Part shown: positions 1 through 64,000 of the stretch, piece by piece
Numbering within the stretch: position 1 is the stretch's first letter
Layout: the number at the start of each line of letters is the position of its first letter
Assembly (NCBI GenBank): GCA_003574885.1
Contig: PJFC01000001.1
Coordinates: forward strand, 434,001 to 498,000
From: Geobacter sp.
GTDB taxonomy: Bacteria; Desulfobacterota; Desulfuromonadia; Geobacterales; Geobacteraceae
Reading direction: 5' to 3'
Length of the DNA: 64,000 nt
Notes under the pieces: model-generated
What the model was told of the DNA's origin: nothing
The model's input: only the letters and a program-made list of their open reading frames with translations
Databases searched by the model: none
Program-made: the position numbers and the translations under genes

Positions 1-51
1 TCCTTTGAGGAAAGAATAAAGAAAGAAACCGATCCTGCCTGGACATCTATT

Positions 52-84
52 GCGACGTATTGTGTCGCGGTATCCTGCTATCCT
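52..84 (+). promoter_or_regulatory. Candidate operator plus extended -10 promoter
   Basis: A 17-bp palindrome with arms GCGAC/GTCGC (52-68) is followed seven bases later by TGCTATCCT (76-84), an extended -10-like element. The same palindrome (15 of 17 bases) with the same spacing to a TGC-TACTAT element lies upstream of sspB at 12351-12383. This suggests a repressor-controlled promoter for the small gene at 115. No transcript start is known. Confidence 0.4.
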
Positions 85-114
85 TACACCATAGAACAAG
101 AAGGAGGTGACGTC

Positions 115-339
115 ATGGAGCCGATCGTGGTGTTCGGAGCAGGACTGGTGCTGTACTGTGGATATCTGGCAGCTGTGGATACCTGGCGCGATAGGCGGCG
201 GAGCCGGGTGAAAGTCCGGGCCGCGGTCAAGGAAGCCGTCAAGGTGACGAGCCATCGGCGCCGCTCTCTTTGCGCAGCAGCGGGTCGAGCAGGTGCCGTG
301 GCTGCACGTTGGCAAGTGCCCGCAAAAGGCTCCGTTTGA
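115..339 (+). CDS. Small predicted membrane protein, unknown function
   Basis: The ATG at 115 is preceded by a near-ideal Shine-Dalgarno (GAAGGAGGTGA), the best reason to accept this gene. The 74-residue product has one N-terminal hydrophobic segment (about residues 3-21) and then a very basic cytoplasmic-type tail rich in Arg and Lys. Its 3' third overlaps the 3' end of the convergent ttcA gene by about 100 bases, so the C-terminus could be partly fortuitous. No family is recognised. A palindromic operator-like site lies just upstream. Confidence 0.45.
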   Translation: MEPIVVFGAGLVLYCGYLAAVDTWRDRRRSRVKVRAAVKEAVKVTSHRRRSLCAAAGRAGAVAARWQVPAKGSV

Positions 340-1024
340 CGTGAGGGATATCCTGCTCCAGGTGGTGCAGCAGTTCCTTCATCCTCTTGCGCTGCTGGTC
401 GGCAACGCCGCAAACCGGGCAGCAGCAGCAGACCACCGGGAAGCGGTTTTGGCGGGAGAAGGTGACGATATCCTTCTCCTCAACGTAGACCAGGGGGCGG
501 ATAACGGTAGTTTGGCCGTTGTCGGCCAACATTCGCGGTGCCATCGCCTTGAGCGAGCCGACAAAAAACTGGTTCAGGAGCAGGGTTTCCACGAAGTCGT
601 CCAGGTGGTGACCCAAGGCCAGCTTGTTGCAGTTGAAACGCTGGGCGAGGCCGTAGAGAACCCCCCGTTTGAGCCGGGCGCAGATGGAACAGTAGGAAGA
701 ACCGGGACGCCGTTTCTCCTGGATGATACCATAGTGCTCGGTCGCCTCCATGTGATGGGTGAAGCCATGATCCCGCAGGTGCTCGGCGATGATGTCGGCC
801 CGGAAGCCAGGATAGCCGGAGTCGATATTGATTGCCATGATGTCGTATTTTACGGGGGCCCGCCGTTGCAGTTCAGCCAGGATGTGGAGCAGCGTATAGG
901 AGTCCTTCCCCCCCGAGACCGCGACCGCTATCCGGTCACCATCCTCGATCAGGCCGAAATCGGCTATCGCCCTCCCCACGCCATTCTTGATCCTCTTATA
1001 CAGCTTGTCCTCGGTCAGTGCCAC
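239..1024 (-). CDS. ttcA: TtcA-type tRNA 2-thiocytidine biosynthesis protein
   Basis: PP-loop ATPase of the TtcA/TtuA group, which activates tRNA cytidine-32 with ATP and inserts sulfur in the cytoplasm. The 261-residue product has the PP-loop SGGKDS (residues 37-42), a CSIC pair (Cys112 and Cys115) and a third conserved cysteine region CCCCPVCG (199-206), the set used in TtcA to hold a 4Fe-4S cluster. GHHLDD (138-143) is also typical. The start is GTG at 1024, with GGGGAG five bases upstream. It appears monocistronic and converges on the small gene at 115. Confidence 0.9.
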   Translation of the reverse strand: MALTEDKLYKRIKNGVGRAIADFGLIEDGDRIAVAVSGGKDSYTLLHILAELQRRAPVKYDIMAINIDSGYPGFRADIIAEHLRDHGFTHHMEATEHYGIIQEKRRPGSSYCSICARLKRGVLYGLAQRFNCNKLALGHHLDDFVETLLLNQFFVGSLKAMAPRMLADNGQTTVIRPLVYVEEKDIVTFSRQNRFPVVCCCCPVCGVADQQRKRMKELLHHLEQDIPHVKRSLLRALANVQPRHLLDPLLRKESGADGSSP

Positions 1025-1155
1025 GCAAACTCCCCGTCGTTCAGTTAAATCAAGAGTACCGGAAAGCCATTAATCAAGTCAAGGAGAGGATTTCCCGACT
1101 GCGATTCACGAGCCGCCATGCCGAGTGTTTTTTAGGCAATTGCGCACCATCCCCC

Positions 1156-1184
1156 TTGTCGAAACAGGACTAGTTTGGTATTAT
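1156..1184 (+). promoter_or_regulatory. Sigma-70-like promoter of the flavodiiron gene
   Basis: TTGTCG (1156-1161) and TATTAT (1179-1184) are separated by exactly 17 bases, and lie about 50 bases before the ATG at 1237. This is a good match to a housekeeping promoter, judged by sequence only. Confidence 0.5.
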
Positions 1185-1236
1185 TTGAGGCGCAGCAGAT
1201 TTGACGCACCAAACGACAAACAAGGAGACTATCAAT

Positions 1237-2424
1237 ATGAACGACGTGATCGAGATAAAACCGGGGCTCTACTGGATAGGGGTCGAGGACCCCGGCCTGC
1301 GCACCTTCGACGACCTCTTTCCGACGGAGCAGGGAACCACCTACAACTCCTACCTCATCAAGGGGAAAGCGAAGATCGCCATCGTCGATACGGTGAAGGA
1401 AGAGCGGGCCGAGGAGTTTCTTGCCAAGGTGAAAAAGCTCGTCGACCCGGCAGACGTGGATTACTTCATCATCAACCATACCGAGCCGGACCATTCCGGG
1501 TCGCTTGCCTTCATGCTCAGGCACTGCCCGAAGGCGACCGTGGTCTCCACCCAGGCGGCCAATACCTTCCTCAAGAACCTGATCCACAGCGAGTTCCCCG
1601 CCCACGTCGTCAAGGACGGGGAGGTGATCGACCTGGGGGGAAGGCATGTCCGCTTCATCGTCGCCCCGTTCCTCCACTGGCCCGACACCATGTTTACCCT
1701 CCTGGAGGAGGATGGTGCCCTCTTCACCTGCGATGCTTTCGGTGCCCATTACTGTGGCCCGTCCATCTTCAATGACGAATTGCCCGAATACCTCAAGGAC
1801 ATGCAGTTTTACTTCGACTGCATCATGCGCCCCTTCAAGGACCGGGCGCTGGCGGCCATTGCCAAGATCAAGGGTGAGCGGATAGAGGTTGTCTGCCCCT
1901 CCCACGGCCCCGTGCTTCGCTCCGACCCCTGGAAATACATCGGCTACTACGAGACCTGGTGCCAGCCGGTTACCGAAGGGAAAAGGGTGGTGATCTTCTA
2001 TCTTTCCCCCCACGGCAACACGGAAAAGATGGCGGCGGCCGTCGCCAAGGGGGCGGCTCTGCCGGGGGTGGACGTGCTCAACTACCACATCAACCATCTC
2101 ACCGCCGACGAAATCCGTGACCACATGGAGGAGGCGGACGCCCTGATCTTCGGTATTCCTACCATCAACCGGGACATCCCCAAGCCGATGTGGGACGTGC
2201 TCGCCTATCTCTCGTCGGTCAGGCTGAAAACCTCACTTGCCGCCGTCTTCGGCAGCTATGGTTGGAGCGGCGAGGCGTGCAAAATGGCCGAGGAGCGCCT
2301 CAAGGGACTCAATTTCAAGCTGCCGGTTCCTTTCGTCCGGACACCCTTCACCCCCCGTCCGGAGGTATTGGAGCAGTGCGAGCTCCTGGGACGGACCATC
2401 GCCGAAGAAGTGTTGAAGAAGTAG
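1237..2424 (+). CDS. A-type flavoprotein (flavodiiron protein)
   Basis: Flavodiiron proteins reduce O2 to water or NO to N2O in the cytoplasm of anaerobes. The 395-residue protein has an N-terminal beta-lactamase-like diiron domain with HTEPDH, then His in FLHWPD, Asp in TCDAFG and His in PSHGP, so all iron ligands are present. A C-terminal flavodoxin-like domain has an FMN loop (SPHGNTEK). No rubredoxin domain is attached. The ATG at 1237 is chosen because AAGGAG lies nine bases upstream; an upstream TTG at 1201 has no such support. The gene has its own promoter and probably helps detoxify oxygen. Confidence 0.93.
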   Translation: MNDVIEIKPGLYWIGVEDPGLRTFDDLFPTEQGTTYNSYLIKGKAKIAIVDTVKEERAEEFLAKVKKLVDPADVDYFIINHTEPDHSGSLAFMLRHCPKATVVSTQAANTFLKNLIHSEFPAHVVKDGEVIDLGGRHVRFIVAPFLHWPDTMFTLLEEDGALFTCDAFGAHYCGPSIFNDELPEYLKDMQFYFDCIMRPFKDRALAAIAKIKGERIEVVCPSHGPVLRSDPWKYIGYYETWCQPVTEGKRVVIFYLSPHGNTEKMAAAVAKGAALPGVDVLNYHINHLTADEIRDHMEEADALIFGIPTINRDIPKPMWDVLAYLSSVRLKTSLAAVFGSYGWSGEACKMAEERLKGLNFKLPVPFVRTPFTPRPEVLEQCELLGRTIAEEVLKK

Positions 2425-2470
2425 CGGACATAACCGGTTCAACGAAGGAATTCGAGGGGGATAGACAGCC

Positions 2471-3529
2471 ATGACTCCAGACAATCCAACAGTGAAGCCT
2501 GACGAAACCCTGACGCCGCACGATACCCGGTATCTGCTCGTCCTCCCCTTTTCCACAGACCCTGTACTGGCACGGCGCTTTCTCGCCACCGACCGGGATA
2601 TTGTCGGCAACATCCGCTTCGGCAAGCTGCTCGAAACCCTTGACAAAGTGGCCGAGAACACGGCCCTGGCGTACGTCAACAGGTTCCATCCCGAAGCAAG
2701 GGTTGTCACCGCTGCCATCAACAGCGTGGTAGTGCGGCACCCGGCCGATACGAATCACGACCTGGTCTTTTCGGCCCAGGTCAACCACGTAGGGAAATCG
2801 TCCCTCGAGGTCGGCATACGAATCGAACACCTGGGACCGGGGTCCGGGCATGTGGCAACAGCCTACTTCACCATGGTGGCCCGTTCCACCGATGAAGGGC
2901 AGGCTCGGAGTCTCTCCCTGCCGCCGCTCAACTACGTCCTCGACATCGAGAAGCGCAGGTACGAAAAGGCCAACCAGCGGCGGCAGGCGTATCAGGAGAG
3001 CCTGGCCAAGGCCGAAGAGATGCCGTCTCTCGACGAATACCTGCTCCTCAAGAAGCTGCACAAGCAGCAGGAGGAGGAAGGATTCTGCGGCATCCGTGCC
3101 AGCGCCCTCGTGCTCCAGTCCATCCAGCGGGCCTATCCGGAACAGGAAAACGTTCCGAAAACCATTTTCGGCGGGTATCTCATCCGGAGGGCCTACGAAC
3201 TGGCCGCCTTGGCTGCTGAGATGGTGGCCCCGGACCGGGTGGTGCCGTGCCAGGTGAACCGGATCAACTTCAACCAGCCGGTGCTCCTCGGCGACCAGCT
3301 GAAGTTCTCCGCACGGGTGGTCTACACCGGCAGGACGACCATTACTGTCCAGTCCGATATCGAGCGGTTTGCCCGGGGTGTCGGCGACAAGGCGCTCTCC
3401 AATTCCTGCCTCTTCACCTTCAGGAACGTCGATACCACAATGCAGCCGCAGCCGGTGCCGTTCATCTATCCGGTCACCTACGACGAGGACGCCCGATTCC
3501 TCAACGCCTATCGTCAGCGGGTCGACTGA
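2471..3529 (+). CDS. Double-hotdog acyl-CoA thioesterase family protein
   Basis: A 352-residue protein with two hotdog-fold halves (about residues 30-165 and 200-340) joined by a charged helical linker. This is the architecture of ACOT9-like acyl-CoA hydrolases. The first half carries NIRFGKLLETLDKVAE and the second FGGYLIRRAYELA, the expected hotdog helix segments. Such enzymes hydrolyse acyl-CoA to free acid and CoA; the chain length cannot be read from sequence. It follows the flavodiiron gene by 46 bases on the same strand and may be cotranscribed. The start is ATG with a GAGGGGG stretch upstream. Confidence 0.8.
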   Translation: MTPDNPTVKPDETLTPHDTRYLLVLPFSTDPVLARRFLATDRDIVGNIRFGKLLETLDKVAENTALAYVNRFHPEARVVTAAINSVVVRHPADTNHDLVFSAQVNHVGKSSLEVGIRIEHLGPGSGHVATAYFTMVARSTDEGQARSLSLPPLNYVLDIEKRRYEKANQRRQAYQESLAKAEEMPSLDEYLLLKKLHKQQEEEGFCGIRASALVLQSIQRAYPEQENVPKTIFGGYLIRRAYELAALAAEMVAPDRVVPCQVNRINFNQPVLLGDQLKFSARVVYTGRTTITVQSDIERFARGVGDKALSNSCLFTFRNVDTTMQPQPVPFIYPVTYDEDARFLNAYRQRVD

Positions 3530-3555
3530 ACCCGGCAGGCGTTCTCAGGTAAAGA

Positions 3556-3584
3556 TTGACTTCCGGGGGAAAGCCATATATTGT
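3556..3584 (+). promoter_or_regulatory. Candidate promoter for the basic secreted protein
   Basis: TTGACT (3556-3561) and TATTGT (3579-3584) are 17 bases apart, about 100 bases before the ATG at 3688. A second AT-rich stretch with TTATAG follows near 3605, so the exact -10 is uncertain. Confidence 0.35.
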
Positions 3585-3687
3585 TTCCGCTATATATCAG
3601 CACGTTATAGTCGATATTACAGAACCATCTACTCTACGAGAATCGATCCACGTTCGGATCACACCCAGCAGGAAGGAGAAATTTGAA

Positions 3688-3927
3688 ATGAAGAAGGTAC
3701 TAGCCAGCATTGCAGGTGTCCTTGCCACTGCCAGTTTCGCCATGGCCGGCGTCGGTGTTGACGTCGCTACCCCCAACGTGAGGGTGCAGGTCGGCACTCC
3801 CCAGCCCCCTCCCGTGACTGTCGTGCATCACGATACGGTCATTGTCAAGGAGAAGGGTGACAACGGCAGGCACAAGGGGCATTACAAGGAGAAGAAACAC
3901 AAGAAACACAAGAAGCATGACGATTGA
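3688..3927 (+). CDS. Small secreted Lys/His-rich protein, unknown function
   Basis: A 79-residue product with a clear Sec signal peptide (MKKVLASIAGVLATASFAMA, cleavage probably after residue 20). A proline-containing stretch follows, then a C-terminal tail made almost entirely of Lys, His and Gly (repeated KHKKHKKH). The tail could bind metal or an anionic surface, but that is inference from composition. The start is fixed by GGAAGGAG upstream of the ATG. The gene has its own candidate promoter and a strong terminator, so it is a stand-alone unit. No family is recognised. Confidence 0.7.
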   Translation: MKKVLASIAGVLATASFAMAGVGVDVATPNVRVQVGTPQPPPVTVVHHDTVIVKEKGDNGRHKGHYKEKKHKKHKKHDD

Positions 3928-3962
3928 TCCGGCCCCGCCGGTTCATCGCTGACATGGAACGC

Positions 3963-3990
3963 AAAAAGCCCGCTCGTGCGGGCTTTTTGT
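3963..3990. terminator. Bidirectional intrinsic terminator
   Basis: A perfect 11-bp stem (AAAAAGCCCGC / GCGGGCTTTTT) with loop TCGT gives a T tract on both strands. It lies between the convergent genes ending at 3927 and 4013. Confidence 0.9.
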
Positions 3991-4012
3991 TGTGTGGCCT
4001 GAGGGTTTCCCT

Positions 4013-4279
4013 TCAACGGCAGACGACGATGTTCCCTGTTTCCGAACGGAAGTCGAACACCACCTTCACCTTCCTCTCCCGCAACTGTCGCATGACCTGT
4101 CCCACCTTGTCGTCGAGCGTATGGCCCGAATCGCTCAGATCCGCCCACTCCCGCGTCACGAACTCCTCGATCATGTTCCGCAAAGTTTCCGGGGCTATCC
4201 GGTCGTAGGGGACCTCTATCCCTTCTTCCTCAAGGTCAGGCCGTTTTTCCCCTGTCATCTTCCCCTCGTTGCAATCCAT
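4013..4279 (-). CDS. UPF0270 (YheU-like) protein
   Basis: An 88-residue acidic cytoplasmic protein matching the UPF0270/YheU family: VPYDRIAPETLRNMIEEFVTRE is the family's opening helix pattern, followed by TLDDKVGQVMRQL. The function of the family is not established. The start at 4279 has CGGAG six bases upstream; an internal Met (4258) with GAGGGGA is an alternative. It ends beside the shared terminator and lies 19 bases downstream of the Bax-inhibitor-1 gene, so the two may be cotranscribed. Confidence 0.75.
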   Translation of the reverse strand: MDCNEGKMTGEKRPDLEEEGIEVPYDRIAPETLRNMIEEFVTREWADLSDSGHTLDDKVGQVMRQLRERKVKVVFDFRSETGNIVVCR

Positions 4280-4298
4280 CCAAAACTCCGGGCGGCAG

Positions 4299-4991
4299 TT
4301 AGCGCCGGTTCCCTCCCAGCCTCAGCAGCATGAGAAACAGATTGATGAAGTCCAGGTAAAGAGTGAGGGCTCCCATGATGGCCGGTTTCCGTCCGCCCCC
4401 CTGAGCCGCCATCGCCTTGATCTTCCAGGTGTCGTAGGCGGTCAGTCCGGTGAAGACGATCACCCCGACGGCGGAAATGATCCAGGAGACTCTGCTGCTC
4501 CCGACGAAGATGTTGACGATGGAAGCTATCACCACGCCGATCAGCCCCATGAAGAGGAAGCTTCCCCATGAGGTGAGGTCACGCCTGGTGATGTAACCGT
4601 AGCCGCTCATGGCGCCAAACATCCCGGCGGTGACGAGAAAGGTGGAAGCTATGGAATCTGCGGTGTAGACGAGGAAAATGATGGAGAAGGTAATGCCGTT
4701 CAGGGCCGAATAGGCGAGGAACAGCATGGTCGCCGTGGCGGCGCTCAGCCGGTTGATGGCGCCGGAAAGGGCGAACACCAGGCCGAGCTCGCCGAGCATC
4801 AGGCCGTAGAAGAGGAGCCGGTTGCCGGTGATGGCCTGCAGGAGAGTCGGGGACGAGAGGGTGACCACCGCCATCAGGGCGGTGAGGAAGAGTCCTGCGC
4901 CCATCCAGGCGTAGACCTGGCGGATCAGGGTGTTCTGGGCGGCAACCAGCTGGTCGCTCGTCTGGGGATAACTTATGTCGAACTGGTTCAT
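4299..4991 (-). CDS. Bax inhibitor-1/YccA family membrane protein
   Basis: A 230-residue integral membrane protein with seven hydrophobic segments, of the BI-1/YccA (TMBIM) family. The C-terminal pattern GLTAYDTWKIK followed by GALTLYLDFINLFLMLLRL is diagnostic. Family members form a pH-sensitive cation leak or interact with the FtsH membrane protease; which applies here is unknown. The start is ATG with AAAAGGAG nine bases upstream. The downstream UPF0270 gene may be cotranscribed. Confidence 0.9.
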   Translation of the reverse strand: MNQFDISYPQTSDQLVAAQNTLIRQVYAWMGAGLFLTALMAVVTLSSPTLLQAITGNRLLFYGLMLGELGLVFALSGAINRLSAATATMLFLAYSALNGITFSIIFLVYTADSIASTFLVTAGMFGAMSGYGYITRRDLTSWGSFLFMGLIGVVIASIVNIFVGSSRVSWIISAVGVIVFTGLTAYDTWKIKAMAAQGGGRKPAIMGALTLYLDFINLFLMLLRLGGNRR

Positions 4992-5038
4992 CGTCTGCTC
5001 CTTTTTATCAGGGTAATAACCGGTTCATGGTGGCGGGA

Positions 5039-6226
5039 TTATGCCGGTTTGTCAAGAGAATGCCATGGTATCCGGTTTGCCTTCAGCTCTTCCAGCGGAT
5101 AAAACGTGCCGCGCCAGTAGATACCTCCCTGCCAGAGGTTCAGCACCATGGTGCGGAGCAGGATGAAGACGAACAGGGCTGACGTCAGGGGGTAACCGAC
5201 GGCATGCCACGGCCGGGCGCGGTGGAAGCGGGCACTGTCGGCGACCACCAGCACGATCAGGGCCGTTGTGGCCAGGTATATCCCCTGCACCGTACCATGG
5301 GTGAGGAAGACGGCCGCAAAAGGCCAGATGCTGCAGAGCGTAAGGAGCAGCGCCCCAGACAGCACCAGCGATATGCTGTAGTCTGCCCCGGAGAAGGCGT
5401 TCTTCTCAAGCCCCGCGATCACCTCGCGCAGCGACGCATACCACTCCACCGCCATGAACTCGGGTGCATAGACCACGTCCTGGCGAAAGCCCGCCCGCTT
5501 GATGATCTTCCCCAGCTTGATGTCATCGTCCGGCCGGAGACGTATGGTCTCGTGCCCTCCCACCTGCCGGTAGACCGGGGTCCTGATCAGGTTGAAGGCG
5601 CCGATGCCGATATGATAGCGGCTTCTGGGGTCTCTGGCCTTCCAGGGGCGCGAGAAGAGCGAAAAGAAGACGATGAAGGCCGTTCCGAACATTCCCAGCA
5701 AGGTGGTCGGCATGCGGATGGAAGGGGTCGCTGCCAGATGGTCGAGCCGGTTCTCTTCCAGAAAAGCCACGGCGCGGGCGACAACCGTCGGCTCCATGAC
5801 GATATCGGCGTCGGTGAACAGCAAAAGCTCCCCGGTGGCCTGCTGGCTGCCGATCCAGAGCGCGTGGTTCTTTCCCAGCCACCCCGGCGGCAGCAGCTCC
5901 ACATGGATCACCTTCAACCGGCGGTCCGTACCTGCCATCCCGTCCAGCAGGAGGCCGGTATTGTCCTCAGAGCGGTCATCCACCACGATCAGTTCGTAGT
6001 CGGGATAGGCGAGGTTCAGCAGCGACTGCAGCGCTTCGCGGATGTTGCGCTGTTCGTTGCGGGCGGCCACGATGACGGAAACGCGGGGGGGACGAGGGGC
6101 GAGATTGGGCGGCACATTGCGCAGGGTGGCCACAGAACGATTGCCGACAATCAGGTCGAGGGCGGCCAGCATGGTGAGGACGAATGTCCCGACGGCGATC
6201 CAGAAGAGGATGGTCATGGGAGTCAT
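5039..6226 (-). CDS. Membrane-associated family 2 glycosyltransferase
   Basis: A 395-residue GT2 enzyme. An N-terminal hydrophobic anchor (residues 5-25) is followed by the GT-A domain starting PRVSVIVAARNE, with VVDDRSEDNT, the DxD-type TDADI and the acceptor-site region RPDDDIKLG. Three to four transmembrane helices complete the C-terminus. GWLGKNHAL is shared with the hopanoid-associated/carotenoid-type GT2 subgroup, so a lipid acceptor is plausible but not proven. ATG at 6226 or 6217 are both possible and the ribosome site is weak. No sugar or hopanoid genes are adjacent. Confidence 0.8.
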   Translation of the reverse strand: MTPMTILFWIAVGTFVLTMLAALDLIVGNRSVATLRNVPPNLAPRPPRVSVIVAARNEQRNIREALQSLLNLAYPDYELIVVDDRSEDNTGLLLDGMAGTDRRLKVIHVELLPPGWLGKNHALWIGSQQATGELLLFTDADIVMEPTVVARAVAFLEENRLDHLAATPSIRMPTTLLGMFGTAFIVFFSLFSRPWKARDPRSRYHIGIGAFNLIRTPVYRQVGGHETIRLRPDDDIKLGKIIKRAGFRQDVVYAPEFMAVEWYASLREVIAGLEKNAFSGADYSISLVLSGALLLTLCSIWPFAAVFLTHGTVQGIYLATTALIVLVVADSARFHRARPWHAVGYPLTSALFVFILLRTMVLNLWQGGIYWRGTFYPLEELKANRIPWHSLDKPA

Positions 6227-6359
6227 ACTACATTACATCAGCTGCCAGCTCAAGATGTACCTTGCGTCCGACACGGGCTTCCAGGGGAATGAGCATTTCA
6301 AGAAATTGATAAAGTATCAAGAACCTTAGATAATTTGGGGAAGGTAAGTTACACGGGGA

Positions 6360-6704
6360 TCAGTACGGCCGCAGTTGAGAGCCCGCTCCGATGTGCCAGT
6401 GGAGATGTTTGGAGGACTGGTAATCACCCAGGTTGGTGTAGACCCGGGCTCCCCCGTAACGGGCCATGAAGTCGGCGGCGATCATCTTCGCCGTCCCCAT
6501 CAGCTCCAGCAGCAGGTCGTTGTCCGCCTCTTCCAGGGTGATCAGTGAATCGATGTGCTTTCTGGGGAGGAGGACGACATGGGCCTCCCAGATGGGATTG
6601 GTGTGGTTGAAAGCGAAGACCCGGTCGTTCTGGAAATAGACCGGAACCTCCTGAAGGCCGGCCAGAATCTTGCCGCAGTAAAAATCACAGGTGGTATCGG
6701 TCAT
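6360..6704 (-). CDS. HIT family nucleotide-binding protein
   Basis: A 114-residue histidine-triad protein. The HIT signature is at the C-terminus (HLHWHIGAG), preceded by HVVLLPRKHIDSL, the usual nucleotide-pocket strand. HIT proteins hydrolyse nucleotide phosphoramidates or adenylates in the cytoplasm. The ATG at 6704 is preferred: it has GGAG upstream and matches the family length, whereas an upstream in-frame start at 6794 would run through the hairpin at 6755-6790. Confidence 0.88.
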   Translation of the reverse strand: MTDTTCDFYCGKILAGLQEVPVYFQNDRVFAFNHTNPIWEAHVVLLPRKHIDSLITLEEADNDLLLELMGTAKMIAADFMARYGGARVYTNLGDYQSSKHLHWHIGAGSQLRPY

Positions 6705-6754
6705 CGGTCGCTCCGGCAGAGTTGATCTGTATCGTGTGTCAGGGGTCAAAACGG

Positions 6755-6790
6755 GACAGGCTGCGTTTTCTGCAAAGAACGCAGCCTGTC
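6755..6790 (-). terminator. Long hairpin between small membrane gene and HIT gene
   Basis: A perfect 13-bp stem (GACAGGCTGCGTT / AACGCAGCCTGTC) with a 10-base loop. On the minus strand it follows the gene ending at 6817 and is trailed by CCGTTTTG, a weak T tract, so it may be a terminator or an mRNA-stabilising element. Confidence 0.5.
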
Positions 6791-6816
6791 TCACGCGTGC
6801 TGCTTATTGGTTGTAG

Positions 6817-6987
6817 TTACCAGTCTTCCCCTTCATCTCCCGCCATTCTGTCCAGATGGGAATGGGTCGTCATGTGCATATCTTCGCCCGACCGCAACCA
6901 GGTGTACACGAAGAGGATGGCCGATACCAGCGCGATGATGAGCAGGCTCATGCCCGTTCCGAACATTTCCCAGCCGATGCCTGTCAT
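6817..6987 (-). CDS. Small single-pass membrane protein (56 residues)
   Basis: A small gene recovered by direct reading. The ATG at 6987 is preceded by a strong AGGAGG. The product begins MTGIGWEMFGTGMSLLIIAL, with one transmembrane helix (about residues 11-30), then a short charged tail containing His-Met-rich HMTTHSHLDRM and ending in EDW. It resembles small accessory membrane subunits in size and topology, but no family is recognised. A hairpin follows downstream, supporting an independent unit. Confidence 0.65.
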   Translation of the reverse strand: MTGIGWEMFGTGMSLLIIALVSAILFVYTWLRSGEDMHMTTHSHLDRMAGDEGEDW

Positions 6988-7104
6988 GGTGGCAACCTCC
7001 TTTCCTTTCCGGGTTCGTTCGCTGTTGGCAGCGTCGAACCGTTGCTTCTACCTGGCTTCATTGTAGCACATCCGGGGCTGGACGGCCCCCGGAATTTCCT
7101 GCAT

Positions 7105-7341
7105 TCACTTCCTCCTTGGGCCGGTGGCCGGCCGCTGACGTTTACCCTCGAGCAGGTGCGTGCATACCACCTCCAGCCCCTTGTCCTTGTAGGAAATCCA
7201 CCAGTCGGCACTCGTCTGCAGGTTCACCAGGGGTTCGATGGCCTTGAAGATCTCGGGAGAGGTCTCCTGCCAGACCTTCAGCCGGTCCTGCCGGATCTTT
7301 TCCGCCCAGACCACCAGCTTGGGTGCTCCCGTCAGTTTCAT
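7105..7341 (-). CDS. Small conserved-looking hypothetical protein
   Basis: A 78-residue soluble protein, basic at the C-terminus (ending KRQRPATGPRRK), with Trp-rich segments (VVWAEKIRQ, VWQETSP, ADWWISYKDKG). The ATG at 7341 overlaps the stop region of the VF530 gene by four bases (ATGA), so the two genes are translationally coupled. A GGAAAGGAG site precedes the start. No function is recognised; coupling to a putative DNA-binding protein is the only context. Confidence 0.65.
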   Translation of the reverse strand: MKLTGAPKLVVWAEKIRQDRLKVWQETSPEIFKAIEPLVNLQTSADWWISYKDKGLEVVCTHLLEGKRQRPATGPRRK

Positions 7342-7586
7342 GAACGCTCCTTTCCCTCTGTCCGCACCGATTTGACAAGCCGCAGGTACAATCGTTCGAC
7401 CTTGGCCCTCGCCCAGGGGGTCCTTCGCAGGAATTGCAGGCTGGACGAGATGCTGGGGGAATTGTGGAAACACCGGATATCGATCCGCCGTCCCATGGCT
7501 TCCCAGCCGTAATGTTCCACCAGCCAGGCAAGCATGGCTTCCAGGGTGATGCCGTGCAGGGGGTCTTTCGGTTTATGGTCGGTCAT
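7338..7586 (-). CDS. VF530/DUF2132 family small DNA-binding protein
   Basis: An 82-residue protein that matches the VF530 family along its length: KDPLHGITLEAMLAWLVEHYGWE, CFHNSPSISSSLQFLRRTPWAR and the closing helix are all present. The family prototype from Vibrio fischeri has a helical fold reported to bind DNA; its cellular role is unknown. It is first in a two-gene unit with the 78-residue protein, overlapping by four bases. Confidence 0.85.
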   Translation of the reverse strand: MTDHKPKDPLHGITLEAMLAWLVEHYGWEAMGRRIDIRCFHNSPSISSSLQFLRRTPWARAKVERLYLRLVKSVRTEGKERS

Positions 7587-7623
7587 TGTGCGCTCTCTTG
7601 GGGGAAAACTATAGTATCCATAA

Positions 7624-8787
7624 TCAGTCCCAGCGCAACTGCTGGGTGGCGAAGTCGATGTGGAAGCGGTGGTCGCGGAGAAAGTTCATGCCGAGGAGCC
7701 CGTCGTTTTCCCCCTTTTCCCCCTGAAACGGCATAATGCTGACTTCAATGGGAGAACTGGCCCTTGCTCCGACAGTAATCGAGTCAATCACGGTTGACCT
7801 GGTGGCGACCCGACTTCCGTCCGCAATCCGCGCCGACCTTCCGCGAGTAGCGTTCCAGTCGATACCGAGCCGGGCGGCAACATCTTCATGGATCGTGGTC
7901 ACCGTAGCCCCGGTATCAAGGACGAGCCACACCGGTACGGCAACACTGCCGTTGCGCAGGGTTACCGGCACGAGCACCTGGTTGCCGACAATTTTCACGT
8001 CGGTCGTCGATCCCTGCTCGCTGTTTTTGTACTTCGTAACCTGGTCGCGATAGGCAGGGGGGATGCTGTCTTCATTGTCGACGATGTGGATTACACCATT
8101 GGTGTCCGTGTACTTGTAGAAGTTGGCTCCTTCCGACGGGGCTGCTACCCCCTCCTGGACCTGCGGCTCATTCCGGGCTGACGGAGGCTGTTGCAGCTCT
8201 GTTCCGGTCGCAGTAGCGGCCGGTGCCGGTGGTTGCGCGGGTTGCCCGGTATCATTACTCACCAACAGCGTCCCGAAGTGGCCGGGAGCCAGCATGAAAA
8301 CGGCAGCCACCCCGACTGCCAGCAGAACCAGCAAGGTGATGAGCATGGAATGGCTCTGCCCTTCGCTGCCACGCCGAAGTCTGCGCGCACGGGGATTATG
8401 GATCAGCCCTGCCGGCTCTTCCTTGAGCCACCTTTCCCTGAGCTGGTTCGTGTAGCTTACGAGCTTCTTGCGCACCTGCGGGTCGGCACACTTTCCTGTC
8501 ACGTCATCGAACACCGTGATGGCACTTCGGTAACTCGTGCTGGAACGAACCAGAGGGATCGCCAGCCAGCTCAAGAGATCGAGGGCAGCCGTCTGAGCTT
8601 TGGCATAGTCGTGTGATGCTTCGCCGCCTGCCTCTGCGGCCTTCCGGAGTGCGTCCAGAATGGTATCGGCAAACTCGTAGAGCGCGGAAACGAGGGTAGA
8701 GTTCTGCTCGTCGCCGCTACCGGCCCGTTTCAATTCAAGGGCAACCCGCTCCTGAAATTCCCGGCACGAGGCGATAATTCTTGTCAT
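7624..8787 (-). CDS. Membrane-anchored retropepsin-like aspartic protease with DUF4124 domain
   Basis: A 387-residue protein. The N-terminal helical region (1-140) is probably cytoplasmic; a single transmembrane segment (about 148-168) is followed by a Pro/Ala-rich linker, a DUF4124 domain (FYKYTDTNGVIHIVDNEDSIP) and a C-terminal retropepsin-like domain. The catalytic motif is LVLDTGATVTTI and the domain closes with GLLGMNFLRDHRF. The protease domain should face the periplasm. Targets are unknown. The ATG at 8787 begins a segment whose upstream DNA is duplicated at 11092-11163. Confidence 0.8.
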   Translation of the reverse strand: MTRIIASCREFQERVALELKRAGSGDEQNSTLVSALYEFADTILDALRKAAEAGGEASHDYAKAQTAALDLLSWLAIPLVRSSTSYRSAITVFDDVTGKCADPQVRKKLVSYTNQLRERWLKEEPAGLIHNPRARRLRRGSEGQSHSMLITLLVLLAVGVAAVFMLAPGHFGTLLVSNDTGQPAQPPAPAATATGTELQQPPSARNEPQVQEGVAAPSEGANFYKYTDTNGVIHIVDNEDSIPPAYRDQVTKYKNSEQGSTTDVKIVGNQVLVPVTLRNGSVAVPVWLVLDTGATVTTIHEDVAARLGIDWNATRGRSARIADGSRVATRSTVIDSITVGARASSPIEVSIMPFQGEKGENDGLLGMNFLRDHRFHIDFATQQLRWD

Positions 8788-8857
8788 TGGTAAGTCCGTT
8801 GTGAAATCCTCGGTTGAATCATGTAGAGAGTTGAGGCACGACCCCTTCTTATACTAC

Positions 8858-9260
8858 TTTAAAAATCTAATGGTACGCAGAAAAACCGGAAACTGAGGAT
8901 ACAAGCCGATTATGGTCAATATGTTTCGTGTTGATTCCAATCTGCCGTTTCGGCCTTGATCTGCGGCTAAAAAAGGTTGTGACGAAACTGATTTAAACAA
9001 CAAATCTAACGGTACGCAGAAAAAACGGAAACTGTGGATAAATGCCGATTCTGATCAATAAACGTGTTCCGTATTGATTCTGATCCGCCTTTTCGGCCTT
9101 GATCTGCGGCTAAAAAAGATTGTGGCGAAACTGTCTTAAACAATAAATCAAATGGTACGCAGAAAAACCGGAAACTGTGGATAAATGCCGATTATGATTG
9201 ATAAACGTTTTCCGTGTTGATTCCAATCCGCCGTTTCGGCCTTGATCTGCAGCAAAATAC
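8858..9260. repeat. 143-bp tandem repeat array, left block (copies 1-3)
   Basis: Three copies of a ~143-bp unit, anchored at GGTACGCAG-type sequences starting at 8872, 9011 and 9154 (spacings 139 and 143). Copy 1 is the most diverged. Copies 2 and 3 contain TGTGGATAA (9033-9041, 9176-9184), the exact complement of the DnaA box TTATCCACA. The period is not a multiple of three and reading frames do not persist, so the repeat is not coding. This block fills the gap between the protease and the GxxExxY gene. Confidence 0.9.
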
Positions 9261-9306
9261 AACCACGCATAGTGTGAAGAATAACCGGAATTTACCGATA
9301 CCCTGG

Positions 9307-9711
9307 CTAAACCGATGGCCGATAAGCCTTCCGGCTATTTTCAAAACACCGCCGCTTTACCTGGGGTTGTGGCCCGAAGTTGAGCAACAGCCCCACCTCG
9401 ATCTCTGTTCCCTTAAGATAATTGAGCAACTGCGCTTCATGTTCCGAGACAAGAGTTTTCACCGCCTTGACTTCGATAATAACCGCTTGTTCTACGAGAA
9501 CATCTGCGAAGAACTCACCGACCTGTCTGCTACCATAGAATACAGAAATTGGACTTTGCGCCGTCGCGGCAATGCCTCTATTCTGAAGCTCGGCCAGCAA
9601 GGCATTTTCATATACCTTTTCAAGGAAACCGAAGCCCAGAGTATTATAAACCGTATAGAAGCAGCAGATAATTGCATCCGTAAGCTCTCGGTGCTTATAC
9701 TCATCTTGCAT
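9307..9711 (-). CDS. GxxExxY protein (PD-(D/E)XK nuclease superfamily), copy 1
   Basis: A 134-residue protein of the GxxExxY family. The name-giving motif is GFGFLEKVYENAL, and the nuclease-like core is FADVLVEQAVIIEVKAVK (Asp and E-x-K all present), followed by QLLNYLK and VGLLLNFG. The fold is assigned to the PD-(D/E)XK superfamily, but biochemical function is not established. The ATG at 9711 has GAGGAGG upstream. The gene lies inside the 143-bp repeat array, replacing the end of copy 3; two other family members in this window also sit between repeats. Confidence 0.85.
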   Translation of the reverse strand: MQDEYKHRELTDAIICCFYTVYNTLGFGFLEKVYENALLAELQNRGIAATAQSPISVFYGSRQVGEFFADVLVEQAVIIEVKAVKTLVSEHEAQLLNYLKGTEIEVGLLLNFGPQPQVKRRCFENSRKAYRPSV

Positions 9712-9744
9712 GGTTATGGCTTCCTCCTCACCGGAATGGTCAAA

Positions 9745-10480
9745 ACAGTTTTGATCCGCCTCTTCCGCCTTGTTCTGTTTAAACAACAAATCAAATGGGT
9801 AAGCAGAAAAACCGGAAACTGTGGATAAATTCCGATTATGATCGATAAACGTGTTCCGGGTTGATTCTGATCTGCCGTTTCGGCCTTGATCTGCGGCTAA
9901 AAAAGATTGTGACGAAACTGATTTAAACAACAAATCAAATGGTACGCAGAAAAACTGGAAACTATGGATAAATGCCGATTCTGATCAATAAACGTGTTCC
10001 GGGTTGATTCTGATCCGCCTTTTTGGCCTTGATCTGCGGCAAAAAAGATTGTGACGAAACTGACTTAAACAACAAATCAAATGGTACGCAGAAAAACTGG
10101 AAACTATGGATAAATGCCGATTATGATCAATAAACGTGTTCCGGGTTGATTCTGATCTGCCATTTCGGCCTTGATCTGCGGATAAAAAAGGTTGTGACGA
10201 AACTGTCTTAAACAATAAATCAAATGGTACGCAGAAAAACCGGAAACTGTGGATAAATTCCGATTCTGATCAATAAACGTGTTCCGGGTTGATTCTGATC
10301 CGCCTATTCGGCCTTGATCTGCGGCAAAAAAGATTGTGACGGAACTGATTTAAACAATAAATCAAATGGTACGCAGAAAAACCGGAAACTGGGGATAAAT
10401 GCCGATTATGATCAATAAACGTGTTTCGGATTGATTTTTATCTGCCTTTTCGGCCTTGATCTGTGGCTAAAAAGGTCCCC
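9745..10480. repeat. 143-bp tandem repeat array, right block (copies 4-8)
   Basis: Five further copies, with GGTA(C/A)GCAG anchors at 9798, 9941, 10083, 10226 and 10368 (spacings 143, 142, 143, 142), preceded by a partial copy from about 9745. TGTGGATAA is perfect at 9820-9828 and 10248-10256. Copies 5 and 6 have TATGGATAA (9963, 10105) and copy 8 has TGGGGATAA (10390). The array stops at the 3' end of the relE-like gene. Confidence 0.92.
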
Positions 10481-10721
10481 GCCGGTGGCCGACCTTGACC
10501 ACCCAGACGGTGAGCCGGGCATCCTGGAGGGAGTGGACGATGCGGTAGTTTCCTTGGCGCAAGCGATATTTTTCCTGCCCGGAAAGTTTCTCGCACCCCA
10601 TGGGGCGGGGATTTTCTGCAAGAGTTCCGATCCGCTCCATGATCCGTTGCAGGTCGCCTTTGGGAATGGCATCCAGGTCCTTCCGGACCGAGTCCTTGAA
10701 GAAAATGCTATATGCGGCCAT
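10467..10721 (-). CDS. RelE/ParE family toxin
   Basis: An 84-residue type II toxin of the RelE/ParE fold: FFKDSVRKDLDAIP, the LAENPRPMG loop and YRLRQGNYRIVHSLQD followed by VVKVGHRR are the typical strand pattern. RelE members cleave mRNA on the ribosome and ParE members poison gyrase; the sequence alone does not decide. It overlaps the antitoxin gene by 14 bases, so translation is coupled. The last codons touch the 143-bp repeat array. Confidence 0.88.
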   Translation of the reverse strand: MAAYSIFFKDSVRKDLDAIPKGDLQRIMERIGTLAENPRPMGCEKLSGQEKYRLRQGNYRIVHSLQDARLTVWVVKVGHRRGPF

Positions 10722-10941
10722 TGGCCTTGAGCTCTTTCAATACCGCTTCGTAGGAAACCAGCGGCTCGTTGACTCGCTCTTCGAAGGCTGCCAGGTCCTC
10801 GGCGTCCTCGGCCAGCGCCTGCTGCATCGCGTCGTTGACGATATCGGAAAGGGATCGTGAGGTCGCCAGCGCCTTGTGTTGCAGCGCCCGGTGAATGGCA
10901 GGATCAAAGTAGACGGTAGCCCGTTTGGTAAGCGCGCTCAT
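10708..10941 (-). CDS. Ribbon-helix-helix antitoxin
   Basis: A 77-residue antitoxin. The N-terminal RHH segment is KRATVYFDPAIHRALQHKA followed by SRSLSDIVNDAMQQ; the acidic C-terminus should wrap the toxin. The ATG at 10941 (GGAGGAAAG upstream) gives the usual length. It neutralises the downstream RelE-like toxin and should repress its own promoter through the palindrome at 10972-10999. Confidence 0.88.
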   Translation of the reverse strand: MSALTKRATVYFDPAIHRALQHKALATSRSLSDIVNDAMQQALAEDAEDLAAFEERVNEPLVSYEAVLKELKANGRI

Positions 10942-10971
10942 GGTTCTTTCCTCCTGGGCATACGGTAGCAT

Positions 10972-10999
10972 TACAACGTCATGACGTCAAGACGTTGTA
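10972..10999. promoter_or_regulatory. Operator/promoter of the toxin-antitoxin operon
   Basis: Perfect 9-bp inverted arms TACAACGTC and GACGTTGTA flank a centre containing TGACGTCA. On the minus strand TTGACG (complement of 10985-10990) and TACCGT, 17 bases further on, could be the -35 and -10. An RHH antitoxin is expected to bind here and autoregulate. Confidence 0.65.
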
Positions 11000-11091
11000 T
11001 GAGCGGTACGCTTGGAGGCAATTGGTCAGGGGTTAGCGTGGTGTTCGTGGGCGATGAAGTAGGGTATTTATTAGCCGAGAAATTTGTGGAA

Positions 11092-11163
11092 AATTCTTAT
11101 CATCGGTAAGTTTGTTGTGAAGTCTTCGTTCGAATCTTGTATAGAATGTGAGACACGGCCCAG
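11092..11163 (-). pseudogene. Diverged duplicate of the protease gene's start and promoter region
   Basis: About 70 bases are clearly related (about three quarters identical by eye) to 8776-8847, the first codons and upstream region of the retropepsin-like gene. The minus-strand reading opens ATG ATA AGA ATT, against ATG ACA AGA ATT in the intact gene, then reaches a stop after ten codons. It lies just before the 3' end of sspA, at the edge of the AT-richer island. Nothing else was recognised in 11000-11185. Confidence 0.55.
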
Positions 11164-11185
11164 TTTTCTTCACATTGATAGGTAG

Positions 11186-12346
11186 TTACAATCGTGACAA
11201 TACATTCTTGATGATTCTAACAGCACTATCGACGTCATCCACAGTTGTGAATCTACCGAGACTAAATCTGATTGATGAAGCTGCATCTTCCAAAGTTAAT
11301 CCAATAGCTCTCAAAACGTAAGAGGGCTCCGTAATACCTGACGAACAGGCTGAGCCGGACGATGCGGCAACAAATGGTTGTAATGCCTGCAGAATATCTT
11401 GGGCAGAATACCCGTTAAAGCATATGTTTGCATTTCCTGAGTGTCGAGTTTGTAAAGATGGCCCATTAAGTGAAATATCTCTACCTAGCGCAATAATGTC
11501 AGATACAAACTTATCACGTAGTTGAGCTAATCTAGTTCTTTCAGTGTATTTCATGGGTTGGTTCAAAATACTGCACGCCGTACCTAAACCTACGCATAGT
11601 GGCACTGGAACAGTTCCGGACCTTAGATTGTTCTGTTGCCCACCACCATAAATTATCGGCTCAATCTCTCGTTGAATTTCCCTTTTTACATATAAAGAGC
11701 CAATTCCCTTCGGTCCGTAAATTTTATGCCCTGACAGACTTAGCAAATCGATATTCATGGCAATTACATCAATATCGACAGCACAAGGCGCTTGTGCTGC
11801 GTCACAATGAAAATACGCACCGTATTTTTTTGCTAACACACCGATTTCATTAAGTGGTTGAATTGTGCCAATTTCATTATTCACTGCCATAATCGAAATT
11901 AGCAATACATTTTCGTCCAACAACGCCTCTAATTGATCTAATTGAACAACTCCACCTTTATCAACTGGCACAAATTCTACTTCGTAATGATAATAACTAC
12001 TTAATATTCTGCCTAACTCTATAAGGCATTTATGCTCAATGCCGCCTACAATTAATCTGTTTCGGTAAAGTTTTTGTGAGTTTCTAGCTAAACCAAGTAA
12101 AGCAAGGTTGTTAGATTCGGTGGCACCGGACGTAAATATAATTTCATCGGGTTCAGCACAGATAAGGGTAGCGACTTCAATCTGAGCGTTTTCGACTGCT
12201 TGAGAGGCAGTCCACCCTAACGCGTGCTCACTTGAATGCGGGTTTCCGAAAGTCTCTGTGAAATACGGTAACATCGTTTTCATTACGTTGGGATCGACAG
12301 GAGTGGTTGCTTGATGGTCTAAGTAAATAGTATTACCTATTCGCAT
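11186..12346 (-). CDS. sspA: SspA cysteine desulfurase for DNA phosphorothioation
   Basis: A 386-residue PLP-dependent cysteine desulfurase of the IscS/NifS/DndA group. The PLP lysine is Lys208 (LSGHKIYGPKG) and the persulfide cysteine is Cys334 (SSGSACSSG). It would mobilise sulfur from cysteine for insertion into the DNA backbone. It is assigned SspA rather than a general IscS because it is divergent to sspBCD and no iscU or iscR is nearby. Base composition is AT-rich, like the rest of the island. The ATG at 12346 lies five bases from the palindrome at 12351, with no clear ribosome site. Confidence 0.85.
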   Translation of the reverse strand: MRIGNTIYLDHQATTPVDPNVMKTMLPYFTETFGNPHSSEHALGWTASQAVENAQIEVATLICAEPDEIIFTSGATESNNLALLGLARNSQKLYRNRLIVGGIEHKCLIELGRILSSYYHYEVEFVPVDKGGVVQLDQLEALLDENVLLISIMAVNNEIGTIQPLNEIGVLAKKYGAYFHCDAAQAPCAVDIDVIAMNIDLLSLSGHKIYGPKGIGSLYVKREIQREIEPIIYGGGQQNNLRSGTVPVPLCVGLGTACSILNQPMKYTERTRLAQLRDKFVSDIIALGRDISLNGPSLQTRHSGNANICFNGYSAQDILQALQPFVAASSGSACSSGITEPSYVLRAIGLTLEDAASSIRFSLGRFTTVDDVDSAVRIIKNVLSRL

Positions 12347-12350
12347 AACT

Positions 12351-12383
12351 GCGACATATTTTGTCGCGCTCCTTTGCTACTAT
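12351..12383 (+). promoter_or_regulatory. Operator and extended -10 promoter between sspA and sspB
   Basis: A palindrome GCGACA/TGTCGC with a five-base centre (12351-12367) is followed seven bases later by TGC-TACTAT (12375-12383), an extended -10. It lies immediately upstream of the sspA start and about 95 bases before sspB, so one regulator could control both directions. A matching site is at 52-84. Confidence 0.5.
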
Positions 12384-12476
12384 TTTTGTGAACCTGGAAC
12401 TTCACTCCAGAACGGATTGACATTACCACAGTTATCCGATAATGTCGACCTGGATGAATCATCCAGGCGAGGGATT

Positions 12477-13421
12477 ATGACACGCGGCCCATTATTTACA
12501 GACATCTATAAACCCCAATTTTCAGGGCATGAAACGTTTCCGATGCGTCACGGATGGCTCAAAAAGGCGTATGATGCGGTTTATACTTTCGACAAGTCAC
12601 CTGACAAACGGGCTGTTTTTACAGAAGATGAGGCCATTTCGCGCTTTGGAGTCGGGAAGAACATGGTTGCTGCAATTCGACATTGGGCCACTACTGTCGG
12701 CATCATTTCTGATTACTCACAAGAGCAAGGAATTAACATTACCCCTTTGGGGCGACTTCTCCTTTCAAATGTAGGCCTTGATCCATACCTTGAGCATCCT
12801 GCTAGCCTTTGGTTAATCCATTGGCAACTTGCTGGAAGGCCAGATAAAACTACCTGGTATTGGACATTTAACCATTATTCAAGCGACACTTTTGACAGAG
12901 ATCAATTAGTAAAGGGTTTAGAACGGCTAGCAAAAGAGCGAGGTTGGTTACGAGTTGCCTCTGCAACAATAAAGAGAGATGTCGAATGTTTTGTCCGCAC
13001 GTACGCAGCGAAGTTCTCAACTGATCATAGTGGATATGAAGACACTCTAGAATCACCTCTGGTTGAACTCGGATTAATTAAACCAATTGGTAAACGAGAT
13101 GGCTTCCGCCTTGTTCGAGGCCCGAAGGCTTCTCTGGGAGCCGGTGTTTTCCTCTACGCACTTATAGATTTCTGGAACTCATACACATCGACAAGCACCC
13201 TTTCATTCGAAGCCATTGCCCACGAACCTGGATCACTCGGCAAAGTATTTCTCCTTGAAGAGAATGATCTCGTTAATAGGCTTCAAGAACTGGAAGACTC
13301 GTCTCATGGTGCATATCGATGGTCAGAAACGGCAGGACTTAAACAAGTTATTCGCAAGCAAGATCTTGATCTTGAGGCACGCTACAAAATATTTGCTCAA
13401 GATTACGTCTTGAAGGATTAA
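12477..13421 (+). CDS. sspB: SspB, DUF4007 family protein of the phosphorothioation system
   Basis: A 314-residue protein matching DUF4007, with its hallmark opening KPQFSGHETFPMRHGWLKKAYDAV and then FGVGKNMVAAIRHWA. In the SspABCD system SspB acts as a DNA nickase needed for single-stranded phosphorothioation. The ATG at 12477 is chosen because the conserved domain begins right after it and GAGGG precedes it; an upstream TTG at 12417 would add an unconserved leader. It starts the sspBCD operon, with SspC following after 10 bases. Confidence 0.85.
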   Translation: MTRGPLFTDIYKPQFSGHETFPMRHGWLKKAYDAVYTFDKSPDKRAVFTEDEAISRFGVGKNMVAAIRHWATTVGIISDYSQEQGINITPLGRLLLSNVGLDPYLEHPASLWLIHWQLAGRPDKTTWYWTFNHYSSDTFDRDQLVKGLERLAKERGWLRVASATIKRDVECFVRTYAAKFSTDHSGYEDTLESPLVELGLIKPIGKRDGFRLVRGPKASLGAGVFLYALIDFWNSYTSTSTLSFEAIAHEPGSLGKVFLLEENDLVNRLQELEDSSHGAYRWSETAGLKQVIRKQDLDLEARYKIFAQDYVLKD

Positions 13422-13431
13422 AAGGGATCTT

Positions 13432-16400
13432 ATGGCTCTCTCAGATATTGTAAATGTTGCTCAACGATTCCAAAGATCTATCCGAATTGACTCTGATCTT
13501 GGCAGCCAATCAGCACTTGATGGATTTATTTGCCCGCGATCTTCAACCGACGTACTACTGCAACTTGCCAACCACGTTTCAAGTACTGGGCAAGGTGCTT
13601 TTACTTGGACAGGACCATATGGAAGCGGCAAATCAAGTCTTGTCATTGCTCTCTCTGCCCTGTTAAATGGAGATCCTAACTTAAGAAATATTGCTAGAAA
13701 AAGCATCGGTAACGATGATGCGGATATAATTTCAGACAGCCTTCCGCTACAAAAAAAAGGATGGAAAATAGTACCGATCGTTGGCCGTAGAAGCGATCCA
13801 AAGTTAGCTATTATAGAGGCTCTAGAAGAGAAGAAACTGGCTAATTTTGACAAGAAAAAGCAGATTACTGATGAATATGTTGTTAACAAACTTCTTGATA
13901 TAGCCAACGAACAGCTCACAACTTATGGTGGATTGATACTATTCATAGATGAAATGGGAAAATTCCTAGAGTCTGCCGCCCGTGATGAATCAGATATCTA
14001 TATTTTTCAACAATTAGCTGAAGCGGCATCACGAAGTAATCGGAGGCTCATTGTTATAGGCATACTTCATCAATCCTTTCACGAATATGCCTCACGACTT
14101 TCGCGTGAACTTCGCGATGAATGGTCGAAAATTCAAGGCCGATACATTGATTTGGCTATTAACACTGCCGGTGAAGAGCAGATTGAACTACTAACAAGGG
14201 CTATTGAATCACGTCGGACTCCAAAAAAACCAACAAAAACACCTGTCGCCATTGCCAATCAAATAGCAGTCAACCGTAAAGGCAGTTCTCTACATTTAGC
14301 GCAGATGCTGGAAGAAACCTGGCCATTGCATCCGGTTGTTTCTTGCTTATTAGGACCAATCTCCCGACGAAGATTTGGCCAAAATCAGCGAAGTATTTTT
14401 GGTTTTTTAAACTCGGCTGAACCTCATGGCTTTCAAGATTTCATAAGAAATGCTGATGACGATCAAATTTACCTGCCAGTGTACTTGTGGGACTATCTGC
14501 GGATAAATTTAGAACCTTCTATACTCGCATCTCCAGATGGTCATAAGTGGTCACTTGCGGTTGAAGCAGTCGAACGGTGTGATTCCCTCGGTGGGACGGA
14601 ACTTGAGCTGTCCTTGCTTAAACTAATTGCACTTGTTGATCTTTTCAAAGAGCGCTCTGGACTAGTTCCGTGTTTTGAACTCCTAGAGCAGTGCTGCCCT
14701 CAGTTTACTGCAAACAATATAAACATCGCCCTTGAACGCTTGCAGAAGACGTCTTTTATTATATATCGAAAATTCAACAACTCATTTTCTATCTATGCAG
14801 GCAGTGATTTTGACATCGAGCAAGCAGTTGAAGCAGCCCTACAAGAAATTAAATCTATCGACTTTGGCACACTAAGGTCATTGGCAGGACTTCAGCCAAT
14901 TTTGGCTAAACGTTTTTATTACGAAACAGGAGCATTGTGGTGGTTCGACGTTGAAATCGTACCTCTGTCTGGTCTTCTCGAATATGCGCAACAATTCACT
15001 GCAACACAGGGCACTATAGGTGCTTTCTTGCTTGCGATACCAACTGACGGAGAGGCTGAGGAACAAGCAGATAAACTATGCCAAGATGCTTTGGATTGCA
15101 AAGCTGATGGCGAACTCGTTGTAGGTGTTTCACAACGTGCATGGGTGATTATTGATCTAGCTCGTGAATTACTTGCATTGCAAAAAGTGCTCAATGAACG
15201 ATCCGAGTTGTCAGGTGATGCAGTCGCACGTAGGGAGGTAATTGCCCGCCGCATGCAACTCCAAGGGCTCCTCGAAGCAGAACTAAGTCATGCATTTGAT
15301 AAGGCCGAGTGGTATTCAACGGTTCGCGTTCCCCAAACACTTCATCTTGCTGAATTAAACTCCCTCGCATCTGAACTAGCAAAAAAACGCTTCCCCAAAT
15401 CACCACGCCTACACAATGAACTACTCAATAGAGTTAAGCCATCTAGCAGTGCCATTGCCGCGCAAAATGTACTTCTTAAAAGAATGGTAATGAACGAAAA
15501 CGATTCGCGTCTTGGAATTGATGGTTTCCCTGCAGAAGGTGGTTTATACAATTCTCTTCTTCTCACAGCAGGTATTCACCAGAAGACTCCTGAAGGATGG
15601 AGATTCATTGCACCTGAAGATGCTTCAAGTGATCCTTATAATCTAAGGCATTTATGGAAGAAAACGACTCAGTATCTACAAAAAAATATGAATCGATCAG
15701 TGCCAGTTGCAGAACTTTATTCGCTCTGGCGTAAACCGCCATTTGGTGTCAAAGATGGTTTGATGTCGGTAATCGCCGTAGCCTACATTCAATCTCTCCG
15801 GAGTAACTTCGCCTTTTATCGACAAGGAGCTTTTCAGGCACGGTTTAGAGACCTAGACGTCGAATGTTTAGCTAAAGATCCATCTTCTATTCAACTGCGG
15901 TGGATGGATCTTACTGAAGTATCGAAAAACCTTCTTTCAGGACTTGCAGAAGTTGTAAGAGAATTTGACAGCCAAAATGAGCTAAATGATTTACAGCCTA
16001 TTGATGTCGCAAGAGGATTGATAGCGATCTTTGACCACCTTCAACCGTGGACCAAGCGAACAATGAATTTATCAGGTAACGCTAAACGCGTGCGAGATCT
16101 ATTCAAACAGGCAAAAGATCCAAATAAATTCCTTTTTGATGATATCCCTTCAATTTTTGGCGAGGTAACTCCCTCGAATGCAGATGAAAGTCTAAATACG
16201 ATCATTACCCAGATTCACCAAGGATTAGATGAACTGTGCCAGGCATACCCAATAATGCTTAAGAAGCTACTTGATATAATAATTAATGAGCTTCAAGTAC
16301 CGAACGCATCTCCACAAGCTTTAGCAGAATTACGTGAGCGGGCGGAAAACATAAAGCAAGTTGGTGGAGACTTCCGGCTCGATGCATTTATCGGCAGGCT

Positions 16401-16827
16401 AGCGCAGTTTAATGGTGGTGATGAAGAGATAGAAGGGCTTGCAAGTCTTGCGGCAAATAAACCGCCACGAGACTGGATTGACCTTGACCTTGATCGAGCT
16501 GCTGTTGAGCTGACTGATCTGTCCCAGAAATTTATCCGTCTTGAATCGTTTGCCCGCGTAAAAGGCCGTGCAAACAAAAGACACGCCATGGCCGTAGTAG
16601 TAGGTATAGATGGACAACCTACGCCTTTTCTTCGGGAATTTGACATTGAGGAGAAGGATAAAGCTTCAATCTCAGGAGTTGTAACTACTGTAGAAAAAGC
16701 CCTGTTAAAAAGTGACAACAAGCAGCGCAATATTATCCTGGCAGCGTTAGCGGAACTTAGCGCTAAATATATGAGGCTTACCGATTCAGTTGATGATGAA
16801 TTCCCAAGAACAACTAAAATTGGATAA
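13432..16827 (+). CDS. sspC: SspC, large P-loop ATPase of the phosphorothioation system
   Basis: A 1131-residue ATPase. Walker A is GPYGSGKS (residues 61-68) and Walker B LILFIDE (168-174), followed by a long helical region without recognised domains. SspC supplies the ATPase activity of the SspBCD modification complex in characterised systems. It follows sspB after 10 bases, and its last codons overlap or abut sspD, consistent with coupled translation. AT-rich codon use matches the neighbouring ssp genes and differs from the flanking chromosome. Confidence 0.85.
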   Translation: MALSDIVNVAQRFQRSIRIDSDLGSQSALDGFICPRSSTDVLLQLANHVSSTGQGAFTWTGPYGSGKSSLVIALSALLNGDPNLRNIARKSIGNDDADIISDSLPLQKKGWKIVPIVGRRSDPKLAIIEALEEKKLANFDKKKQITDEYVVNKLLDIANEQLTTYGGLILFIDEMGKFLESAARDESDIYIFQQLAEAASRSNRRLIVIGILHQSFHEYASRLSRELRDEWSKIQGRYIDLAINTAGEEQIELLTRAIESRRTPKKPTKTPVAIANQIAVNRKGSSLHLAQMLEETWPLHPVVSCLLGPISRRRFGQNQRSIFGFLNSAEPHGFQDFIRNADDDQIYLPVYLWDYLRINLEPSILASPDGHKWSLAVEAVERCDSLGGTELELSLLKLIALVDLFKERSGLVPCFELLEQCCPQFTANNINIALERLQKTSFIIYRKFNNSFSIYAGSDFDIEQAVEAALQEIKSIDFGTLRSLAGLQPILAKRFYYETGALWWFDVEIVPLSGLLEYAQQFTATQGTIGAFLLAIPTDGEAEEQADKLCQDALDCKADGELVVGVSQRAWVIIDLARELLALQKVLNERSELSGDAVARREVIARRMQLQGLLEAELSHAFDKAEWYSTVRVPQTLHLAELNSLASELAKKRFPKSPRLHNELLNRVKPSSSAIAAQNVLLKRMVMNENDSRLGIDGFPAEGGLYNSLLLTAGIHQKTPEGWRFIAPEDASSDPYNLRHLWKKTTQYLQKNMNRSVPVAELYSLWRKPPFGVKDGLMSVIAVAYIQSLRSNFAFYRQGAFQARFRDLDVECLAKDPSSIQLRWMDLTEVSKNLLSGLAEVVREFDSQNELNDLQPIDVARGLIAIFDHLQPWTKRTMNLSGNAKRVRDLFKQAKDPNKFLFDDIPSIFGEVTPSNADESLNTIITQIHQGLDELCQAYPIMLKKLLDIIINELQVPNASPQALAELRERAENIKQVGGDFRLDAFIGRLAQFNGGDEEIEGLASLAANKPPRDWIDLDLDRAAVELTDLSQKFIRLESFARVKGRANKRHAMAVVVGIDGQPTPFLREFDIEEKDKASISGVVTTVEKALLKSDNKQRNIILAALAELSAKYMRLTDSVDDEFPRTTKIG

Positions 16828-16831
16828 TGGT

Positions 16832-17668
16832 ATGGGAAACAAAGTAAAACATGTACTCGGTTTATCCGGTGGGCGCGACAGTGCAGCACTTGCGGTATAC
16901 ATGCGCCAAAATCATCCGGAACTCGATATTGACTACTTCTTTACAGATACCGGAAAAGAACTTCCAGAGGTCTATGAATTCCTCATACGACTAGAGGGCT
17001 TTCTTGGCAAATCAATCCTGAGGTTGAATCCAGATCGTGACTTTGATTACTGGCTCAAACAATTTAATAACTTCTTGCCATCACCTCAAACACGCTGGTG
17101 TACAAGGCAACTAAAGCTCAGACCATTTGAAAGCTGGGTCAAGGAATTTCTTGTAAAAGGCTATACAGTCTACAGCTATGTCGCCATTAGGGCTGATGAG
17201 GAGTATCGCGAAGGATACAATTCAAAGAATCAAAGCCTGAAGATACTCCTTCCCTTTAAAGAAGCTGGATTAGATAAGGCTGCAGTAATTGAACTTCTTG
17301 ATAATGCTGGAGTAGGTTTACCAAAATACTATGAATGGCGCTCTCGCAGCGGTTGCACATTTTGTTTTTTCCAACAGAAAATTGAATGGGTTCGTCTCAT
17401 GGAACGGCATCCTGATGCGTTTGAAGATGCCAAATGTTACGAAAAAACAGCCGTGGAAAGTGGTTCACCGTTCACCTGGTCACAGGGAGAATCCCTTGAT
17501 AATCTTGTTAAACCTGAACGTGTATTTCAGATAAAGCAGGATTATGAAAAAAGGCTCGCACGAGCTAAAGGGGCTAAAACAATTAATCCCTTAAGACCTG
17601 AGTGCGAGCCTATTGATATTGATGATTTATTTGGACAAGCTAAGGTATGCTTAGCGTGTCATAAATAA
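16832..17668 (+). CDS. sspD: SspD, PAPS-reductase-like ATP pyrophosphatase
   Basis: A 278-residue protein of the PAPS reductase/DndC-like fold. The PP-loop SGGRDS is at residues 12-17. Cysteines in RWCTRQ, SGCTFCF and CLACHK are placed as in proteins that hold an Fe-S cluster or carry persulfide. It should activate the DNA backbone with ATP for sulfur insertion. The ATG at 16832 directly precedes the core strand (KVKHVLGLSGG); an alternative start at 16790 would overlap sspC by 38 bases. The convergent sspE ends one base after its stop. Confidence 0.85.
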   Translation: MGNKVKHVLGLSGGRDSAALAVYMRQNHPELDIDYFFTDTGKELPEVYEFLIRLEGFLGKSILRLNPDRDFDYWLKQFNNFLPSPQTRWCTRQLKLRPFESWVKEFLVKGYTVYSYVAIRADEEYREGYNSKNQSLKILLPFKEAGLDKAAVIELLDNAGVGLPKYYEWRSRSGCTFCFFQQKIEWVRLMERHPDAFEDAKCYEKTAVESGSPFTWSQGESLDNLVKPERVFQIKQDYEKRLARAKGAKTINPLRPECEPIDIDDLFGQAKVCLACHK

Positions 17669-20029
17669 TCAGAAGTCTCCCAGCCAAGGAATTATACGGT
17701 CCCAAGCAAGTTCTAATAGCCGCTTGCTACGCTGCATAACAAAGTCTTTATTCCAGTTATCGTTAAGTTTAGAAATAGCCTTGACATGGGCCAAATATTT
17801 AGACCCTTTAAGCTTTTCTATGGTGGCTTGTGGCAGTTCTATTCCCATAGTTCTTGCCTCTAATAAGTATCTATCAAAGTCATCCTGTGTGTCGGCAGAG
17901 CATATTTCGTACATCAATTTCTTATCTGCCCAGTTTCTATTCCCAACTATTGAATTCTCAGATCTAGGAAGTAACGTCAAGTTCCCTATCATATCAACTG
18001 TTTCTTTTTCTTCATAAAGAGCTCGGTCCCAATCACTATTTGCTAAAGGTGTTTGAGGCGCGATATGTTCGACTGTGTAGTCCTCTTTCTTCAGTTTTTC
18101 CCATTCAGAATAATTTAAGGTAGGCAAAATTCCTTCACGGCCTTGTTTCAAAAGGCCCAAATTATCAGCATCTAAACATGAATCATGGGAAGCCGCCAAC
18201 AGTATAAATCTCGTAATTGGTTTATTGATATCGTATAGAGGAATTGCTTTTGACCTCGTCACCCATTCAGTTTTATCTTCTATATTCCCGCAATTTAGAC
18301 CACGTTTTTTCAGATGATGCTTAAAGGCTGTCCTCAGTTGTTCAGCAGTTGGCAAATCATTATAAGTAATGCCTGTGTTTTTTGTTGTTGTTCTAGAAAA
18401 TGGCCCTATCCCTATTTCTGTCACTCCGTCTTTCATAAGCTCTCTATAAATGCTATCAATTCCTTCAGTTCCCTTTCTTGAGGCTCTCCATAAGACGGAG
18501 AATGCGGCTATAGACTTTATTACACATTCAAGATCCGCTATAGCTCTATTTCTGTCTTCACCAGACAATAATCTAGTTAAAGAGAAATACCTGATGATCA
18601 AGGCTAAAGTTATATTGTGCTTTGAAGATCTAAGTAAATCCAAGCATAGTATTGCCTCATCAGAAATATCATCTAACTGATAAAACTTTGGTCTTATTGC
18701 TAAATCAGCAGGCCAAGAATAATTGATTACAAGAGATGAATGCCCAAAATGCTTAACAAATCCACGTTTATCATCAATAATGGTGTTCGCATCATAACGA
18801 TCTTTCAGATAGCGCCTTTGGTCACTTAGTCGCTTTGACAACTTAAAGCCACTCTCTGCGAGTGCAAATGGTATTACTAATTCGCTAGTAGCATCATGCT
18901 TGTCTTGTGCTTTTTTAAAAGCATTTAGATAATCCTCAATGTGGCTCATATGTAGCCGCGACTCTGAATGCTCATATTGGGCAAGTCCTTCAGAGTCTAT
19001 AACTCTTGGCTTGAATGTCTCATAAGCAGTTAAAGGTTCCCCTGTAGTATTCAATGACTCAAACATATCGAATGCATATGATTCATTTTTGGCACCTACT
19101 ATTGTAACTGCAATTCTTTCTAGCAAATATCTAGCAAATAATATCAGCCTGAATAATGATCGGTATTCAATGAAATATCTATCAGTTGAGGGGTCATCTA
19201 ACGAGGCTTTAACATAATCCGGGATTTCTGGCCCTATCAAAACTTCTTTGAAGTGTGGTTGGGATAAATAAATTTCTGTAAGTTTCGGAAAATCAAAATC
19301 TGACCCATTATCTTTGTATATTTCTCTCAGATACTTAACGATATGTTTTATATTGTCTTTTATCACTTCATGCTTTTTTAATGATTCAGAAGGTATGTCT
19401 CCTAATTCATACTTGAATGCTTTTGAACTATTTTCGATATCTCTAGTGTGCTTCCCATATTTATGTAGATAAGTTGCTATAGGTGATGAGTACTTAGCAG
19501 TCGATGAACTTCTTGACCAAGAATCATCATAAGCTCTTATCATACGTGGATACCATTGACTATCGCCATAGTCCATATCGAATTCATAAGTTTTAGCAAG
19601 CTGACTCATTGTGGATAATGCTTTTTGGTATAGCCATACGTCCTGAGGCTCAGTTGAAGTCTTTAATCTCTTACTAAAAACAACTATATCGTTATGTATA
19701 ATCGAATTAAGTAAAAGTAGTGTAGTTAATCTCTGCTGCCCGTCTATAACAACACATACCTTCCCAGGAACTTCTGTTCTAACAATTGGATTAACAGTTT
19801 GATATCTAATATCATGTATGTAAATGATAGTACCAATAAATGTTATTGCATCCTCATTATCTAGCAATAACCTAATTCCGTGACAGGTATCGTCGAACAA
19901 TCTAATGATATTGTCTTTATTCCACGAATATTCTCTTTGATATGCTGGAACATAAAATCCAGTATTAGATTCACACAAAATATGCCAAGTACTTTTAGGT
20001 TCCGCTGAGAAAACTTCTCTTACTTCCAT
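17669..20029 (-). CDS. sspE: SspE, phosphorothioate-sensing DUF262/DUF1524 effector nuclease
   Basis: A 786-residue GmrSD-like effector. The N-terminal DUF262 domain includes PAYQREYSWN and the DGQQR motif (residues 96-100), which in SspE senses phosphorothioated DNA and couples to NTPase activity. The C-terminal DUF1524 HNH-type domain has VEHIAPQTP (His655), IGNLTLLPRSEN and the GNRNWADKK finish. It restricts phage DNA lacking the modification. It is convergent with sspBCD, with abutting stops and no spacer, so expression must come from its own promoter upstream of 20029. Confidence 0.9.
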   Translation of the reverse strand: MEVREVFSAEPKSTWHILCESNTGFYVPAYQREYSWNKDNIIRLFDDTCHGIRLLLDNEDAITFIGTIIYIHDIRYQTVNPIVRTEVPGKVCVVIDGQQRLTTLLLLNSIIHNDIVVFSKRLKTSTEPQDVWLYQKALSTMSQLAKTYEFDMDYGDSQWYPRMIRAYDDSWSRSSSTAKYSSPIATYLHKYGKHTRDIENSSKAFKYELGDIPSESLKKHEVIKDNIKHIVKYLREIYKDNGSDFDFPKLTEIYLSQPHFKEVLIGPEIPDYVKASLDDPSTDRYFIEYRSLFRLILFARYLLERIAVTIVGAKNESYAFDMFESLNTTGEPLTAYETFKPRVIDSEGLAQYEHSESRLHMSHIEDYLNAFKKAQDKHDATSELVIPFALAESGFKLSKRLSDQRRYLKDRYDANTIIDDKRGFVKHFGHSSLVINYSWPADLAIRPKFYQLDDISDEAILCLDLLRSSKHNITLALIIRYFSLTRLLSGEDRNRAIADLECVIKSIAAFSVLWRASRKGTEGIDSIYRELMKDGVTEIGIGPFSRTTTKNTGITYNDLPTAEQLRTAFKHHLKKRGLNCGNIEDKTEWVTRSKAIPLYDINKPITRFILLAASHDSCLDADNLGLLKQGREGILPTLNYSEWEKLKKEDYTVEHIAPQTPLANSDWDRALYEEKETVDMIGNLTLLPRSENSIVGNRNWADKKLMYEICSADTQDDFDRYLLEARTMGIELPQATIEKLKGSKYLAHVKAISKLNDNWNKDFVMQRSKRLLELAWDRIIPWLGDF

Positions 20030-20093
20030 TTTAGCTCCATTTCTTTATAAGTTATTATCAACCCGGATTGAGTATATAGTGGTGCAATGAATA

Positions 20094-20157
20094 ACCCCGC
20101 CGCAAACAGCGGGGTATCTGTAACCTTAGTTGGTGTTTGAATCGCCCCAAGGGGCGA
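20094..20157. other. Two GC-rich inverted repeats at the right edge of the ssp island
   Basis: ACCCCGC/GCGGGGT arms (20094-20115, 8-base loop) are followed by TCGCCCC-AA-GGGGCGA (20142-20157). The second sits in a GTTTGAA...GAGGAATTTCA context that recalls a CRISPR-type repeat, but it occurs only once. They mark the change from AT-rich island to mixed-composition DNA. Confidence 0.45.
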
Positions 20158-20192
20158 GGAATTTCACCCTGAGAGATTAAATGTTTGCCACA

Positions 20193-20555
20193 TTACCCCA
20201 GCGATACCAGTTCTGTCAACATGTCGCCATTTACCCCACTCACCCCGACCCCCGCAACAACTATCGGCATCTCGAACATAAAACCCAGAAACGGCAACTC
20301 CCGCGCAGCCTTCTCGTAACTCATCATCCCCGAATAGACCGGCAAACATTTGCTAACCGAGTTCTCCCGCGCCCGCTTCTGCCCCAGTTCGCACAGCAGC
20401 GCCGCAAAAACCGCCGTTGGGCAAAGGAGTAGACCAAGTTGTGCATCACGGTACTTCCTGACCAGCATGAACTTCACGTAATCCTGATAGTAGGAGTGGG
20501 CATTGCCGAACTCCACCTCCACCCAGATGCCGTTCTTCTCGAAGTCGCACTTTAG
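20193..20555 (-). pseudogene. 5'-truncated BglII-like restriction endonuclease remnant
   Basis: The open frame reads LKCDFEKNGIWVEVEFGNAHSYYQDYVKF from just after a stop at 20556-20558, with no start codon ahead of the conserved segment. IWVEVEFGN and the later YSGMMSYEKAARELPFLG resemble the catalytic and C-terminal parts of type II enzymes of the BglII/BstYI group. The N-terminal half is missing: the DUF2726 gene joins directly at the break. No cognate methylase is nearby, so this is a dead fragment, about 120 residues long. Confidence 0.6.
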
Positions 20556-21287
20556 TTAATTCTCTGCTATCGCTATAACTTGACGGCACTTAGGATACGT
20601 CGAGCACGCCCAAAAAAAATTGCCCGCGTGGGGACCATTCTTCGCCTGTCGCTTCACCATGCTTGCCGCACATTTCGGACAAGTAGGAACAATTTCTTCA
20701 GGTTGTGTCAGATTCTGATCTGCCACTGTCAGAGGGGGTGGCTGCGTAGAAGGATGATCTTTCTTTACAGGGATTTGCTCAGAGAATTCATCTGCAAGCT
20801 TGAATGCCTCTACAAGCTTTGTCCTGACCTCCTGGAGACTATATCCTCTCTTTGCAGAAAAGCGGGCAACCGGGATCTTCGCACTTGCCAATGACTGGTC
20901 CACGAAATCGTCCCGTGTGGCACGATCTTCGCGCCCATGGGTCTGATCATCAAGCTCCACGATGCCGACCACTGTCAACTCAGCAGCCGAGCAGACTACA
21001 TAGTCCAAATGCTTTTGGTTGATCTTGTTCTGTGCGGTAGTCCGCTTACTGCTCGATAGCCCCTTTGCCGGCTTTACAATATCGCCGAGGCGAACTTTGC
21101 CGAATACCCGGTAGCGCTTGTCGAGAGATTGTTCCAATACCCCAAGAAACGATCGTTCAGCAGGGGAGAACAAAGGTTCCCTTCTCTCAAAAGTAAGGCC
21201 ATTATCTATCGAAGGCTGTTTTGTTTTCAAAACTGCAAGAACAACAATGATAATGCCGATAAGGATAACAATAATCAAAAGGTTCAC
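20556..21287 (-). CDS. Membrane-anchored DUF2726 protein with C-terminal C4 zinc finger
   Basis: A 243-residue protein: N-terminal transmembrane anchor (2-20), DUF2726 domain (about 38-170, with HLDYVVCSAAELTVVGIVELDD and RDDFVDQSLASAKIP, a nuclease-like layout), a Pro/Thr linker, and a topoisomerase-type zinc ribbon with CPKC (about 207-210) and CSTYPKC. DUF2726 proteins are common in variable regions; their target is unknown. The gene lies between the broken restriction gene and repeat DNA, so it probably belongs to the accessory region. Confidence 0.75.
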   Translation of the reverse strand: MNLLIIVILIGIIIVVLAVLKTKQPSIDNGLTFERREPLFSPAERSFLGVLEQSLDKRYRVFGKVRLGDIVKPAKGLSSSKRTTAQNKINQKHLDYVVCSAAELTVVGIVELDDQTHGREDRATRDDFVDQSLASAKIPVARFSAKRGYSLQEVRTKLVEAFKLADEFSEQIPVKKDHPSTQPPPLTVADQNLTQPEEIVPTCPKCAASMVKRQAKNGPHAGNFFWACSTYPKCRQVIAIAEN

Positions 21288-21322
21288 TTTATAACTCCCA
21301 ATGGTTCAAGCATTTCAATAAC

Positions 21323-21361
21323 AAAAAAGCCGCTCCATCAGTCTCACACTGACAAAGCGGC
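21323..21361 (-). terminator. Intrinsic terminator-like hairpin (minus strand)
   Basis: GCCGCT and AGCGGC arms enclose an inner TCAGT/ACTGA stem. On the minus strand the hairpin is followed by TTTTTTG. It would stop transcription arriving from the DUF2238 gene side before the DUF2726 gene. Confidence 0.6.
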
Positions 21362-21569
21362 TCTATGCACCTGCATTCCCGCGTCCCATAAGCCCCTCCC
21401 GGGCACTGCTTAAATTCATGTATTCTCATACACCCGTGGAGACTGGAGTGTCAAGGTTTAAAGGCGGGGATTAGGGGCTAGGGACTGGGGGCTGGGGAAT
21501 CTTAGAGGCCGGGACCAGGGACCGGTGATCCAGATCTTTGAAGGCGGGCAATGACGTGTTAACACCAAA

Positions 21570-21701
21570 ACCGATTGTTCACGCGACGACGCAGCGACGC
21601 GACGAAAACCTCAAATCATCAATTAAGGTGTAGATGCTGCTGCCTTGTTTTTGGGGTTTCAGTTGTTCGTTGCGACGTCGCGGCGTTGCGTGAGGCTGGT
21701 T
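21570..21701. repeat. CGACG-type palindromic element A
   Basis: A long imperfect inverted repeat: a left arm starting CACGCGACGACGC at 21580 and a right arm ending GGCGTTGCGTG at 21692, with an AT-rich centre of about 60 bases. It shares arms and centre with elements at 22546-22893, 23230-23560 and 23980-24120. The rest of 21429-21570 is low-complexity intergenic sequence with no gene seen. Confidence 0.85.
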
Positions 21702-21720
21702 TTCCCGTCCCGAAGCGTAC

Positions 21721-22401
21721 TCATTGTTCCGCTCCTTGAGTCGCAACTCCTGGGGCAGCCGTGTTTTTTTGTTGTGTGTCGACGAGCCGCAGCTGACGGT
21801 CATGCAGCGGCGCAAGCACCAACTGTGCCGCCAACGCCCCCAGAAGCGCAGTGAACATGTCCCACTGAGTATCCCATGGATCGCCCTGCGTTCCCAGGAA
21901 GGCATCGGCGCCTTGTCCGAGGGCCACTGCCGACCACCATTCGATGAACTCGTAACATGCGCTGATGGCGAGGCAAATGGAAGCAACGATAAAGAACAAC
22001 CATCTTCCGCGAACGAGGGGCGTTCGCCGCAGAAGAATTTCCCGGGCTGCGATTGCCGGCACGAAGCCCTGGGCAAAATGGCCGATCCGGTCATAGGGGT
22101 TCCGGGTGAGCCCGAACAGATCCTGCAGCGTGAAGCCGAACGGGACCTCGGCGTAGGTGTAATGCCCGCCGATGAAGAGGATGATGGCGTGGACGACGAT
22201 CAACCGGTAGAGCAGCGGCGTGAGGGGGAATGTGCGGTAGGTTGCGGCAAGAAGCGGCACGGCTAGCAGAAAGGGGAAAATTTCCAGTATCCACGTCAGG
22301 CGGTCATGGGGATTGAGGCCCGAAACGGCGAGGGCAAGGAAGGCGCCACCCAGAAGGAGCAATGGCTCAACAGGAATTTTGGCGTGATCGTCGACAGTCA
22401 T
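21721..22401 (-). CDS. DUF2238 (YjdF-like) integral membrane protein
   Basis: A 226-residue polytopic membrane protein with six predicted helices. LTRNPYDRIGHFAQGFVPA, CYEFIEWW and GDPWDTQWDM are the conserved acidic/aromatic positions of the DUF2238/YjdF family. The function is unknown. The ATG at 22401 follows GGGAGGGG. It stands alone between palindromic elements A and B, within a region otherwise made of repeats. Confidence 0.85.
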   Translation of the reverse strand: MTVDDHAKIPVEPLLLLGGAFLALAVSGLNPHDRLTWILEIFPFLLAVPLLAATYRTFPLTPLLYRLIVVHAIILFIGGHYTYAEVPFGFTLQDLFGLTRNPYDRIGHFAQGFVPAIAAREILLRRTPLVRGRWLFFIVASICLAISACYEFIEWWSAVALGQGADAFLGTQGDPWDTQWDMFTALLGALAAQLVLAPLHDRQLRLVDTQQKNTAAPGVATQGAEQ

Positions 22402-22545
22402 CGGCCCCTCCCGGGTACTGCATAGCAAATTCCTCGTCTACATACACACGTGGAGGCGGGAGTGTCAAGGGGTAAAGGCGGGGATTAGGGACGAGGGACT
22501 CGGAAAATCCTTGAAGGCCGGCAATGCTGATTCTACACCAAAACC

Positions 22546-22893
22546 GATTGTTTCACGCGACGACGCAACGACGCGACGAGAACCTCAATAATTCAAATCA
22601 TCAATTAAGTGTGCATCCTACTACCTTGTTTTTGGTGTTTCAGACTTTCGTTGCGACGTCGCGGCGTTGCGTGAGGCTGGTTCTGTAATGCTGTGACTCG
22701 GGATTCGTGATCCGGTAAATCTTGAAGGCCGGCAATGCTGATTCTACACCAAGACCGATTGTTTCACGCGACGACGCAGCGACGCGACGAGAACCTCAAT
22801 AATTCAAATCATCAATCAAGGGGTGCACCCTACTACCTTGTTTTGGTGTTTCAGCCTTTCGTTGCGACGTCGCGGCGTTGCGTGAGGCTGGTT
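22546..22893. repeat. CGACG-type palindromic elements B and C in tandem
   Basis: Two nearly identical copies of element A (left arms at 22554 and 22765, 211 bases apart). Each is preceded by the same leader (TTGAAGGCCGGCAATG) and followed by the same trailer (CTGTGACTCGGGATTCGTG), so the duplicated unit is about 211 bp. No gene was seen in 22402-23027. Confidence 0.88.
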
Positions 22894-23027
22894 CTGTAAT
22901 GCTGTGACTCGGGATTCGTGATCCGGGCAAACTTGAAAGTGGTGCCAGGAAAAATCACGGGACGGTAAAACCAGGGAACGGTGATGTGGTATAGTTACAG
23001 GAAACTCGGGAGAAAAGGGGGAGCGCC

Positions 23028-23207
23028 ATGTCATTGACCAAAACGTGGTACACAGTCGAGCAGGCAGCCGCAAAGTACGGTATAACGGCCGCCCGGATAA
23101 ACGAATGGGTGGAGAGCGGCCTGGTCCGTACCGAGAAGGGTGATGGGGCGATGCTGGTCAACGGCAATGACATAGAACAGGAACTGGATCTGGTGCCGTC
23201 CGTGTAG
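23028..23207 (+). CDS. Small helix-turn-helix protein (59 residues)
   Basis: Found by direct reading. The ATG at 23028 has AGGGGGAG six bases upstream. The product contains TWYTVEQAAAKYGITAARI followed by NEWVESGLVRTEK, a MerR/excisionase-type winged HTH opening (residues 6-36), then a short acidic tail. It could be a DNA-binding regulator or excisionase-like protein. TATAGT at 22990-22995 may be its -10. It sits between palindromic elements C and D, and no recombinase is nearby. Confidence 0.65.
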   Translation: MSLTKTWYTVEQAAAKYGITAARINEWVESGLVRTEKGDGAMLVNGNDIEQELDLVPSV

Positions 23208-23229
23208 GCTTGTAGGGGAGATCAACTCA

Positions 23230-23560
23230 ATTGATCACGCGACGACGCGACGAGAACCTGAACAAAATCAGACCCGTGAACTATTGATGTAAATCCCATA
23301 AGACGTATTTTGGGTTTTCAGTTTCCGTCGCGTTGCCGTGGCTTTTCGTGAGGCTGATACTCGTGACCCGTGATTCGGTAGATTTTTGAAGGGGGGCAAT
23401 GTATGTGTCAGCGCCAAAACCGTTTTTCACGCGACGACGCGACGACGCGACGAGAACCTAGGCAAATCAAACCCATGAATCAATAGATGTAAATCCCTCA
23501 GCCGTGTTTCCATGATTCAGCTTTTCGTCGCGTCGTCGCGGCGTTGCGTGAGACCGGTTG
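23230..23560. repeat. CGACG-type palindromic elements D and E
   Basis: D (left arm 23236, right arm ending near 23350) and E (left arm 23428, right arm ending 23550) share CACGCGACGACGCGACGAGAA arms in part and a centre containing TGATGTAAATCCC or TAGATGTAAATCCC. E immediately follows the stop of the minus-strand GxxExxY gene at 23582. No gene was seen in 23208-23581. Confidence 0.85.
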
Positions 23561-23581
23561 TAAGGTTACCCCTGCGAAACA

Positions 23582-23968
23582 TCAACAAACGTCCAATCCG
23601 TTGGCTACCCGTTTAAAGCCATCTTTCAACAGGTTTTCGCCAAAATTTATCAACAAGCCGAGACGGCATCCCGTCAGACGAAGGTAGGTAAGTACCTGCT
23701 TAGAATGGACCGGTTGCAGACGCTCAACGGATTTTAGTTCAATAATGACCTTCCGTTCCACAAAGAGATCGGCACGGAAACCTTCATCAAAAACAATTTC
23801 CTGAAATCGGATGGGTACCGGCACCTGGCGTTCGACAGCCAAACCCTTGTCAATCAATTGCCGAGCCAGAACAATCTCATAGACGCTTTCCCATAATCCC
23901 GGACCAAGTTCCCGATGTATCAGGAACGCTGCATCCATGACCCTGTCAGCTATATCATTTTCAGTCAT
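23582..23968 (-). CDS. GxxExxY protein (PD-(D/E)XK nuclease superfamily), copy 2
   Basis: A 128-residue protein with GPGLWESVYEIVL, then FRADLFVERKVIIELKSVERL (Asp and ELK both present) and LTYLRLTGCRLGLLINFGE. It is a full-length, apparently intact family member. ATG at 23968 is preferred; a further in-frame start at 23986 lies in the repeat edge. The gene is bracketed by palindromic elements E (3' side) and F (5' side), the arrangement that links this family to repeats in the window. Confidence 0.85.
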   Translation of the reverse strand: MTENDIADRVMDAAFLIHRELGPGLWESVYEIVLARQLIDKGLAVERQVPVPIRFQEIVFDEGFRADLFVERKVIIELKSVERLQPVHSKQVLTYLRLTGCRLGLLINFGENLLKDGFKRVANGLDVC

Positions 23969-23979
23969 CCTGGAGACTC

Positions 23980-24120
23980 CTTGCACTCACGCGACGACGC
24001 AACGACGCGACGAGAATCTAAACAAAATCATGATCTTGAATTTATTGATGTAAATCCCAGAAGACGTATTTTGGGGTTTCAGTTCTGCATGCGTCACTGC
24101 GGCGTTGCGTGAGACCGGTT
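23980..24120. repeat. CGACG-type palindromic element F
   Basis: Left arm CACGCGACGACGC at 23988, right arm GGCGTTGCGTGAGACC ending near 24115, with the TTGATGTAAATCCCAGAAG centre shared with D. It lies directly upstream of the GxxExxY gene and ahead of priA. Confidence 0.85.
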
Positions 24121-24237
24121 TTGCATGAAAATTTTCTCACATGCATACACCCGCAGAAACGGTAGTGTCAAGGGTGAAAGGCACTTTCCCCATCTCCCCC
24201 TTGTCTATTTTTCCCGTCCGCGGTAGACTCCGCCATT

Positions 24238-26499
24238 ATGTCGAAATCACCCCTCACCATCATCGAGGTCGCCATCCCGGTGCGGATCGACCAGACCTTT
24301 TCCTACCGGGTTCCGGAGCGGCTCGTCGGGGAAGTGGCGGTCGGGAAGCGGGTGCTGGTCCCCTTTGGCCGGCGCAAGGTGACCGGGTATGTCCTCGGGC
24401 CGGGGGACGCCACGACGGCGGAGCTGAAGGAGATCATCGAGGTCCTGGACGCGGAACCGCTCGTCACCCCGGCGGAGCTGGCTTTTCTCCGCTGGGTCGC
24501 GGGATACTACCTCTTTCCCCTTGGCGAGGTGCTGAAGACTGCGCTGCCGGCCGGAATCAACCTCACCAGCCGGCAGCGGCAGGTGGAGGGCCCGGACGGG
24601 ACCAGTGCCACTGAAGAGGTGCTGGCGGGGGGGCGACAGGTAAAGACGGAGCTGTTCTACCGTTCCCTTCCGGCCCCGGCAGAAGTCACACAACCACGGG
24701 GGAGGGGAGGGGAGATTCTGGCGTTCCTGGCGGGGATGGAGGAGGCACCGGCCCAACTCATCCGCCAGCGGTTTGGCCCCTGTGCCCCTCAGCTCAAACG
24801 GCTCCGGGAGCTGGGGCTCGTGACGGCGACTGCGCGGGAGGTCTATCGCGATCCCTTCCGGGAAGAGGTGTTCGAGCACGACACCCCCCTCGTCCTGAAC
24901 GACGACCAGGCAGCAGCCCTTGCCCGCCTGACGGAAGCCTGCACCACGGCCGCCTTTGCCCCCTTTCTCCTCTACGGGGTGACGGGGAGCGGCAAGACGG
25001 AGGTCTACCTCCAGACCATCGCCCACGTTCTCTCCCGGGGAAAGACGGCGCTCGTCCTGGTGCCGGAGATCGCCCTCACCCCCCAGCTGGTCCGCCGCTT
25101 CAAGCGCCGCTTCCGCTGCGGCATCGCAGTTCTCCACAGCGGCCTCTCGGACGGGGAGCGCTACGACGAATGGCGCCGGATCCGGCGGGGAGAGGCGGAG
25201 ATCGTCATCGGTGCCCGTTCCGCCATCTTCGCTCCCCTGGAGCGGATCGGCATCATCGTGGTGGACGAGGAGCACGAGGGGTCCTACAAGCAGTCGGAAG
25301 GGGTGCGCTACCACGCCCGGGACCTGGCCCTGGTCCGGGGGAAGATGGAGAAGGCTGTGGTCCTTCTCGGTTCCGCCACGCCACTGGTCACGAGCTTCCA
25401 CGCCGCCCGGGAAGGGCGGCTCGGCTACCTGGAGCTCCCCCGGCGGGTGCGCGACCTCCCCATGCCGACGGTAGAGCTGGTGGATGCCCGGAAGAAGAAG
25501 GGTGAGACCTTCCTTCCTGCCCTCGCCGCCGCCCTGGCGGAGAACCTGGCGGCAGGGGGACAGTCGCTCCTCTTCCTCAACCGGCGCGGGTTCGCCACCT
25601 ACCTGGTCTGCCAGGAGTGCGGCTTCGTCCTCTGCTGTCCCAACTGCGCCGTGACCCTCACCTATCACCGGCGCCGGGAGCGCCACTTCTGTCACTACTG
25701 CGATTACTCCATCCCGGCACCATCCATCTGCCCCGGCTGCAACAGCCCGTCCATCGGTCTTCTGGGGCGGGGGACGGAGCGGGTGGAGGAGGAGGTGCAG
25801 GAGCTTCTCCCCGAGGCCCGGGTGAGCAGGATGGACCGGGACACCACGACCGGCCGGGGAGGGCATGCCCGGATCCTGCGGGGGCTAGAGGAGGGGCGGA
25901 TCGACATCCTGATCGGCACCCAGATGATCGCCAAGGGGCACGACTTCCCCGGCGTCACCCTGGTGGGGGTGGTCTCCGCCGACGCGACCCTCAATATCCC
26001 CGATTTCCGCAGTGCCGAGCGGACCTTCCAGCTCATCACCCAGGTGCTCGGTCGGGCCGGCCGGGGGGACGCGCCGGGGCGGGTCATCGTCCAGAGCCTG
26101 GCACCGGACCACTACGCCATCCGCCGGGCAGTCAGCCATGACATGGCAGGGTTCTACGAGGAGGAGCTGGCCTTCCGCCGGGAAACCGGCTACCCCCCCT
26201 TCGCCTTCCTGGCTGCCCTCCACCTCTCCGGGACCAACGGGTCCGTCGTGGAGCAGGGTGCTGAGCAGGCCGCCCGCCTCCTGCAGCAGCTCAAGGGGCG
26301 CTTCCGGAGCAGGGTTGAGATCCTCGGTCCGGTCACCTCCCCCCTCGGCAAGCTGCGCGGCCGCTTCCGCTGGCAGATCCTCCTCAAGGCCCCCACCCGC
26401 AGCGACCTGCACCGGCTGGTGAATGGATTCCGCGGCGCCATCGACCTGCCGGCCCAGGTACGGCTGGTGATAGACATCGACCCGATCGAGATGATGTAG
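24238..26499 (+). CDS. priA: Primosomal protein N' (PriA helicase)
   Basis: A 753-residue replication-restart helicase. The N-terminal 3'-end-binding domain starts VAIPVRIDQTFSYRVPE. Helicase motif I is GVTGSGKTE (near residue 250) and motif II DEEHEGSYKQ. Two zinc-binding clusters follow (CQECGF...CCPNC and CHYC...CPGC), then IGTQMIAKGHDFPGVTLVG and QVLGRAGRG. All PriA hallmarks are present at normal length. PriA reloads the replisome at stalled forks. The ATG at 24238 fits the family start. It appears monocistronic. Confidence 0.95.
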   Translation: MSKSPLTIIEVAIPVRIDQTFSYRVPERLVGEVAVGKRVLVPFGRRKVTGYVLGPGDATTAELKEIIEVLDAEPLVTPAELAFLRWVAGYYLFPLGEVLKTALPAGINLTSRQRQVEGPDGTSATEEVLAGGRQVKTELFYRSLPAPAEVTQPRGRGGEILAFLAGMEEAPAQLIRQRFGPCAPQLKRLRELGLVTATAREVYRDPFREEVFEHDTPLVLNDDQAAALARLTEACTTAAFAPFLLYGVTGSGKTEVYLQTIAHVLSRGKTALVLVPEIALTPQLVRRFKRRFRCGIAVLHSGLSDGERYDEWRRIRRGEAEIVIGARSAIFAPLERIGIIVVDEEHEGSYKQSEGVRYHARDLALVRGKMEKAVVLLGSATPLVTSFHAAREGRLGYLELPRRVRDLPMPTVELVDARKKKGETFLPALAAALAENLAAGGQSLLFLNRRGFATYLVCQECGFVLCCPNCAVTLTYHRRRERHFCHYCDYSIPAPSICPGCNSPSIGLLGRGTERVEEEVQELLPEARVSRMDRDTTTGRGGHARILRGLEEGRIDILIGTQMIAKGHDFPGVTLVGVVSADATLNIPDFRSAERTFQLITQVLGRAGRGDAPGRVIVQSLAPDHYAIRRAVSHDMAGFYEEELAFRRETGYPPFAFLAALHLSGTNGSVVEQGAEQAARLLQQLKGRFRSRVEILGPVTSPLGKLRGRFRWQILLKAPTRSDLHRLVNGFRGAIDLPAQVRLVIDIDPIEMM

Positions 26500-26529
26500 T
26501 TTCCGCCCGGAAAGGGTCCTTTTTCGCCC

Positions 26530-26610
26530 TGGCGGTGTCAATCTGCGGCCTTGCGTGTGCGGCGTACCGGTGTACGCCTCCGTGCAATCCCTTGATTTCC
26601 TTGCCAAGAC
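26530..26610. repeat. GTACGCC hairpin repeat, copy 1
   Basis: A perfect hairpin GGCGTAC-CGGT-GTACGCC (26561-26578) within TGCGGCGTAC...TACGCCTCCGTGCAATCCCT. Related elements lie at 29400-29520, 47765-47875 and 63012-63145, all intergenic. Confidence 0.75.
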
Positions 26611-26767
26611 AAAAAATCCCTCCTTTCCGGGTCGGAAACGGGTTCGTGTAAGCGTTCGTGTAAGCCTTTACCGCTCCCCAGTCCCCGATCCTGGTCCTTC
26701 CCCTCAAATATCCCTTGCCTGCAGCCCTTCTATCCGTTATTTTAAGGGCACTTAACCTGCAAACCGA

Positions 26768-26801
26768 TAGTGTCTCATCCGGAGTTTCCAGATGGACACT
26801 A
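26768..26801 (+). promoter_or_regulatory. 5'-leader hairpin upstream of the AMIN gene
   Basis: TAGTGTC-T-CATC and GATGGACACTA pair with one bulge around an 11-base loop, ending about 25 bases before the ATG at 26827. It may be an operator or an mRNA element. No other feature was seen between 26610 and 26826. Confidence 0.4.
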
Positions 26802-26826
26802 ACCTGTTTATCGAGAGGAGGCCTTC

Positions 26827-27726
26827 ATGGGTCACGTCCGGACCATCGGCTTTTCCATCCTGTTATGCCTGTTCACCCTTGCCGCTGCCCAGGCGGCGCC
26901 CGCCGTCGGAACCCTGAAAGAGATCAAGACCGGCGGCGGTGCCGCCCCCCGCGTTGAATTTATCGCCGACCGGCAGCCGGGGGAGGTCTCCTGCTATACC
27001 ATGCCCCAGCTCCTGCGGGCTACGGTGGACATTTACGGCATAGAGCCGGGGCATGTGGCGCCGGTGGTACCGGCGGACACGAGCTTCATCAAGCGGGTCA
27101 CCGTGGAGCGGAAGGTGATCAACGAGCGGGTCCTGACCCGCGCCACCATCGACCTCGCCCGGGACGCGGAGATCAGCATCGTCCCCCATCCTGTGGATAA
27201 GTCCAGAGTGTTCGCCATTTTCAAACCTCTGCATGCAACCTCCGCAGCAACCGCGCCGGTAAAGAAGGAGAGCAGGAAAGCCGTGGCTTCTCCTTCCGGG
27301 GCGTCAGGAAAAGGCACAGTGGCCAAAGTCCCGGCGGGCAAGACACAGGAAAAATCCCCCGCTAAAACGACCCTGCAGCCGGTGGTGCCGTCCTTCGGCC
27401 CCCCGCCTGTGGTAAGTGACATACGGGTCGGCAAGGAGAGCGTCGAGATTGTCGCCCAGACCGCAATCGAGCGCTTCACCACCTTCACCATGACCAATCC
27501 GGGTCGGCTGGTGATCGACATCGCTCCCGGGGGGAATTCCCTGTCGGCCAGGGAAGTGGCGATCAACCGCTTCGGCGTGGGCAAGCTCCGCATCGGCACC
27601 TATCCGGACAAGGTACGGGTGGTGCTGGACGCCGACAAGGCGACCTTTCCGGTCCACGCCCTCCAGAGAGTCGGGTCGGGGCTGAAGATCGTTTTCGGCC
27701 CCTTCGCGCTGGGTGGTCGCAAGTGA
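26827..27726 (+). CDS. Secreted AMIN-domain protein
   Basis: A 299-residue exported protein: Sec signal peptide (residues 1-23), an AMIN-like domain (about 28-135), a Lys/Pro/Ala linker (140-190), and a second AMIN domain (195-295) with TNPGRLVIDI and RIGTYPDKVRVVLDAD. AMIN domains localise proteins to peptidoglycan, septum or secretin complexes. There is no catalytic domain, so this is probably a targeting or scaffold protein. GAGAGGAGG precedes the ATG. The next gene, also exported, follows after 84 bases. Confidence 0.85.
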   Translation: MGHVRTIGFSILLCLFTLAAAQAAPAVGTLKEIKTGGGAAPRVEFIADRQPGEVSCYTMPQLLRATVDIYGIEPGHVAPVVPADTSFIKRVTVERKVINERVLTRATIDLARDAEISIVPHPVDKSRVFAIFKPLHATSAATAPVKKESRKAVASPSGASGKGTVAKVPAGKTQEKSPAKTTLQPVVPSFGPPPVVSDIRVGKESVEIVAQTAIERFTTFTMTNPGRLVIDIAPGGNSLSAREVAINRFGVGKLRIGTYPDKVRVVLDADKATFPVHALQRVGSGLKIVFGPFALGGRK

Positions 27727-27810
27727 ATTACCTTGCCTCACTCCTGTGATTCCGGTATGTTGGGCTGGTGCCGGGACTGCCCCCATCACATTTCAGGAGA
27801 ATCTGTAACC

Positions 27811-28779
27811 ATGCGTATCATCTTTACATTCACCATCCTTCTCTGCCTGTCGGCTGGGGGAGGAATCGCCGTTGCCGCCGATGCACCGGTGGTGGTGGCT
27901 CCTGTCGCCGGGAAGGCTGAGACGTCATCCCCCACCGGCGTCACGGAGCCGGCTCCCCCTGTTGACCAGAAGGATGCCGCCATTGCCACCCTGCAGCAGG
28001 AGAACGCCCGTCTGCTGCAGCAACTCAAGACCCTTGAAGGGACACCGGCCCTGACTTCCGAAGCCCTGGCGAAAAAGAACCTCCAGAGGCTGCAGGAGAT
28101 AGCCCGGGACACCAGGACCCAGCGCCAGTCCATGACCGACTTCGAAAGCTACGTGAAATGGATGTCAGGCAGCCTCTCCGGCTACGCCAAATACATCGAG
28201 GCGGGGTCCATCGCGGCCGGTTTCGCCCGGGTGCTCCCGATCCCCTACGCCGGCCAGGCATCGATCCTTACCAAGTTCGTCTCCCAGGGGATACTCTCCC
28301 TCAATGCCACGTCGGTTGCGATCAATCGCTATATGGGGAGTTCCCAGCAGTTCGTCAGCCGGGTCGAGGCCCTCGACCCGGTCCGCACCAATCCGCAGGA
28401 AGTCGCTGCATTGAATCGCTTTGCCGACGAGCAGCTTGGACGGGATATGCAGGATGTGCATCAGAAGCTTGCCGGCACCGCCGACCTGTCCGCCTCTTCC
28501 CTCTCTTTCCTGGAGAGCGTCAACCACTACGTGGGAAGCACCGACGAATACTGGAACAAGACCAAGGCGTTCATCTCCAGGGGGGATGCGGCCAAGAAAG
28601 ACAAGAGCTTTCTCAGCGAAAGCATTGCCGGCCTGAAGAACCGGACCGGCGCTTTCAATGCCAGACTGCACCAGTTCAGCGACAGCAGCCGGAAGGCCGC
28701 TCCCCTGATCAAGTCCCTTGGCACTTACGAAGAGCTGACCCGCGAGCTGTCGGGGAGTGTTACCACTGCCAAACGCTGA
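27811..28779 (+). CDS. Exported coiled-coil protein, unknown function
   Basis: A 322-residue protein with a Sec signal peptide (MRIIFTFTILLCLSAGGG, ending near AVAADA), a Pro/Val-rich spacer, a short coiled coil (about residues 53-75, QQENARLLQQLKTLEG) and a mostly helical C-terminal region. The ATG at 27811 follows AGGAGAATC and a signal peptide starts there, which rules out the longer in-frame start at 27733. No family is recognised. It may be cotranscribed with the AMIN gene. Confidence 0.7.
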   Translation: MRIIFTFTILLCLSAGGGIAVAADAPVVVAPVAGKAETSSPTGVTEPAPPVDQKDAAIATLQQENARLLQQLKTLEGTPALTSEALAKKNLQRLQEIARDTRTQRQSMTDFESYVKWMSGSLSGYAKYIEAGSIAAGFARVLPIPYAGQASILTKFVSQGILSLNATSVAINRYMGSSQQFVSRVEALDPVRTNPQEVAALNRFADEQLGRDMQDVHQKLAGTADLSASSLSFLESVNHYVGSTDEYWNKTKAFISRGDAAKKDKSFLSESIAGLKNRTGAFNARLHQFSDSSRKAAPLIKSLGTYEELTRELSGSVTTAKR

Positions 28780-28989
28780 AAGGGAACGGGGACGTCCGTC
28801 ACGGCCTCATCCGCTGCGGACCCTGACCGAAGGTAGTCTTAAGAGCTGCAGTCTCTCACCCGGCATTCCCTGCAATGGAGAACTTCGGCGGGTGTCCGCT
28901 TGCCGCTCGGGCTTTCCCTCCACTCCCGAGACCATGACGGACGGACACCCCCGAAGTGCAGCGTAAATCTGAGAATTGGAGGAGACGCT

Positions 28990-29394
28990 ATGAACGTGCG
29001 TGAACGGATCGGTAAATTCCTTGAAGCGGAGGCCTTCGGTGTGGCCGGGGCGTCCACCAACCGGGAGAAGTTCGGCAACAAGGTGCTCCGCTGTTACCTT
29101 GAGAACGGGAAAAGGGTCATCGGTATCAATCCCCGGGCGACTGAGATCGAGGGTGCCCCCTGCGTGGCGTCCGTGGCCGATCTCCCCCCCGAGGTGAAGA
29201 GCCTTTCCGTCATCACCCCGCCGACCATTACCGAGCAGGTGGTGGCGGAGGCGATCGCCCGTGGGATCGAGAACATCTGGATGCAGCCCGGCGCCCAGAG
29301 CCCCAGGGCCATCGCCGCCTGCGAGGAGCACGGCATCAACGTCATTGCCGACGGGAGCTGCATCCTGGTGGAGCTCGGCTACCACGACCACTAG
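28990..29394 (+). CDS. CoA-binding (YccU-like) Rossmann protein
   Basis: A 134-residue CoA_binding-domain protein: FGVAGASTNREKFGNKVLR is the nucleotide-binding loop, followed by VIGINPRATEIEG and IWMQPGAQS, the standard YccU/YmdB-type pattern. The protein binds CoA; its physiological role is unclear. GGAGGAG lies before the ATG at 28990, which sets the start. It is followed by a repeat element rather than a partner gene. Confidence 0.85.
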   Translation: MNVRERIGKFLEAEAFGVAGASTNREKFGNKVLRCYLENGKRVIGINPRATEIEGAPCVASVADLPPEVKSLSVITPPTITEQVVAEAIARGIENIWMQPGAQSPRAIAACEEHGINVIADGSCILVELGYHDH

Positions 29395-29399
29395 CATCG

Positions 29400-29520
29400 C
29401 ACTCGTCTTCACGCCATCTTTGGCCGGCCTTCAATCGCTCAATCCTCGACGTAGCCCTGCTACGCCTGCGGTTTTGCTCGCTCAGCCCGGCCAAATCCGG
29501 CATAAATCAGGGCGCGACCT
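29400..29520. repeat. GTACGCC-type hairpin repeat, copy 2 (diverged)
   Basis: CGTAG-CCCTG-CTACG (29450-29464) lies within GGCCGGCC...GCCCGGCC flanks (about 29422-29499), giving nested inverted repeats. It occupies the space between the CoA-binding gene and the DUF815 gene. Confidence 0.6.
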
Positions 29521-29594
29521 CTCATAATGTTATTGAGAAGCAAGTTCCCCGGCTGCTGAAAAGCTGTTGAAAGACATACAGGAGGGTAGACACG

Positions 29595-30476
29595 ATGGAC
29601 CAGGAACTGCGCGACCAGCTCAAGAGGGTGCTGACCTCGGTGGAAATGCTTCTCCCCCGGCCGGTGCCGGCAATCGACTGGAGCGTATGCCATGCCGCCA
29701 ACTGGCGTCGCCACTCTTTCAGCGGTTGCCTGGAGCCGGTGCCGGAAATCGAGAGCATCCATATGGACGACCTGCTCGGCATCGACAAGCAGAAAGGGGC
29801 CGTGGAGGAGAACACCCGCCAGTTCCTGGCCGGCCTTCCCGCCAACAACGTCCTCCTCTGGGGGACCCGGGGGACCGGCAAGTCGTCTCTGGTAAGGGCG
29901 CTGCTCCACCGGTATGCCCCCGACGGGTTGCGGGTCATCCAGGTGGACAAGGACGACCTGATCCATCTCCCCGACATCGTGGATGCCATCAAGACCGAAT
30001 CGTACAACTACATCATCTTTTCCGACGATGCCTCCTTCGAGGTTGGCGATTCAAGCTACAAGATGCTGAAGAGCGCCCTCGACGGGTCGGTCTACGCGCC
30101 CCCCGACAATGTCCTCATCTACGTCACTTCCAACCGCCGCCACCTTCTTCCCGAGTACGAAACCGACAACCGGGGGGCAATGCTCGTCAACAACGAGATC
30201 CATCACGGCGAGGCGGTTGAGGAAAAGATCTCCCTTTCCGGCCGGTTCGGCCTCTGGGTCGGCTTCCACCCCTTTACCCAGGAGCAGTACCTGGAGGTGG
30301 TCGCCCAGTGGATCGACCGGCTCTGTACGAAGAACGGTACCACGCTCCCCTGGGACAAGGCTGTCCGGGACGAAGCGATTCTCTGGTCCCAGAAGAAGGG
30401 TGACCAGAGCGGCCGTATCGCCTATCAGTTCGCCAGCCACTGGGTGGGAAGGAAGCTTCTTGAACAAAGGGGATAA
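29595..30476 (+). CDS. DUF815 family AAA+ ATPase
   Basis: A 293-residue ATPase of the DUF815 family. Walker A is LLWGTRGTGKSSLV (near residue 90); the Walker-B-like segment is YIIFSDDASFE; sensor-like TSNRRHLLP follows. RFGLWVGFHPFTQEQYLEVV is the conserved C-terminal subdomain. No partner or target is known for the family. The ATG at 29595 follows a GGAGGG site. It appears monocistronic between a repeat and the quinone oxidoreductase gene. Confidence 0.88.
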   Translation: MDQELRDQLKRVLTSVEMLLPRPVPAIDWSVCHAANWRRHSFSGCLEPVPEIESIHMDDLLGIDKQKGAVEENTRQFLAGLPANNVLLWGTRGTGKSSLVRALLHRYAPDGLRVIQVDKDDLIHLPDIVDAIKTESYNYIIFSDDASFEVGDSSYKMLKSALDGSVYAPPDNVLIYVTSNRRHLLPEYETDNRGAMLVNNEIHHGEAVEEKISLSGRFGLWVGFHPFTQEQYLEVVAQWIDRLCTKNGTTLPWDKAVRDEAILWSQKKGDQSGRIAYQFASHWVGRKLLEQRG

Positions 30477-30612
30477 GGTGGTAACGTATCAAGGCAAAGG
30501 TGTCCATGCTTGCGGTTCCCCCGGCCACCGGCACGACATAAAATAATGCAGGGGCGGTTTCGCCCAGATCCACCAGCCATTTCAAAGATCAAAATATGAG
30601 AGGAGGGACGGT

Positions 30613-31602
30613 ATGAAAGCGGTATTACTGGAAGGATTCGGCGGTCTTGAGGTTATGAAAATCGGTGAGGTGGCCATTCCCCAGCCGGGGGAAGGGCAGG
30701 TGCTCGTCAAGGTGATGGCAACCTCCATCAACCGGCCGGACCTGGTGCAGCGGGAGGGGAAATATCCGCCGCCGCCGGGTGACTCGGAAATCCTCGGGCT
30801 CGAGGTCGCCGGGGTGATCGAAGAGCTCGGGCCGGGGGTTACGGGGTGGCAGAAGGGGGAGCGGGTCATGTCCCTGGTGGGGGGAGGGGCCTACGCTGAG
30901 TACGCGGTTGCCTACGCCAGCCACCTGATGAGCATTCCCGACTCCATGAGTTTCGAGGAGGCGGCCTGCGTCTGCGAGTCCTCCATAACTGCGTTCTCGA
31001 ACATCTTCATGATCGGCGGGCTGAAGGACAACAATACCGTCATTATCCACGGTGGCGGCGGGGGGGTCAACACTGCCGGTGTCCAGCTCTGCAAGGCGCT
31101 GGTCCCCGCCACGAAGATCATCGTCACCGCCGCTCCGGAGAAGATCGACCGGGTCAAGCAGCTGGGTGCCGACCTGGTCATCAACTTCCGGGAGACTCCC
31201 GACTTTTCCGAGATCGTCAAGGAGTTCACCAACAAGAAGGGGGTGGATGTGATTCTCGACCATGTGGGGGCCAAGTATCTGGCACCGAACATGAACTCCC
31301 TCGGCTACGCCGGCCGTCTCGTCATCATCGGCATCATTTCGGGCATCAAGGCGGAACTCAACCTCGCCCTCATGATGGTGAAGCGCCAGCAGATCATCGG
31401 TTCCGTACTCCGCTCCCGCCCCGTGAAGGACAAGGGGGAGATCGTCGCCGAGTTCACGAAGACCGCCCTTCCCAAGTTCGCCGACCGGACCATCGTCCCG
31501 ATCATCGAGAAAGTCTTCCCCCTCGACCAGGTTGTGGAAGCCCACCGGATGATGGAAGAGGACCGGCACTTCGGCAAGATCGTGCTGAAGATCGGCGCCT
31601 GA
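30613..31602 (+). CDS. NAD(P)H:quinone oxidoreductase (zinc-independent MDR/PIG3-like)
   Basis: A 329-residue medium-chain dehydrogenase/reductase. The N-terminal GroES-like domain contains TSINRPDLVQREGKYPPPPG, typical of the TP53I3/PIG3 quinone oxidoreductase subgroup, and lacks the zinc ligands of alcohol dehydrogenases. The Rossmann domain has VIIHGGGGGVNTAGVQLCK for NADPH. It probably reduces quinones or reactive carbonyls. AGGAGGG precedes the ATG. A strong terminator follows, so it ends the unit. Confidence 0.88.
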   Translation: MKAVLLEGFGGLEVMKIGEVAIPQPGEGQVLVKVMATSINRPDLVQREGKYPPPPGDSEILGLEVAGVIEELGPGVTGWQKGERVMSLVGGGAYAEYAVAYASHLMSIPDSMSFEEAACVCESSITAFSNIFMIGGLKDNNTVIIHGGGGGVNTAGVQLCKALVPATKIIVTAAPEKIDRVKQLGADLVINFRETPDFSEIVKEFTNKKGVDVILDHVGAKYLAPNMNSLGYAGRLVIIGIISGIKAELNLALMMVKRQQIIGSVLRSRPVKDKGEIVAEFTKTALPKFADRTIVPIIEKVFPLDQVVEAHRMMEEDRHFGKIVLKIGA

Positions 31603-31623
31603 GAGGATATCGGCCGTAACGAT

Positions 31624-31661
31624 AAAGGGGAGACCGGCTTGGAAGCCGATCTCCCCTTTTG
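31624..31661. terminator. Bidirectional intrinsic terminator
   Basis: AAAGGGGAGA and TCTCCCCTTT arms with an inner CGGCT/AGCCG stem (one mismatch) and loop TGGA. It is shared by the convergent quinone oxidoreductase and pseudouridine synthase genes. Confidence 0.88.
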
Positions 31662-31682
31662 TAATTAGAGTTGCGCTGCCGG

Positions 31683-32567
31683 TCAGAGGTCGGGCAGTTC
31701 CCGCAGCAGGGGGGGGAGCATATCACCTGCCATGAGCCTGAGCTGGGAGATGAAGCCGGAGGGGAGGGGGGCGTGGAGCGTCAACCTGGTTCCGGTGGAT
31801 GGATGGATGAAGGTGGTGCGGAAGGAATGGAGAAGGTGGCCGGGATAGTCCGGCAAAGTCCCGCCGCCGTACCGCTTGTCCCCCCGGATGGGATGGCCGA
31901 TGATCTTGAAATGCTGGCGGATCTGGTGCATCCGGCCGGTGACCGGCCAGACCGCTACGAAGGCGAACCCTTTTCCCTGGAACAGGACGCGGAACCGTGT
32001 TTCCGCCTCCTTCCCCTCCAATGCAGCCGAAATACTCCCCGTCGGCACCGGTTTTCCTGCCACCACCGCCAGGTATAGCTTGTCAAGCCCCTCTTCCTGC
32101 AGCATCTGGCCGAACATGGCCGCAGACGCCGAGCTCTTCGCCAGCATCACGACGCCGGAGGTTCCCCGGTCGAGCCGGTTGATCGGCCGCAGCTTCCCTT
32201 CTCCCCCCCGTTCCGCCACGAGTTTCATCCCGAGGTCAACCAGGTTCTGTTCATCGACTTCCGCGGCCCGATGCATGGGAAGGCCGGGCTCCTTGTTGAT
32301 TATCATGAGCCACTGGTCTTCGTAGATTATGTCGAGCCCGGGTCTGGCCCCGGTCAGGAACTGGCGGGTCCGGCTGCTTTCCTTGAGGGTTACCGTGTCA
32401 TCCAGGCGCAGGAGGAGATCGAGCGTGGGAGGTGTGCCGTTGACCTGCAGGCTGCCCGTTTTCGCCAGCTGTTTAAGGTAGCCGTGGGGGGCGGCCGGGA
32501 GAAGGTTGTAGAGCAGGTTCTCAACCCGGCGGCAATGATCGTTTTCTGTAATCCGGTAGGTAAACAT
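31683..32567 (-). CDS. RluA-family pseudouridine synthase
   Basis: A 294-residue RNA pseudouridine synthase. An S4-like N-terminal part (LLPAAPHGYLKQLAKTGSLQVNG) precedes the catalytic domain with INRLDRGTSGVVMLAKS, whose Asp is the nucleophile, and PVTGRMHQIRQHF. It modifies uridines in rRNA or tRNA; the exact site cannot be assigned. The ATG at 32567 gives the usual length, although a clear Shine-Dalgarno is lacking and an in-frame upstream extension exists. Confidence 0.88.
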   Translation of the reverse strand: MFTYRITENDHCRRVENLLYNLLPAAPHGYLKQLAKTGSLQVNGTPPTLDLLLRLDDTVTLKESSRTRQFLTGARPGLDIIYEDQWLMIINKEPGLPMHRAAEVDEQNLVDLGMKLVAERGGEGKLRPINRLDRGTSGVVMLAKSSASAAMFGQMLQEEGLDKLYLAVVAGKPVPTGSISAALEGKEAETRFRVLFQGKGFAFVAVWPVTGRMHQIRQHFKIIGHPIRGDKRYGGGTLPDYPGHLLHSFRTTFIHPSTGTRLTLHAPLPSGFISQLRLMAGDMLPPLLRELPDL

Positions 32568-32649
32568 GGGGGGAGTATAGCCCGGGGCGCGGGAAGGCGC
32601 AAGCCGATTCGTCCCTGCGGGCGTAAGGGTGCGGTCCCTGCCACTCAAC

Positions 32650-32677
32650 AAAAAAGGCCTGCAAAAATGCAGGCCTT
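32650..32677 (-). terminator. Intrinsic terminator of the ferritin-like gene
   Basis: A perfect stem AAGGCCTGC/GCAGGCCTT with a six-base loop; on the minus strand it is followed by a T6 run. It lies 19 bases past the stop at 32696. Confidence 0.9.
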
Positions 32678-32695
32678 CTTCCCGGCCTCGTGACG

Positions 32696-33193
32696 TTATT
32701 CACGCACGTAGATATCCATGTCCGAATCGTGGACCATTCCCATGACCCGGGCGTACTCCGCTTCGATGACCTCGAAGTGGTTGTGGGTCTCCCGGGCGTT
32801 GAGCTCGAAAACCGCCCGTACATCGGGGTTTTCGATTCTGGCCGCGGTTTGCCGCAGGGTTTCTTCCAGCTTCCGCTCGTTCTCCAGGGCAAGTTCCATT
32901 GCTTTCTGCTCGTTGAATCCTTCATTGATGGTCTTGGCCATGGCCGCCAGCCAGGCGGACTCTTCCTCAGGAGGGGCGTTCATGAAGTCATCGAACGATG
33001 CAATATCGCTTCCGTCGTACGCCTTGAAAAAATGGCCGGCATGGACACGCTCTTCCTGGGCAAGAAGATCGAAGACGCGCCTGGCGTCCTTGTCCTGCAT
33101 CAGCCGGGCGCCGAGCTCGTAAAAATTCATGGCGTTTTTTTCCGTCTGTAGCGCCTTTCTGATAGCCTCCTGCACACCGATGTTGTCGAACAT
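32696..33193 (-). CDS. Rubrerythrin-like ferritin-family diiron protein
   Basis: A 165-residue four-helix protein. Helix motifs EKNAMNFY, QEERVHAGHF, ENERKLEE and ETHNHFEVIE supply the Glu/His ligands of a diiron site. No rubredoxin domain follows, so it is an erythrin-type member that probably reduces peroxide. GGAGG lies five bases before the ATG at 33193; a TTG four codons earlier is less likely. It is near tpx and dfx on the same strand, making a local oxidative-stress cluster. Confidence 0.85.
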   Translation of the reverse strand: MFDNIGVQEAIRKALQTEKNAMNFYELGARLMQDKDARRVFDLLAQEERVHAGHFFKAYDGSDIASFDDFMNAPPEEESAWLAAMAKTINEGFNEQKAMELALENERKLEETLRQTAARIENPDVRAVFELNARETHNHFEVIEAEYARVMGMVHDSDMDIYVRE

Positions 33194-33239
33194 AATCGCC
33201 TCCAAATAGTAGTAGCGCGCTTCGAAGAGTTTCCGAAGG

Positions 33240-33755
33240 TCACAGCAGCTCCTTCACTGCGTTAAGAACTGCCGCGTAATCCGGTTCCGTAGTGACTTCC
33301 GGCACGTGCTGGATGTAGCGGATGGTATCCTGTGCATCCACCACGAAGATGGAGCGGGCGAGGAGTTTCAGCTCCTTGATGAGCACGCCGTAGGAGAGGC
33401 CGAAGGAGCGGTCCTGGTAGTCGGAGAGGGTGCGGACCCGGTCGATTCCCGCCGCACCACACCAGCGCTTCTGGGCAAAGGGGAGATCGAGGCTCACCGT
33501 GAGCACTACAACCGACTCGGGGAGTGCGGCCGCTTCCTGATTGAATCGGCGCGTTTCCGTGTCGCAGACCGGCGTGTCAAGGGAAGGGACGGTACTGAAT
33601 ATTTTGATCTTGCCGGAAAAGTCCGCAAGCACGAGCGGGGCAAGACCGGTATCGACTACCCGGAAATCGGGCGCCCGCTCGCCGACCTTGAGCGCCGGCC
33701 CGAGAAGTGTTATGGGGTTGCCTTTGAAGGTAACGCTACCCGTTCTCTCCTCCAT
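33240..33755 (-). CDS. tpx: Thiol peroxidase (Tpx, atypical 2-Cys peroxiredoxin)
   Basis: A 171-residue peroxiredoxin of the Tpx type: VTFKGNPITLLG, then TVPSLDTPVCDTETRRFNQEA with the peroxidatic Cys, and the resolving Cys in KRWCGAAGIDRV. It reduces hydroperoxides with thioredoxin as electron donor; the selenocysteine thioredoxin at 44397 is a possible partner. AAGGAGA precedes the ATG at 33755. It lies 46 bases downstream of the PilZ gene on the same strand. Confidence 0.92.
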   Translation of the reverse strand: MEERTGSVTFKGNPITLLGPALKVGERAPDFRVVDTGLAPLVLADFSGKIKIFSTVPSLDTPVCDTETRRFNQEAAALPESVVVLTVSLDLPFAQKRWCGAAGIDRVRTLSDYQDRSFGLSYGVLIKELKLLARSIFVVDAQDTIRYIQHVPEVTTEPDYAAVLNAVKELL

Positions 33756-33800
33756 TATGTGTCTCCTTTGTCTGTCAGATGGTTGCATTGCTACGAGCGA

Positions 33801-34142
33801 CTAGCCGGGGATTTCCCTCTCCAGGTGGGCCAGTTGCTCCTGGGTTTCGTTGAACACGACGCCCAGGTAATAGGACCCGTTCCCGTAGGATTCCTCATGG
33901 ACAACCCGCCCCTGCAGGGAGAGAATGCTTTCCTCCAGGTCGAGTTCCATCTCCATGGAGGAGCCGACGGCGACCTGCTGAAACACTTCAATGCCGACCC
34001 CGTTTTTGCTGATATTCAGAGTTCGCCCGAGGGAAACGGGGGTTTTCTGTTCCTCCCCTTCCCGATTGACATAGGCAATGAAGAAAAGTCTGTTGACGCG
34101 CGGACATTCCCGGTGTTTACCCGATAGTGCGTTCGTATCCAT
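33801..34142 (-). CDS. PilZ-domain protein (candidate c-di-GMP receptor)
   Basis: A 113-residue stand-alone PilZ domain. RVNRLFF near residue 15 and LNISKNGVGIEV (DxSxxG-like, with Asn for Asp) form the nucleotide-binding region; the rest is beta-barrel with YYLGVVF. The imperfect RxxxR and the D-to-N change leave c-di-GMP binding uncertain. It lies immediately upstream of tpx on the same strand and may be cotranscribed. Confidence 0.78.
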   Translation of the reverse strand: MDTNALSGKHRECPRVNRLFFIAYVNREGEEQKTPVSLGRTLNISKNGVGIEVFQQVAVGSSMEMELDLEESILSLQGRVVHEESYGNGSYYLGVVFNETQEQLAHLEREIPG

Positions 34143-34244
34143 GGACGGCTTCCTTTAAATGAGATGTAGTGTCAAGCCAAGTCTAAGTATACCATAACGA
34201 TTGCATCCGCAAACCATGTGGAGGAACTCCGAGGCTCCCACGAC

Positions 34245-34275
34245 AAAAACAGGCCTGCGACGCAGACCTGTTTTT
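34245..34275. terminator. Intrinsic terminator after dfx
   Basis: AAAAACAGG-CTGC and GCAG-CCTGTTTTT arms with one mismatch and a three-base loop; T tracts occur on both strands. It lies 40 bases past the desulfoferrodoxin stop. Confidence 0.85.
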
Positions 34276-34314
34276 GTTCTTGAGAAATTGCCGGGAATCG
34301 GCAATGCCCTGTTG

Positions 34315-34695
34315 TCAGCTCCGGACCGACCACTGGCCGTGTAGATTGCAGTACTCACGGACCACCACGTGATTGGCGCTGATGGGGAACGTTGCCTGTG
34401 GGGCATCTCCCGGCTTGAGCCCCTGACGGTACACCTTACCGTCGGCGATGACTTCGATCCATTCGATGTAATGCTTTTCTTCCATGGGATGGGGAACACT
34501 GCCAACGGTTACCGTGAGGGTGCCGTTCCCCTTTTCCACCACCGGAACATGCTTTTCCTTCGCCGCGTCCACCGTATTTTCGGCCTGCAACGTCATAGGT
34601 TCACCGCAACAGACCAGTTCGCCCCCTCCGGCGTGGAATACCTCGACGATGTTGCCACAGATTGCACACTTGTAGACTTCCAGATTGTTTGCCAT
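34315..34695 (-). CDS. dfx: Desulfoferrodoxin (superoxide reductase)
   Basis: A 126-residue 2Fe-type superoxide reductase. The N-terminal desulforedoxin domain has YKCAICGN (CxxC) and LVCCGEPM (CC), the four cysteines of centre I. The C-terminal domain carries the centre II ligands in EKHVP, HYIEWIE and EYCNLHGQW. It reduces superoxide to peroxide in the cytoplasm, passing the product to peroxidases such as tpx and the ferritin-like protein nearby. GGAGGAGC precedes the ATG. Confidence 0.95.
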
Positions 34696-34775
34696 GAATA
34701 TGCTCCTCCTTGTTATGTATGGCTCATTCGCCGCAGTTGATCAACTCTTTCGTGGACATCCCAACCGGTTACCGG

Positions 34776-35540
34776 TTATCTGAGCCACTGAACAAGGTTA
34801 TCCGCAAGATGACGATTGTCAACATCGAGATACCGGTTCTGAAAAATGGCATCATCACCGAATACCACGTACCGTCCCTGCCCCAGGTTCCCCGCGACGG
34901 CTACGCCGAAGGATTGAACCGCCCGTGCCGGCTTTCCGTCAGCCCCTTTACCCAGATCGACGAAAGCTTTATCTCCGGTTGAAGCGATGATGGCCGCGCG
35001 GGAATCAATGTTGGTCAGCGCCCAGCAGCCATAGACGCTGAAACCGCTGAGGCCGGCCATGGGGGAGTCTCCGGCCAGCCTGGTGATCCGGAAATTGAGC
35101 GGCTCATTTCCGATGACAGACTCCTGTTCCCGGATGACGCCGTTGCTGAAATCAACGCCGATCCGGTGCAGAAGATTCGCCAGGGGAGGGGCGACGTGAA
35201 TCATTGCGGCCAGGCGTCCGCCACGTTGAAGAAACCGGCCGATGGCGGTCACCTCGTCGGCGGTATAGGGGGTAAACGGTCCGGAAAGTACCAGAACATC
35301 GGCTGTTTCCAGCATCCCGTCGGCGAGTGGGCCGTCACACTTCTGTACTTCGAATCCGGCTGTGCGAAACCGTTCGGCAAGACCGGCCAGGTGGAGCGGT
35401 CCGTTTTCACCGATCACGAACCGCTGGCCATGCCCCTCATCGAACAGCACGACCGGCTTTTCGCCGGCCAGACAGACAGCGGCACTCAACAGCATGAAAA
35501 GCGCCACGATCATTCCAACAGCTAACCTGCATCGGTTCAT
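34776..35540 (-). CDS. Exported DUF4350-like protein
   Basis: A 254-residue secreted protein: signal peptide (residues 1-25, ending AAVCLAG), then a Rossmann-like domain starting PVVLFDEGHGQRFVIGENGP, with VLVLSGPFTPYTADEVTAIGRFLQRGGRLA, the DUF4350/GATase-like strand-loop pattern. The C-terminus has GQGRYVVFGDDAIFQN. It may bind a small ligand in the periplasm; no enzyme activity is assigned. The start has GGAGAAA upstream. Confidence 0.7.
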   Translation of the reverse strand: MNRCRLAVGMIVALFMLLSAAVCLAGEKPVVLFDEGHGQRFVIGENGPLHLAGLAERFRTAGFEVQKCDGPLADGMLETADVLVLSGPFTPYTADEVTAIGRFLQRGGRLAAMIHVAPPLANLLHRIGVDFSNGVIREQESVIGNEPLNFRITRLAGDSPMAGLSGFSVYGCWALTNIDSRAAIIASTGDKAFVDLGKGADGKPARAVQSFGVAVAGNLGQGRYVVFGDDAIFQNRYLDVDNRHLADNLVQWLR

Positions 35541-35735
35541 CAGTTTCTCCTTTCCGACAGGTTAATGCCGGCGGCAATAAAAGACATAAAAGGTCTTGTT
35601 TGGTGTATATCACCATGTCGAAGCAGATGCAACTGTTTTTTTGCGGATTTATTGCGTCAGGTTCCGGCAGGGTGCCCGTCGCAATACTCCCATCTGGGAA
35701 AAGCAGCCTGTCGATGACCCAACGGTGGTTTACTG

Positions 35736-35765
35736 TTGACAGAACGGGCTGTAACAATGTAATAG
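35736..35765 (+). promoter_or_regulatory. Sigma-70-like promoter of the c7 cytochrome gene
   Basis: A consensus TTGACA (35736-35741) and TAATAG (35760-35765) with 18-base spacing, about 65 bases before the ATG at 35832. The rest of 35541-35735 shows no gene. Confidence 0.5.
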
Positions 35766-35831
35766 AAGGGAACTTGCGGGGGCTGATGCGATTCTGTCGC
35801 CCGGCAGCCCGGACGGGAAGGAAATTGTCAT

Positions 35832-36095
35832 ATGAGAGAGCTGCTGGGAGCCATTGTCATTCTGCTGGCTGTTGCCTTTGGGGCTGAAGCCATAAATCTC
35901 AAGGCATACAACGGCAACGTGGATTTCGATCACATGGGGCACCGGAAGAAATTCGGCTGTTCCGACTGCCATGAAGGTCCCCCCCGTTATATTGAGAGGA
36001 CCAAGGATTCCGCCCATAAGCTTTGCCTTGGCTGCCATAAAAAAATGGGAGCCGGGCCGGTAGTTCACTGCAGCGACTGTCACAAGCCAGCCTGA
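35832..36095 (+). CDS. Periplasmic triheme c7-type cytochrome
   Basis: An 87-residue protein with a signal peptide (residues 1-20) and three CxxCH haem sites (CSDCH, CLGCH, CSDCH) in c7 spacing. The distal histidines probably come from VDFDHMGHRKK and DSAHKLC. Small c7 cytochromes of Geobacteraceae carry electrons across the periplasm. It is shorter between haems than PpcA and ends HKPA. It has its own promoter and is isolated from other cytochrome genes. Confidence 0.88.
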   Translation: MRELLGAIVILLAVAFGAEAINLKAYNGNVDFDHMGHRKKFGCSDCHEGPPRYIERTKDSAHKLCLGCHKKMGAGPVVHCSDCHKPA

Positions 36096-36134
36096 AACAA
36101 GACCGAATTAACCTCTAACCTGTCGTTTTCCCGC

Positions 36135-36192
36135 GGTATGTTCCTGACGATGCGGCTGCCGGCAGCCGGTTGGTGTTAGCCGGGAACATACC
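36135..36192. other. Nested inverted repeat downstream of the 42-residue gene
   Basis: Outer arms GGTATGTTCC (36135-36144) and GGAACATACC (36183-36192) enclose a perfect 16-base palindrome (CGGCTGCC and its complement, 36153-36168). There is no T tract. It may be a transcript-end structure for the small minus-strand gene or a protein-binding site. Confidence 0.5.
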
Positions 36193-36202
36193 CCCCCGGC
36201 TC

Positions 36203-36331
36203 CTAACCGACCCTTACCCATTTGCTTGCATCCCGGTATTTTAGTATCCGGCCCGCTGCTATCATCTCACGTAGTAACTGTTCCTTTACTACGTCGTATA
36301 TCCTGTCCTGTTTCTGCACCAGTATTCCCAT
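36203..36331 (-). CDS. Very small basic helical protein (42 residues)
   Basis: Recovered by direct reading of the minus strand. The ATG at 36331 is preceded by GGAAGGGGAAAGATA. The product starts MGILVQKQDRIYDVV and ends YRDASKWVRVG; most of it can form an amphipathic helix, with a basic end. Codon choice is consistent with a real gene, but no family is recognised. The remaining 36332-36786 shows no supported gene. Confidence 0.5.
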   Translation of the reverse strand: MGILVQKQDRIYDVVKEQLLREMIAAGRILKYRDASKWVRVG

Positions 36332-36786
36332 TATCTTTCCCCTTCCACTGCACATTTTTCCGTTGCGTCACGGTTAATTCAAATTAATGCAGCGACTGTG
36401 CCAGTATTATAAAATTCTTATACATGTTTTGTAACCCACTAGGATGATTTCCAAAAAGAGGATCGACATCGATGGGGGGGAGACGTTCGCACTCTTCATC
36501 TGTATGGAAAAAATATGCAGATAGGGAGACGCAGGGTATAGGGGTACGCAACGCCGTCAGGATAACTGTCCTGTAATTCCAGCAGGTTAGCGATGCGCAA
36601 AGGAAAAGAGGGGAGACCGGCGCGCTCCACATTTTGTATGAGATATTTATACAGTGAATAATTATGTTGTCCGGCATTGGGGTGACGGAAAGAACTCCGG
36701 AGGAGACGGTTGACAAGGAGGCGCTCCAGCTTGTATGCTCACGTAATGTCTGAACAAATTTTACCCGATGAACGAGGTTTTCTGCC

Positions 36787-38001
36787 ATGACCGACAACGA
36801 CAAGCCAGTGAACGAAGAAAGCGGCGACGAAGAGAGTTTCGCCGACCTGCTCGCCAGTAGTTTCGCCGCAACTCCCCGCCTGGCGCCGGGAGATAAGGTG
36901 GAAGCGAAAATCCTCAAGATTTCCGGAGAGTGGATATTCCTTGATACCGGCCGCAAGGGGGAAGGGGTTATCGAGCGGAAGGAGTTTCTTGATGGAGAGG
37001 GGAACCTGACCGTCCGGGAAGGAGAGATGGTCACCGCCTGGTTCCTCTCCTCCCACCATAATGAAATGCGGTTCACCACCAAGGTTGGCGGAGGGGCGGC
37101 CGGCAATGCCCAGCTGGAGGATGCATGGCGCAGCGGCATCCCCGTGGAAGGGCGGGTGGAAAAGGAGATCAAGGGTGGCTTCGAGGTGAAGGTCGGTGGT
37201 TCGGTCCGCGCCTTTTGCCCCTATTCACAGATGGGGTTGAAGCGGATTGCCGATCCGGCCGCATACGTGGGGCAGCAACTCTCATTCAGAATCACCGAAT
37301 ATGGGGAAAAGGGGCGCAATATCGTTCTTTCCCACCGGGCCGTACTTGAAGAGCAGCAGCAGCAGGAAAAGGAGAAGCTCAAAGATACGCTTCAGCCAGG
37401 CCAGCTCGTCACCGGTACCGTAACCTCCCTGCGGGACTTCGGCGCCTTCGTCGACATCGGCGGTGTGGAGGGGCTCATCCCCATGGCCGAGGTCGGGTGG
37501 GGACGGGTGACCGATATCCGGGACGCCCTCAGCGAGGGGCAGCAGGTGCAAGTGGTCATCAAGCAGCTCGACTGGGATAACAACCGCATTTCCCTGAGCC
37601 TGCGGGAGACCCTGGCCGACCCGTGGGAAAAAGCGGTGATGACCTATCCTGAAGGCTCCTTCCATACCGGCCGGGTGGCACGCCTGGCCCAGTTCGGCGC
37701 CTTCGTCACCCTCGGCGAAGGAATCGACGGCCTCATTCACATCTCCCGTCTCGGTTCGGGAAAACGGATCAATCATCCGCGGGAGGTGCTCAAGGAGGGT
37801 GAGGAGGTAGAGGTCAAGGTAGAGAGTGTGGATCGGGACAACCGCCGCATCTCCCTCGCCCTGGCCGGAGTGGCCCGGGCCGCCGACGAGGAGGAGGCAA
37901 GCCTCGCCTCGTTCAGGAAAAGCGCCGTGGAGAGCTCGGCCCAGTCCCTTGGCTCGTTGGGTGAGCTCCTGAAGGCCAGGCTGGAAAAGGGAAAGAAATA
38001 A
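36787..38001 (+). CDS. Multi-S1-domain RNA-binding protein (RpsA-like)
   Basis: A 404-residue protein with an acidic N-terminus and four S1 domains (about 30-100, 115-185, 200-275 and 285-360). The third and fourth are closest to ribosomal protein S1, with [24 protein letters not shown] and [24 protein letters not shown]. It is shorter than S1 (six domains) and probably an accessory RNA-binding factor. greB starts three bases after its stop, so transcription and translation are linked. Confidence 0.85.
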
Positions 38002-38004
38002 CAG

Positions 38005-38520
38005 ATGGAGAAGGAACCGGCATCAAAGGCGTCCCGGGCTGATTATATCACCCCCGACGGGGCGAAGCGCCTGCGGGAAGAGCTGGACTGGCTCTGGAAA
38101 GTGGAGCGCCCCAAGGTGACCCAGGGGGTGTCCGATGCTGCCGCCGAGGGTGACCGCTCGGAGAATGCCGAATACATCTATGGCAAGAAGCGCCTTCGGG
38201 AGATCGACCGCCGCATCCGCTTCCTTACCGGCCGGCTCGACCTCCTGACCGTGGTCACGTCACCTCCCACAAGCACCGACCGGGTTTATTTCGGCGCCTG
38301 GGTGCGACTGGAGGACGAGGCGGGGGAGGAGCGGGTCTACCGCATTGTCGGCCCGGACGAGTCGGACGCCGCCCAGGGGTGGATAAGTCTCGATGCCCCC
38401 ATGGGGAGGGCGCTGCTGGGTAAACGGGAGGGGGACGAGGTGACGGTCCGTCGTCCAGCAGGGGATGCCACCTTTACCATCCTGGAGGTCGGCTACCAGC
38501 CGCTTTCCAGCGATCAATAA
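38005..38520 (+). CDS. greB: Transcription elongation factor GreB
   Basis: A 171-residue Gre factor. The N-terminal coiled coil (ITPDGAKRLREELDWLWKVERP, then AAAEGDRSENAEYIYGKKRLREIDRRIRFL) has the acidic DRSEN tip that coordinates catalytic Mg in the RNA polymerase channel. YGKKRLREIDRRIRFL marks GreB rather than GreA. The C-terminal FKBP-like domain is complete. It rescues backtracked RNA polymerase. It forms an operon with the S1-domain gene. Confidence 0.92.
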   Translation: MEKEPASKASRADYITPDGAKRLREELDWLWKVERPKVTQGVSDAAAEGDRSENAEYIYGKKRLREIDRRIRFLTGRLDLLTVVTSPPTSTDRVYFGAWVRLEDEAGEERVYRIVGPDESDAAQGWISLDAPMGRALLGKREGDEVTVRRPAGDATFTILEVGYQPLSSDQ

Positions 38521-38655
38521 CTAAACCCCGAAACAGCAATTGCACGCGGAAATAGCGGATAACATGATAAAGGCGGATAAACCCAGAGTTTAGATTTAAC
38601 TCGAAAGGTTGGCCGAAGTTTTAGCCTGAATCTGCTGGTATCCTTCGATAAGAAC

Positions 38656-38688
38656 AAAAAAAGCCGCTGGCGACAGCGGCTTTTTCTT
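38656..38688. terminator. Bidirectional intrinsic terminator
   Basis: GCCGCT-GGCGAC-AGCGGC with A tract before and T tract after. It lies between greB and the convergent Lys-rich gene. Confidence 0.9.
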
Positions 38689-38714
38689 ATGGTGAGTGAT
38701 GGAACGGCAAACCG

Positions 38715-39107
38715 TTACTTCATCTCTTTGATATCCTTGAGGTCCTGTTTCCCCTGCTCCTTAACCCCTTTCACTGCCTTGGTCGTATCTTCTTTCTTTT
38801 TCTTCAGGCCAGCCTTTTTTTCGTCCATTTTCTTTTTCCGTGCGGCGGCTTTTTCGTCCGACTTTTTCTTCTTCTCCTGCAGTTCAGCCTCTTTTTTCTT
38901 GGCCTTTTCGGTCACTGCAGATTCCTTGCTGGCGGCCTTTCCCTTGAGCTCTCCCTCTTTACTCACCGCCTTTTCCTTCATCTCGTCATGCTTTTTCATG
39001 AGGTCGGTGGTGGGTGCATACACCTTTGCTGGCTCGGTGGCGAAGGCAAGGCCGGCAAAAGCGGTCGCAGTAAGGGTTGTGGCAAGAACGGTCAACAGTT
39101 TTTTCAT
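38715..39107 (-). CDS. Exported Lys/Glu-rich helical protein
   Basis: A 130-residue protein with a Sec signal peptide (residues 1-23, cleavage near AFATE). The mature part is about half Lys plus Glu/Ala, arranged as one long charged helix or coiled coil (residues 35-130). Low complexity blocks family assignment; histone-H1-like and LEA-like proteins look similar. AGGTATT lies before the ATG. The function is unknown. Confidence 0.72.
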   Translation of the reverse strand: MKKLLTVLATTLTATAFAGLAFATEPAKVYAPTTDLMKKHDEMKEKAVSKEGELKGKAASKESAVTEKAKKKEAELQEKKKKSDEKAAARKKKMDEKKAGLKKKKEDTTKAVKGVKEQGKQDLKDIKEMK

Positions 39108-39332
39108 GTAATACCTCCAATGGAATGAGTTTGAGAGAGTCTAGCACGGAATTTGGCAGGTCGCAACACGGTCCATCCGGACGGGTTGCCGGACGCCGTC
39201 ACTGCTTGCCTGTTGTTCCGCCCTCTGTTATACCTGTATCTGGACATGACAGTGGACGCAGACCGGGCGGTTTTGCTCCGGCACGACCGATGTTGAGTCT
39301 GACCTTGCACATACACCTTACCAGGAGTCGCT

Positions 39333-42300
39333 ATGATTACCCCTTATTTCGATCCGTCAGGGCAGTTTCCCGTCGAACGGGACGCCTGCGCCATTATCTG
39401 TTACGTCAACAAGGAGGTCCGGCCGACCCACGGCAACGTGCAACGGACCATCGAGGCCCTCATCAAGATGGGGCACCGGGCGGGCGAAATCAACGGCGAG
39501 GGTGACGGCTGCGGCATCCTTACGGACATTCCGCGCCTCATCTGGCGAGAGATTCTTGCCGAGAACGGCATCGCCCCGGAACTGGCAGAGAGTCCGGGCT
39601 TTGCTGTAGGGCATCTTCTCATTCCCCGCGAGGAGCTTGCTGCGATACCTGACTTGCACGTCGAGATTCGTGGATGCTGCCGAGCGGCCGGCGTTGAACT
39701 GCTTGTGGAGCGTGACGGCCTGGTGCGAAATGAGGTCCTTTCTGTCAGGGCAAAGGCCGGTGAGCCGCTCTTCCGGCAGATCGCGCTTCTCTGCCCGGAC
39801 TCAGCCACGGCGCCGCGACTGCTGTATGACCTCCAGGTCGAACTGGAAGGGCGGTTTCCGGTTCACGTGGCATCGCTCTCCACCTCAGTCGCCGCCTACA
39901 AGGTCCATGGTGCACCGGAGATCCTCTCCCGCTACTATCCGGAACTGAAACGGCGGGATTTTCTTTCCGCTGCTACCATCGGCCACAGCCGCTACTCGAC
40001 CAATACCCTTCCTACCGTCCTCCGTGCCCAGCCCTTTTCGCTGCTCGGCCATAACGGCGAAATCAATACCATTGCCCGGCTGCGGGAAGAGGCCCGGATG
40101 ATGGGGATCGATCTCACCAGCGACGGCAGCGACTCCCAGGACCTGAACCGGACCCTGGAAGGACTCATGTTTGGCTCTGGTCTTACTCTGTTCGAGGCGA
40201 TGGAGATGGTTTTCCCTCCCATCTTCAGCCAGATGGAGCAACTCCCTCCCGATCTCAAGTCCATGTACGGCTGGATGCGCCGGTATCTCAAGGCCTCCGC
40301 CCAGGGGCCGGCCGCCATCATCGCCCGCCACCGCGACCTCTGCGTCTTCAGTGTCGATGCCATGGGGCTCAGGCCCCTCTGGTTCGGGGAGACCGAAAAG
40401 GAGTTGTTCGCCTCCTCCGAGCTGGGGGTGGTCCCTCACGAAGAGATCAACTCCGATCCGAAGCCCCTGGCACCGGGAGAGAAGATCGGCCTCAGGCTTG
40501 CCTCCGGCAAACGGGTCCAGGTACTGGAGCATCAGGAGCTCCGAAGCGAGGTCTACCAGCAGTTCCGCCGTCGAACCAACCTGAACGCACACGCTGCTGC
40601 TGTCGTCAGCGGTGCTGAATTATCCTCTCTTCCCCGCGAAGGGAAAGGGTACAGCACCGCCCGCTTCCTCCGCGACAATTTTCTCTCTGCTCTGGCCTGG
40701 AAAAGTACCGATCTGCAGAACCTGCGGGACATGGCTCGCACCGGCCAGGACCCCATCGCGTCCCTTGGGTATGATGGTCCGCTGGCCGCCCTCTCCAACA
40801 TGCGTCAGAACCTCTCCGACTACTTCAAGGAGCAGGTGGCGGTGGTTACCAATCCGGCCATCGACAGGGAGCGGGAGGCCGAACACTTTTCCACCAGGGT
40901 TTACCTTGGACCACGTCCCAACCTGCGAGGGAAAGCGGAGCGGGGTCTCTCCCTCGAGGTGCCGCTCCTTACCGGTGGCCGATCGGGAGAAGAACTTCCG
41001 GTTGATCGGGATGCGGCCCGAGAATTCGGGACCTGCACGCTGGAGGCGATTGCCGGTTATTTCGGACCCCGTGGCAGCCGAACGCTCCCCTGTATGCTGA
41101 AACGGGGCGAGACCATCGGCCAGGCCGCTGACCGGCTTGCCGAAGAGGCGATTGCGGCTGCCAAAAGGGGAGTTCGCCTGCTCGTGCTGGACGATACGGC
41201 TATCTTCACGCCTGGTCGCGATTTCCTCGATCCCTACCTGGCGGTAGCGGCTCTCCACAAGAGGCTGAAGGAAGAGATCCTCCCCGACGGCAGCAGCCTG
41301 CGGCGAAAGGTTTCACTGGTGGTTCGTTCCGGAGCGCTCCGCAACCTCCACGATCTCATTTTTGCCCTTGGTATGGGCGCCGATGCACTCTGTCCCTATC
41401 TCATGTGGGAGCTGGCTGCAGAAGTGGAGAGCGGGATCCATAACCTGCTCTCTGTCCTTGCCAAGGGGCTGGAAAAGGTGATCTCTACCATGGGGACCCA
41501 CGAGATCGGCGGCTATGGAAAGTACTTTGCCTCCATCGGCCTCTGCCGGCACCTGGCGGAAATATTCGAGACCCCGAATTTCTGTGGTTCGGGGGAGGGG
41601 GGGCTTACCCTGGCCCGGCTGGAACAGGAGAGCCGGAGCCGCACGGCGGTGGCCAGGAGTCGGGAGAAGCAGCCGGCTCAGGTACAGTTCCGTCTCTATC
41701 CCCGGATCTGGAAGATGGTGGGTGCCGTGGCCAAGATGGATGAGAGCTATGCCGAACTCTCCCGGCTCATCCAGCAGCTTGAGGCGGAGAACCCCCTGGC
41801 GGTCCGTCACCTCATCGACCTCTGCTACCCTGAAGAGCTCTCTGTCGATCCGGAGGAGGTGGATACGGGAATCGGCAGCCACAGCCTCCCTATCCTCTTC
41901 TCAGCCATGAGCTTCGGCTCCCAGGGCGAGACGCCGTTCCGTATCTACGCCGAGGCGGCGCGCCGCCTGAACATCATCTGCATGAACGGCGAAGGGGGCG
42001 AGATTGCCGACATGCTCGGCGCCTACCGGCACAACCGTGGCCAGCAGATCGCTTCCGGACGCTTCGGCGTCTCCATGGAGTTCCTCAATTCGGTGGATTT
42101 CCTGGAAATCAAGGTGGGGCAGGGGGCCAAACCGGGTGAGGGGGGACATCTCCCCGGTTTCAAGGTGACCGAGAAAATTGCCGCCGCCCGCCACGCTACA
42201 CCGGGAGTTGCCCTCATCTCACCTTCCAACAACCATGATATCTATTCCATCGAGGACCTGGCCCAGATCATTGAAGAACTCCGCACCGCCAATCCCAAGG

Positions 42301-43859
42301 CCCGCATCTCGGTGAAAGTGCCGTCAGTTGCGGGGATCGGCACTATCGCCCTCGGCATCGCCAAAGCGGGGGCGGACATTATCACGATCAGCGGTTATGA
42401 CGGGGGGACCGGTGCGGCGCGCAAGCACGCCATCAAATTCGTCGGCTTCCCTGCTGAAATTGGGGTGCGTGAGGCCCACCGAGCCCTTACCGAGGCGGGG
42501 ATGCGCCACAAGGTGGAAATATGGGCCGACGGCGGCGCCCGTACCGGCCGCGACGTGCTCAAGCTGATGCTCCTGGGGGCCAACCGGGTCGGCTTCGGCA
42601 CCATGGCCATGATCATCATCGGCTGCACCGCCTGCCGCGGTTGTCACCTCGGGACCTGCCACGTGGGGATCGCCACCCAGATCGAGACAGTGGATGAAGC
42701 GGAAAAACGGGGTTTGAAACGGTTCGTGCCGCGGGTGCTGGAAAACGGGGTCATCTATGAAACCACATTCTTCCGGGGAATGGCGCGGGAAATCCGCATC
42801 CTCACCGCCAGGCTTGGCTTCAAACGGACCCAGGACCTGGTGGGACGTGCCGATCTACTGGTCCAGACACGGGGACTCGATCGCATCGACCTGGCTGAAC
42901 TCCTTGCCCCTGTTACGGCAGGAACCTCCAGCCCAGTGGAAGCCAAGGTGCGGATCATCCGGAAGCCCCTCAACTACCTCACCTCTCTCGTTTCCAATCT
43001 GGTGACCGACGCCTTTGATGCCGGCGAAGAGCGGGTCCGTTACGAGGACAACAACGCCACCAGTTCCGATCGCGCCATCGGCACCCATCTTGCCGGTGCC
43101 CTGGTCCGTGGCCTGGAAGAGGGGCGCTTCGGCAGCAGCAACAGCGCTCTTCTTCACTTCAATCGCGACGCCATCCCCGGGAATGGCCTGGCGGCCTTCA
43201 ACATTCCCCGCATCAACATTCGTGTCGAGGGGGGAGCCCAGGACGGGGTCGGTAAATCTGCCCGGGGTGGCAAAATCGTCATTCTCAAAGGGGAGAACCG
43301 CAACGGCCAGCGGGTGGGTGGCTCGGTGGGTAAAGGGCTCGCCTACGGCGCCCAGGGGGGGACCTTCATTATCCAAGGGGACGCCGACAGCAGGGCCGGT
43401 ATCCGCCTCTCCGGAGCGGACGTGGTGATTGGCGGACGGCTCAGGGGGCCGCGCAACGACGTTGCCGGCAATCTTGCCGGACAGGCTAACATCAAGGGGT
43501 TCGCCTTCGAATACATGACCGCCGGCCGTGCGGTGGTGCTGGGAGACCCGGGGCCATGGCTCTGTTCCGGCATGACCGGCGGCACTGTATACTGTCACCT
43601 GGACGAAGAGTTGGGAATGACCCGCGACGCGATCCGGCGCCGGCTTGCCCGGGGGGCATCGGTGGAGATCCGCGATCTTGAGGAAGGTGATATCGCCCAG
43701 ATCGAGGAATTGCTTCTAGTCTACCACCGGGAACTCATTCACGCTCACCAGGAGGATGAGGCTGACTGGGTGGAGAGCGCCATCGCCCGGTGTCGAAGCC
43801 GCTTCGTGAAGATCGTGCCGGTAGCCGGCGATGTACCTCCCCGGCTGATAACTGAGTAA
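39333..43859 (+). CDS. gltB: Glutamate synthase large subunit (GltB)
   Basis: A 1508-residue glutamate synthase alpha subunit, full length. The N-terminal class-II glutamine amidotransferase domain opens near Cys18 (RDACAIICYVN), which should become the nucleophile after propeptide removal. The central and FMN domains include IGHSRYSTNT and ISGYDGGTGAARKH, and the 3Fe-4S site is GCTACRGCHLGTCHVG (near residue 1100). A C-terminal GXGXG beta-helix ends the protein. It makes glutamate from 2-oxoglutarate and glutamine. No gltD reductase gene is adjacent. CAGGAG precedes the ATG. Confidence 0.95.
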   Translation: MITPYFDPSGQFPVERDACAIICYVNKEVRPTHGNVQRTIEALIKMGHRAGEINGEGDGCGILTDIPRLIWREILAENGIAPELAESPGFAVGHLLIPREELAAIPDLHVEIRGCCRAAGVELLVERDGLVRNEVLSVRAKAGEPLFRQIALLCPDSATAPRLLYDLQVELEGRFPVHVASLSTSVAAYKVHGAPEILSRYYPELKRRDFLSAATIGHSRYSTNTLPTVLRAQPFSLLGHNGEINTIARLREEARMMGIDLTSDGSDSQDLNRTLEGLMFGSGLTLFEAMEMVFPPIFSQMEQLPPDLKSMYGWMRRYLKASAQGPAAIIARHRDLCVFSVDAMGLRPLWFGETEKELFASSELGVVPHEEINSDPKPLAPGEKIGLRLASGKRVQVLEHQELRSEVYQQFRRRTNLNAHAAAVVSGAELSSLPREGKGYSTARFLRDNFLSALAWKSTDLQNLRDMARTGQDPIASLGYDGPLAALSNMRQNLSDYFKEQVAVVTNPAIDREREAEHFSTRVYLGPRPNLRGKAERGLSLEVPLLTGGRSGEELPVDRDAAREFGTCTLEAIAGYFGPRGSRTLPCMLKRGETIGQAADRLAEEAIAAAKRGVRLLVLDDTAIFTPGRDFLDPYLAVAALHKRLKEEILPDGSSLRRKVSLVVRSGALRNLHDLIFALGMGADALCPYLMWELAAEVESGIHNLLSVLAKGLEKVISTMGTHEIGGYGKYFASIGLCRHLAEIFETPNFCGSGEGGLTLARLEQESRSRTAVARSREKQPAQVQFRLYPRIWKMVGAVAKMDESYAELSRLIQQLEAENPLAVRHLIDLCYPEELSVDPEEVDTGIGSHSLPILFSAMSFGSQGETPFRIYAEAARRLNIICMNGEGGEIADMLGAYRHNRGQQIASGRFGVSMEFLNSVDFLEIKVGQGAKPGEGGHLPGFKVTEKIAAARHATPGVALISPSNNHDIYSIEDLAQIIEELRTANPKARISVKVPSVAGIGTIALGIAKAGADIITISGYDGGTGAARKHAIKFVGFPAEIGVREAHRALTEAGMRHKVEIWADGGARTGRDVLKLMLLGANRVGFGTMAMIIIGCTACRGCHLGTCHVGIATQIETVDEAEKRGLKRFVPRVLENGVIYETTFFRGMAREIRILTARLGFKRTQDLVGRADLLVQTRGLDRIDLAELLAPVTAGTSSPVEAKVRIIRKPLNYLTSLVSNLVTDAFDAGEERVRYEDNNATSSDRAIGTHLAGALVRGLEEGRFGSSNSALLHFNRDAIPGNGLAAFNIPRINIRVEGGAQDGVGKSARGGKIVILKGENRNGQRVGGSVGKGLAYGAQGGTFIIQGDADSRAGIRLSGADVVIGGRLRGPRNDVAGNLAGQANIKGFAFEYMTAGRAVVLGDPGPWLCSGMTGGTVYCHLDEELGMTRDAIRRRLARGASVEIRDLEEGDIAQIEELLLVYHRELIHAHQEDEADWVESAIARCRSRFVKIVPVAGDVPPRLITE

Positions 43860-43911
43860 TCTGTGGTACACTTGTCAGGCTGACGTCCACCACATTGAAG
43901 AGGGAGGAAGC

Positions 43912-44385
43912 ATGTCACTGGAAGGTAAGCAGGCACCGGCCTTCGAGCTTGCCGGGAGCGACGGCAGGACACATTCATTGAAGGAATATGCCGGGAAGAC
44001 CGTCATCATCTATTTCTATCCGCGGGATAATACCCCCGGTTGCACCAAGGAGGCATGCGGCTTCCGTGACCACCATCAGACCTTGGGAGCTCTAAATGCA
44101 GTGGTGCTCGGCGTGAGCAAAGACAGCCTCAAGTCCCACGACAAGTTCATCGCCGATTTCAAGCTCCCCTTTACCCTCCTCTCCGACCCGGAGGCAAAGA
44201 TGATGGCCGCCTACGGGGCCTTCGGCGAAAAGGTGATGTACGGCAAGAAAACCACCGGCACCATCCGCTCTACGGTCATCGTCGGCCCGGACGGAAAGGT
44301 CGTCAGGCACTGGACGAAGGTGGCAAAGGCGGAGAGCCACCCGGCTGACGTCCTGGCCTTTTTGCAGCAGAGACAGGCCGCCTGA
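43912..44385 (+). CDS. bcp: Thioredoxin-dependent peroxiredoxin (Bcp/PrxQ)
   Basis: A 157-residue BCP/PrxQ peroxiredoxin. FYPRDNTPGCTKEACGFRD contains the peroxidatic and resolving cysteines five residues apart, as in the alpha-type BCP group; KKTTGTIRSTVIVGPDGK follows. It reduces peroxides with electrons from thioredoxin. The thioredoxin gene begins 11 bases downstream, so reductant and peroxidase are very likely made together. GAGGGAGGA precedes the ATG. Confidence 0.93.
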   Translation: MSLEGKQAPAFELAGSDGRTHSLKEYAGKTVIIYFYPRDNTPGCTKEACGFRDHHQTLGALNAVVLGVSKDSLKSHDKFIADFKLPFTLLSDPEAKMMAAYGAFGEKVMYGKKTTGTIRSTVIVGPDGKVVRHWTKVAKAESHPADVLAFLQQRQAA

Positions 44386-44396
44386 GAAGGGGGGCC

Positions 44397-44861
44397 ATGA
44401 TGGCCGACGACACCGTTTTTATCGTGCCCTGCTTGCGGTGCGGCACCGCCAATCGGGTTCCGGCAAGCCGTGAAGGTGAGGCGGGGAGGTGCGGCAACTG
44501 CCATGCCGACCTTCCTCCTCTCCATACGATGCCGATCACTCTTGACAGCAGCAGTTTCGATTCGTTTGTGAACGCATCCCCCGTACCGGTAATGGCCGAA
44601 TTCTGGGCTCCCTGGTGACCCCACTGCCGCGACCTCGCACCGGTGGTGCGGGAAGTAGCCAGGGGGCTGGCTGGCCGGGCCGCCGTGGTTCAGGTCAATA
44701 CGGATGATAATCCCCGGCTTTCCCAACGGTTCGGCATCCGGGGAATACCGGCCGTTTTAATCATCCGGCAGGGGCAGGTGCTCGATTCCATCAGCGGCTC
44801 CCGTGACAGGAACTCCCTCATCGACTGGTTCAACAGGGTGGTCGGGCAGAAGGGGCAGTAA
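44397..44861 (+). CDS. Thioredoxin-2-like protein with an in-frame UGA (selenocysteine) at the active site
   Basis: Read through a TGA at 44616-44618, this is a 154-residue TrxC-like protein: an N-terminal zinc ribbon (CLRCG...CGNCH), then the thioredoxin fold with EFWAPW-U-PHCRDLAP and the cis-Pro loop GIRGIPAVL. The TGA falls exactly at the first active-site Cys (residue 74), the second Cys is kept and the frame continues to a normal TAA. A SECIS-like hairpin follows at 44634-44652. A standard gene caller would split it into two fragments. A nonsense mutation is the alternative. It probably serves Bcp, encoded 11 bases upstream. Confidence 0.82.
44634..44652 (+). promoter_or_regulatory. Bacterial SECIS-like hairpin
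   Basis: CTCGCACC and GGTGCGGG pair over eight positions (one U-G) with loop GGU, starting 15 bases after the UGA; the loop is about 24 bases downstream. Bacterial SECIS elements place a small loop, with G at the first positions, roughly 16-37 bases after the UGA, and the E. coli fdhF loop also has GGU. Confidence 0.7.
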
Positions 44862-44928
44862 GCAGCGGGTTCAAACCAACATTGCAGGTACTGATGCCAC
44901 GCCAGCTGGATATGCGCTAAGGATTCAA

Positions 44929-45369
44929 ATGCCGAGACTTATAGCCGGTAACCAATCTCTTCAGGTCTCCCCACTCCAGGGGGAGCTGGTGCCGCTCATC
45001 GCCTACACGGCCGTCGCGGTGCTTCTCATCGGAGTGCTCCTCCTGGCTGCCTGGTGGCTCGGCGCCCGACGGACCAGCGACGTCAAGGGGGAAGCGTACG
45101 AATCGGGCGTCATCCCCACCGGCACCGCCCGACTCGCTTACCCGGTCCCCTTCTACCTGGTCGCCATCTTCTTCATTGTCTTCGACGTCGAGGCGGTCTT
45201 CATCTTCGCCTGGGCCGTGGTCTGGGACGATCTGGGGCTTCCCGGCCTCATTCACATCACCTTCTTTATCGTGGTGCTTCTCCTGGGCCTCGTCTGGCTT
45301 TTGCTGAAGGGAGGCCTCGACTGGGGACCGTCACAAACTGTTCAACGTTCAACAAATCCCGAACCTTGA
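44929..45369 (+). CDS. nuoA: NADH-quinone oxidoreductase subunit A
   Basis: A 146-residue membrane subunit of Complex I with three transmembrane helices. The signature is YPVPFYLVAIFFIVFDVEAVFIFAWA, whose Asp/Glu pair lies near the quinone tunnel; YESGVIPTG is the loop before it. The ATG at 44929 has AAGGA upstream. It opens the nuo locus, 8 bases before nuoBCD. No separate promoter was seen, so transcription may come through from bcp and the thioredoxin gene. Confidence 0.93.
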   Translation: MPRLIAGNQSLQVSPLQGELVPLIAYTAVAVLLIGVLLLAAWWLGARRTSDVKGEAYESGVIPTGTARLAYPVPFYLVAIFFIVFDVEAVFIFAWAVVWDDLGLPGLIHITFFIVVLLLGLVWLLLKGGLDWGPSQTVQRSTNPEP

Positions 45370-45377
45370 TCTGACCT

Positions 45378-47759
45378 ATGAGCGAAAACGACACCATTAT
45401 ACAGGACAATATCCTTCTCACCCGCCTGGACGACCTCATCAACTGGGGGCGGGCCAATTCCCTCTGGCCGATGTTCTTCGGTCTCTCCTGCTGTTTTGTC
45501 GAGATGATGACCTCCTTCACCTCCCGCTATGACATTGCCCGTTTCGGCGCCGAGGTGCTGCGCGGTACCCCCCGGGAGGCGGACCTGATGGTGATCGCCG
45601 GTACGGTCTTCAAGAAGATGGCCCCTTCCGTACTTCGCCTCTACGAGCAGATGGCCGAGCCCCGCTGGGTCATCTCCATGGGAAGCTGCGCCAATTCCGG
45701 CGGCATGTACGACGTCTACAGCGTGGTCCAGGGGGTGAACCAGATCCTTCCCGTGGATGTGTATGTCCCCGGTTGTCCCCCCCGTCCCGAGGCGTTCCTC
45801 CAGGGGCTCATGCTGCTGCAGGAGAAGATCAAACGGGATGAGCGGCCCTCCCGGCCGGTACTCCACCTTCAGGGCGGCACCCAGGGGACCACGGCACCGG
45901 TCCTGGTGGACGGGGTAAGCAAGTCACGGGATACCCGCGGTCCCGGCATGGAGAGGATTGCCATCCGCGGCACCTCGGTGCAGCACCCCCGGTTCTGGAT
46001 GCCCCGCTCCGACGAGATGTGGCGCCCCCCCGCACCGAAACAGACCTATCCTGATTTTGGACTTGCCGGCGAACTGGAGGCAGCCTTCGAACAGCGGGTC
46101 AAGCTCGACACGGCCGCCACCGACATGCTCACCTACCGGGCTCCGGCAGAGCTGGTGCCGGAGGTGCTGAAGTTTTTGAAAAACCTCGGCACCAACCCGT
46201 TCCGCCGCCTGGAGGACGTGGCGGCCGTGGATGAGTCGTGCCGCCGGGAGCGTGACAGCTTTCCCGACTTCACCCTCAACTACCACCTCCTCTGCTTCGA
46301 CACCCCCGGCCATATCCGGATCAAGACGGACCTGAAGGGTGATTCTCCCGAGCCGCCGAGCGTAACACCTGTCTTCCCCGCCGCCAACTGGTACGAGCGG
46401 GAGGTTTTCGACATGTTCGGCATCCGGTTTGCCGGCCATCCCGGCCTGCGCCGTATCCTCATGCCCCCCGACTGGGAGGGGTACCCCCTCAGGAAAGAGC
46501 ACCCGTTCCGGGCGACGGAGATGGCCCCCTACACCACGGAGGACGCACGCCGTCATCAGCCGCTCCCCGCGAGCGATTTCTTCGACCGGGTGGACGACGA
46601 GACCCTCATTCTCAATCTCGGCCCCCAGCATCCCGGCACCCATGGCATCATCCGCTTCATCCTGAAGCTGAACGGGGAAGAGATCGTTGACATGGACTCG
46701 GACATCGGTTTCCACCACCGGGGGGCGGAGAAGATCGGCGAACGCCAGCACTGGAACCAGTTCATCCCCTATACCGACCGGATCGACTACCTGGCGGGGG
46801 TGCAGAACAACCTGGCCTATGTGACGAGCGTGGAGAAGCTCTGCGGCATCACCGTTCCCGATCGGGCCATCACCATCCGGGTCATGCTGGCGGAACTGTT
46901 CCGGATCGCCAGCCACCTGGTCTGGCTCGGTACCTATGCCTCTGATGTGGGGGCCATGACACCGGTCTTTTACACCTTTACCGACCGTGAGAAAATCTTC
47001 GACATCGTCGAACAGATCACCGGCGGCCGGATGCACCCGGCCTGGTTCCGGATAGGCGGCGTGGCTGAAGACCTTCCCGACGGCTGGGAAGGGCCGGTGC
47101 GTGATTTCCTCGCCTGGATGCCCCAGCGGCTCAAAGAGTACGAGGATCTGCTGAACGGCAATCCGATCTTCACCGCCCGGCTCAAGGGGATAGGGGTTGT
47201 AACCGCTACGGAGGCTATGGAGTGGGGACTTTCCGGCCCCAACCTGCGAGCCTGCGGTGTGGAGTGGGACCTGCGTAAAAAGATCCCCTACGCCGGCTAC
47301 GATCGGTTCCAGTTTGACATGGTGACGGCTGAAGGAGGAGACTGCTGGGCCCGTTACCGGGTCCGGATGGGGGAAATACACCAGTCCCTCAGTATCGTCC
47401 GGCAGTGCCTCAACGACATGCCTGACGGCCGCTGGATTACGGACGATTACCGCTTCGTCCTGCCCCAGAAACGGGATACCCTCAACGACATCGAGTCCCT
47501 CATCCACCATTTCGTTAACGCGACGCGGGGAATGGCGCCGCCGGTCGGGGAGTGCTACCATGCCATCGAGGCCCCCAAGGGGGAAAACGGCTACTTCGTC
47601 GTTTCCGATGGTCTCAACGTCCCGTACCGGCTCAGGATCAAGACCCCCAGTTTCCCCCACATCCAGGCCCTCCCCCTCATGAGCAAGGGGTGGCTCGTGG
47701 CGGATTTCCTGGCGATTATCGGGTCCATAGATTTCGTCCTGGCAGATTTGGACAGGTGA
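45378..47759 (+). CDS. nuoBCD: Fused NADH-quinone oxidoreductase subunit B/C/D
   Basis: A 793-residue single polypeptide covering three Complex I subunits. NuoB (about 1-165) has the N2 cluster cysteines in [17 protein letters not shown] and PGCPPRPE. NuoC (about 240-395) has [14 protein letters not shown] and DWEGYPLRK. NuoD (about 410-793) has [15 protein letters not shown] and ends [11 protein letters not shown]. NuoCD fusions are common; a B/C/D fusion is typical of Geobacter relatives. It forms the peripheral-arm base where quinone is reduced. The frame is continuous through both junctions. Confidence 0.95.
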
Positions 47760-47764
47760 TGGAA

Positions 47765-47875
47765 ACGCACACTTTTCCGCAATATCTACGTAAGTCTTCG
47801 GGACCACTTGTGCGGCGTAGCGCTGCTACGCCTCCGCGCAATCCCTCGACAGCCTTGGTCTTGCGAAAAATTGAG
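47765..47875. repeat. GTACGCC-type hairpin repeat, copy 3, between nuoBCD and nuoE
   Basis: GGCGTAG-CGCTG-CTACGCC (47814-47832) within TTGTGCGGCGTAG...CCTCCGCGCAATCCCTCGA, matching the priA-flanking copy closely. It separates nuoBCD from nuoE by 138 bases, where most nuo junctions are only a few bases. Confidence 0.75.
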
Positions 47876-47897
47876 CGTTTCAGCGTGGCGGATAATC

Positions 47898-48374
47898 ATG
47901 ATACCTGAAACCCTGAAATATGAACTCCAGGCCCGCATCGTCGCGGCCATCAACCCTCGCGAGGCGGCAGTGGACGTGATGAAGGAGTTGCAGCGGCACT
48001 ACGGCTGGCTGACCGACGAGGCGGTGGGGGAGGCGGCGGAGCTTCTGGGGCTTACACCGCTTCAGGTGGAGGAGTTGGCCACCTTCTACGAGATGATCTA
48101 TCGCCGGCCGGTGGGAAAGCGGGTGATCCACGTCTGCGACTCCATCTCCTGCTGGGCGGTAGGGGGGGAGACCATGCTGTCCCATCTCGCCCTGCGTCTC
48201 GGGGTGGGACCGGGGGAAACCACCAGTGACGGCATCTTTACCCTCCTTCCCTGCTGCTGCCTCGGCAACTGCGGGGAAGGGCCGACCATGATGATCGGCG
48301 ATACTTTGTATGGCAGGCTGACGGTGGAAAGCATAGATGAAATTCTTGCGCGGGAGCGCGCGGTCACCAGTTGA
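47898..48374 (+). CDS. nuoE: NADH-quinone oxidoreductase subunit E
   Basis: A 158-residue [2Fe-2S] subunit of the NADH-dehydrogenase module. Cysteines in VCDSISC (CxxxxC) and CCLGNC bind cluster N1a; ELATFYEMIYRRPVGK is the typical preceding helix. The ATG at 47898 follows GGCGGA and begins the conserved N-terminus; the longer frame upstream runs through the repeat. nuoF is displaced about 1.45 kb downstream by four inserted genes. Confidence 0.93.
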   Translation: MIPETLKYELQARIVAAINPREAAVDVMKELQRHYGWLTDEAVGEAAELLGLTPLQVEELATFYEMIYRRPVGKRVIHVCDSISCWAVGGETMLSHLALRLGVGPGETTSDGIFTLLPCCCLGNCGEGPTMMIGDTLYGRLTVESIDEILARERAVTS

Positions 48375-48400
48375 CCAAAACCATAAGAGAGGAGAAAGAC

Positions 48401-48733
48401 ATGAAAAAACGGCTACTGGCGGTTGCCTGCATGCTTGCCGTGGCGGCTTTCGCCACCGGCAGCTTCGCGGACACGAAAAAGGGGCAGAAAATCGACGGCA
48501 AGAGGGAGTTCGAAGAACATTGCACTGTGTGCCACAAGGACGGGGGTAATATCGTCAATCCGGCCAAGACACTCAGTAAAAAGGATCGGGAGGCCAACGG
48601 CGTGAAGAACGCCAAGGCCATTATGGCTACCATGCGCAAACCCGGCCCGGGGATGACTGCCTTCGACAAGAAGACCGTCTCGGACAGGGAAGCAAGGGCG
48701 ATTGCCGACTATATTCTCAAGACATTCAAGTAA
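48401..48733 (+). CDS. Monoheme c-type cytochrome within the nuo locus, first copy
   Basis: A 110-residue exported class I cytochrome: signal peptide (MKKRLLAVACMLAVAAFA, ending GSFAD), one haem site CTVCH, and a downstream Met ligand candidate in RKPGPGMTAFD. It resembles cytochrome c-551/553. GAGGAGAAAG precedes the ATG at 48401. It lies between nuoE and nuoF, 26 bases after nuoE, and is a paralogue of the next gene. A periplasmic protein is not a Complex I subunit, so its linkage is unusual. Confidence 0.9.
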   Translation: MKKRLLAVACMLAVAAFATGSFADTKKGQKIDGKREFEEHCTVCHKDGGNIVNPAKTLSKKDREANGVKNAKAIMATMRKPGPGMTAFDKKTVSDREARAIADYILKTFK

Positions 48734-48781
48734 GAAGTATCCGCCGCGTCTGCGCCGGCGACTAACCCGGGGAGGTATGAA

Positions 48782-49090
48782 ATGAAACGTTTTACGGTTG
48801 CAGCAGTGGCCCTGACATCAACAGCTCTGTTTGTCGCAACGGCATGTGCGTCCGGTGAAGAGATCTTCAATGCAAAATGCATGGCCTGCCATCCGAATGG
48901 GGGGAACATCATCAATAAGTCGAAGACCCTGAGCAAGAAGGACCGGGAGGCCAACAAACTGAAGACCACCAAGGAACTGGTCAAATATATGCGCAATCCC
49001 GGCCCAGGCATGACAAAGTTCGACGTTAAGGCACTTCCGGACAAGGACGCCAAGGCAGTGGCGGAATACATCATCAAGACCTTCAAGTAG
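48782..49090 (+). CDS. Monoheme c-type cytochrome within the nuo locus, second copy
   Basis: A 102-residue paralogue of the preceding cytochrome: signal peptide (residues 1-23), haem site CMACH, GGNIINKSKTLSKKDREAN and RNPGPGMTKFD as Met ligand region, ending YIIKTFK like its neighbour. The pair arose by tandem duplication, with shared NI(V/I)N...KTLSKKDREAN. GGGGAGG precedes the ATG. A short GGACAC...GTGTCC hairpin (about 49109-49125) follows. Confidence 0.9.
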   Translation: MKRFTVAAVALTSTALFVATACASGEEIFNAKCMACHPNGGNIINKSKTLSKKDREANKLKTTKELVKYMRNPGPGMTKFDVKALPDKDAKAVAEYIIKTFK

Positions 49091-49185
49091 AATGGCGGCA
49101 CTGCGGGGACACTCCTGGGGTGTCCTCAACAGTGACTTCGTGAGACATGAGCGGATTTATCGCTGAATCGGGGGGTTCCATTACC

Positions 49186-49551
49186 ATGGTCAAGCTCAAA
49201 CGAATCTATGATGCACCGGCGCCGGACGACGGAAGACGGGTGCTGGTAGACCGTCTCTGGCCCCGCGGAATTGCGAAGGACGAGGCGCGACTCGACGACT
49301 GGCTGAAGGAGATTGCCCCGAGCGACGAGCTGCGGAAATGGTTCGGTCACGATCCGACGAAGTGGGAGGAGTTTCGGGAACGGTACCGTGCGGAACTTGA
49401 TTCCCATGGGGACCTGCTGGCGGGACTTCGCGACGTGGCGAAGAAGGGAACCGTCACCCTCCTCTATGCGGCAAAGGATGAAGAGCACAACAACGCGGTG
49501 GTGCTTGACGAATTGCTAAATCCGCCACAGAGGCACGGAGTAAAAGAATGA
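49186..49551 (+). CDS. DUF488 family protein
   Basis: A 121-residue protein of the DUF488 (MarR-linked/YeaO-like) family: KRIYDAPAPDDGRRVLVDRLWPRG at the start, EIAPSDELRKWFGHDP and VTLLYAAKDEEHNNA near the end are the family blocks. The function is unknown. The start at 49186 fits the family; an upstream ATG at 49147 adds a non-conserved leader. Its stop overlaps the next start by four bases (ATGA), and a GCCACAGAGGC repeat lies in its last codons. Confidence 0.85.
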   Translation: MVKLKRIYDAPAPDDGRRVLVDRLWPRGIAKDEARLDDWLKEIAPSDELRKWFGHDPTKWEEFRERYRAELDSHGDLLAGLRDVAKKGTVTLLYAAKDEEHNNAVVLDELLNPPQRHGVKE

Positions 49552-49816
49552 AAGCTGATCCCTTTGAACCAGTTTGGGACCGAATACAACAGCATGTTGG
49601 TCACGAATGTAAAACTAAGACAGGACTGTTGTTTACTTACAAAATTGAAAAGGACAACCTGATACCATCGAGAGCCAGATGGAATATCCCCAAGAAGGAT
49701 TTCAGGAAAGCTTACGATTATGGTCCAATTTCTTCACCCGGGAAAATCCGAAATGAAGTAAATGGCCCATCGTATGTCTGGGCGATACTCCATGATGTAT
49801 GGATAGCCTCTGTGGC
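49524..49816. mobile_element. Inverted-repeat cassette carrying the 91-residue gene
   Basis: Perfect 11-bp inverted ends GCCACAGAGGC (49524-49534) and GCCTCTGTGGC (49806-49816) bracket almost exactly the 91-residue gene. They belong to the same family as the 17-bp ends of the cassette at 51101-51498. No transposase is encoded and no target duplication is obvious. Confidence 0.6.
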
Positions 49817-49823
49817 AGATTAA
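49548..49823 (+). CDS. Hypothetical 91-residue protein in an inverted-repeat cassette
   Basis: A small soluble protein, MKADPFEPVWDRIQQHVGHE..., with GLLFTYKIEKDNLIPSR and GPSYVWAILHDVWI near the end, a pattern seen in small conserved hypothetical proteins of unknown role. Base composition is lower in GC than the nuo genes around it, and it is enclosed by an inverted repeat, suggesting acquisition as a unit. Its ATG overlaps the DUF488 stop. nuoF starts seven bases after its stop. Confidence 0.65.
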   Translation: MKADPFEPVWDRIQQHVGHECKTKTGLLFTYKIEKDNLIPSRARWNIPKKDFRKAYDYGPISSPGKIRNEVNGPSYVWAILHDVWIASVAD

Positions 49824-49829
49824 TAAACT

Positions 49830-51095
49830 ATGGAACAGCTCCTCTTCCGCCATAACCGCCCCGGCCGGGTGGTCACCTTTGCCGAATACAGCGGCGAAGG
49901 GGGATTCGACGCTCTCAGGACAGCGCTCCGTGAACTTTCTCCTGCCGACGTGCAGCAGCTGGTGATCGATGCCAACCTGCGCGGCCGTGGCGGCGCAGGT
50001 TTCCCGACGGGGAAGAAATGGTCCTTTGTCCCCCGCGATCTCCCCGGTCCCCGCTGGCTCATCTGCAACTGCGACGAGATGGAGCCGGGGACCTACAAGG
50101 ACCGGGTGCTGCTGGAGGCGAATCCCTACTCGCTGGTGGAGGGGATGGTGCTGGCCGCCTATGCCATCGGTGTCCGCCACGCCTTCGTCTTCATCCGGCG
50201 CGGCTACGAGACGGCTGCGGCCAATTTCCGGCAGGCTATCGCCGAGGCTAGGGAAGCGGGGTTGCTGGGGGAGAATATCCTTGGCAGCGGCTTTTCCTGC
50301 GATATCGACGTGCACGTCTCCGCCGGCCGCTACATCTGCGGTGAAGAGACCGCCCTCATGAACGCCCTGGAGGGGCGGCGGGCCAATCCCCGTGCCAAAC
50401 CACCCTTCCCGGCGGTGAAGGGGCTCTGGGGTGGGCCGACGGTGGTGAACAACGTGGAGACGCTGGCCAACATTCCTGCCATAGTCGCCCGCGGACCGGC
50501 CTGGTTCAAGGGACTGGCGCGCATCCCCGAGGCGGCCGGCACCAAGCTCTTCTGCATCAGCGGCCATGTCCGGAACACCTCCTGCTTCGAGCTTCCCCTC
50601 GGGATATCCCTGGGGGAGATCATCGACGGACCCTGCGGCGGAATGCTTCCGGGGCGGACCTTCAAGGCGTGTATCCCCGGCGGTGCCTCCACGCCGTTTT
50701 TCACGAAGGAGCACTGGGGGGTACCCATGGACTTTGACGCGGTGGCCAAGGCCGGCTCGCGGCTCGGTACCGGTGGAATCGTGGTCTTCGACACGGATAC
50801 CTGCATGGTGGCGGCGACCCTGAACCTAATCTCCTTCTATGCCCGGGAGTCGTGCGGCTGGTGCACCCCCTGCCGGGAAGGGCTTCCCTACGTGCGCTGG
50901 ATACTCGAAGAGATCGAGGCAGGGCGGGGAACCGAGGAACATATCGCCATGCTCCGGGAGCACGTCAGACTCCTCAATTACGCCTTCTGCCCCCTCGCCC
51001 CCGGCGCCATGGGGCCGGTGGAGGGGTTGTTGCGGCTGTTCGAGGATGAAATCCGGGAGCATATCTTACGGGGAGGGTGTCCGTTCAAGAGGTAA
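49830..51095 (+). CDS. nuoF: NADH-quinone oxidoreductase subunit F
   Basis: A 421-residue NADH- and FMN-binding subunit. [13 protein letters not shown] is the FMN/NADH glycine loop, [14 protein letters not shown] and YICGEETAL continue the site, and [12 protein letters not shown] with a later Cys binds cluster N3. It accepts hydride from NADH at the tip of the Complex I arm. Its ATG lies directly after the inverted-repeat cassette end, with no clear Shine-Dalgarno, so translation may depend on coupling to the preceding small gene. Confidence 0.95.
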
Positions 51096-51100
51096 CACCT

Positions 51101-51498
51101 GCCACAGAGACACAGAGGCGAGGAGGAAAGTCATTACTGCTATCACTGAAAACATTATCGGATGTGCTATCGAGGTTCATCCGAATCTGGGACCCGGGCT
51201 TCTCGAATCGATATATGAAAAAGCCCTGTGCCGTGAACTAACAGCGCGCAGTATTCACCACGAAGCCCAGGTTTCCATTCCGATCGTTTACAAAGGGGAT
51301 AAGCTTGGTGAGCACAGACTTGACTTGCTGGTTGAAAATCAGGTTGTCGAGCGGCTCGAACCGGTTTTCAAAGCACAACTGCTGAGTTATCTGAAGCTTA
51401 CCGAAAAAAGAGTTGGCCTTCTGATCAATTTCAATGTTCCGGTGTTAAAGGATGGGGTAACTCGTGTTGTTCTCTGAGTCTCTGTGTCTCTGTGGCGG
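51101..51498. mobile_element. Inverted-repeat cassette carrying a GxxExxY remnant, between nuoF and nuoG
   Basis: Perfect 17-bp terminal inverted repeats GCCACAGAGACACAGAG (51101-51117) and CTCTGTGTCTCTGTGGC (51482-51498). The cassette is 398 bp and contains only the GxxExxY frame. It starts six bases after the nuoF stop and ends ten bases before nuoG. Confidence 0.75.
51133..51477 (+). pseudogene. Degenerate GxxExxY protein gene (copy 3)
   Basis: About 114 codons match the GxxExxY family ([29 protein letters not shown], then [17 protein letters not shown]). Two defects are visible. There is no ATG, GTG or TTG at the expected start, only ATT (51133) after AGGAGG. The catalytic E-x-K segment is missing: the text runs [10 protein letters not shown] directly to ERLEPV, where other members have about five more residues including ELK. 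It is best read as a decaying copy. The downstream reading frame is otherwise open. Confidence 0.7.
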
Positions 51499-51507
51499 AT
51501 TTTAAAT

Positions 51508-53406
51508 ATGCCGAAACTGACCATCGACAACATGGAAGTGGAGGTCCCTGTCGGGACCACCGTACTGGAGGCCGCGAAGCGAGTGGGGATATGGATCCCC
51601 CATTTCTGCTACCATCCTGCCCTGGGGAGTGTGGGAGCGTGCCGGGTCTGCGCGGTGAAGTGTCTCGACGGTCCGGTGAAGGGAATTCAGATGTCGTGCA
51701 TGCTCCCGGCCCAGGAGGGGATGGTGGTTTCCACCACCGACGCCGAGGCCCAGGAGATGCGCAGTCACGTCATCGAGTGGCTCATGCTCAACCATCCCCA
51801 CGACTGCCCGGTCTGTGACGAGGGGGGGGAGTGTCTGCTCCAGGACTACACAATTGCGGGAGGGCACGGCATCCGCCGCTACGGGGGAAAGAAGCGAACC
51901 CATGTCAACCAGTACCTCGGACCCCACATCGAGCACGAGATGAACCGCTGCATTCAGTGTTACCGCTGTGTCCGCTTCTACCAGGAGTATGCTGGCGGTC
52001 GGGACTTCGGGGTCATGGGGAGTGCCCGGCGGGTCTACTTCGGCCGGTTCACGGAAGGCGATCTGGAATCCCCCTTCGCCGGCAACCTGGTGGATGTCTG
52101 CCCCACGGGGGTATTCACCGACAAGACTGCCCGCTTCCGGGCCCGCTACTGGGACTACGACATGGCCCCGTCGGTCTGCCCCCACTGTTCTCTGGGATGT
52201 GCCATTACACCTGTCGCCCGCTACCGGGAACTGCTCAAGACCATGGGGCGGAGGAATGACGCGGTGAACAGCTGGTTCATCTGCGACCGGGCACGGTTCA
52301 CCAATGCGCGGGTGAACGATCCGGAGCGGCCGCGGGTGCCGCTGGTGGACGGTCAGGAAACCGGTTGGGATGAGGCGCTGGATGCCCTGGTTCTTCGTCT
52401 CGGAGAACTGCTCGACCTCTATGGGGAGGGGAGCGTGGCGGTGGTCGGCTCGCCCCGGTTGGCTCTGGAGGGAAGCGTGCTCCTGCCGATCCTTGCGGCA
52501 TGTGCCGATGCCGGGTTTCTTTCCTACTTTGCCGATGAAGGCGCGGGGGACCGGACGGTAGCGGCGGTCAATCTGCTGACAAAGGAGAACGCCGCCTCCC
52601 AGCCCGATGTGCGGGGTGCTGATGCCGTAGTGATCACGGCGTGCGATCTCCTGACGGAAGGCCCCATGCTGGCGCTGGCTGTGCGCCAGGCGTGGCGGAA
52701 GGGGGCACGGCTCTTCTTGGTGGGGGGTGACGGGGGAGAAGCGCTGGCGAAAACGGTCGGCGTGGAGATCAGCACATTGGATACCCTTGCCGCCGCGCCA
52801 CTCGACCAGTTCAAGCAACCGGTGATCATCTGCGGGACAGCCACAGCGGAGATTGCAACCATCGAAGCCGTAGCTGCGACAGGAACAAAGATCGTCTACA
52901 CTCTCTCCGGCCCCAACGCTTTTGCCGCGGCGCTTCTCTCCCGGGACCACGGCGTCGATTCTCTCGAAGAAGGGATTGCAACGGGCAGGGTGAAGGGGAT
53001 CATCGCTTTTGAGGCCGATATACCGGCGGAACTCCTGGAGGGTGTTCCCTTCGTGGTTGCCGCGGACTGGCTCCCCACCACCGCAGTCCGGCAGGCCCAG
53101 ATCGTTCTTCCCACCACATCATGGGTGGAGATGGACGGTACCTTTGTCAACAACGAGGGAAGGGCCCAGCGGTTCAGGCGGGTGATGCAGCCGGGGCTCC
53201 CCATCAAGGGGCTGGACCCGGCCGGCCATCCCTCCCGGGTCCATCGTGTCATGCCGCCGGGGGGTGACGTCCTTCCGTCCAGGCAGGTAATCGCCGCACT
53301 CATCGAGCGGCTTGGCGGAGAGAAAATCGAAGAACCGTTATGCGGCCGATGGGAGAAGCTGCGCGACCTCGATCCGGAAGGGGAGGGGGTGCTCATCCAT
53401 GACTGA
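51508..53406 (+). CDS. nuoG: NADH-quinone oxidoreductase subunit G
   Basis: A 632-residue iron-sulfur subunit. The N-terminal ferredoxin-like part binds N1b (IPHFCYHPALGSVGACRVC...C). HDCPVCDEGGEC and MNRCIQCYRCVRF supply the N4/N5 region, CPHCSLGC leads into the molybdopterin-oxidoreductase-like domain (about 215-600). Electrons pass through it from NuoF toward NuoB. The ATG at 51508 lies ten bases past the inverted repeat; an in-frame ATG at 51484 is inside the repeat and unlikely. It overlaps nuoH by 8 bases. Confidence 0.93.
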   Translation: MPKLTIDNMEVEVPVGTTVLEAAKRVGIWIPHFCYHPALGSVGACRVCAVKCLDGPVKGIQMSCMLPAQEGMVVSTTDAEAQEMRSHVIEWLMLNHPHDCPVCDEGGECLLQDYTIAGGHGIRRYGGKKRTHVNQYLGPHIEHEMNRCIQCYRCVRFYQEYAGGRDFGVMGSARRVYFGRFTEGDLESPFAGNLVDVCPTGVFTDKTARFRARYWDYDMAPSVCPHCSLGCAITPVARYRELLKTMGRRNDAVNSWFICDRARFTNARVNDPERPRVPLVDGQETGWDEALDALVLRLGELLDLYGEGSVAVVGSPRLALEGSVLLPILAACADAGFLSYFADEGAGDRTVAAVNLLTKENAASQPDVRGADAVVITACDLLTEGPMLALAVRQAWRKGARLFLVGGDGGEALAKTVGVEISTLDTLAAAPLDQFKQPVIICGTATAEIATIEAVAATGTKIVYTLSGPNAFAAALLSRDHGVDSLEEGIATGRVKGIIAFEADIPAELLEGVPFVVAADWLPTTAVRQAQIVLPTTSWVEMDGTFVNNEGRAQRFRRVMQPGLPIKGLDPAGHPSRVHRVMPPGGDVLPSRQVIAALIERLGGEKIEEPLCGRWEKLRDLDPEGEGVLIHD

Positions 53407-54388
53407 CGGCACACTCGACCTGCTGTTACTGGCCGCCAAACTCGGCCTGGTCTTCTTCGTTATCCTGACCCTGGCTGCTTACCTGGTCTTTGCCGAACGG
53501 CGCATCCTTGGCTGGATCCAGGACCGGAAGGGGCCGAACCGGGTCGGGCCGATGGGGCTTCTCCAGCCGCTTGCCGATCTGATAAAGATGCTGACCAAAG
53601 AGGATGTCCGGCCGGCCGGTGCCGACAAGTGGCTCTTCTATCTGGCCCCCGCCATGGCCGCCATCCCGGCCATCCTCATCTTCGCCGTCATCCCCTTCGG
53701 CGCGCCCCTTGAACTCCTGGGACGGAAGCTACCGATGGTGGTGAGCGACCTGAATGTGGGACTTCTCTTCTTCATGGCCCTCTCATCCATCGCGGTTTAC
53801 GGCGTTGCCATCGGCGGCTGGGCCTCCAACTCCAAGTATGCCCTCCTCGGTTCCATCCGCGGCCTGGCGCAGCTCATCTCCTATGAGCTCTCCATGGGAC
53901 TCTCCCTTGTCCCGGTGGTAATGCTCGCCCGTTCCTTCCGTCTCACCGACATCGTCAACGCCCAGGCCGGTGGCTGGTTCATCATCTACCAGCCCGTCGC
54001 CTTCGTCATTTTTCTCGTCAGCATCGCCGCCGAGTGCAAGCGGATACCCTTCGACCTCCCCGAGGCGGAAGGGGAACTGGTGGCCGGCTTCCATGCCGAG
54101 TACTCGGGAATGCGCTTCGGCCTCTTCTTCGTCGGCGAGTACATCAACATCATCGTCCTCGGGGGACTGGCGGCGACCCTCTTCCTCGGCGGCTGGCACG
54201 GCCCCTTTCTTCCCCCCGTCGTCTGGTTTTTCCTGAAGGTCATCGCCTTCGCTTTTTTCTTTATCTGGATGCGCGGCACCCTGCCGCGTCTGAGATATGA
54301 TCAATTAATGCATTTTGGTTGGAAAGTGTTGACGCCCCTTGCATTGCTCAATATACTTGTTACCGGCTGGTGGCTGATGCTCCGTTGA
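53399..54388 (+). CDS. nuoH: NADH-quinone oxidoreductase subunit H
   Basis: A 329-residue membrane subunit with eight helices. AERRILGWIQDRKGPNRVGPMGLLQPLADLIK and FDLPEAEGELVAGFHAEYSGMRFG are the conserved quinone-cavity loops of NuoH/ND1. It connects the peripheral arm to the proton-pumping membrane arm. The ATG at 53399 overlaps the nuoG stop by 8 bases (translational coupling). The next gene, an ankyrin protein, is not a known Complex I component. Confidence 0.95.
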   Translation: MTDGTLDLLLLAAKLGLVFFVILTLAAYLVFAERRILGWIQDRKGPNRVGPMGLLQPLADLIKMLTKEDVRPAGADKWLFYLAPAMAAIPAILIFAVIPFGAPLELLGRKLPMVVSDLNVGLLFFMALSSIAVYGVAIGGWASNSKYALLGSIRGLAQLISYELSMGLSLVPVVMLARSFRLTDIVNAQAGGWFIIYQPVAFVIFLVSIAAECKRIPFDLPEAEGELVAGFHAEYSGMRFGLFFVGEYINIIVLGGLAATLFLGGWHGPFLPPVVWFFLKVIAFAFFFIWMRGTLPRLRYDQLMHFGWKVLTPLALLNILVTGWWLMLR

Positions 54389-54440
54389 AATGTTTCTACC
54401 CATCTCGTGTTGAAGATGTCACCATAAGGAGGACGGGATT

Positions 54441-54911
54441 ATGACAGAGATCGCAACGGGTAGCATGAACAGAAAGGGGGACATTGCTATGCAGAACGTC
54501 AATGTGGTCAACAAGGACGGGCACACAGCTCTGATGGACGCGGCAAAGGAAGGAGACGTTGAAGCAGTCAAGGACCTGCTCCACCGCGGAGCCGAGGTGG
54601 ATGCGAAGAGTTCCAAAGGTAAAACGGCCCTCCACTATGCTGCAGCCAACGGCAAGCTCGATGTTGTCAATCTCCTGATAGCCAGCGGTGCCGATCTGAA
54701 TGCCCGTGACCGGGACTGGCATACTCCCCTGATGCTTGCCGCGATTTATGGATGCAACCACACTGTCCAGTCCCTCCTGAACAACGGGGCCGACGCCAAT
54801 GCCAAGACCCTTGCCGGCACAACCGCCATGGCTTATGCCGAAAACAACGATCACCCCCTTGCCCATGCCCTCTTGAAAAAAGCCCAACGGGCGAAAGAAA
54901 CAACCGCATAG
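54441..54911 (+). CDS. Ankyrin-repeat protein inserted in the nuo locus
   Basis: A 156-residue cytoplasmic protein with three full ankyrin repeats and a fourth partial one: DGHTALMDAAKEGDVEAVKDLL, KGKTALHYAAANGKLDVVNLL, DWHTPLMLAAIYGCNHTVQSLL, AGTTAMAYAENNDHPLA. No other domain is present. Ankyrin repeats mediate protein contacts, so a role in assembly or regulation is possible but unproven. AGGAGG before the ATG at 54441 sets the start. A terminator-like hairpin follows before nuoI. Confidence 0.9.
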   Translation: MTEIATGSMNRKGDIAMQNVNVVNKDGHTALMDAAKEGDVEAVKDLLHRGAEVDAKSSKGKTALHYAAANGKLDVVNLLIASGADLNARDRDWHTPLMLAAIYGCNHTVQSLLNNGADANAKTLAGTTAMAYAENNDHPLAHALLKKAQRAKETTA

Positions 54912-54923
54912 AAGAGTTCCGGA

Positions 54924-54948
54924 AAGGGGCGGGCGATTCCCGCCCCTT
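54924..54948 (+). terminator. Terminator-like hairpin between the ankyrin gene and nuoI
   Basis: AAGGGGCGGG/CCCGCCCCTT, a ten-base stem with loop CGATT, followed by ATTG rather than a full T tract. It may attenuate transcription or stabilise mRNA ends between nuoA-H and nuoI-N. Confidence 0.55.
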
Positions 54949-54974
54949 ATTGCGTCAAGCTCGGAGCATTTCCC

Positions 54975-55505
54975 ATGTCCCTCTTCACCGACATCAAGGC
55001 GCTGGGCGCCGGTTTCTGGACCACCTGGAAACACATGTTCCGCAGACCGGTGACGGTCCAGTACCCGGAAGAAAAACGCGTTCCCTTCCCCCGTTATCGT
55101 GCCCGCATCGTGCTTACCCGCGATCCCGACGGGGGTGAGCGCTGCGTCGCCTGCTACCTCTGCTCCGCCGCCTGTCCCGTTGACTGCATCTCCATGCAGG
55201 CTGCGGAGCGCGACGACGGCCGCCGTTATGCGGCCTGGTTTCGGATCAATTTCTCCCGCTGCATCTTCTGCGGCCTCTGCGCCGAAGCCTGTCCCACCAT
55301 GGCGATCCAGATGACTCCTGACTACGAGATCTGCGAACGGGACATCATGGAGCTGGTCTACGAGAAGGAGGATCTCCTTATCGATGGCTGCGGCAAGGAT
55401 TCCGAGTATAATTTCTACAGGCATGCCGGCATCGGCGTGGTAACCCCGCGGGGAGGGAATCCGGACGAGGAGATGCCGGTGGATGCGCGGGGATTGATGC
55501 CTTGA
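54975..55505 (+). CDS. nuoI: NADH-quinone oxidoreductase subunit I
   Basis: A 176-residue ferredoxin-like subunit with two CxxCxxCxxxCP motifs ([16 protein letters not shown] and [16 protein letters not shown]) for clusters N6a and N6b. It links NuoG to NuoB in electron transfer. The ATG at 54975 fits the family start ([22 protein letters not shown]). It opens the second half of the nuo locus after the ankyrin gene. Confidence 0.95.
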
Positions 55506-55578
55506 AAATCAGTGAATAGCGAAAGAGGAAATGAACATACGGTTCTTTTTACCTTTTACCTTTCACCAGTTACAGACT

Positions 55579-56154
55579 ATGGAACAGTTTCTCTTCTACA
55601 TACTGGCCGCCGTCGCGGTCATCGCCACCATCTTCGCCATCACGGAGAAGCATGCGGTGCATGCCATCGTCTACCTGGTCACCTCTTTCTTTGCCCTGGC
55701 GGTGGTCTTCTATCTCCTCGGCGCGCCGCTGGTGGCGGTGTTCGAGGTGATAATCTATGCCGGCGCAATCATGGTGCTGTTCCTCTTCGTCATCATGATG
55801 CTCGACCTGGGGCATCCGGATAAGGCTGCCCGCCCTGGAGCGCGCGACTGGTGGCCGGCGCTCGTCCTGGGAATGATCATTGCCGGTGCGGTCATCGCTC
55901 TGGCTGCGAACCGCCCGGCGGCTGTGACGGGGGGCGTTCCCGTCATCGGCGTGCGGGAGTTCGGCAGGACCCTGTTCCGGAAATACGGCATCGCCGTGGA
56001 GATCATTTCCATGCAACTGCTGTTCGCGTTAGTCGGAGCATTATACCTTGGAAGGCGGAGAGCCCTACCCCCATCCCCAGCCTCTCTCCCCGAGGGAGAG
56101 GGTTGCCGGAGGCCGAGTGAGGGAAGTCCTGGATGCCGGGAGGAGTCGGGATGA
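55579..56154 (+). CDS. nuoJ: NADH-quinone oxidoreductase subunit J with repeat-derived tail
   Basis: A 191-residue membrane subunit: five helices, with AGAIMVLFLFVIMMLDLG as the conserved helix. The native protein should end near residue 155-158 (VGALYLGRRR). The last ~33 residues (Pro/Ser/Gly/Arg-rich) are encoded by an intergenic-type repeat that has entered the 3' end, extending the frame. The ATG at 55579 starts the conserved N-terminus; earlier in-frame Met codons precede it without family support. It overlaps nuoK by four bases (ATGA). Confidence 0.9.
   Translation: MEQFLFYILAAVAVIATIFAITEKHAVHAIVYLVTSFFALAVVFYLLGAPLVAVFEVIIYAGAIMVLFLFVIMMLDLGHPDKAARPGARDWWPALVLGMIIAGAVIALAANRPAAVTGGVPVIGVREFGRTLFRKYGIAVEIISMQLLFALVGALYLGRRRALPPSPASLPEGEGCRRPSEGSPGCREESG
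56068..56125. repeat. Palindromic repeat forming the 3' end of nuoJ
   Basis: CTCTCCC-CGA-GGGAGAG (56084-56100) within CCCCATCCCCAGCC... and ...GGTTGCCGGAGG. It has the look of an intergenic REP-type repeat (CCCCTCTCCC-type) rather than nuoJ coding sequence. Confidence 0.6.
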
Positions 56155-56459
56155 TCGTCCCCTTGGCCCACGTGCTCATACTCGCCGCTATCCTCTTCGC
56201 CCTGGGGCTCTTGTGCGTCATGGTCTGGCAGTCGAACGTCATCATGCTCCTCATCGGCATCGAGATCATGCTCAATGCCGCCATGCTCGCCTTCGTGGGG
56301 GGGGCAGCGCGGTGGGGAATGGCCGACGGCCAGGTGTTTGCCCTGATGATCATGGCCATGACCTCCGCCGAGGTCTCCCTTGCCCTGGCCCTCGTGGTCT
56401 ACCTGCACCGGCGGAAGAAGACGGTGAACGCCGACGAGTTCAGCGATCTCAAAGGATAA
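56151..56459 (+). CDS. nuoK: NADH-quinone oxidoreductase subunit K
   Basis: A 102-residue membrane subunit with three helices. IGIEIMLNAAMLAF and AEVSLALALVVYLHRRK carry the glutamates used in proton translocation. The ATG at 56151 has GGAGGAGTCGGG upstream, lying in the repeat-derived tail of nuoJ, with a four-base overlap of the stop. It is followed by a 160-bp repeat-filled gap before nuoL. Confidence 0.93.
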   Translation: MIVPLAHVLILAAILFALGLLCVMVWQSNVIMLLIGIEIMLNAAMLAFVGGAARWGMADGQVFALMIMAMTSAEVSLALALVVYLHRRKKTVNADEFSDLKG

Positions 56460-56461
56460 AC

Positions 56462-56590
56462 CTGCCACAGAGCCTCAGAGACACAAAGGAAAAGCGAAAG
56501 GCAATGTGACACGGATCACATCTGAAAAGGCGGATCAAACAATAACCATATGATTTTGATTGTGTTTGATCCGATTTTTCCGCCTGTACC
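56462..56590. repeat. Repeat remnant and inverted repeat between nuoK and nuoL
   Basis: Begins with GCCACAGAG (start of the GCCACAGAG-family end) and then has CGGATCAAACA (56531-56541) and TGTTTGATCCG (56563-56573), a perfect 11-base inverted repeat, inside AGGCGG/CCGCCT outer arms. No reading frame is present. It is probably the scar of another cassette. Confidence 0.6.
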
Positions 56591-56619
56591 GTGTCCCATT
56601 CAAGGTTTTACGGTTCTGA

Positions 56620-58476
56620 ATGAAACTCTACCTCGCCCTCATACTCATTCTCCCCCTTCTGGGGGGTGTGGTGAACGCGGTCTTTGGCCGAAAACTGCCG
56701 CGCCGGCTGGTGGAAGCCCTCGCCTGCGGCGTGGTGTGGGGCGCGCTCGGCTGCACGCTCCTGGCATTTGCCGCTTACCGGGGGCCGATGAAGGTAGAGC
56801 TTGCCTCCTGGCTGTCGGCATTTGATTTCCAGGCGCCGATCACTCTCTACCTGGATCCCCTGTCGCTGGTGATGGTCCTGATGATCACCTTCGTATGCGG
56901 CCTGATCCACGTCTACGCCATAGGCTACATGGCCGGCGACCCCGGCTACGCCCGCTTCTTCGCCCTCCTCAACCTGTTCGTCTTCGCCATGCTCGTGCTG
57001 GTCCTGGCAGAAAACCTGCCGCTCCTCTATCTGGGATGGGAGGGGGTAGGCTTCTGCTCCTACGCCCTCATCGGCTTCTGGTACCGGGAGGAGAAGAACG
57101 CCACCGCCGGCCGCAAGGCGTTCATCGTGACGCGGATCGGCGACACCGCCTTCGGCATCGCCATCGTCTGGATGTTCCAGCTCTTCCACACGGTCTCCAT
57201 CACTGAGCTGAACGGCATGGGGTTCCTCATGCCGGTCGGGGTGATCACCGGCCTCGGCCTGCTCCTCCTGATCGGCGCCATGGGAAAATCGGCCCAACTT
57301 CCCCTCACCGTCTGGCTTCCCGACGCCATGGCCGGTCCCACGCCGGTCTCGGCCCAGATCCACGCCGCCACCATGGTCACCGCCGGGGTCTATCTCCTCG
57401 CCCGGATGTTCCCCCTCATCGGGGCATCGGCCACGGTCCAGGGGGCCATTGCCCTGACGGGCGGTCTCACTGCCTTCTATGCCGCCACCTGTGCCCTTGC
57501 CCAGCGGGACCTGAAACGGGTGCTTGCCTATTCCACCATCAGCCAGATCGGCTACATGATGCTCGGGGTAGGCTGCGGCGCCATTACCGCCGCCACCTTC
57601 CACCTGTTGGTCCACGCCTTCTTCAAGGCGCTCCTCTTCCTCGGTGCCGGCTGTGTGATTACCGCCCTCCACCACGAACAAGATATCTTCCGGATGGGTG
57701 GGTTGCGCACGAGCCTGCCGCGCACCTACTGGCCGTTCCTGGCCGGCGCCCTCTGTCTTGCCGGCATCCCCCTCACCGGCGGATTCTTCAGCAAGGACGC
57801 CATCCTCCTGGCAGCATGGGAGAGAGGTGGCGGTTTCTACGGCGGACTCTATCTCGTGGGGCTCATCACCGCACTCCTCACCTCCATCTACACCTTCCGG
57901 ATGGTCTACCTGGTCTTCGGGGGAGAAGGGGCAAAGCCACATCGTCTGCCAGCAGTCATGGAGCTGACCCTCATCCCTCTCTCTCTACTCGGGCTGTTCG
58001 GCGGTTTCATCAATCTGCCGGAGTATCTGGCGAAGGGATGGCTCGGGGAGTTCCTGATGGCGGCCGGAGCAAAGGTTTCCCACGGTGAGGAAATGGTTTT
58101 CCAGGGAATAGCGGCACTCGTTGCGCTGGCGGGCCTCGCCGTGGCCTATTACCGGTACAGCGTCCACCGTGCCGAACGGCTGACGGCGGCCGAGGTTGAG
58201 CCGGAGGGAGTTACGGCATTCCTCCTCAATGGCTGGTATCTGGATGCCCTCTACCGAATCCTCTTCATCCGTCCCTACGAGGCGCTTTCCCGCTTCCTCT
58301 GGATGCGGATCGACGAGGGGGTCATCGACGATTCTCTCGACCGGCTGGCCGATGGCCTCGGTTGGACTGGCCAGGGGCTCGGCAGCTGGACCACCGGCAG
58401 GGTGTCGCTCTACATCACGAGCTTCGCCGCCGGGCTGGCGCTGATCCTGGGGTGGCTGGCATGGGGAGTGTGGTGA
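56620..58476 (+). CDS. nuoL: NADH-quinone oxidoreductase subunit L
   Basis: A 618-residue antiporter-like subunit with about 15 helices and the long lateral C-terminal helix of NuoL. ENLPLLYLGWEGVGFCSYALIGFWY, KSAQLPLTVWLPDAMAGPTPVSA and QRDLKRVLAYSTISQIGYM are the conserved proton-channel segments. It is the distal proton pump of the membrane arm. ATG at 56620 follows the repeat-rich gap with a weak ribosome site. Its stop overlaps the nuoM start by one base. Confidence 0.95.
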   Translation: MKLYLALILILPLLGGVVNAVFGRKLPRRLVEALACGVVWGALGCTLLAFAAYRGPMKVELASWLSAFDFQAPITLYLDPLSLVMVLMITFVCGLIHVYAIGYMAGDPGYARFFALLNLFVFAMLVLVLAENLPLLYLGWEGVGFCSYALIGFWYREEKNATAGRKAFIVTRIGDTAFGIAIVWMFQLFHTVSITELNGMGFLMPVGVITGLGLLLLIGAMGKSAQLPLTVWLPDAMAGPTPVSAQIHAATMVTAGVYLLARMFPLIGASATVQGAIALTGGLTAFYAATCALAQRDLKRVLAYSTISQIGYMMLGVGCGAITAATFHLLVHAFFKALLFLGAGCVITALHHEQDIFRMGGLRTSLPRTYWPFLAGALCLAGIPLTGGFFSKDAILLAAWERGGGFYGGLYLVGLITALLTSIYTFRMVYLVFGGEGAKPHRLPAVMELTLIPLSLLGLFGGFINLPEYLAKGWLGEFLMAAGAKVSHGEEMVFQGIAALVALAGLAVAYYRYSVHRAERLTAAEVEPEGVTAFLLNGWYLDALYRILFIRPYEALSRFLWMRIDEGVIDDSLDRLADGLGWTGQGLGSWTTGRVSLYITSFAAGLALILGWLAWGVW

Positions 58477-59957
58477 TGGCCTCGTACGCCCTCCTCACTA
58501 TACTCATCTTTCTTCCCCTGGCCGGTGCTCTGGCCCTGATGGCATTCTGGCGTCGTGACCGGTGGGCGAAGGGGATCGCCGTCGGGTTCGCCGGCGTGGA
58601 ACTGGTGCTGGCGGCGTGGCTCCTCGTGTCGTCGCCGACGGGGACGACCCGGCTCCCCGGCTTTTTCCTGCTGGAGGACTTTCCCTGGATCGAACGGTTC
58701 GGCATCCGCTACACCCTGGGGATGGACGGGATCAGCCTGCTTCTGGTCGTACTCACCGCCTTCATCACACTCCTGGCCATGCTCGTTTCCTGGCGGGGGA
58801 TAAGGGAGCGGGTGCCGCTCCACTACCTCATGCTCCTCGTCATGGAGAGCGGGATCATGGGGGTCTTCCTGTCGCTGGACCTGTTTCTCTTCTACCTCTT
58901 CTGGGAAGTGATGCTGATCCCCATGTTCTTCCTCATCGGCATCTGGGGGCACGGCCGGCGCATCTACTCGGCGGTCAAGTTCTTCATCTACACCATGGCC
59001 GGCTCACTTCTCATGCTCCTGGCCATTATCGGCATCTACCTCATCCACGGAGCCCAGCGGGGTAATTACACCTTTGCCCTCCATGAGCTGATCGGCACCA
59101 CCCTGGATCCCGGCACCGCCCTCTGGCTCTTTACCGCCTTTCTCCTTGCCTTTGCCATCAAGGTGCCGGTCTTCCCGCTCCACACCTGGCTTCCCGATGC
59201 CCATACCGACGCCCCCACTGCCGGCAGCGTGATCCTGGCGGGGCTGCTCCTGAAGACCGGCGCTTACGGTCTGATCCGCTTCGGCTACCCCCTGTTCCCC
59301 ACGGCGGCGGCGACGGTAACCCCGCTCCTTATTACGCTGGCTGTCGGCGGCATCGTCTACGGTTCCTGGGTCGCCTACGCCCAGGAGGACATGAAGCGGC
59401 TTGTCGCCTACTCCAGCGTCGGCCACATGGGATTCGTAGCCCTTGGCATTGCCGTCTGGTCCCCCGTGGCGCTTTCCGGCGCCGTGCTCCAGATGGTGAA
59501 CCACGGCATAACCACCGGCGCCCTCTTCGCCTTGGTGGGGATGCTGGACGAGCGGACCGACACGCGGGAGATTGCTGCCTACGGCGGGGTGTGGGGGAAG
59601 GCACCGATGCTTGCCTTCTTCTTTCTCCTCTTCTCCATGGCGTCGGCGGGACTGCCAGGGCTCAACAACTTCGTGGGGGAATTCCTCATCCTGGCCGGCG
59701 CCTTCCGTGTCACCCCGCTGGCCGTGGTGATCGCCTTCGTGGGCATCGTCCTGCCCCTCATCTACACAGTTCGTCTGGTGCAGCAGGTGCTGTTCGTTGA
59801 AGAGCGCCGCCCCTTGATACTCCCCGATCTCTCGCTTCGGGAAGGGATGGTCTTGTCGGTACTGGCGTTGACAGCCATCTGCCTGGGTGTCCACCCGGCG
59901 CCGCTGCTCGACCTGCTCAAGGTGCCGGTAGCGCTGCTGACGGGGGGGATGCCATGA
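58476..59957 (+). CDS. nuoM: NADH-quinone oxidoreductase subunit M
   Basis: A 493-residue antiporter-like subunit with 14 helices. GMDGISLLLVVLTAFITLLAML, FWEVMLIPMFFLIGIWG and KVPVFPLHTWLPDAHTDAPTAGSVILAGLLLKTGAYGL are the hallmark segments. The ATG at 58476 (TGATG junction with nuoL) is preferred over an in-frame ATG at 58461. nuoN overlaps its end by four bases. Confidence 0.95.
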   Translation: MASYALLTILIFLPLAGALALMAFWRRDRWAKGIAVGFAGVELVLAAWLLVSSPTGTTRLPGFFLLEDFPWIERFGIRYTLGMDGISLLLVVLTAFITLLAMLVSWRGIRERVPLHYLMLLVMESGIMGVFLSLDLFLFYLFWEVMLIPMFFLIGIWGHGRRIYSAVKFFIYTMAGSLLMLLAIIGIYLIHGAQRGNYTFALHELIGTTLDPGTALWLFTAFLLAFAIKVPVFPLHTWLPDAHTDAPTAGSVILAGLLLKTGAYGLIRFGYPLFPTAAATVTPLLITLAVGGIVYGSWVAYAQEDMKRLVAYSSVGHMGFVALGIAVWSPVALSGAVLQMVNHGITTGALFALVGMLDERTDTREIAAYGGVWGKAPMLAFFFLLFSMASAGLPGLNNFVGEFLILAGAFRVTPLAVVIAFVGIVLPLIYTVRLVQQVLFVEERRPLILPDLSLREGMVLSVLALTAICLGVHPAPLLDLLKVPVALLTGGMP

Positions 59958-61363
59958 CGGTTACCGACCTCTGGACCGTGATGCCGATTCTCATCATCGC
60001 CTGCGGCAGCTTGCTGGTGCTCCTGCTGGGGGCAATAGCCCCGGGGCGCTATCTGACCATGGTGGGGGTGACGACCTGTGTCGGAGCTGCGCTCTGGACA
60101 TTTCAGTTTCCCCCCGTTCCGGCCGCTCCCCAGCTGGGGGTTGCGCTGACACCGCTGGCACGAATCTTCACGGTGCTCTTCGCCCTTGCCGGGTCGGCCA
60201 CGCTCCTCCTTTCCCACGACTTCAATGAACGGCGCGGCATCCGGGGAGAGGAATACCCGGCCACCATCCTCTTTGCCATCTTCGGCATGACGGTGCTCAG
60301 TGCCGCCACTGCGCTCCTTACCCTCTTCCTTGGCCTGGAGGCGCTCACCTTCGCCTTCTATATCCTGGTCGCCATGGATACCGCCAGCAACAGGGGCGCC
60401 GAGGCAGGGCTCAAGTACCTGCTTCTCGGCGCCATCTCCGCCGCCTGTATCGCCTTCGGCATCGCCCTCGTCTACGCCGCCACCGGTACGCTGGAGATCG
60501 GGCCGGCCATGGAGGGAGCGGCACGGAGCGTTGGCAGCCGCCCGCTGGCGTTTGCCGGGTGGGCGCTCATTCTGGTGGGGGCTGCCTTCAAGGTATCCCT
60601 GGTGCCGGCCCACCTCTGGACCCCCGACGTCTACCAGGGGGGACCCCCGCCGGTGGTCGCCTTCCTCTCCACCGGTTCCAAGGGGGCAGCTATCCTCTTT
60701 CTCATTGACCTTCTCCGACCGGCCGGCCTCATTCCGGCGCTACATACCCCCCTTTGGGGGCTTGCTCTCCTCTCAATGGTGGTGGGTAACCTTGCGGCAC
60801 TACGCCAGCAGAGTCTCAAGCGTCTCCTGGCCTACTCCTCCATCGCCCAGATGGGGTACGTTGCCCTTGCGCTCCTTACCGGCAGCCGGGAGGGGTACGT
60901 GGCGGCGGCTTTCTACGTGATGCTCTACACCGCCATGAATCTGGCTGCATTCGGTGCCATTGCCTCACTGAGCAGCAAGGACGACCTGGAAAGCATCGAA
61001 GAATACCGCGGTCTCGGCTACGCACGACCCTTTACCGCCGGCGTCCTGGCCCTCGCCCTCTTCGCCCTGGCGGGAATCCCCCCCACCGCCGGCTTCATGG
61101 GGAAATTCTTCATCTTTGCTGCGGCCATCCGAGGGGGGGAACCGCTCCTGGCCCTTCTCGGCATCATAACTGCTGCCGTGTCGGTCTATTTCTACCTGCG
61201 GGTGGTGGTCAACCTCTACCTCCGTCCCGCCACGGCAGAGATCACGGCCAACCGGCCGACCCCGGCAGAGATAGTTCCCCTTGCTGCTGCCTCCCTTGTC
61301 ATCCTCGTACTTGGCATCTATCCTGCTCCGCTCTTGGCGCTCATCGAAGCGGCCCTTTCTTGA
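59954..61363 (+). CDS. nuoN: NADH-quinone oxidoreductase subunit N
   Basis: A 469-residue antiporter-like subunit with about 14 helices, GLEALTFAFYILVA, KVSLVPAHLWTPDVYQGGPPPVVAFLSTGSK and QQSLKRLLAYSSIAQMGYVALAL. It is the proton pump next to NuoK and ends the operon. The ATG overlaps the nuoM stop (ATGA). About 280 bases of non-coding sequence follow, with no separate terminator on the plus strand beyond the shared hairpin at 61591. Confidence 0.95.
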   Translation: MTVTDLWTVMPILIIACGSLLVLLLGAIAPGRYLTMVGVTTCVGAALWTFQFPPVPAAPQLGVALTPLARIFTVLFALAGSATLLLSHDFNERRGIRGEEYPATILFAIFGMTVLSAATALLTLFLGLEALTFAFYILVAMDTASNRGAEAGLKYLLLGAISAACIAFGIALVYAATGTLEIGPAMEGAARSVGSRPLAFAGWALILVGAAFKVSLVPAHLWTPDVYQGGPPPVVAFLSTGSKGAAILFLIDLLRPAGLIPALHTPLWGLALLSMVVGNLAALRQQSLKRLLAYSSIAQMGYVALALLTGSREGYVAAAFYVMLYTAMNLAAFGAIASLSSKDDLESIEEYRGLGYARPFTAGVLALALFALAGIPPTAGFMGKFFIFAAAIRGGEPLLALLGIITAAVSVYFYLRVVVNLYLRPATAEITANRPTPAEIVPLAAASLVILVLGIYPAPLLALIEAALS

Positions 61364-61582
61364 TCAGGCAAAAACCCATTTCAAAAGGAGGGAGGAGTCT
61401 CGGGAGTGAAGGGAAAAGACCGAGCGGCAGCGGACACTCACCGGAAGTATTTTATCAGCTTGTGAGCTGAAGGCGGCGCCACAGCCTATTAGAAAAGAAC
61501 CGATTCAGGTCCGCAGCGGAGGGATTGACCGAATGGACGAGGCTCCTCCCTCCTTGCCGGCGGGAACATTTCCCGATATTCC

Positions 61583-61612
61583 AAAAGAAAAGGCGGGGAT
61601 TGCTCCCCGCCT
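61583..61612 (-). terminator. Intrinsic terminator of the XRE-family gene
   Basis: AGGCGGGGA-TTGC-TCCCCGCCT is a nine-base stem; on the minus strand it is followed by TTTCTTTTGG. It lies about 30 bases past the stop at 61641. Between nuoN and this point (61364-61582) no gene was seen. Confidence 0.85.
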
Positions 61613-61640
61613 CGATATGTCTCTCATGTAGCGTCATTAT

Positions 61641-62558
61641 TCACCTGGTTATCACGAAGTCACGCCGCGTCTTGTCCCACGTATACCCTTTGCCGCTCCA
61701 GATAGCCTCGATGGTCTGCCAGTCGAGGCCGAGCCCTTTCATTTCCTCCGTCAGGTAATAGGCGGGCATGATCTCATTGTCATCGATTTTGCCGTCCCCG
61801 TTGGTGTCCGCCCAGTGCCGGCCGTTGATTGTCACCTTGTTCGGCCCACCGATGGCCTCCGTGCGCGTCGAGTCGCCACTCTGCAATACCACTTTGCCGG
61901 TAAATGATGCCGTCGAATCAAGGGGAGCGTCGTGGGGAATGCGGACCGTGAAGGAGATGGTGGCGGCGGTGCTACCGCCGGGTAGAAGCCATTTCAGCTC
62001 ACCGCTCGATAGTTGGCCCGTCGATGGGCGTGGAACGGAGTTCACCAGTTGCCAACCGGTGGGAAGCCCGGATCTGACGATAATTCCGCCTGCATCCGTC
62101 TCCCGGCGCTGCACCTTGATCTGAATCGGTATGATCTCTCCCGGTGCCCCGAAATGGGGAAGCCATCTGACTGCAACCGGGGGGGCGGCTTTAGGGTATA
62201 TCAGCAGGAAGATTGCTGCCAGGATCACAATGACCAGCGTCAGTAGCATCGGCCAGCGACGCCGGTGGGGTGTCGGGGATTGGGGTTCTTCTTCCGGGGA
62301 AGGCGGCTCTTCATCGCGGCGCAGAATCTCGTTGAGGGGAACCTCAAGGGCAGCGGCCAGTTTTTCCGCGTTGTCCCGTTTAATGGTTGGATATCGGTTG
62401 TTTTCCCAACGTGAAATGGTATCGGTGGTCACGCCGACCACGTTTGCTACGTAGAGCTGGGTGAGTTTTTTTGTTTCCCTGATATTTCTGACGCTGCTGC
62501 CGTTTACTGCAACCACAGGAGATGTGCTCTTTTCAGGTTTGCCGGTGATTTCATTCAT
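61641..62558 (-). CDS. Membrane-anchored XRE-family protein with periplasmic domain and dockerin-like Ca loop
   Basis: A 305-residue protein: cytoplasmic HTH_XRE domain (about 18-75: VRNIRETKKLTQLYVANVVGVTTDTISRWENNRYP), acidic/Pro linker, one transmembrane helix (about 103-122), then a beta-rich periplasmic domain and DTNGDGKIDDNEI (an EF-hand/dockerin-type calcium loop). The topology suggests a one-component membrane regulator that reads a periplasmic signal. ATG at 62558 (GGGAAGC upstream) is chosen; 62567 and 62633 are alternatives. A palindrome lies upstream, between this gene and the PpcA-like gene. Confidence 0.75.
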   Translation of the reverse strand: MNEITGKPEKSTSPVVAVNGSSVRNIRETKKLTQLYVANVVGVTTDTISRWENNRYPTIKRDNAEKLAAALEVPLNEILRRDEEPPSPEEEPQSPTPHRRRWPMLLTLVIVILAAIFLLIYPKAAPPVAVRWLPHFGAPGEIIPIQIKVQRRETDAGGIIVRSGLPTGWQLVNSVPRPSTGQLSSGELKWLLPGGSTAATISFTVRIPHDAPLDSTASFTGKVVLQSGDSTRTEAIGGPNKVTINGRHWADTNGDGKIDDNEIMPAYYLTEEMKGLGLDWQTIEAIWSGKGYTWDKTRRDFVITR

Positions 62559-62627
62559 GCTTCCCATTTTAGCAGAAATATTGCGGATTCCTCCTTTTTT
62601 TTCATGGAAGCATCTCCGGCCGGAACC

Positions 62628-62657
62628 CGACATCGGGTCGCAAATAACCCGATGTCG
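62628..62657. promoter_or_regulatory. Perfect inverted repeat between XRE and PpcA-like genes
   Basis: CGACATCGGGT and ACCCGATGTCG, an 11-base perfect stem with an eight-base loop, in the divergent intergenic region. It may be an operator for the XRE protein or a hairpin in one of the leaders. Confidence 0.5.
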
Positions 62658-62738
62658 ATGGCCGAAACGGAAAATGCGTGGTATGTTTTATCCCAATGGA
62701 TGCCCAATCCAACTCTTTTAACGGAAAGGAAACAAATC

Positions 62739-63011
62739 ATGAAAAGAATTATCGCAGCAGCAGCACTCACCCTGTTCACGGCTGGACTGGCCCTTGCCGC
62801 CGACACCATTACCCTGCCGGCCAAGAACGGAAACATTACCTTCAACCACAAGCAGCACCAGGAAACCCTCAAGGACTGCAAGATATGCCACGAGAAGGGG
62901 CCGGGAAAGATCGAGGGTTTCGGTAAGGACTTCGCCCACAAGACCTGCAAGGGGTGCCATGAGACGAAAAAGCAGGGGCCGACCAAATGCGGAGAATGCC
63001 ACAAAAAATAG
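62739..63011 (+). CDS. PpcA-like periplasmic triheme cytochrome c7
   Basis: A 90-residue exported cytochrome: signal peptide (MKRIIAAAALTLFTAGLALA), mature start ADTITLPAKNGNITFNHKQH, and three haem sites CKICH, CKGCH and CGECH, ending HKK. CHEKGPGKIEGFGKDF and GPTKCGECHKK match PpcA of Geobacter sulfurreducens closely. PpcA-family proteins shuttle electrons across the periplasm to outer-membrane cytochromes during metal and electrode reduction. GGAAAGGAAA precedes the ATG at 62739. It is divergent to the XRE membrane regulator. Confidence 0.92.
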   Translation: MKRIIAAAALTLFTAGLALAADTITLPAKNGNITFNHKQHQETLKDCKICHEKGPGKIEGFGKDFAHKTCKGCHETKKQGPTKCGECHKK

Positions 63012-63145
63012 GTACGGCTTCGTCAAAAGTCCATCTGCGGCGTTGCCCGCACCCTTCTTCACTGCGGCGTACCTAGTGTACGCCTCATTCCTCAGGGTAC
63101 AAGCGCCTTGCAGCTGAAGCTTTTTACTGTGCCGTATCGTGCCTT
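63012..63145. repeat. GTACGCC hairpin repeat, copy 4
   Basis: GGCGTAC-CTAGT-GTACGCC (63066-63084) in a longer element starting TACGGCTTCGTCAAAAG. It fills most of the gap between the cytochrome and the helicase; no gene was seen. Confidence 0.7.
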
Positions 63146-63235
63146 CGGCACGAAGAATAGTCGGGAAAGGGGTGGTCGAAAGACCGCCCCTTTTCTGTTG
63201 CGACGGGGGGGCAAAGATAGTATCTTCATGGCCTC

Positions 63236-64000
63236 ATGAAGCGCTATTTTTCTGAAAATGCCATTCTCCAGCTGCGGGAATCGATCGACGATGCCGATGG
63301 TAACGAGGTCTTCTTCCTTGGACGGACTGATGAGGCCCGGCTGGTGGTCGAGGTGGAGCCTCTCGCCCGGGGGAACCGGGATGCCGTGGCCGCCATTATG
63401 ATCGCCACCTCTTTTGGCGACGTAGTTATCCACAACCACCCTACCGGTCGACTCACTCCTTCCCAAGCCGATCTGGAGATCGCCTCCATACTAGGGAATC
63501 AGGGTGTCGGGTTCTACATCATCGACAACCGGGCCGAACGCTGCTACCAGGCGGTGGCCCCCTTTGCCCGCAAGGCGGTGGAGCATCTTGCGTTCCCTGA
63601 GGTGGAGCGGTTTTATGCCCCTGACGGCCCCCTTGCCGGTCTCGCCGGTTATGAATTCCGGGAGGAACAGACCCGCATGGCTTTTGCCGTTGCCGAAGCC
63701 TTCAACGGGGATAGGGTGGCGGTCATCGAGGCGGGGACCGGCACCGGCAAATCTCTCGCCTACCTTCTCCCCGCCGCCCTCTGGGCAACCCGCAACAAGG
63801 AGAGGGTGGTCATCTCCACCAACACCATCAATCTCCAGGAACAGCTCACCCGGAAAGACATTCCCTTCCTGCAGAGCCACGGCGGCCTGGAGTTCAAAGC
63901 CGTCCTTGTCAAGGGACGGAGCAACTACCTCTGTCTTCGAAAACTTGCGACGATCAAGAGCGAGCCGGCCCTCTTCAAGGATGAGGCGGCGGAAGAGCTG
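63236..64000 (+). CDS. JAMM-domain / DinG-type helicase fusion (partial, runs off the window)
   Basis: At least 255 codons open to the window end. Residues 1-110 form a RadC-like JAMM/MPN domain with VVIHNHPTGRLTPSQADL: His66, His68 and Asp79 are the metal ligands in the HxH...SxxD arrangement. From about 130 an XPD/DinG superfamily 2 helicase begins, with Walker A EAGTGTGKS (165-173) and STNTINLQEQL. GRSNYLCLRKL holds the first Cys of the expected iron-sulfur cluster. DinG helicases unwind DNA with 5'-3' polarity in repair. The ATG at 63236 lies 91 bases past repeat copy 4. Confidence 0.85.
   Translation, partial: MKRYFSENAILQLRESIDDADGNEVFFLGRTDEARLVVEVEPLARGNRDAVAAIMIATSFGDVVIHNHPTGRLTPSQADLEIASILGNQGVGFYIIDNRAERCYQAVAPFARKAVEHLAFPEVERFYAPDGPLAGLAGYEFREEQTRMAFAVAEAFNGDRVAVIEAGTGTGKSLAYLLPAALWATRNKERVVISTNTINLQEQLTRKDIPFLQSHGGLEFKAVLVKGRSNYLCLRKLATIKSEPALFKDEAAEEL

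Follow-up and report, generated by a model that had tools for sequence, protein, structure and literature searches.

Thioredoxins containing selenocysteine (Sec) are already known as a kind in Geobacter, having been predicted about twenty years ago. Three Geobacter species (G. sulfurreducens, G. metallireducens and 'G. uraniumreducens') have thioredoxins among the selenoproteins reported by Zhang et al. (2006; PMC1794560), and the Thioredoxin TGA cluster of Fujita et al. (2007; PMC1914089) includes G. sulfurreducens GSU3446. In the former survey, Sec-to-Cys changes were recorded in only four families, and none of them in thioredoxin. Since the complex I cluster of G. sulfurreducens comprises GSU3429–GSU3445 (PMC5585712), GSU3446 adjoins that cluster, just as the gene described here adjoins nuoA. 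Judged by locus number and synteny, our gene, found in the window (the whole 64-kb stretch of Geobacter DNA that was analysed), is therefore the apparent orthologue of GSU3446: both are thioredoxins with an in-frame TGA located beside the complex I cluster, although GSU3446 belongs to G. sulfurreducens and the window gene possibly to another species.

The frame (Table 1) runs from ATG to TAA with the TGA as its sole interruption, and its read-through gives the active-site motif F-W70-A-P-W-U74-P-H-C77. The initial annotation had placed this TGA at the first active-site Cys of a TrxC-like protein and had followed the frame through a cis-Pro to a normal stop; both statements are borne out by the WAPW-U-PHC context, by P118 and by the TAA at the end of the frame. 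The read-through frame matches PF00085 (Thioredoxin, E 2.3e-25), NF008229 (TrxC, E 6.7e-33) and, above the cut-off, PF21352 (Zn_ribbon_Thio2), and these matches cover both sides of the UGA. The four Cys of the N-terminal zinc ribbon (C12-C15/C32-C35) are all invariant among the orthologues, as is P118 of I117-P118, which can be recognised from the sequence as the cis-Pro of the thioredoxin domain.

The protein thus shares with TrxC (thioredoxin 2; NF008229, PF21352) the CxxC...CxxC zinc ribbon, the thioredoxin domain and the Ile-cis-Pro, but it carries Sec and Pro-His in the place of Cys and Gly-Pro. As the motif is WUPHC and not WCGPC, and the NF008229 score of 113.4 bits lies below the curated cut-off of 125, we refer to it as TrxC-like and not as the TrxC equivalog. 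The Pro-His dipeptide is typical of the active site of E. coli DsbA (CPHC; PMC4460558), and it is the only feature common to the two proteins. Unlike DsbA, the window protein has an N-terminal zinc ribbon and gave no DsbA domain match in the Pfam and NCBIfam scans of the read-through sequence, and its cis-Pro is preceded by Ile, not by Val as is common in bacterial DsbA proteins.

Table 1. Features of the predicted selenoprotein locus (positions within the window)
Feature	Position	Strand	Remarks
trxC-like gene, predicted selenoprotein	44397..44861	+	154 aa with Sec74; domain matches; orthologues from 71 genomes of the order have a TGA in frame
UGA codon for predicted Sec74	44616..44618	+	position of the N-terminal active-site Cys; same column in 51/51 aligned UGA orthologues
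Bacterial SECIS hairpin, CUCGCACC-GGU-GGUGCGGG	44634..44652	+	8 bp; arms 44634-44641 and 44645-44652, loop GGU 44642-44644; conserved in 51 UGA sequences
bcp/PrxQ peroxiredoxin, Cys form	43912..44385	+	11 nt upstream of the trxC-like gene; adjacency partly conserved
nuoA of the complex I cluster	44929..45369	+	downstream neighbour; named by sequence resemblance and position, no family scan

The comparative data argue, with a probability that we put at about 0.96, for a real TrxC-type thioredoxin gene that is under selection and in which the UGA would be read as Sec74. With a threshold of E ≤ 1e-35, an orthologue was found in 83 of the 141 genomes of the order that were searched, 71 of them with the in-frame TGA and 12 without it; three further UGA copies are present in other families of the class. 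In an alignment of 51 UGA and 12 Cys orthologues, the TGA never leaves its column, which is occupied by TGC or TGT in the Cys genes (motif CPHC in 11 and CTHC in one). Such conservation of an in-frame UGA at a functional residue is the pattern by which bacterial selenoproteins are recognised. Protein identity with the relatives is 45–83%, the active-site residues other than that at the UGA position are invariant or nearly so, and conservation on both sides of the UGA points to selection on both halves of the protein. The initial annotation had envisaged that close relatives might all possess Cys here, with decay past the UGA; on the contrary, the close relatives carry UGA and the protein downstream of it is conserved.

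An eight-base hairpin with a GGU loop had also been noticed about 24 bases past the UGA, and we find it with a spacing of 15 nt to the stem and 23 nt to the loop. In the single window sequence, taken alone, this structure is weak evidence and not extreme when compared with shuffled sequences: 1.6% of synonymous-codon shuffles reproduce an 8-bp stem at the same place, and the wider fold of the region has z = −1.28. The exact stem-loop core occurs only once in the window. The Rfam scan yielded chance matches only and none to a bacterial SECIS family; the location of the hairpin shortly past the UGA and the G residues in its apical loop are as expected for a bacterial SECIS element. Over the 51 aligned UGA genes the hairpin is always present and never shifts its position, 98% of its 8 base pairs are retained, and the loop reads GGU or GGC, with GGG in a single case. 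Compensatory changes in the stem were seen as C-G to U-A in four genes and as U-A to A-U in one. The lowest synonymous entropy among codons for conserved residues was found at +7, +8 and +10, all within the hairpin, where the UGA genes use GCA (50/51), CCG (51/51) and GTG (51/51), while all four synonyms are in use for conserved Ala, Gly and Val only a few positions away. Among the 12 Cys orthologues the hairpin has decayed in ten, all belonging to one clade, and is intact in two; the Pro at +8 is encoded by CCG in only 3 of 9 hairpin-less Cys orthologues. It is the retention of the hairpin wherever the UGA is present, together with its decay in these ten genes, that establishes it as real. 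The three UGA copies outside the order (L203–L205) have a nearly identical stem but an apical loop GUC in the place of GGU or GGC.

The initial annotation named a lack of Sec machinery as a sign of a pseudogene or sequence error, but the complete set could be located in the genome of the window (3.47 Mb in 23 contigs): selA scores above the cut-off, selB reaches 369 bits if the neighbouring match in the same frame is counted, tRNA-Sec has the anticodon UCA, and selD is present with an in-frame TGA of its own near the start. The Sec donor synthase encoded by the latter is probably a selenoprotein too; in the selD sequence L040 the context of the TGA is AAG-U-AAK. In the order, selA accompanies the UGA thioredoxin in 66 of 71 genomes, and of the five genomes devoid of it three have selB, two of these also with tRNA-Sec. 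In genomes G088 (96% complete) and G110 (92%), selA, selB and tRNA-Sec were not found; the thioredoxin genes there (L189 and L190, respectively) have both the UGA and the hairpin intact. This could reflect either an assembly gap or a recent loss of the Sec trait. Since selB, selA and tRNA-Sec are clustered within 3 kb in a relative (contig G085:C3), one gap could explain the absence of all three. In two near-complete genomes without selA, selB and tRNA-Sec (G095 and G098) the thioredoxin has Cys. The other ten of the 12 Cys genomes retain selA, so that Cys appears to have replaced Sec there without the loss of the machinery.

When a housekeeping gene contains an in-frame stop, this usually signals decay, and Cys forms do occur in 12 genomes of the order, so one might think of a trxC pseudogene or of a TGC or TGT codon misread during sequencing. 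The TGA is, however, found in 71 separate assemblies and at the same codon in every aligned UGA gene, both halves of the protein are conserved, and a frozen hairpin follows the UGA. This conservation of the codon, of both halves and of the hairpin rules out decay and sequencing error alike, and we consider the probability of either to be negligible. It is also highly improbable that the UGA is misread as Trp or Cys, or that the two halves are separate proteins, and we found nothing that speaks for either. The downstream half does contain a possible internal GTG start at 44643, but this lies past the active site, and the UGA stands for the catalytic residue, so splitting the frame would destroy an active site in which the other residues are nearly invariant. 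Moreover, TGA serves as an ordinary stop in the neighbouring bcp, nuoA and nuoBCD, and the genome possesses tRNA-Sec(UCA) and selAB; on these grounds a reassignment of the code was rejected.

The initial annotation regarded a Sec-thioredoxin/peroxiredoxin pair as likely given the adjacent bcp. Bcp/PrxQ enzymes generally use thioredoxin as their reductant, and bcp is indeed the immediate upstream gene in the window. In the 42 loci of the order whose flanks of up to 1.5 kb were compared, however, bcp lies upstream in only eight, all of them also with nuoA, and no bcp match is present within 1.5 kb in the other 34, while nuoA is the downstream neighbour in 16; in addition, the window Bcp is an ordinary Cys enzyme. 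Such a pair is therefore possible, but conservation does not support it. Bcp was rejected as a conserved partner, and a selenoprotein working mainly as the dedicated reductant of the neighbouring Bcp seems unlikely to us. Because copies linked to nuoA are found mainly among the basal members of the UPHC/CPHC clade, the location beside nuoA is probably ancestral; among the few copies away from nuoA that were inspected, no common neighbour was noticed. No promoter-like sites were found around the gene, and the two terminator-like sites there are weak and at about chance level. Near the selenoprotein gene, nuoB, nuoC and nuoD seem to be fused in one 793-aa frame (45378-47759).

In the phylogenetic tree, which was built on few columns and with the variable residue treated as missing data in the UGA rows (a one-column effect), the UPHC/CPHC genes all lie on one side of a branch with a support of 100/100, and most of the TrxC relatives whose active site was read elsewhere in the phylum have CGPC. 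The tree thus indicates a single origin of the UPHC clade from relatives of the CGPC type. Within this group it requires three separate changes to Cys, and the nesting of these genes together with the hairpin remnants suggests that the direction was from Sec to Cys on all three independent occasions. Two CPHC orthologues, L092 (G123) and L093 (G044), come from genomes with selA; as they are isolated on the tree and have the hairpin intact, they are apparently recent replacements with SECIS remnants, and the ten-gene Cys clade with the eroded hairpin is apparently an older one. Some genomes carry a second UGA thioredoxin (G009, G039, G051 and G102). In a further genome of the genus of the window, a second copy (L094) resides on the same 1.4 Mb contig (G002:C11) and groups with copies from other families, and its horizontal transfer within the order is probable.

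During translation, SelB-GTP with Sec-tRNA(UCA) would bind the hairpin past the UGA, which would then be decoded as Sec to yield the full-length protein; if selenium or SelB were absent, a 73-aa fragment would be produced. Sec74 may attack disulfides of substrates, or oxidised peroxidases and reductases, and the resulting Sec74-Cys77 selenenylsulfide would be reopened by thioredoxin reductase. The decoding of the UGA at Sec74 is strongly supported by the comparisons described above, whereas we infer that Sec is actually incorporated, that the protein is cytoplasmic and that it follows this redox cycle, and we likewise infer any substrate.

Two aspects of this family may be new, as far as a non-exhaustive check of the literature since 2006 extends: the clade-specific UPHC motif, in which the DsbA dipeptide occurs together with a cis-Pro loop of the thioredoxin type, and the graded series of three reversions from Sec to Cys, two of them with the hairpin kept. 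No biochemical study of this protein appeared in the titles and abstracts of the literature on Sec-containing thioredoxins. The Pro-His dipeptide is retained in nearly all the genes, even after the replacement of Sec by Cys in three lineages. Tentatively, and with more doubt than confidence, the UPHC thioredoxin may be considered a distinct kind of redox protein and not simply a faster reductant. If so, the combination of Pro-His, Sec and the thioredoxin cis-Pro loop would give a very acidic selenol and an unusual potential, and the protein might do a specific job, possibly tied to the complex I locus. An annotation that splits the gene into products of 73 and 72 aa would be wrong across the whole order. 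The 51 UGA and 12 Cys orthologues, with a hairpin still intact in the two apparently recent Cys cases and eroded in the older Cys clade, also amount to a clean natural experiment.
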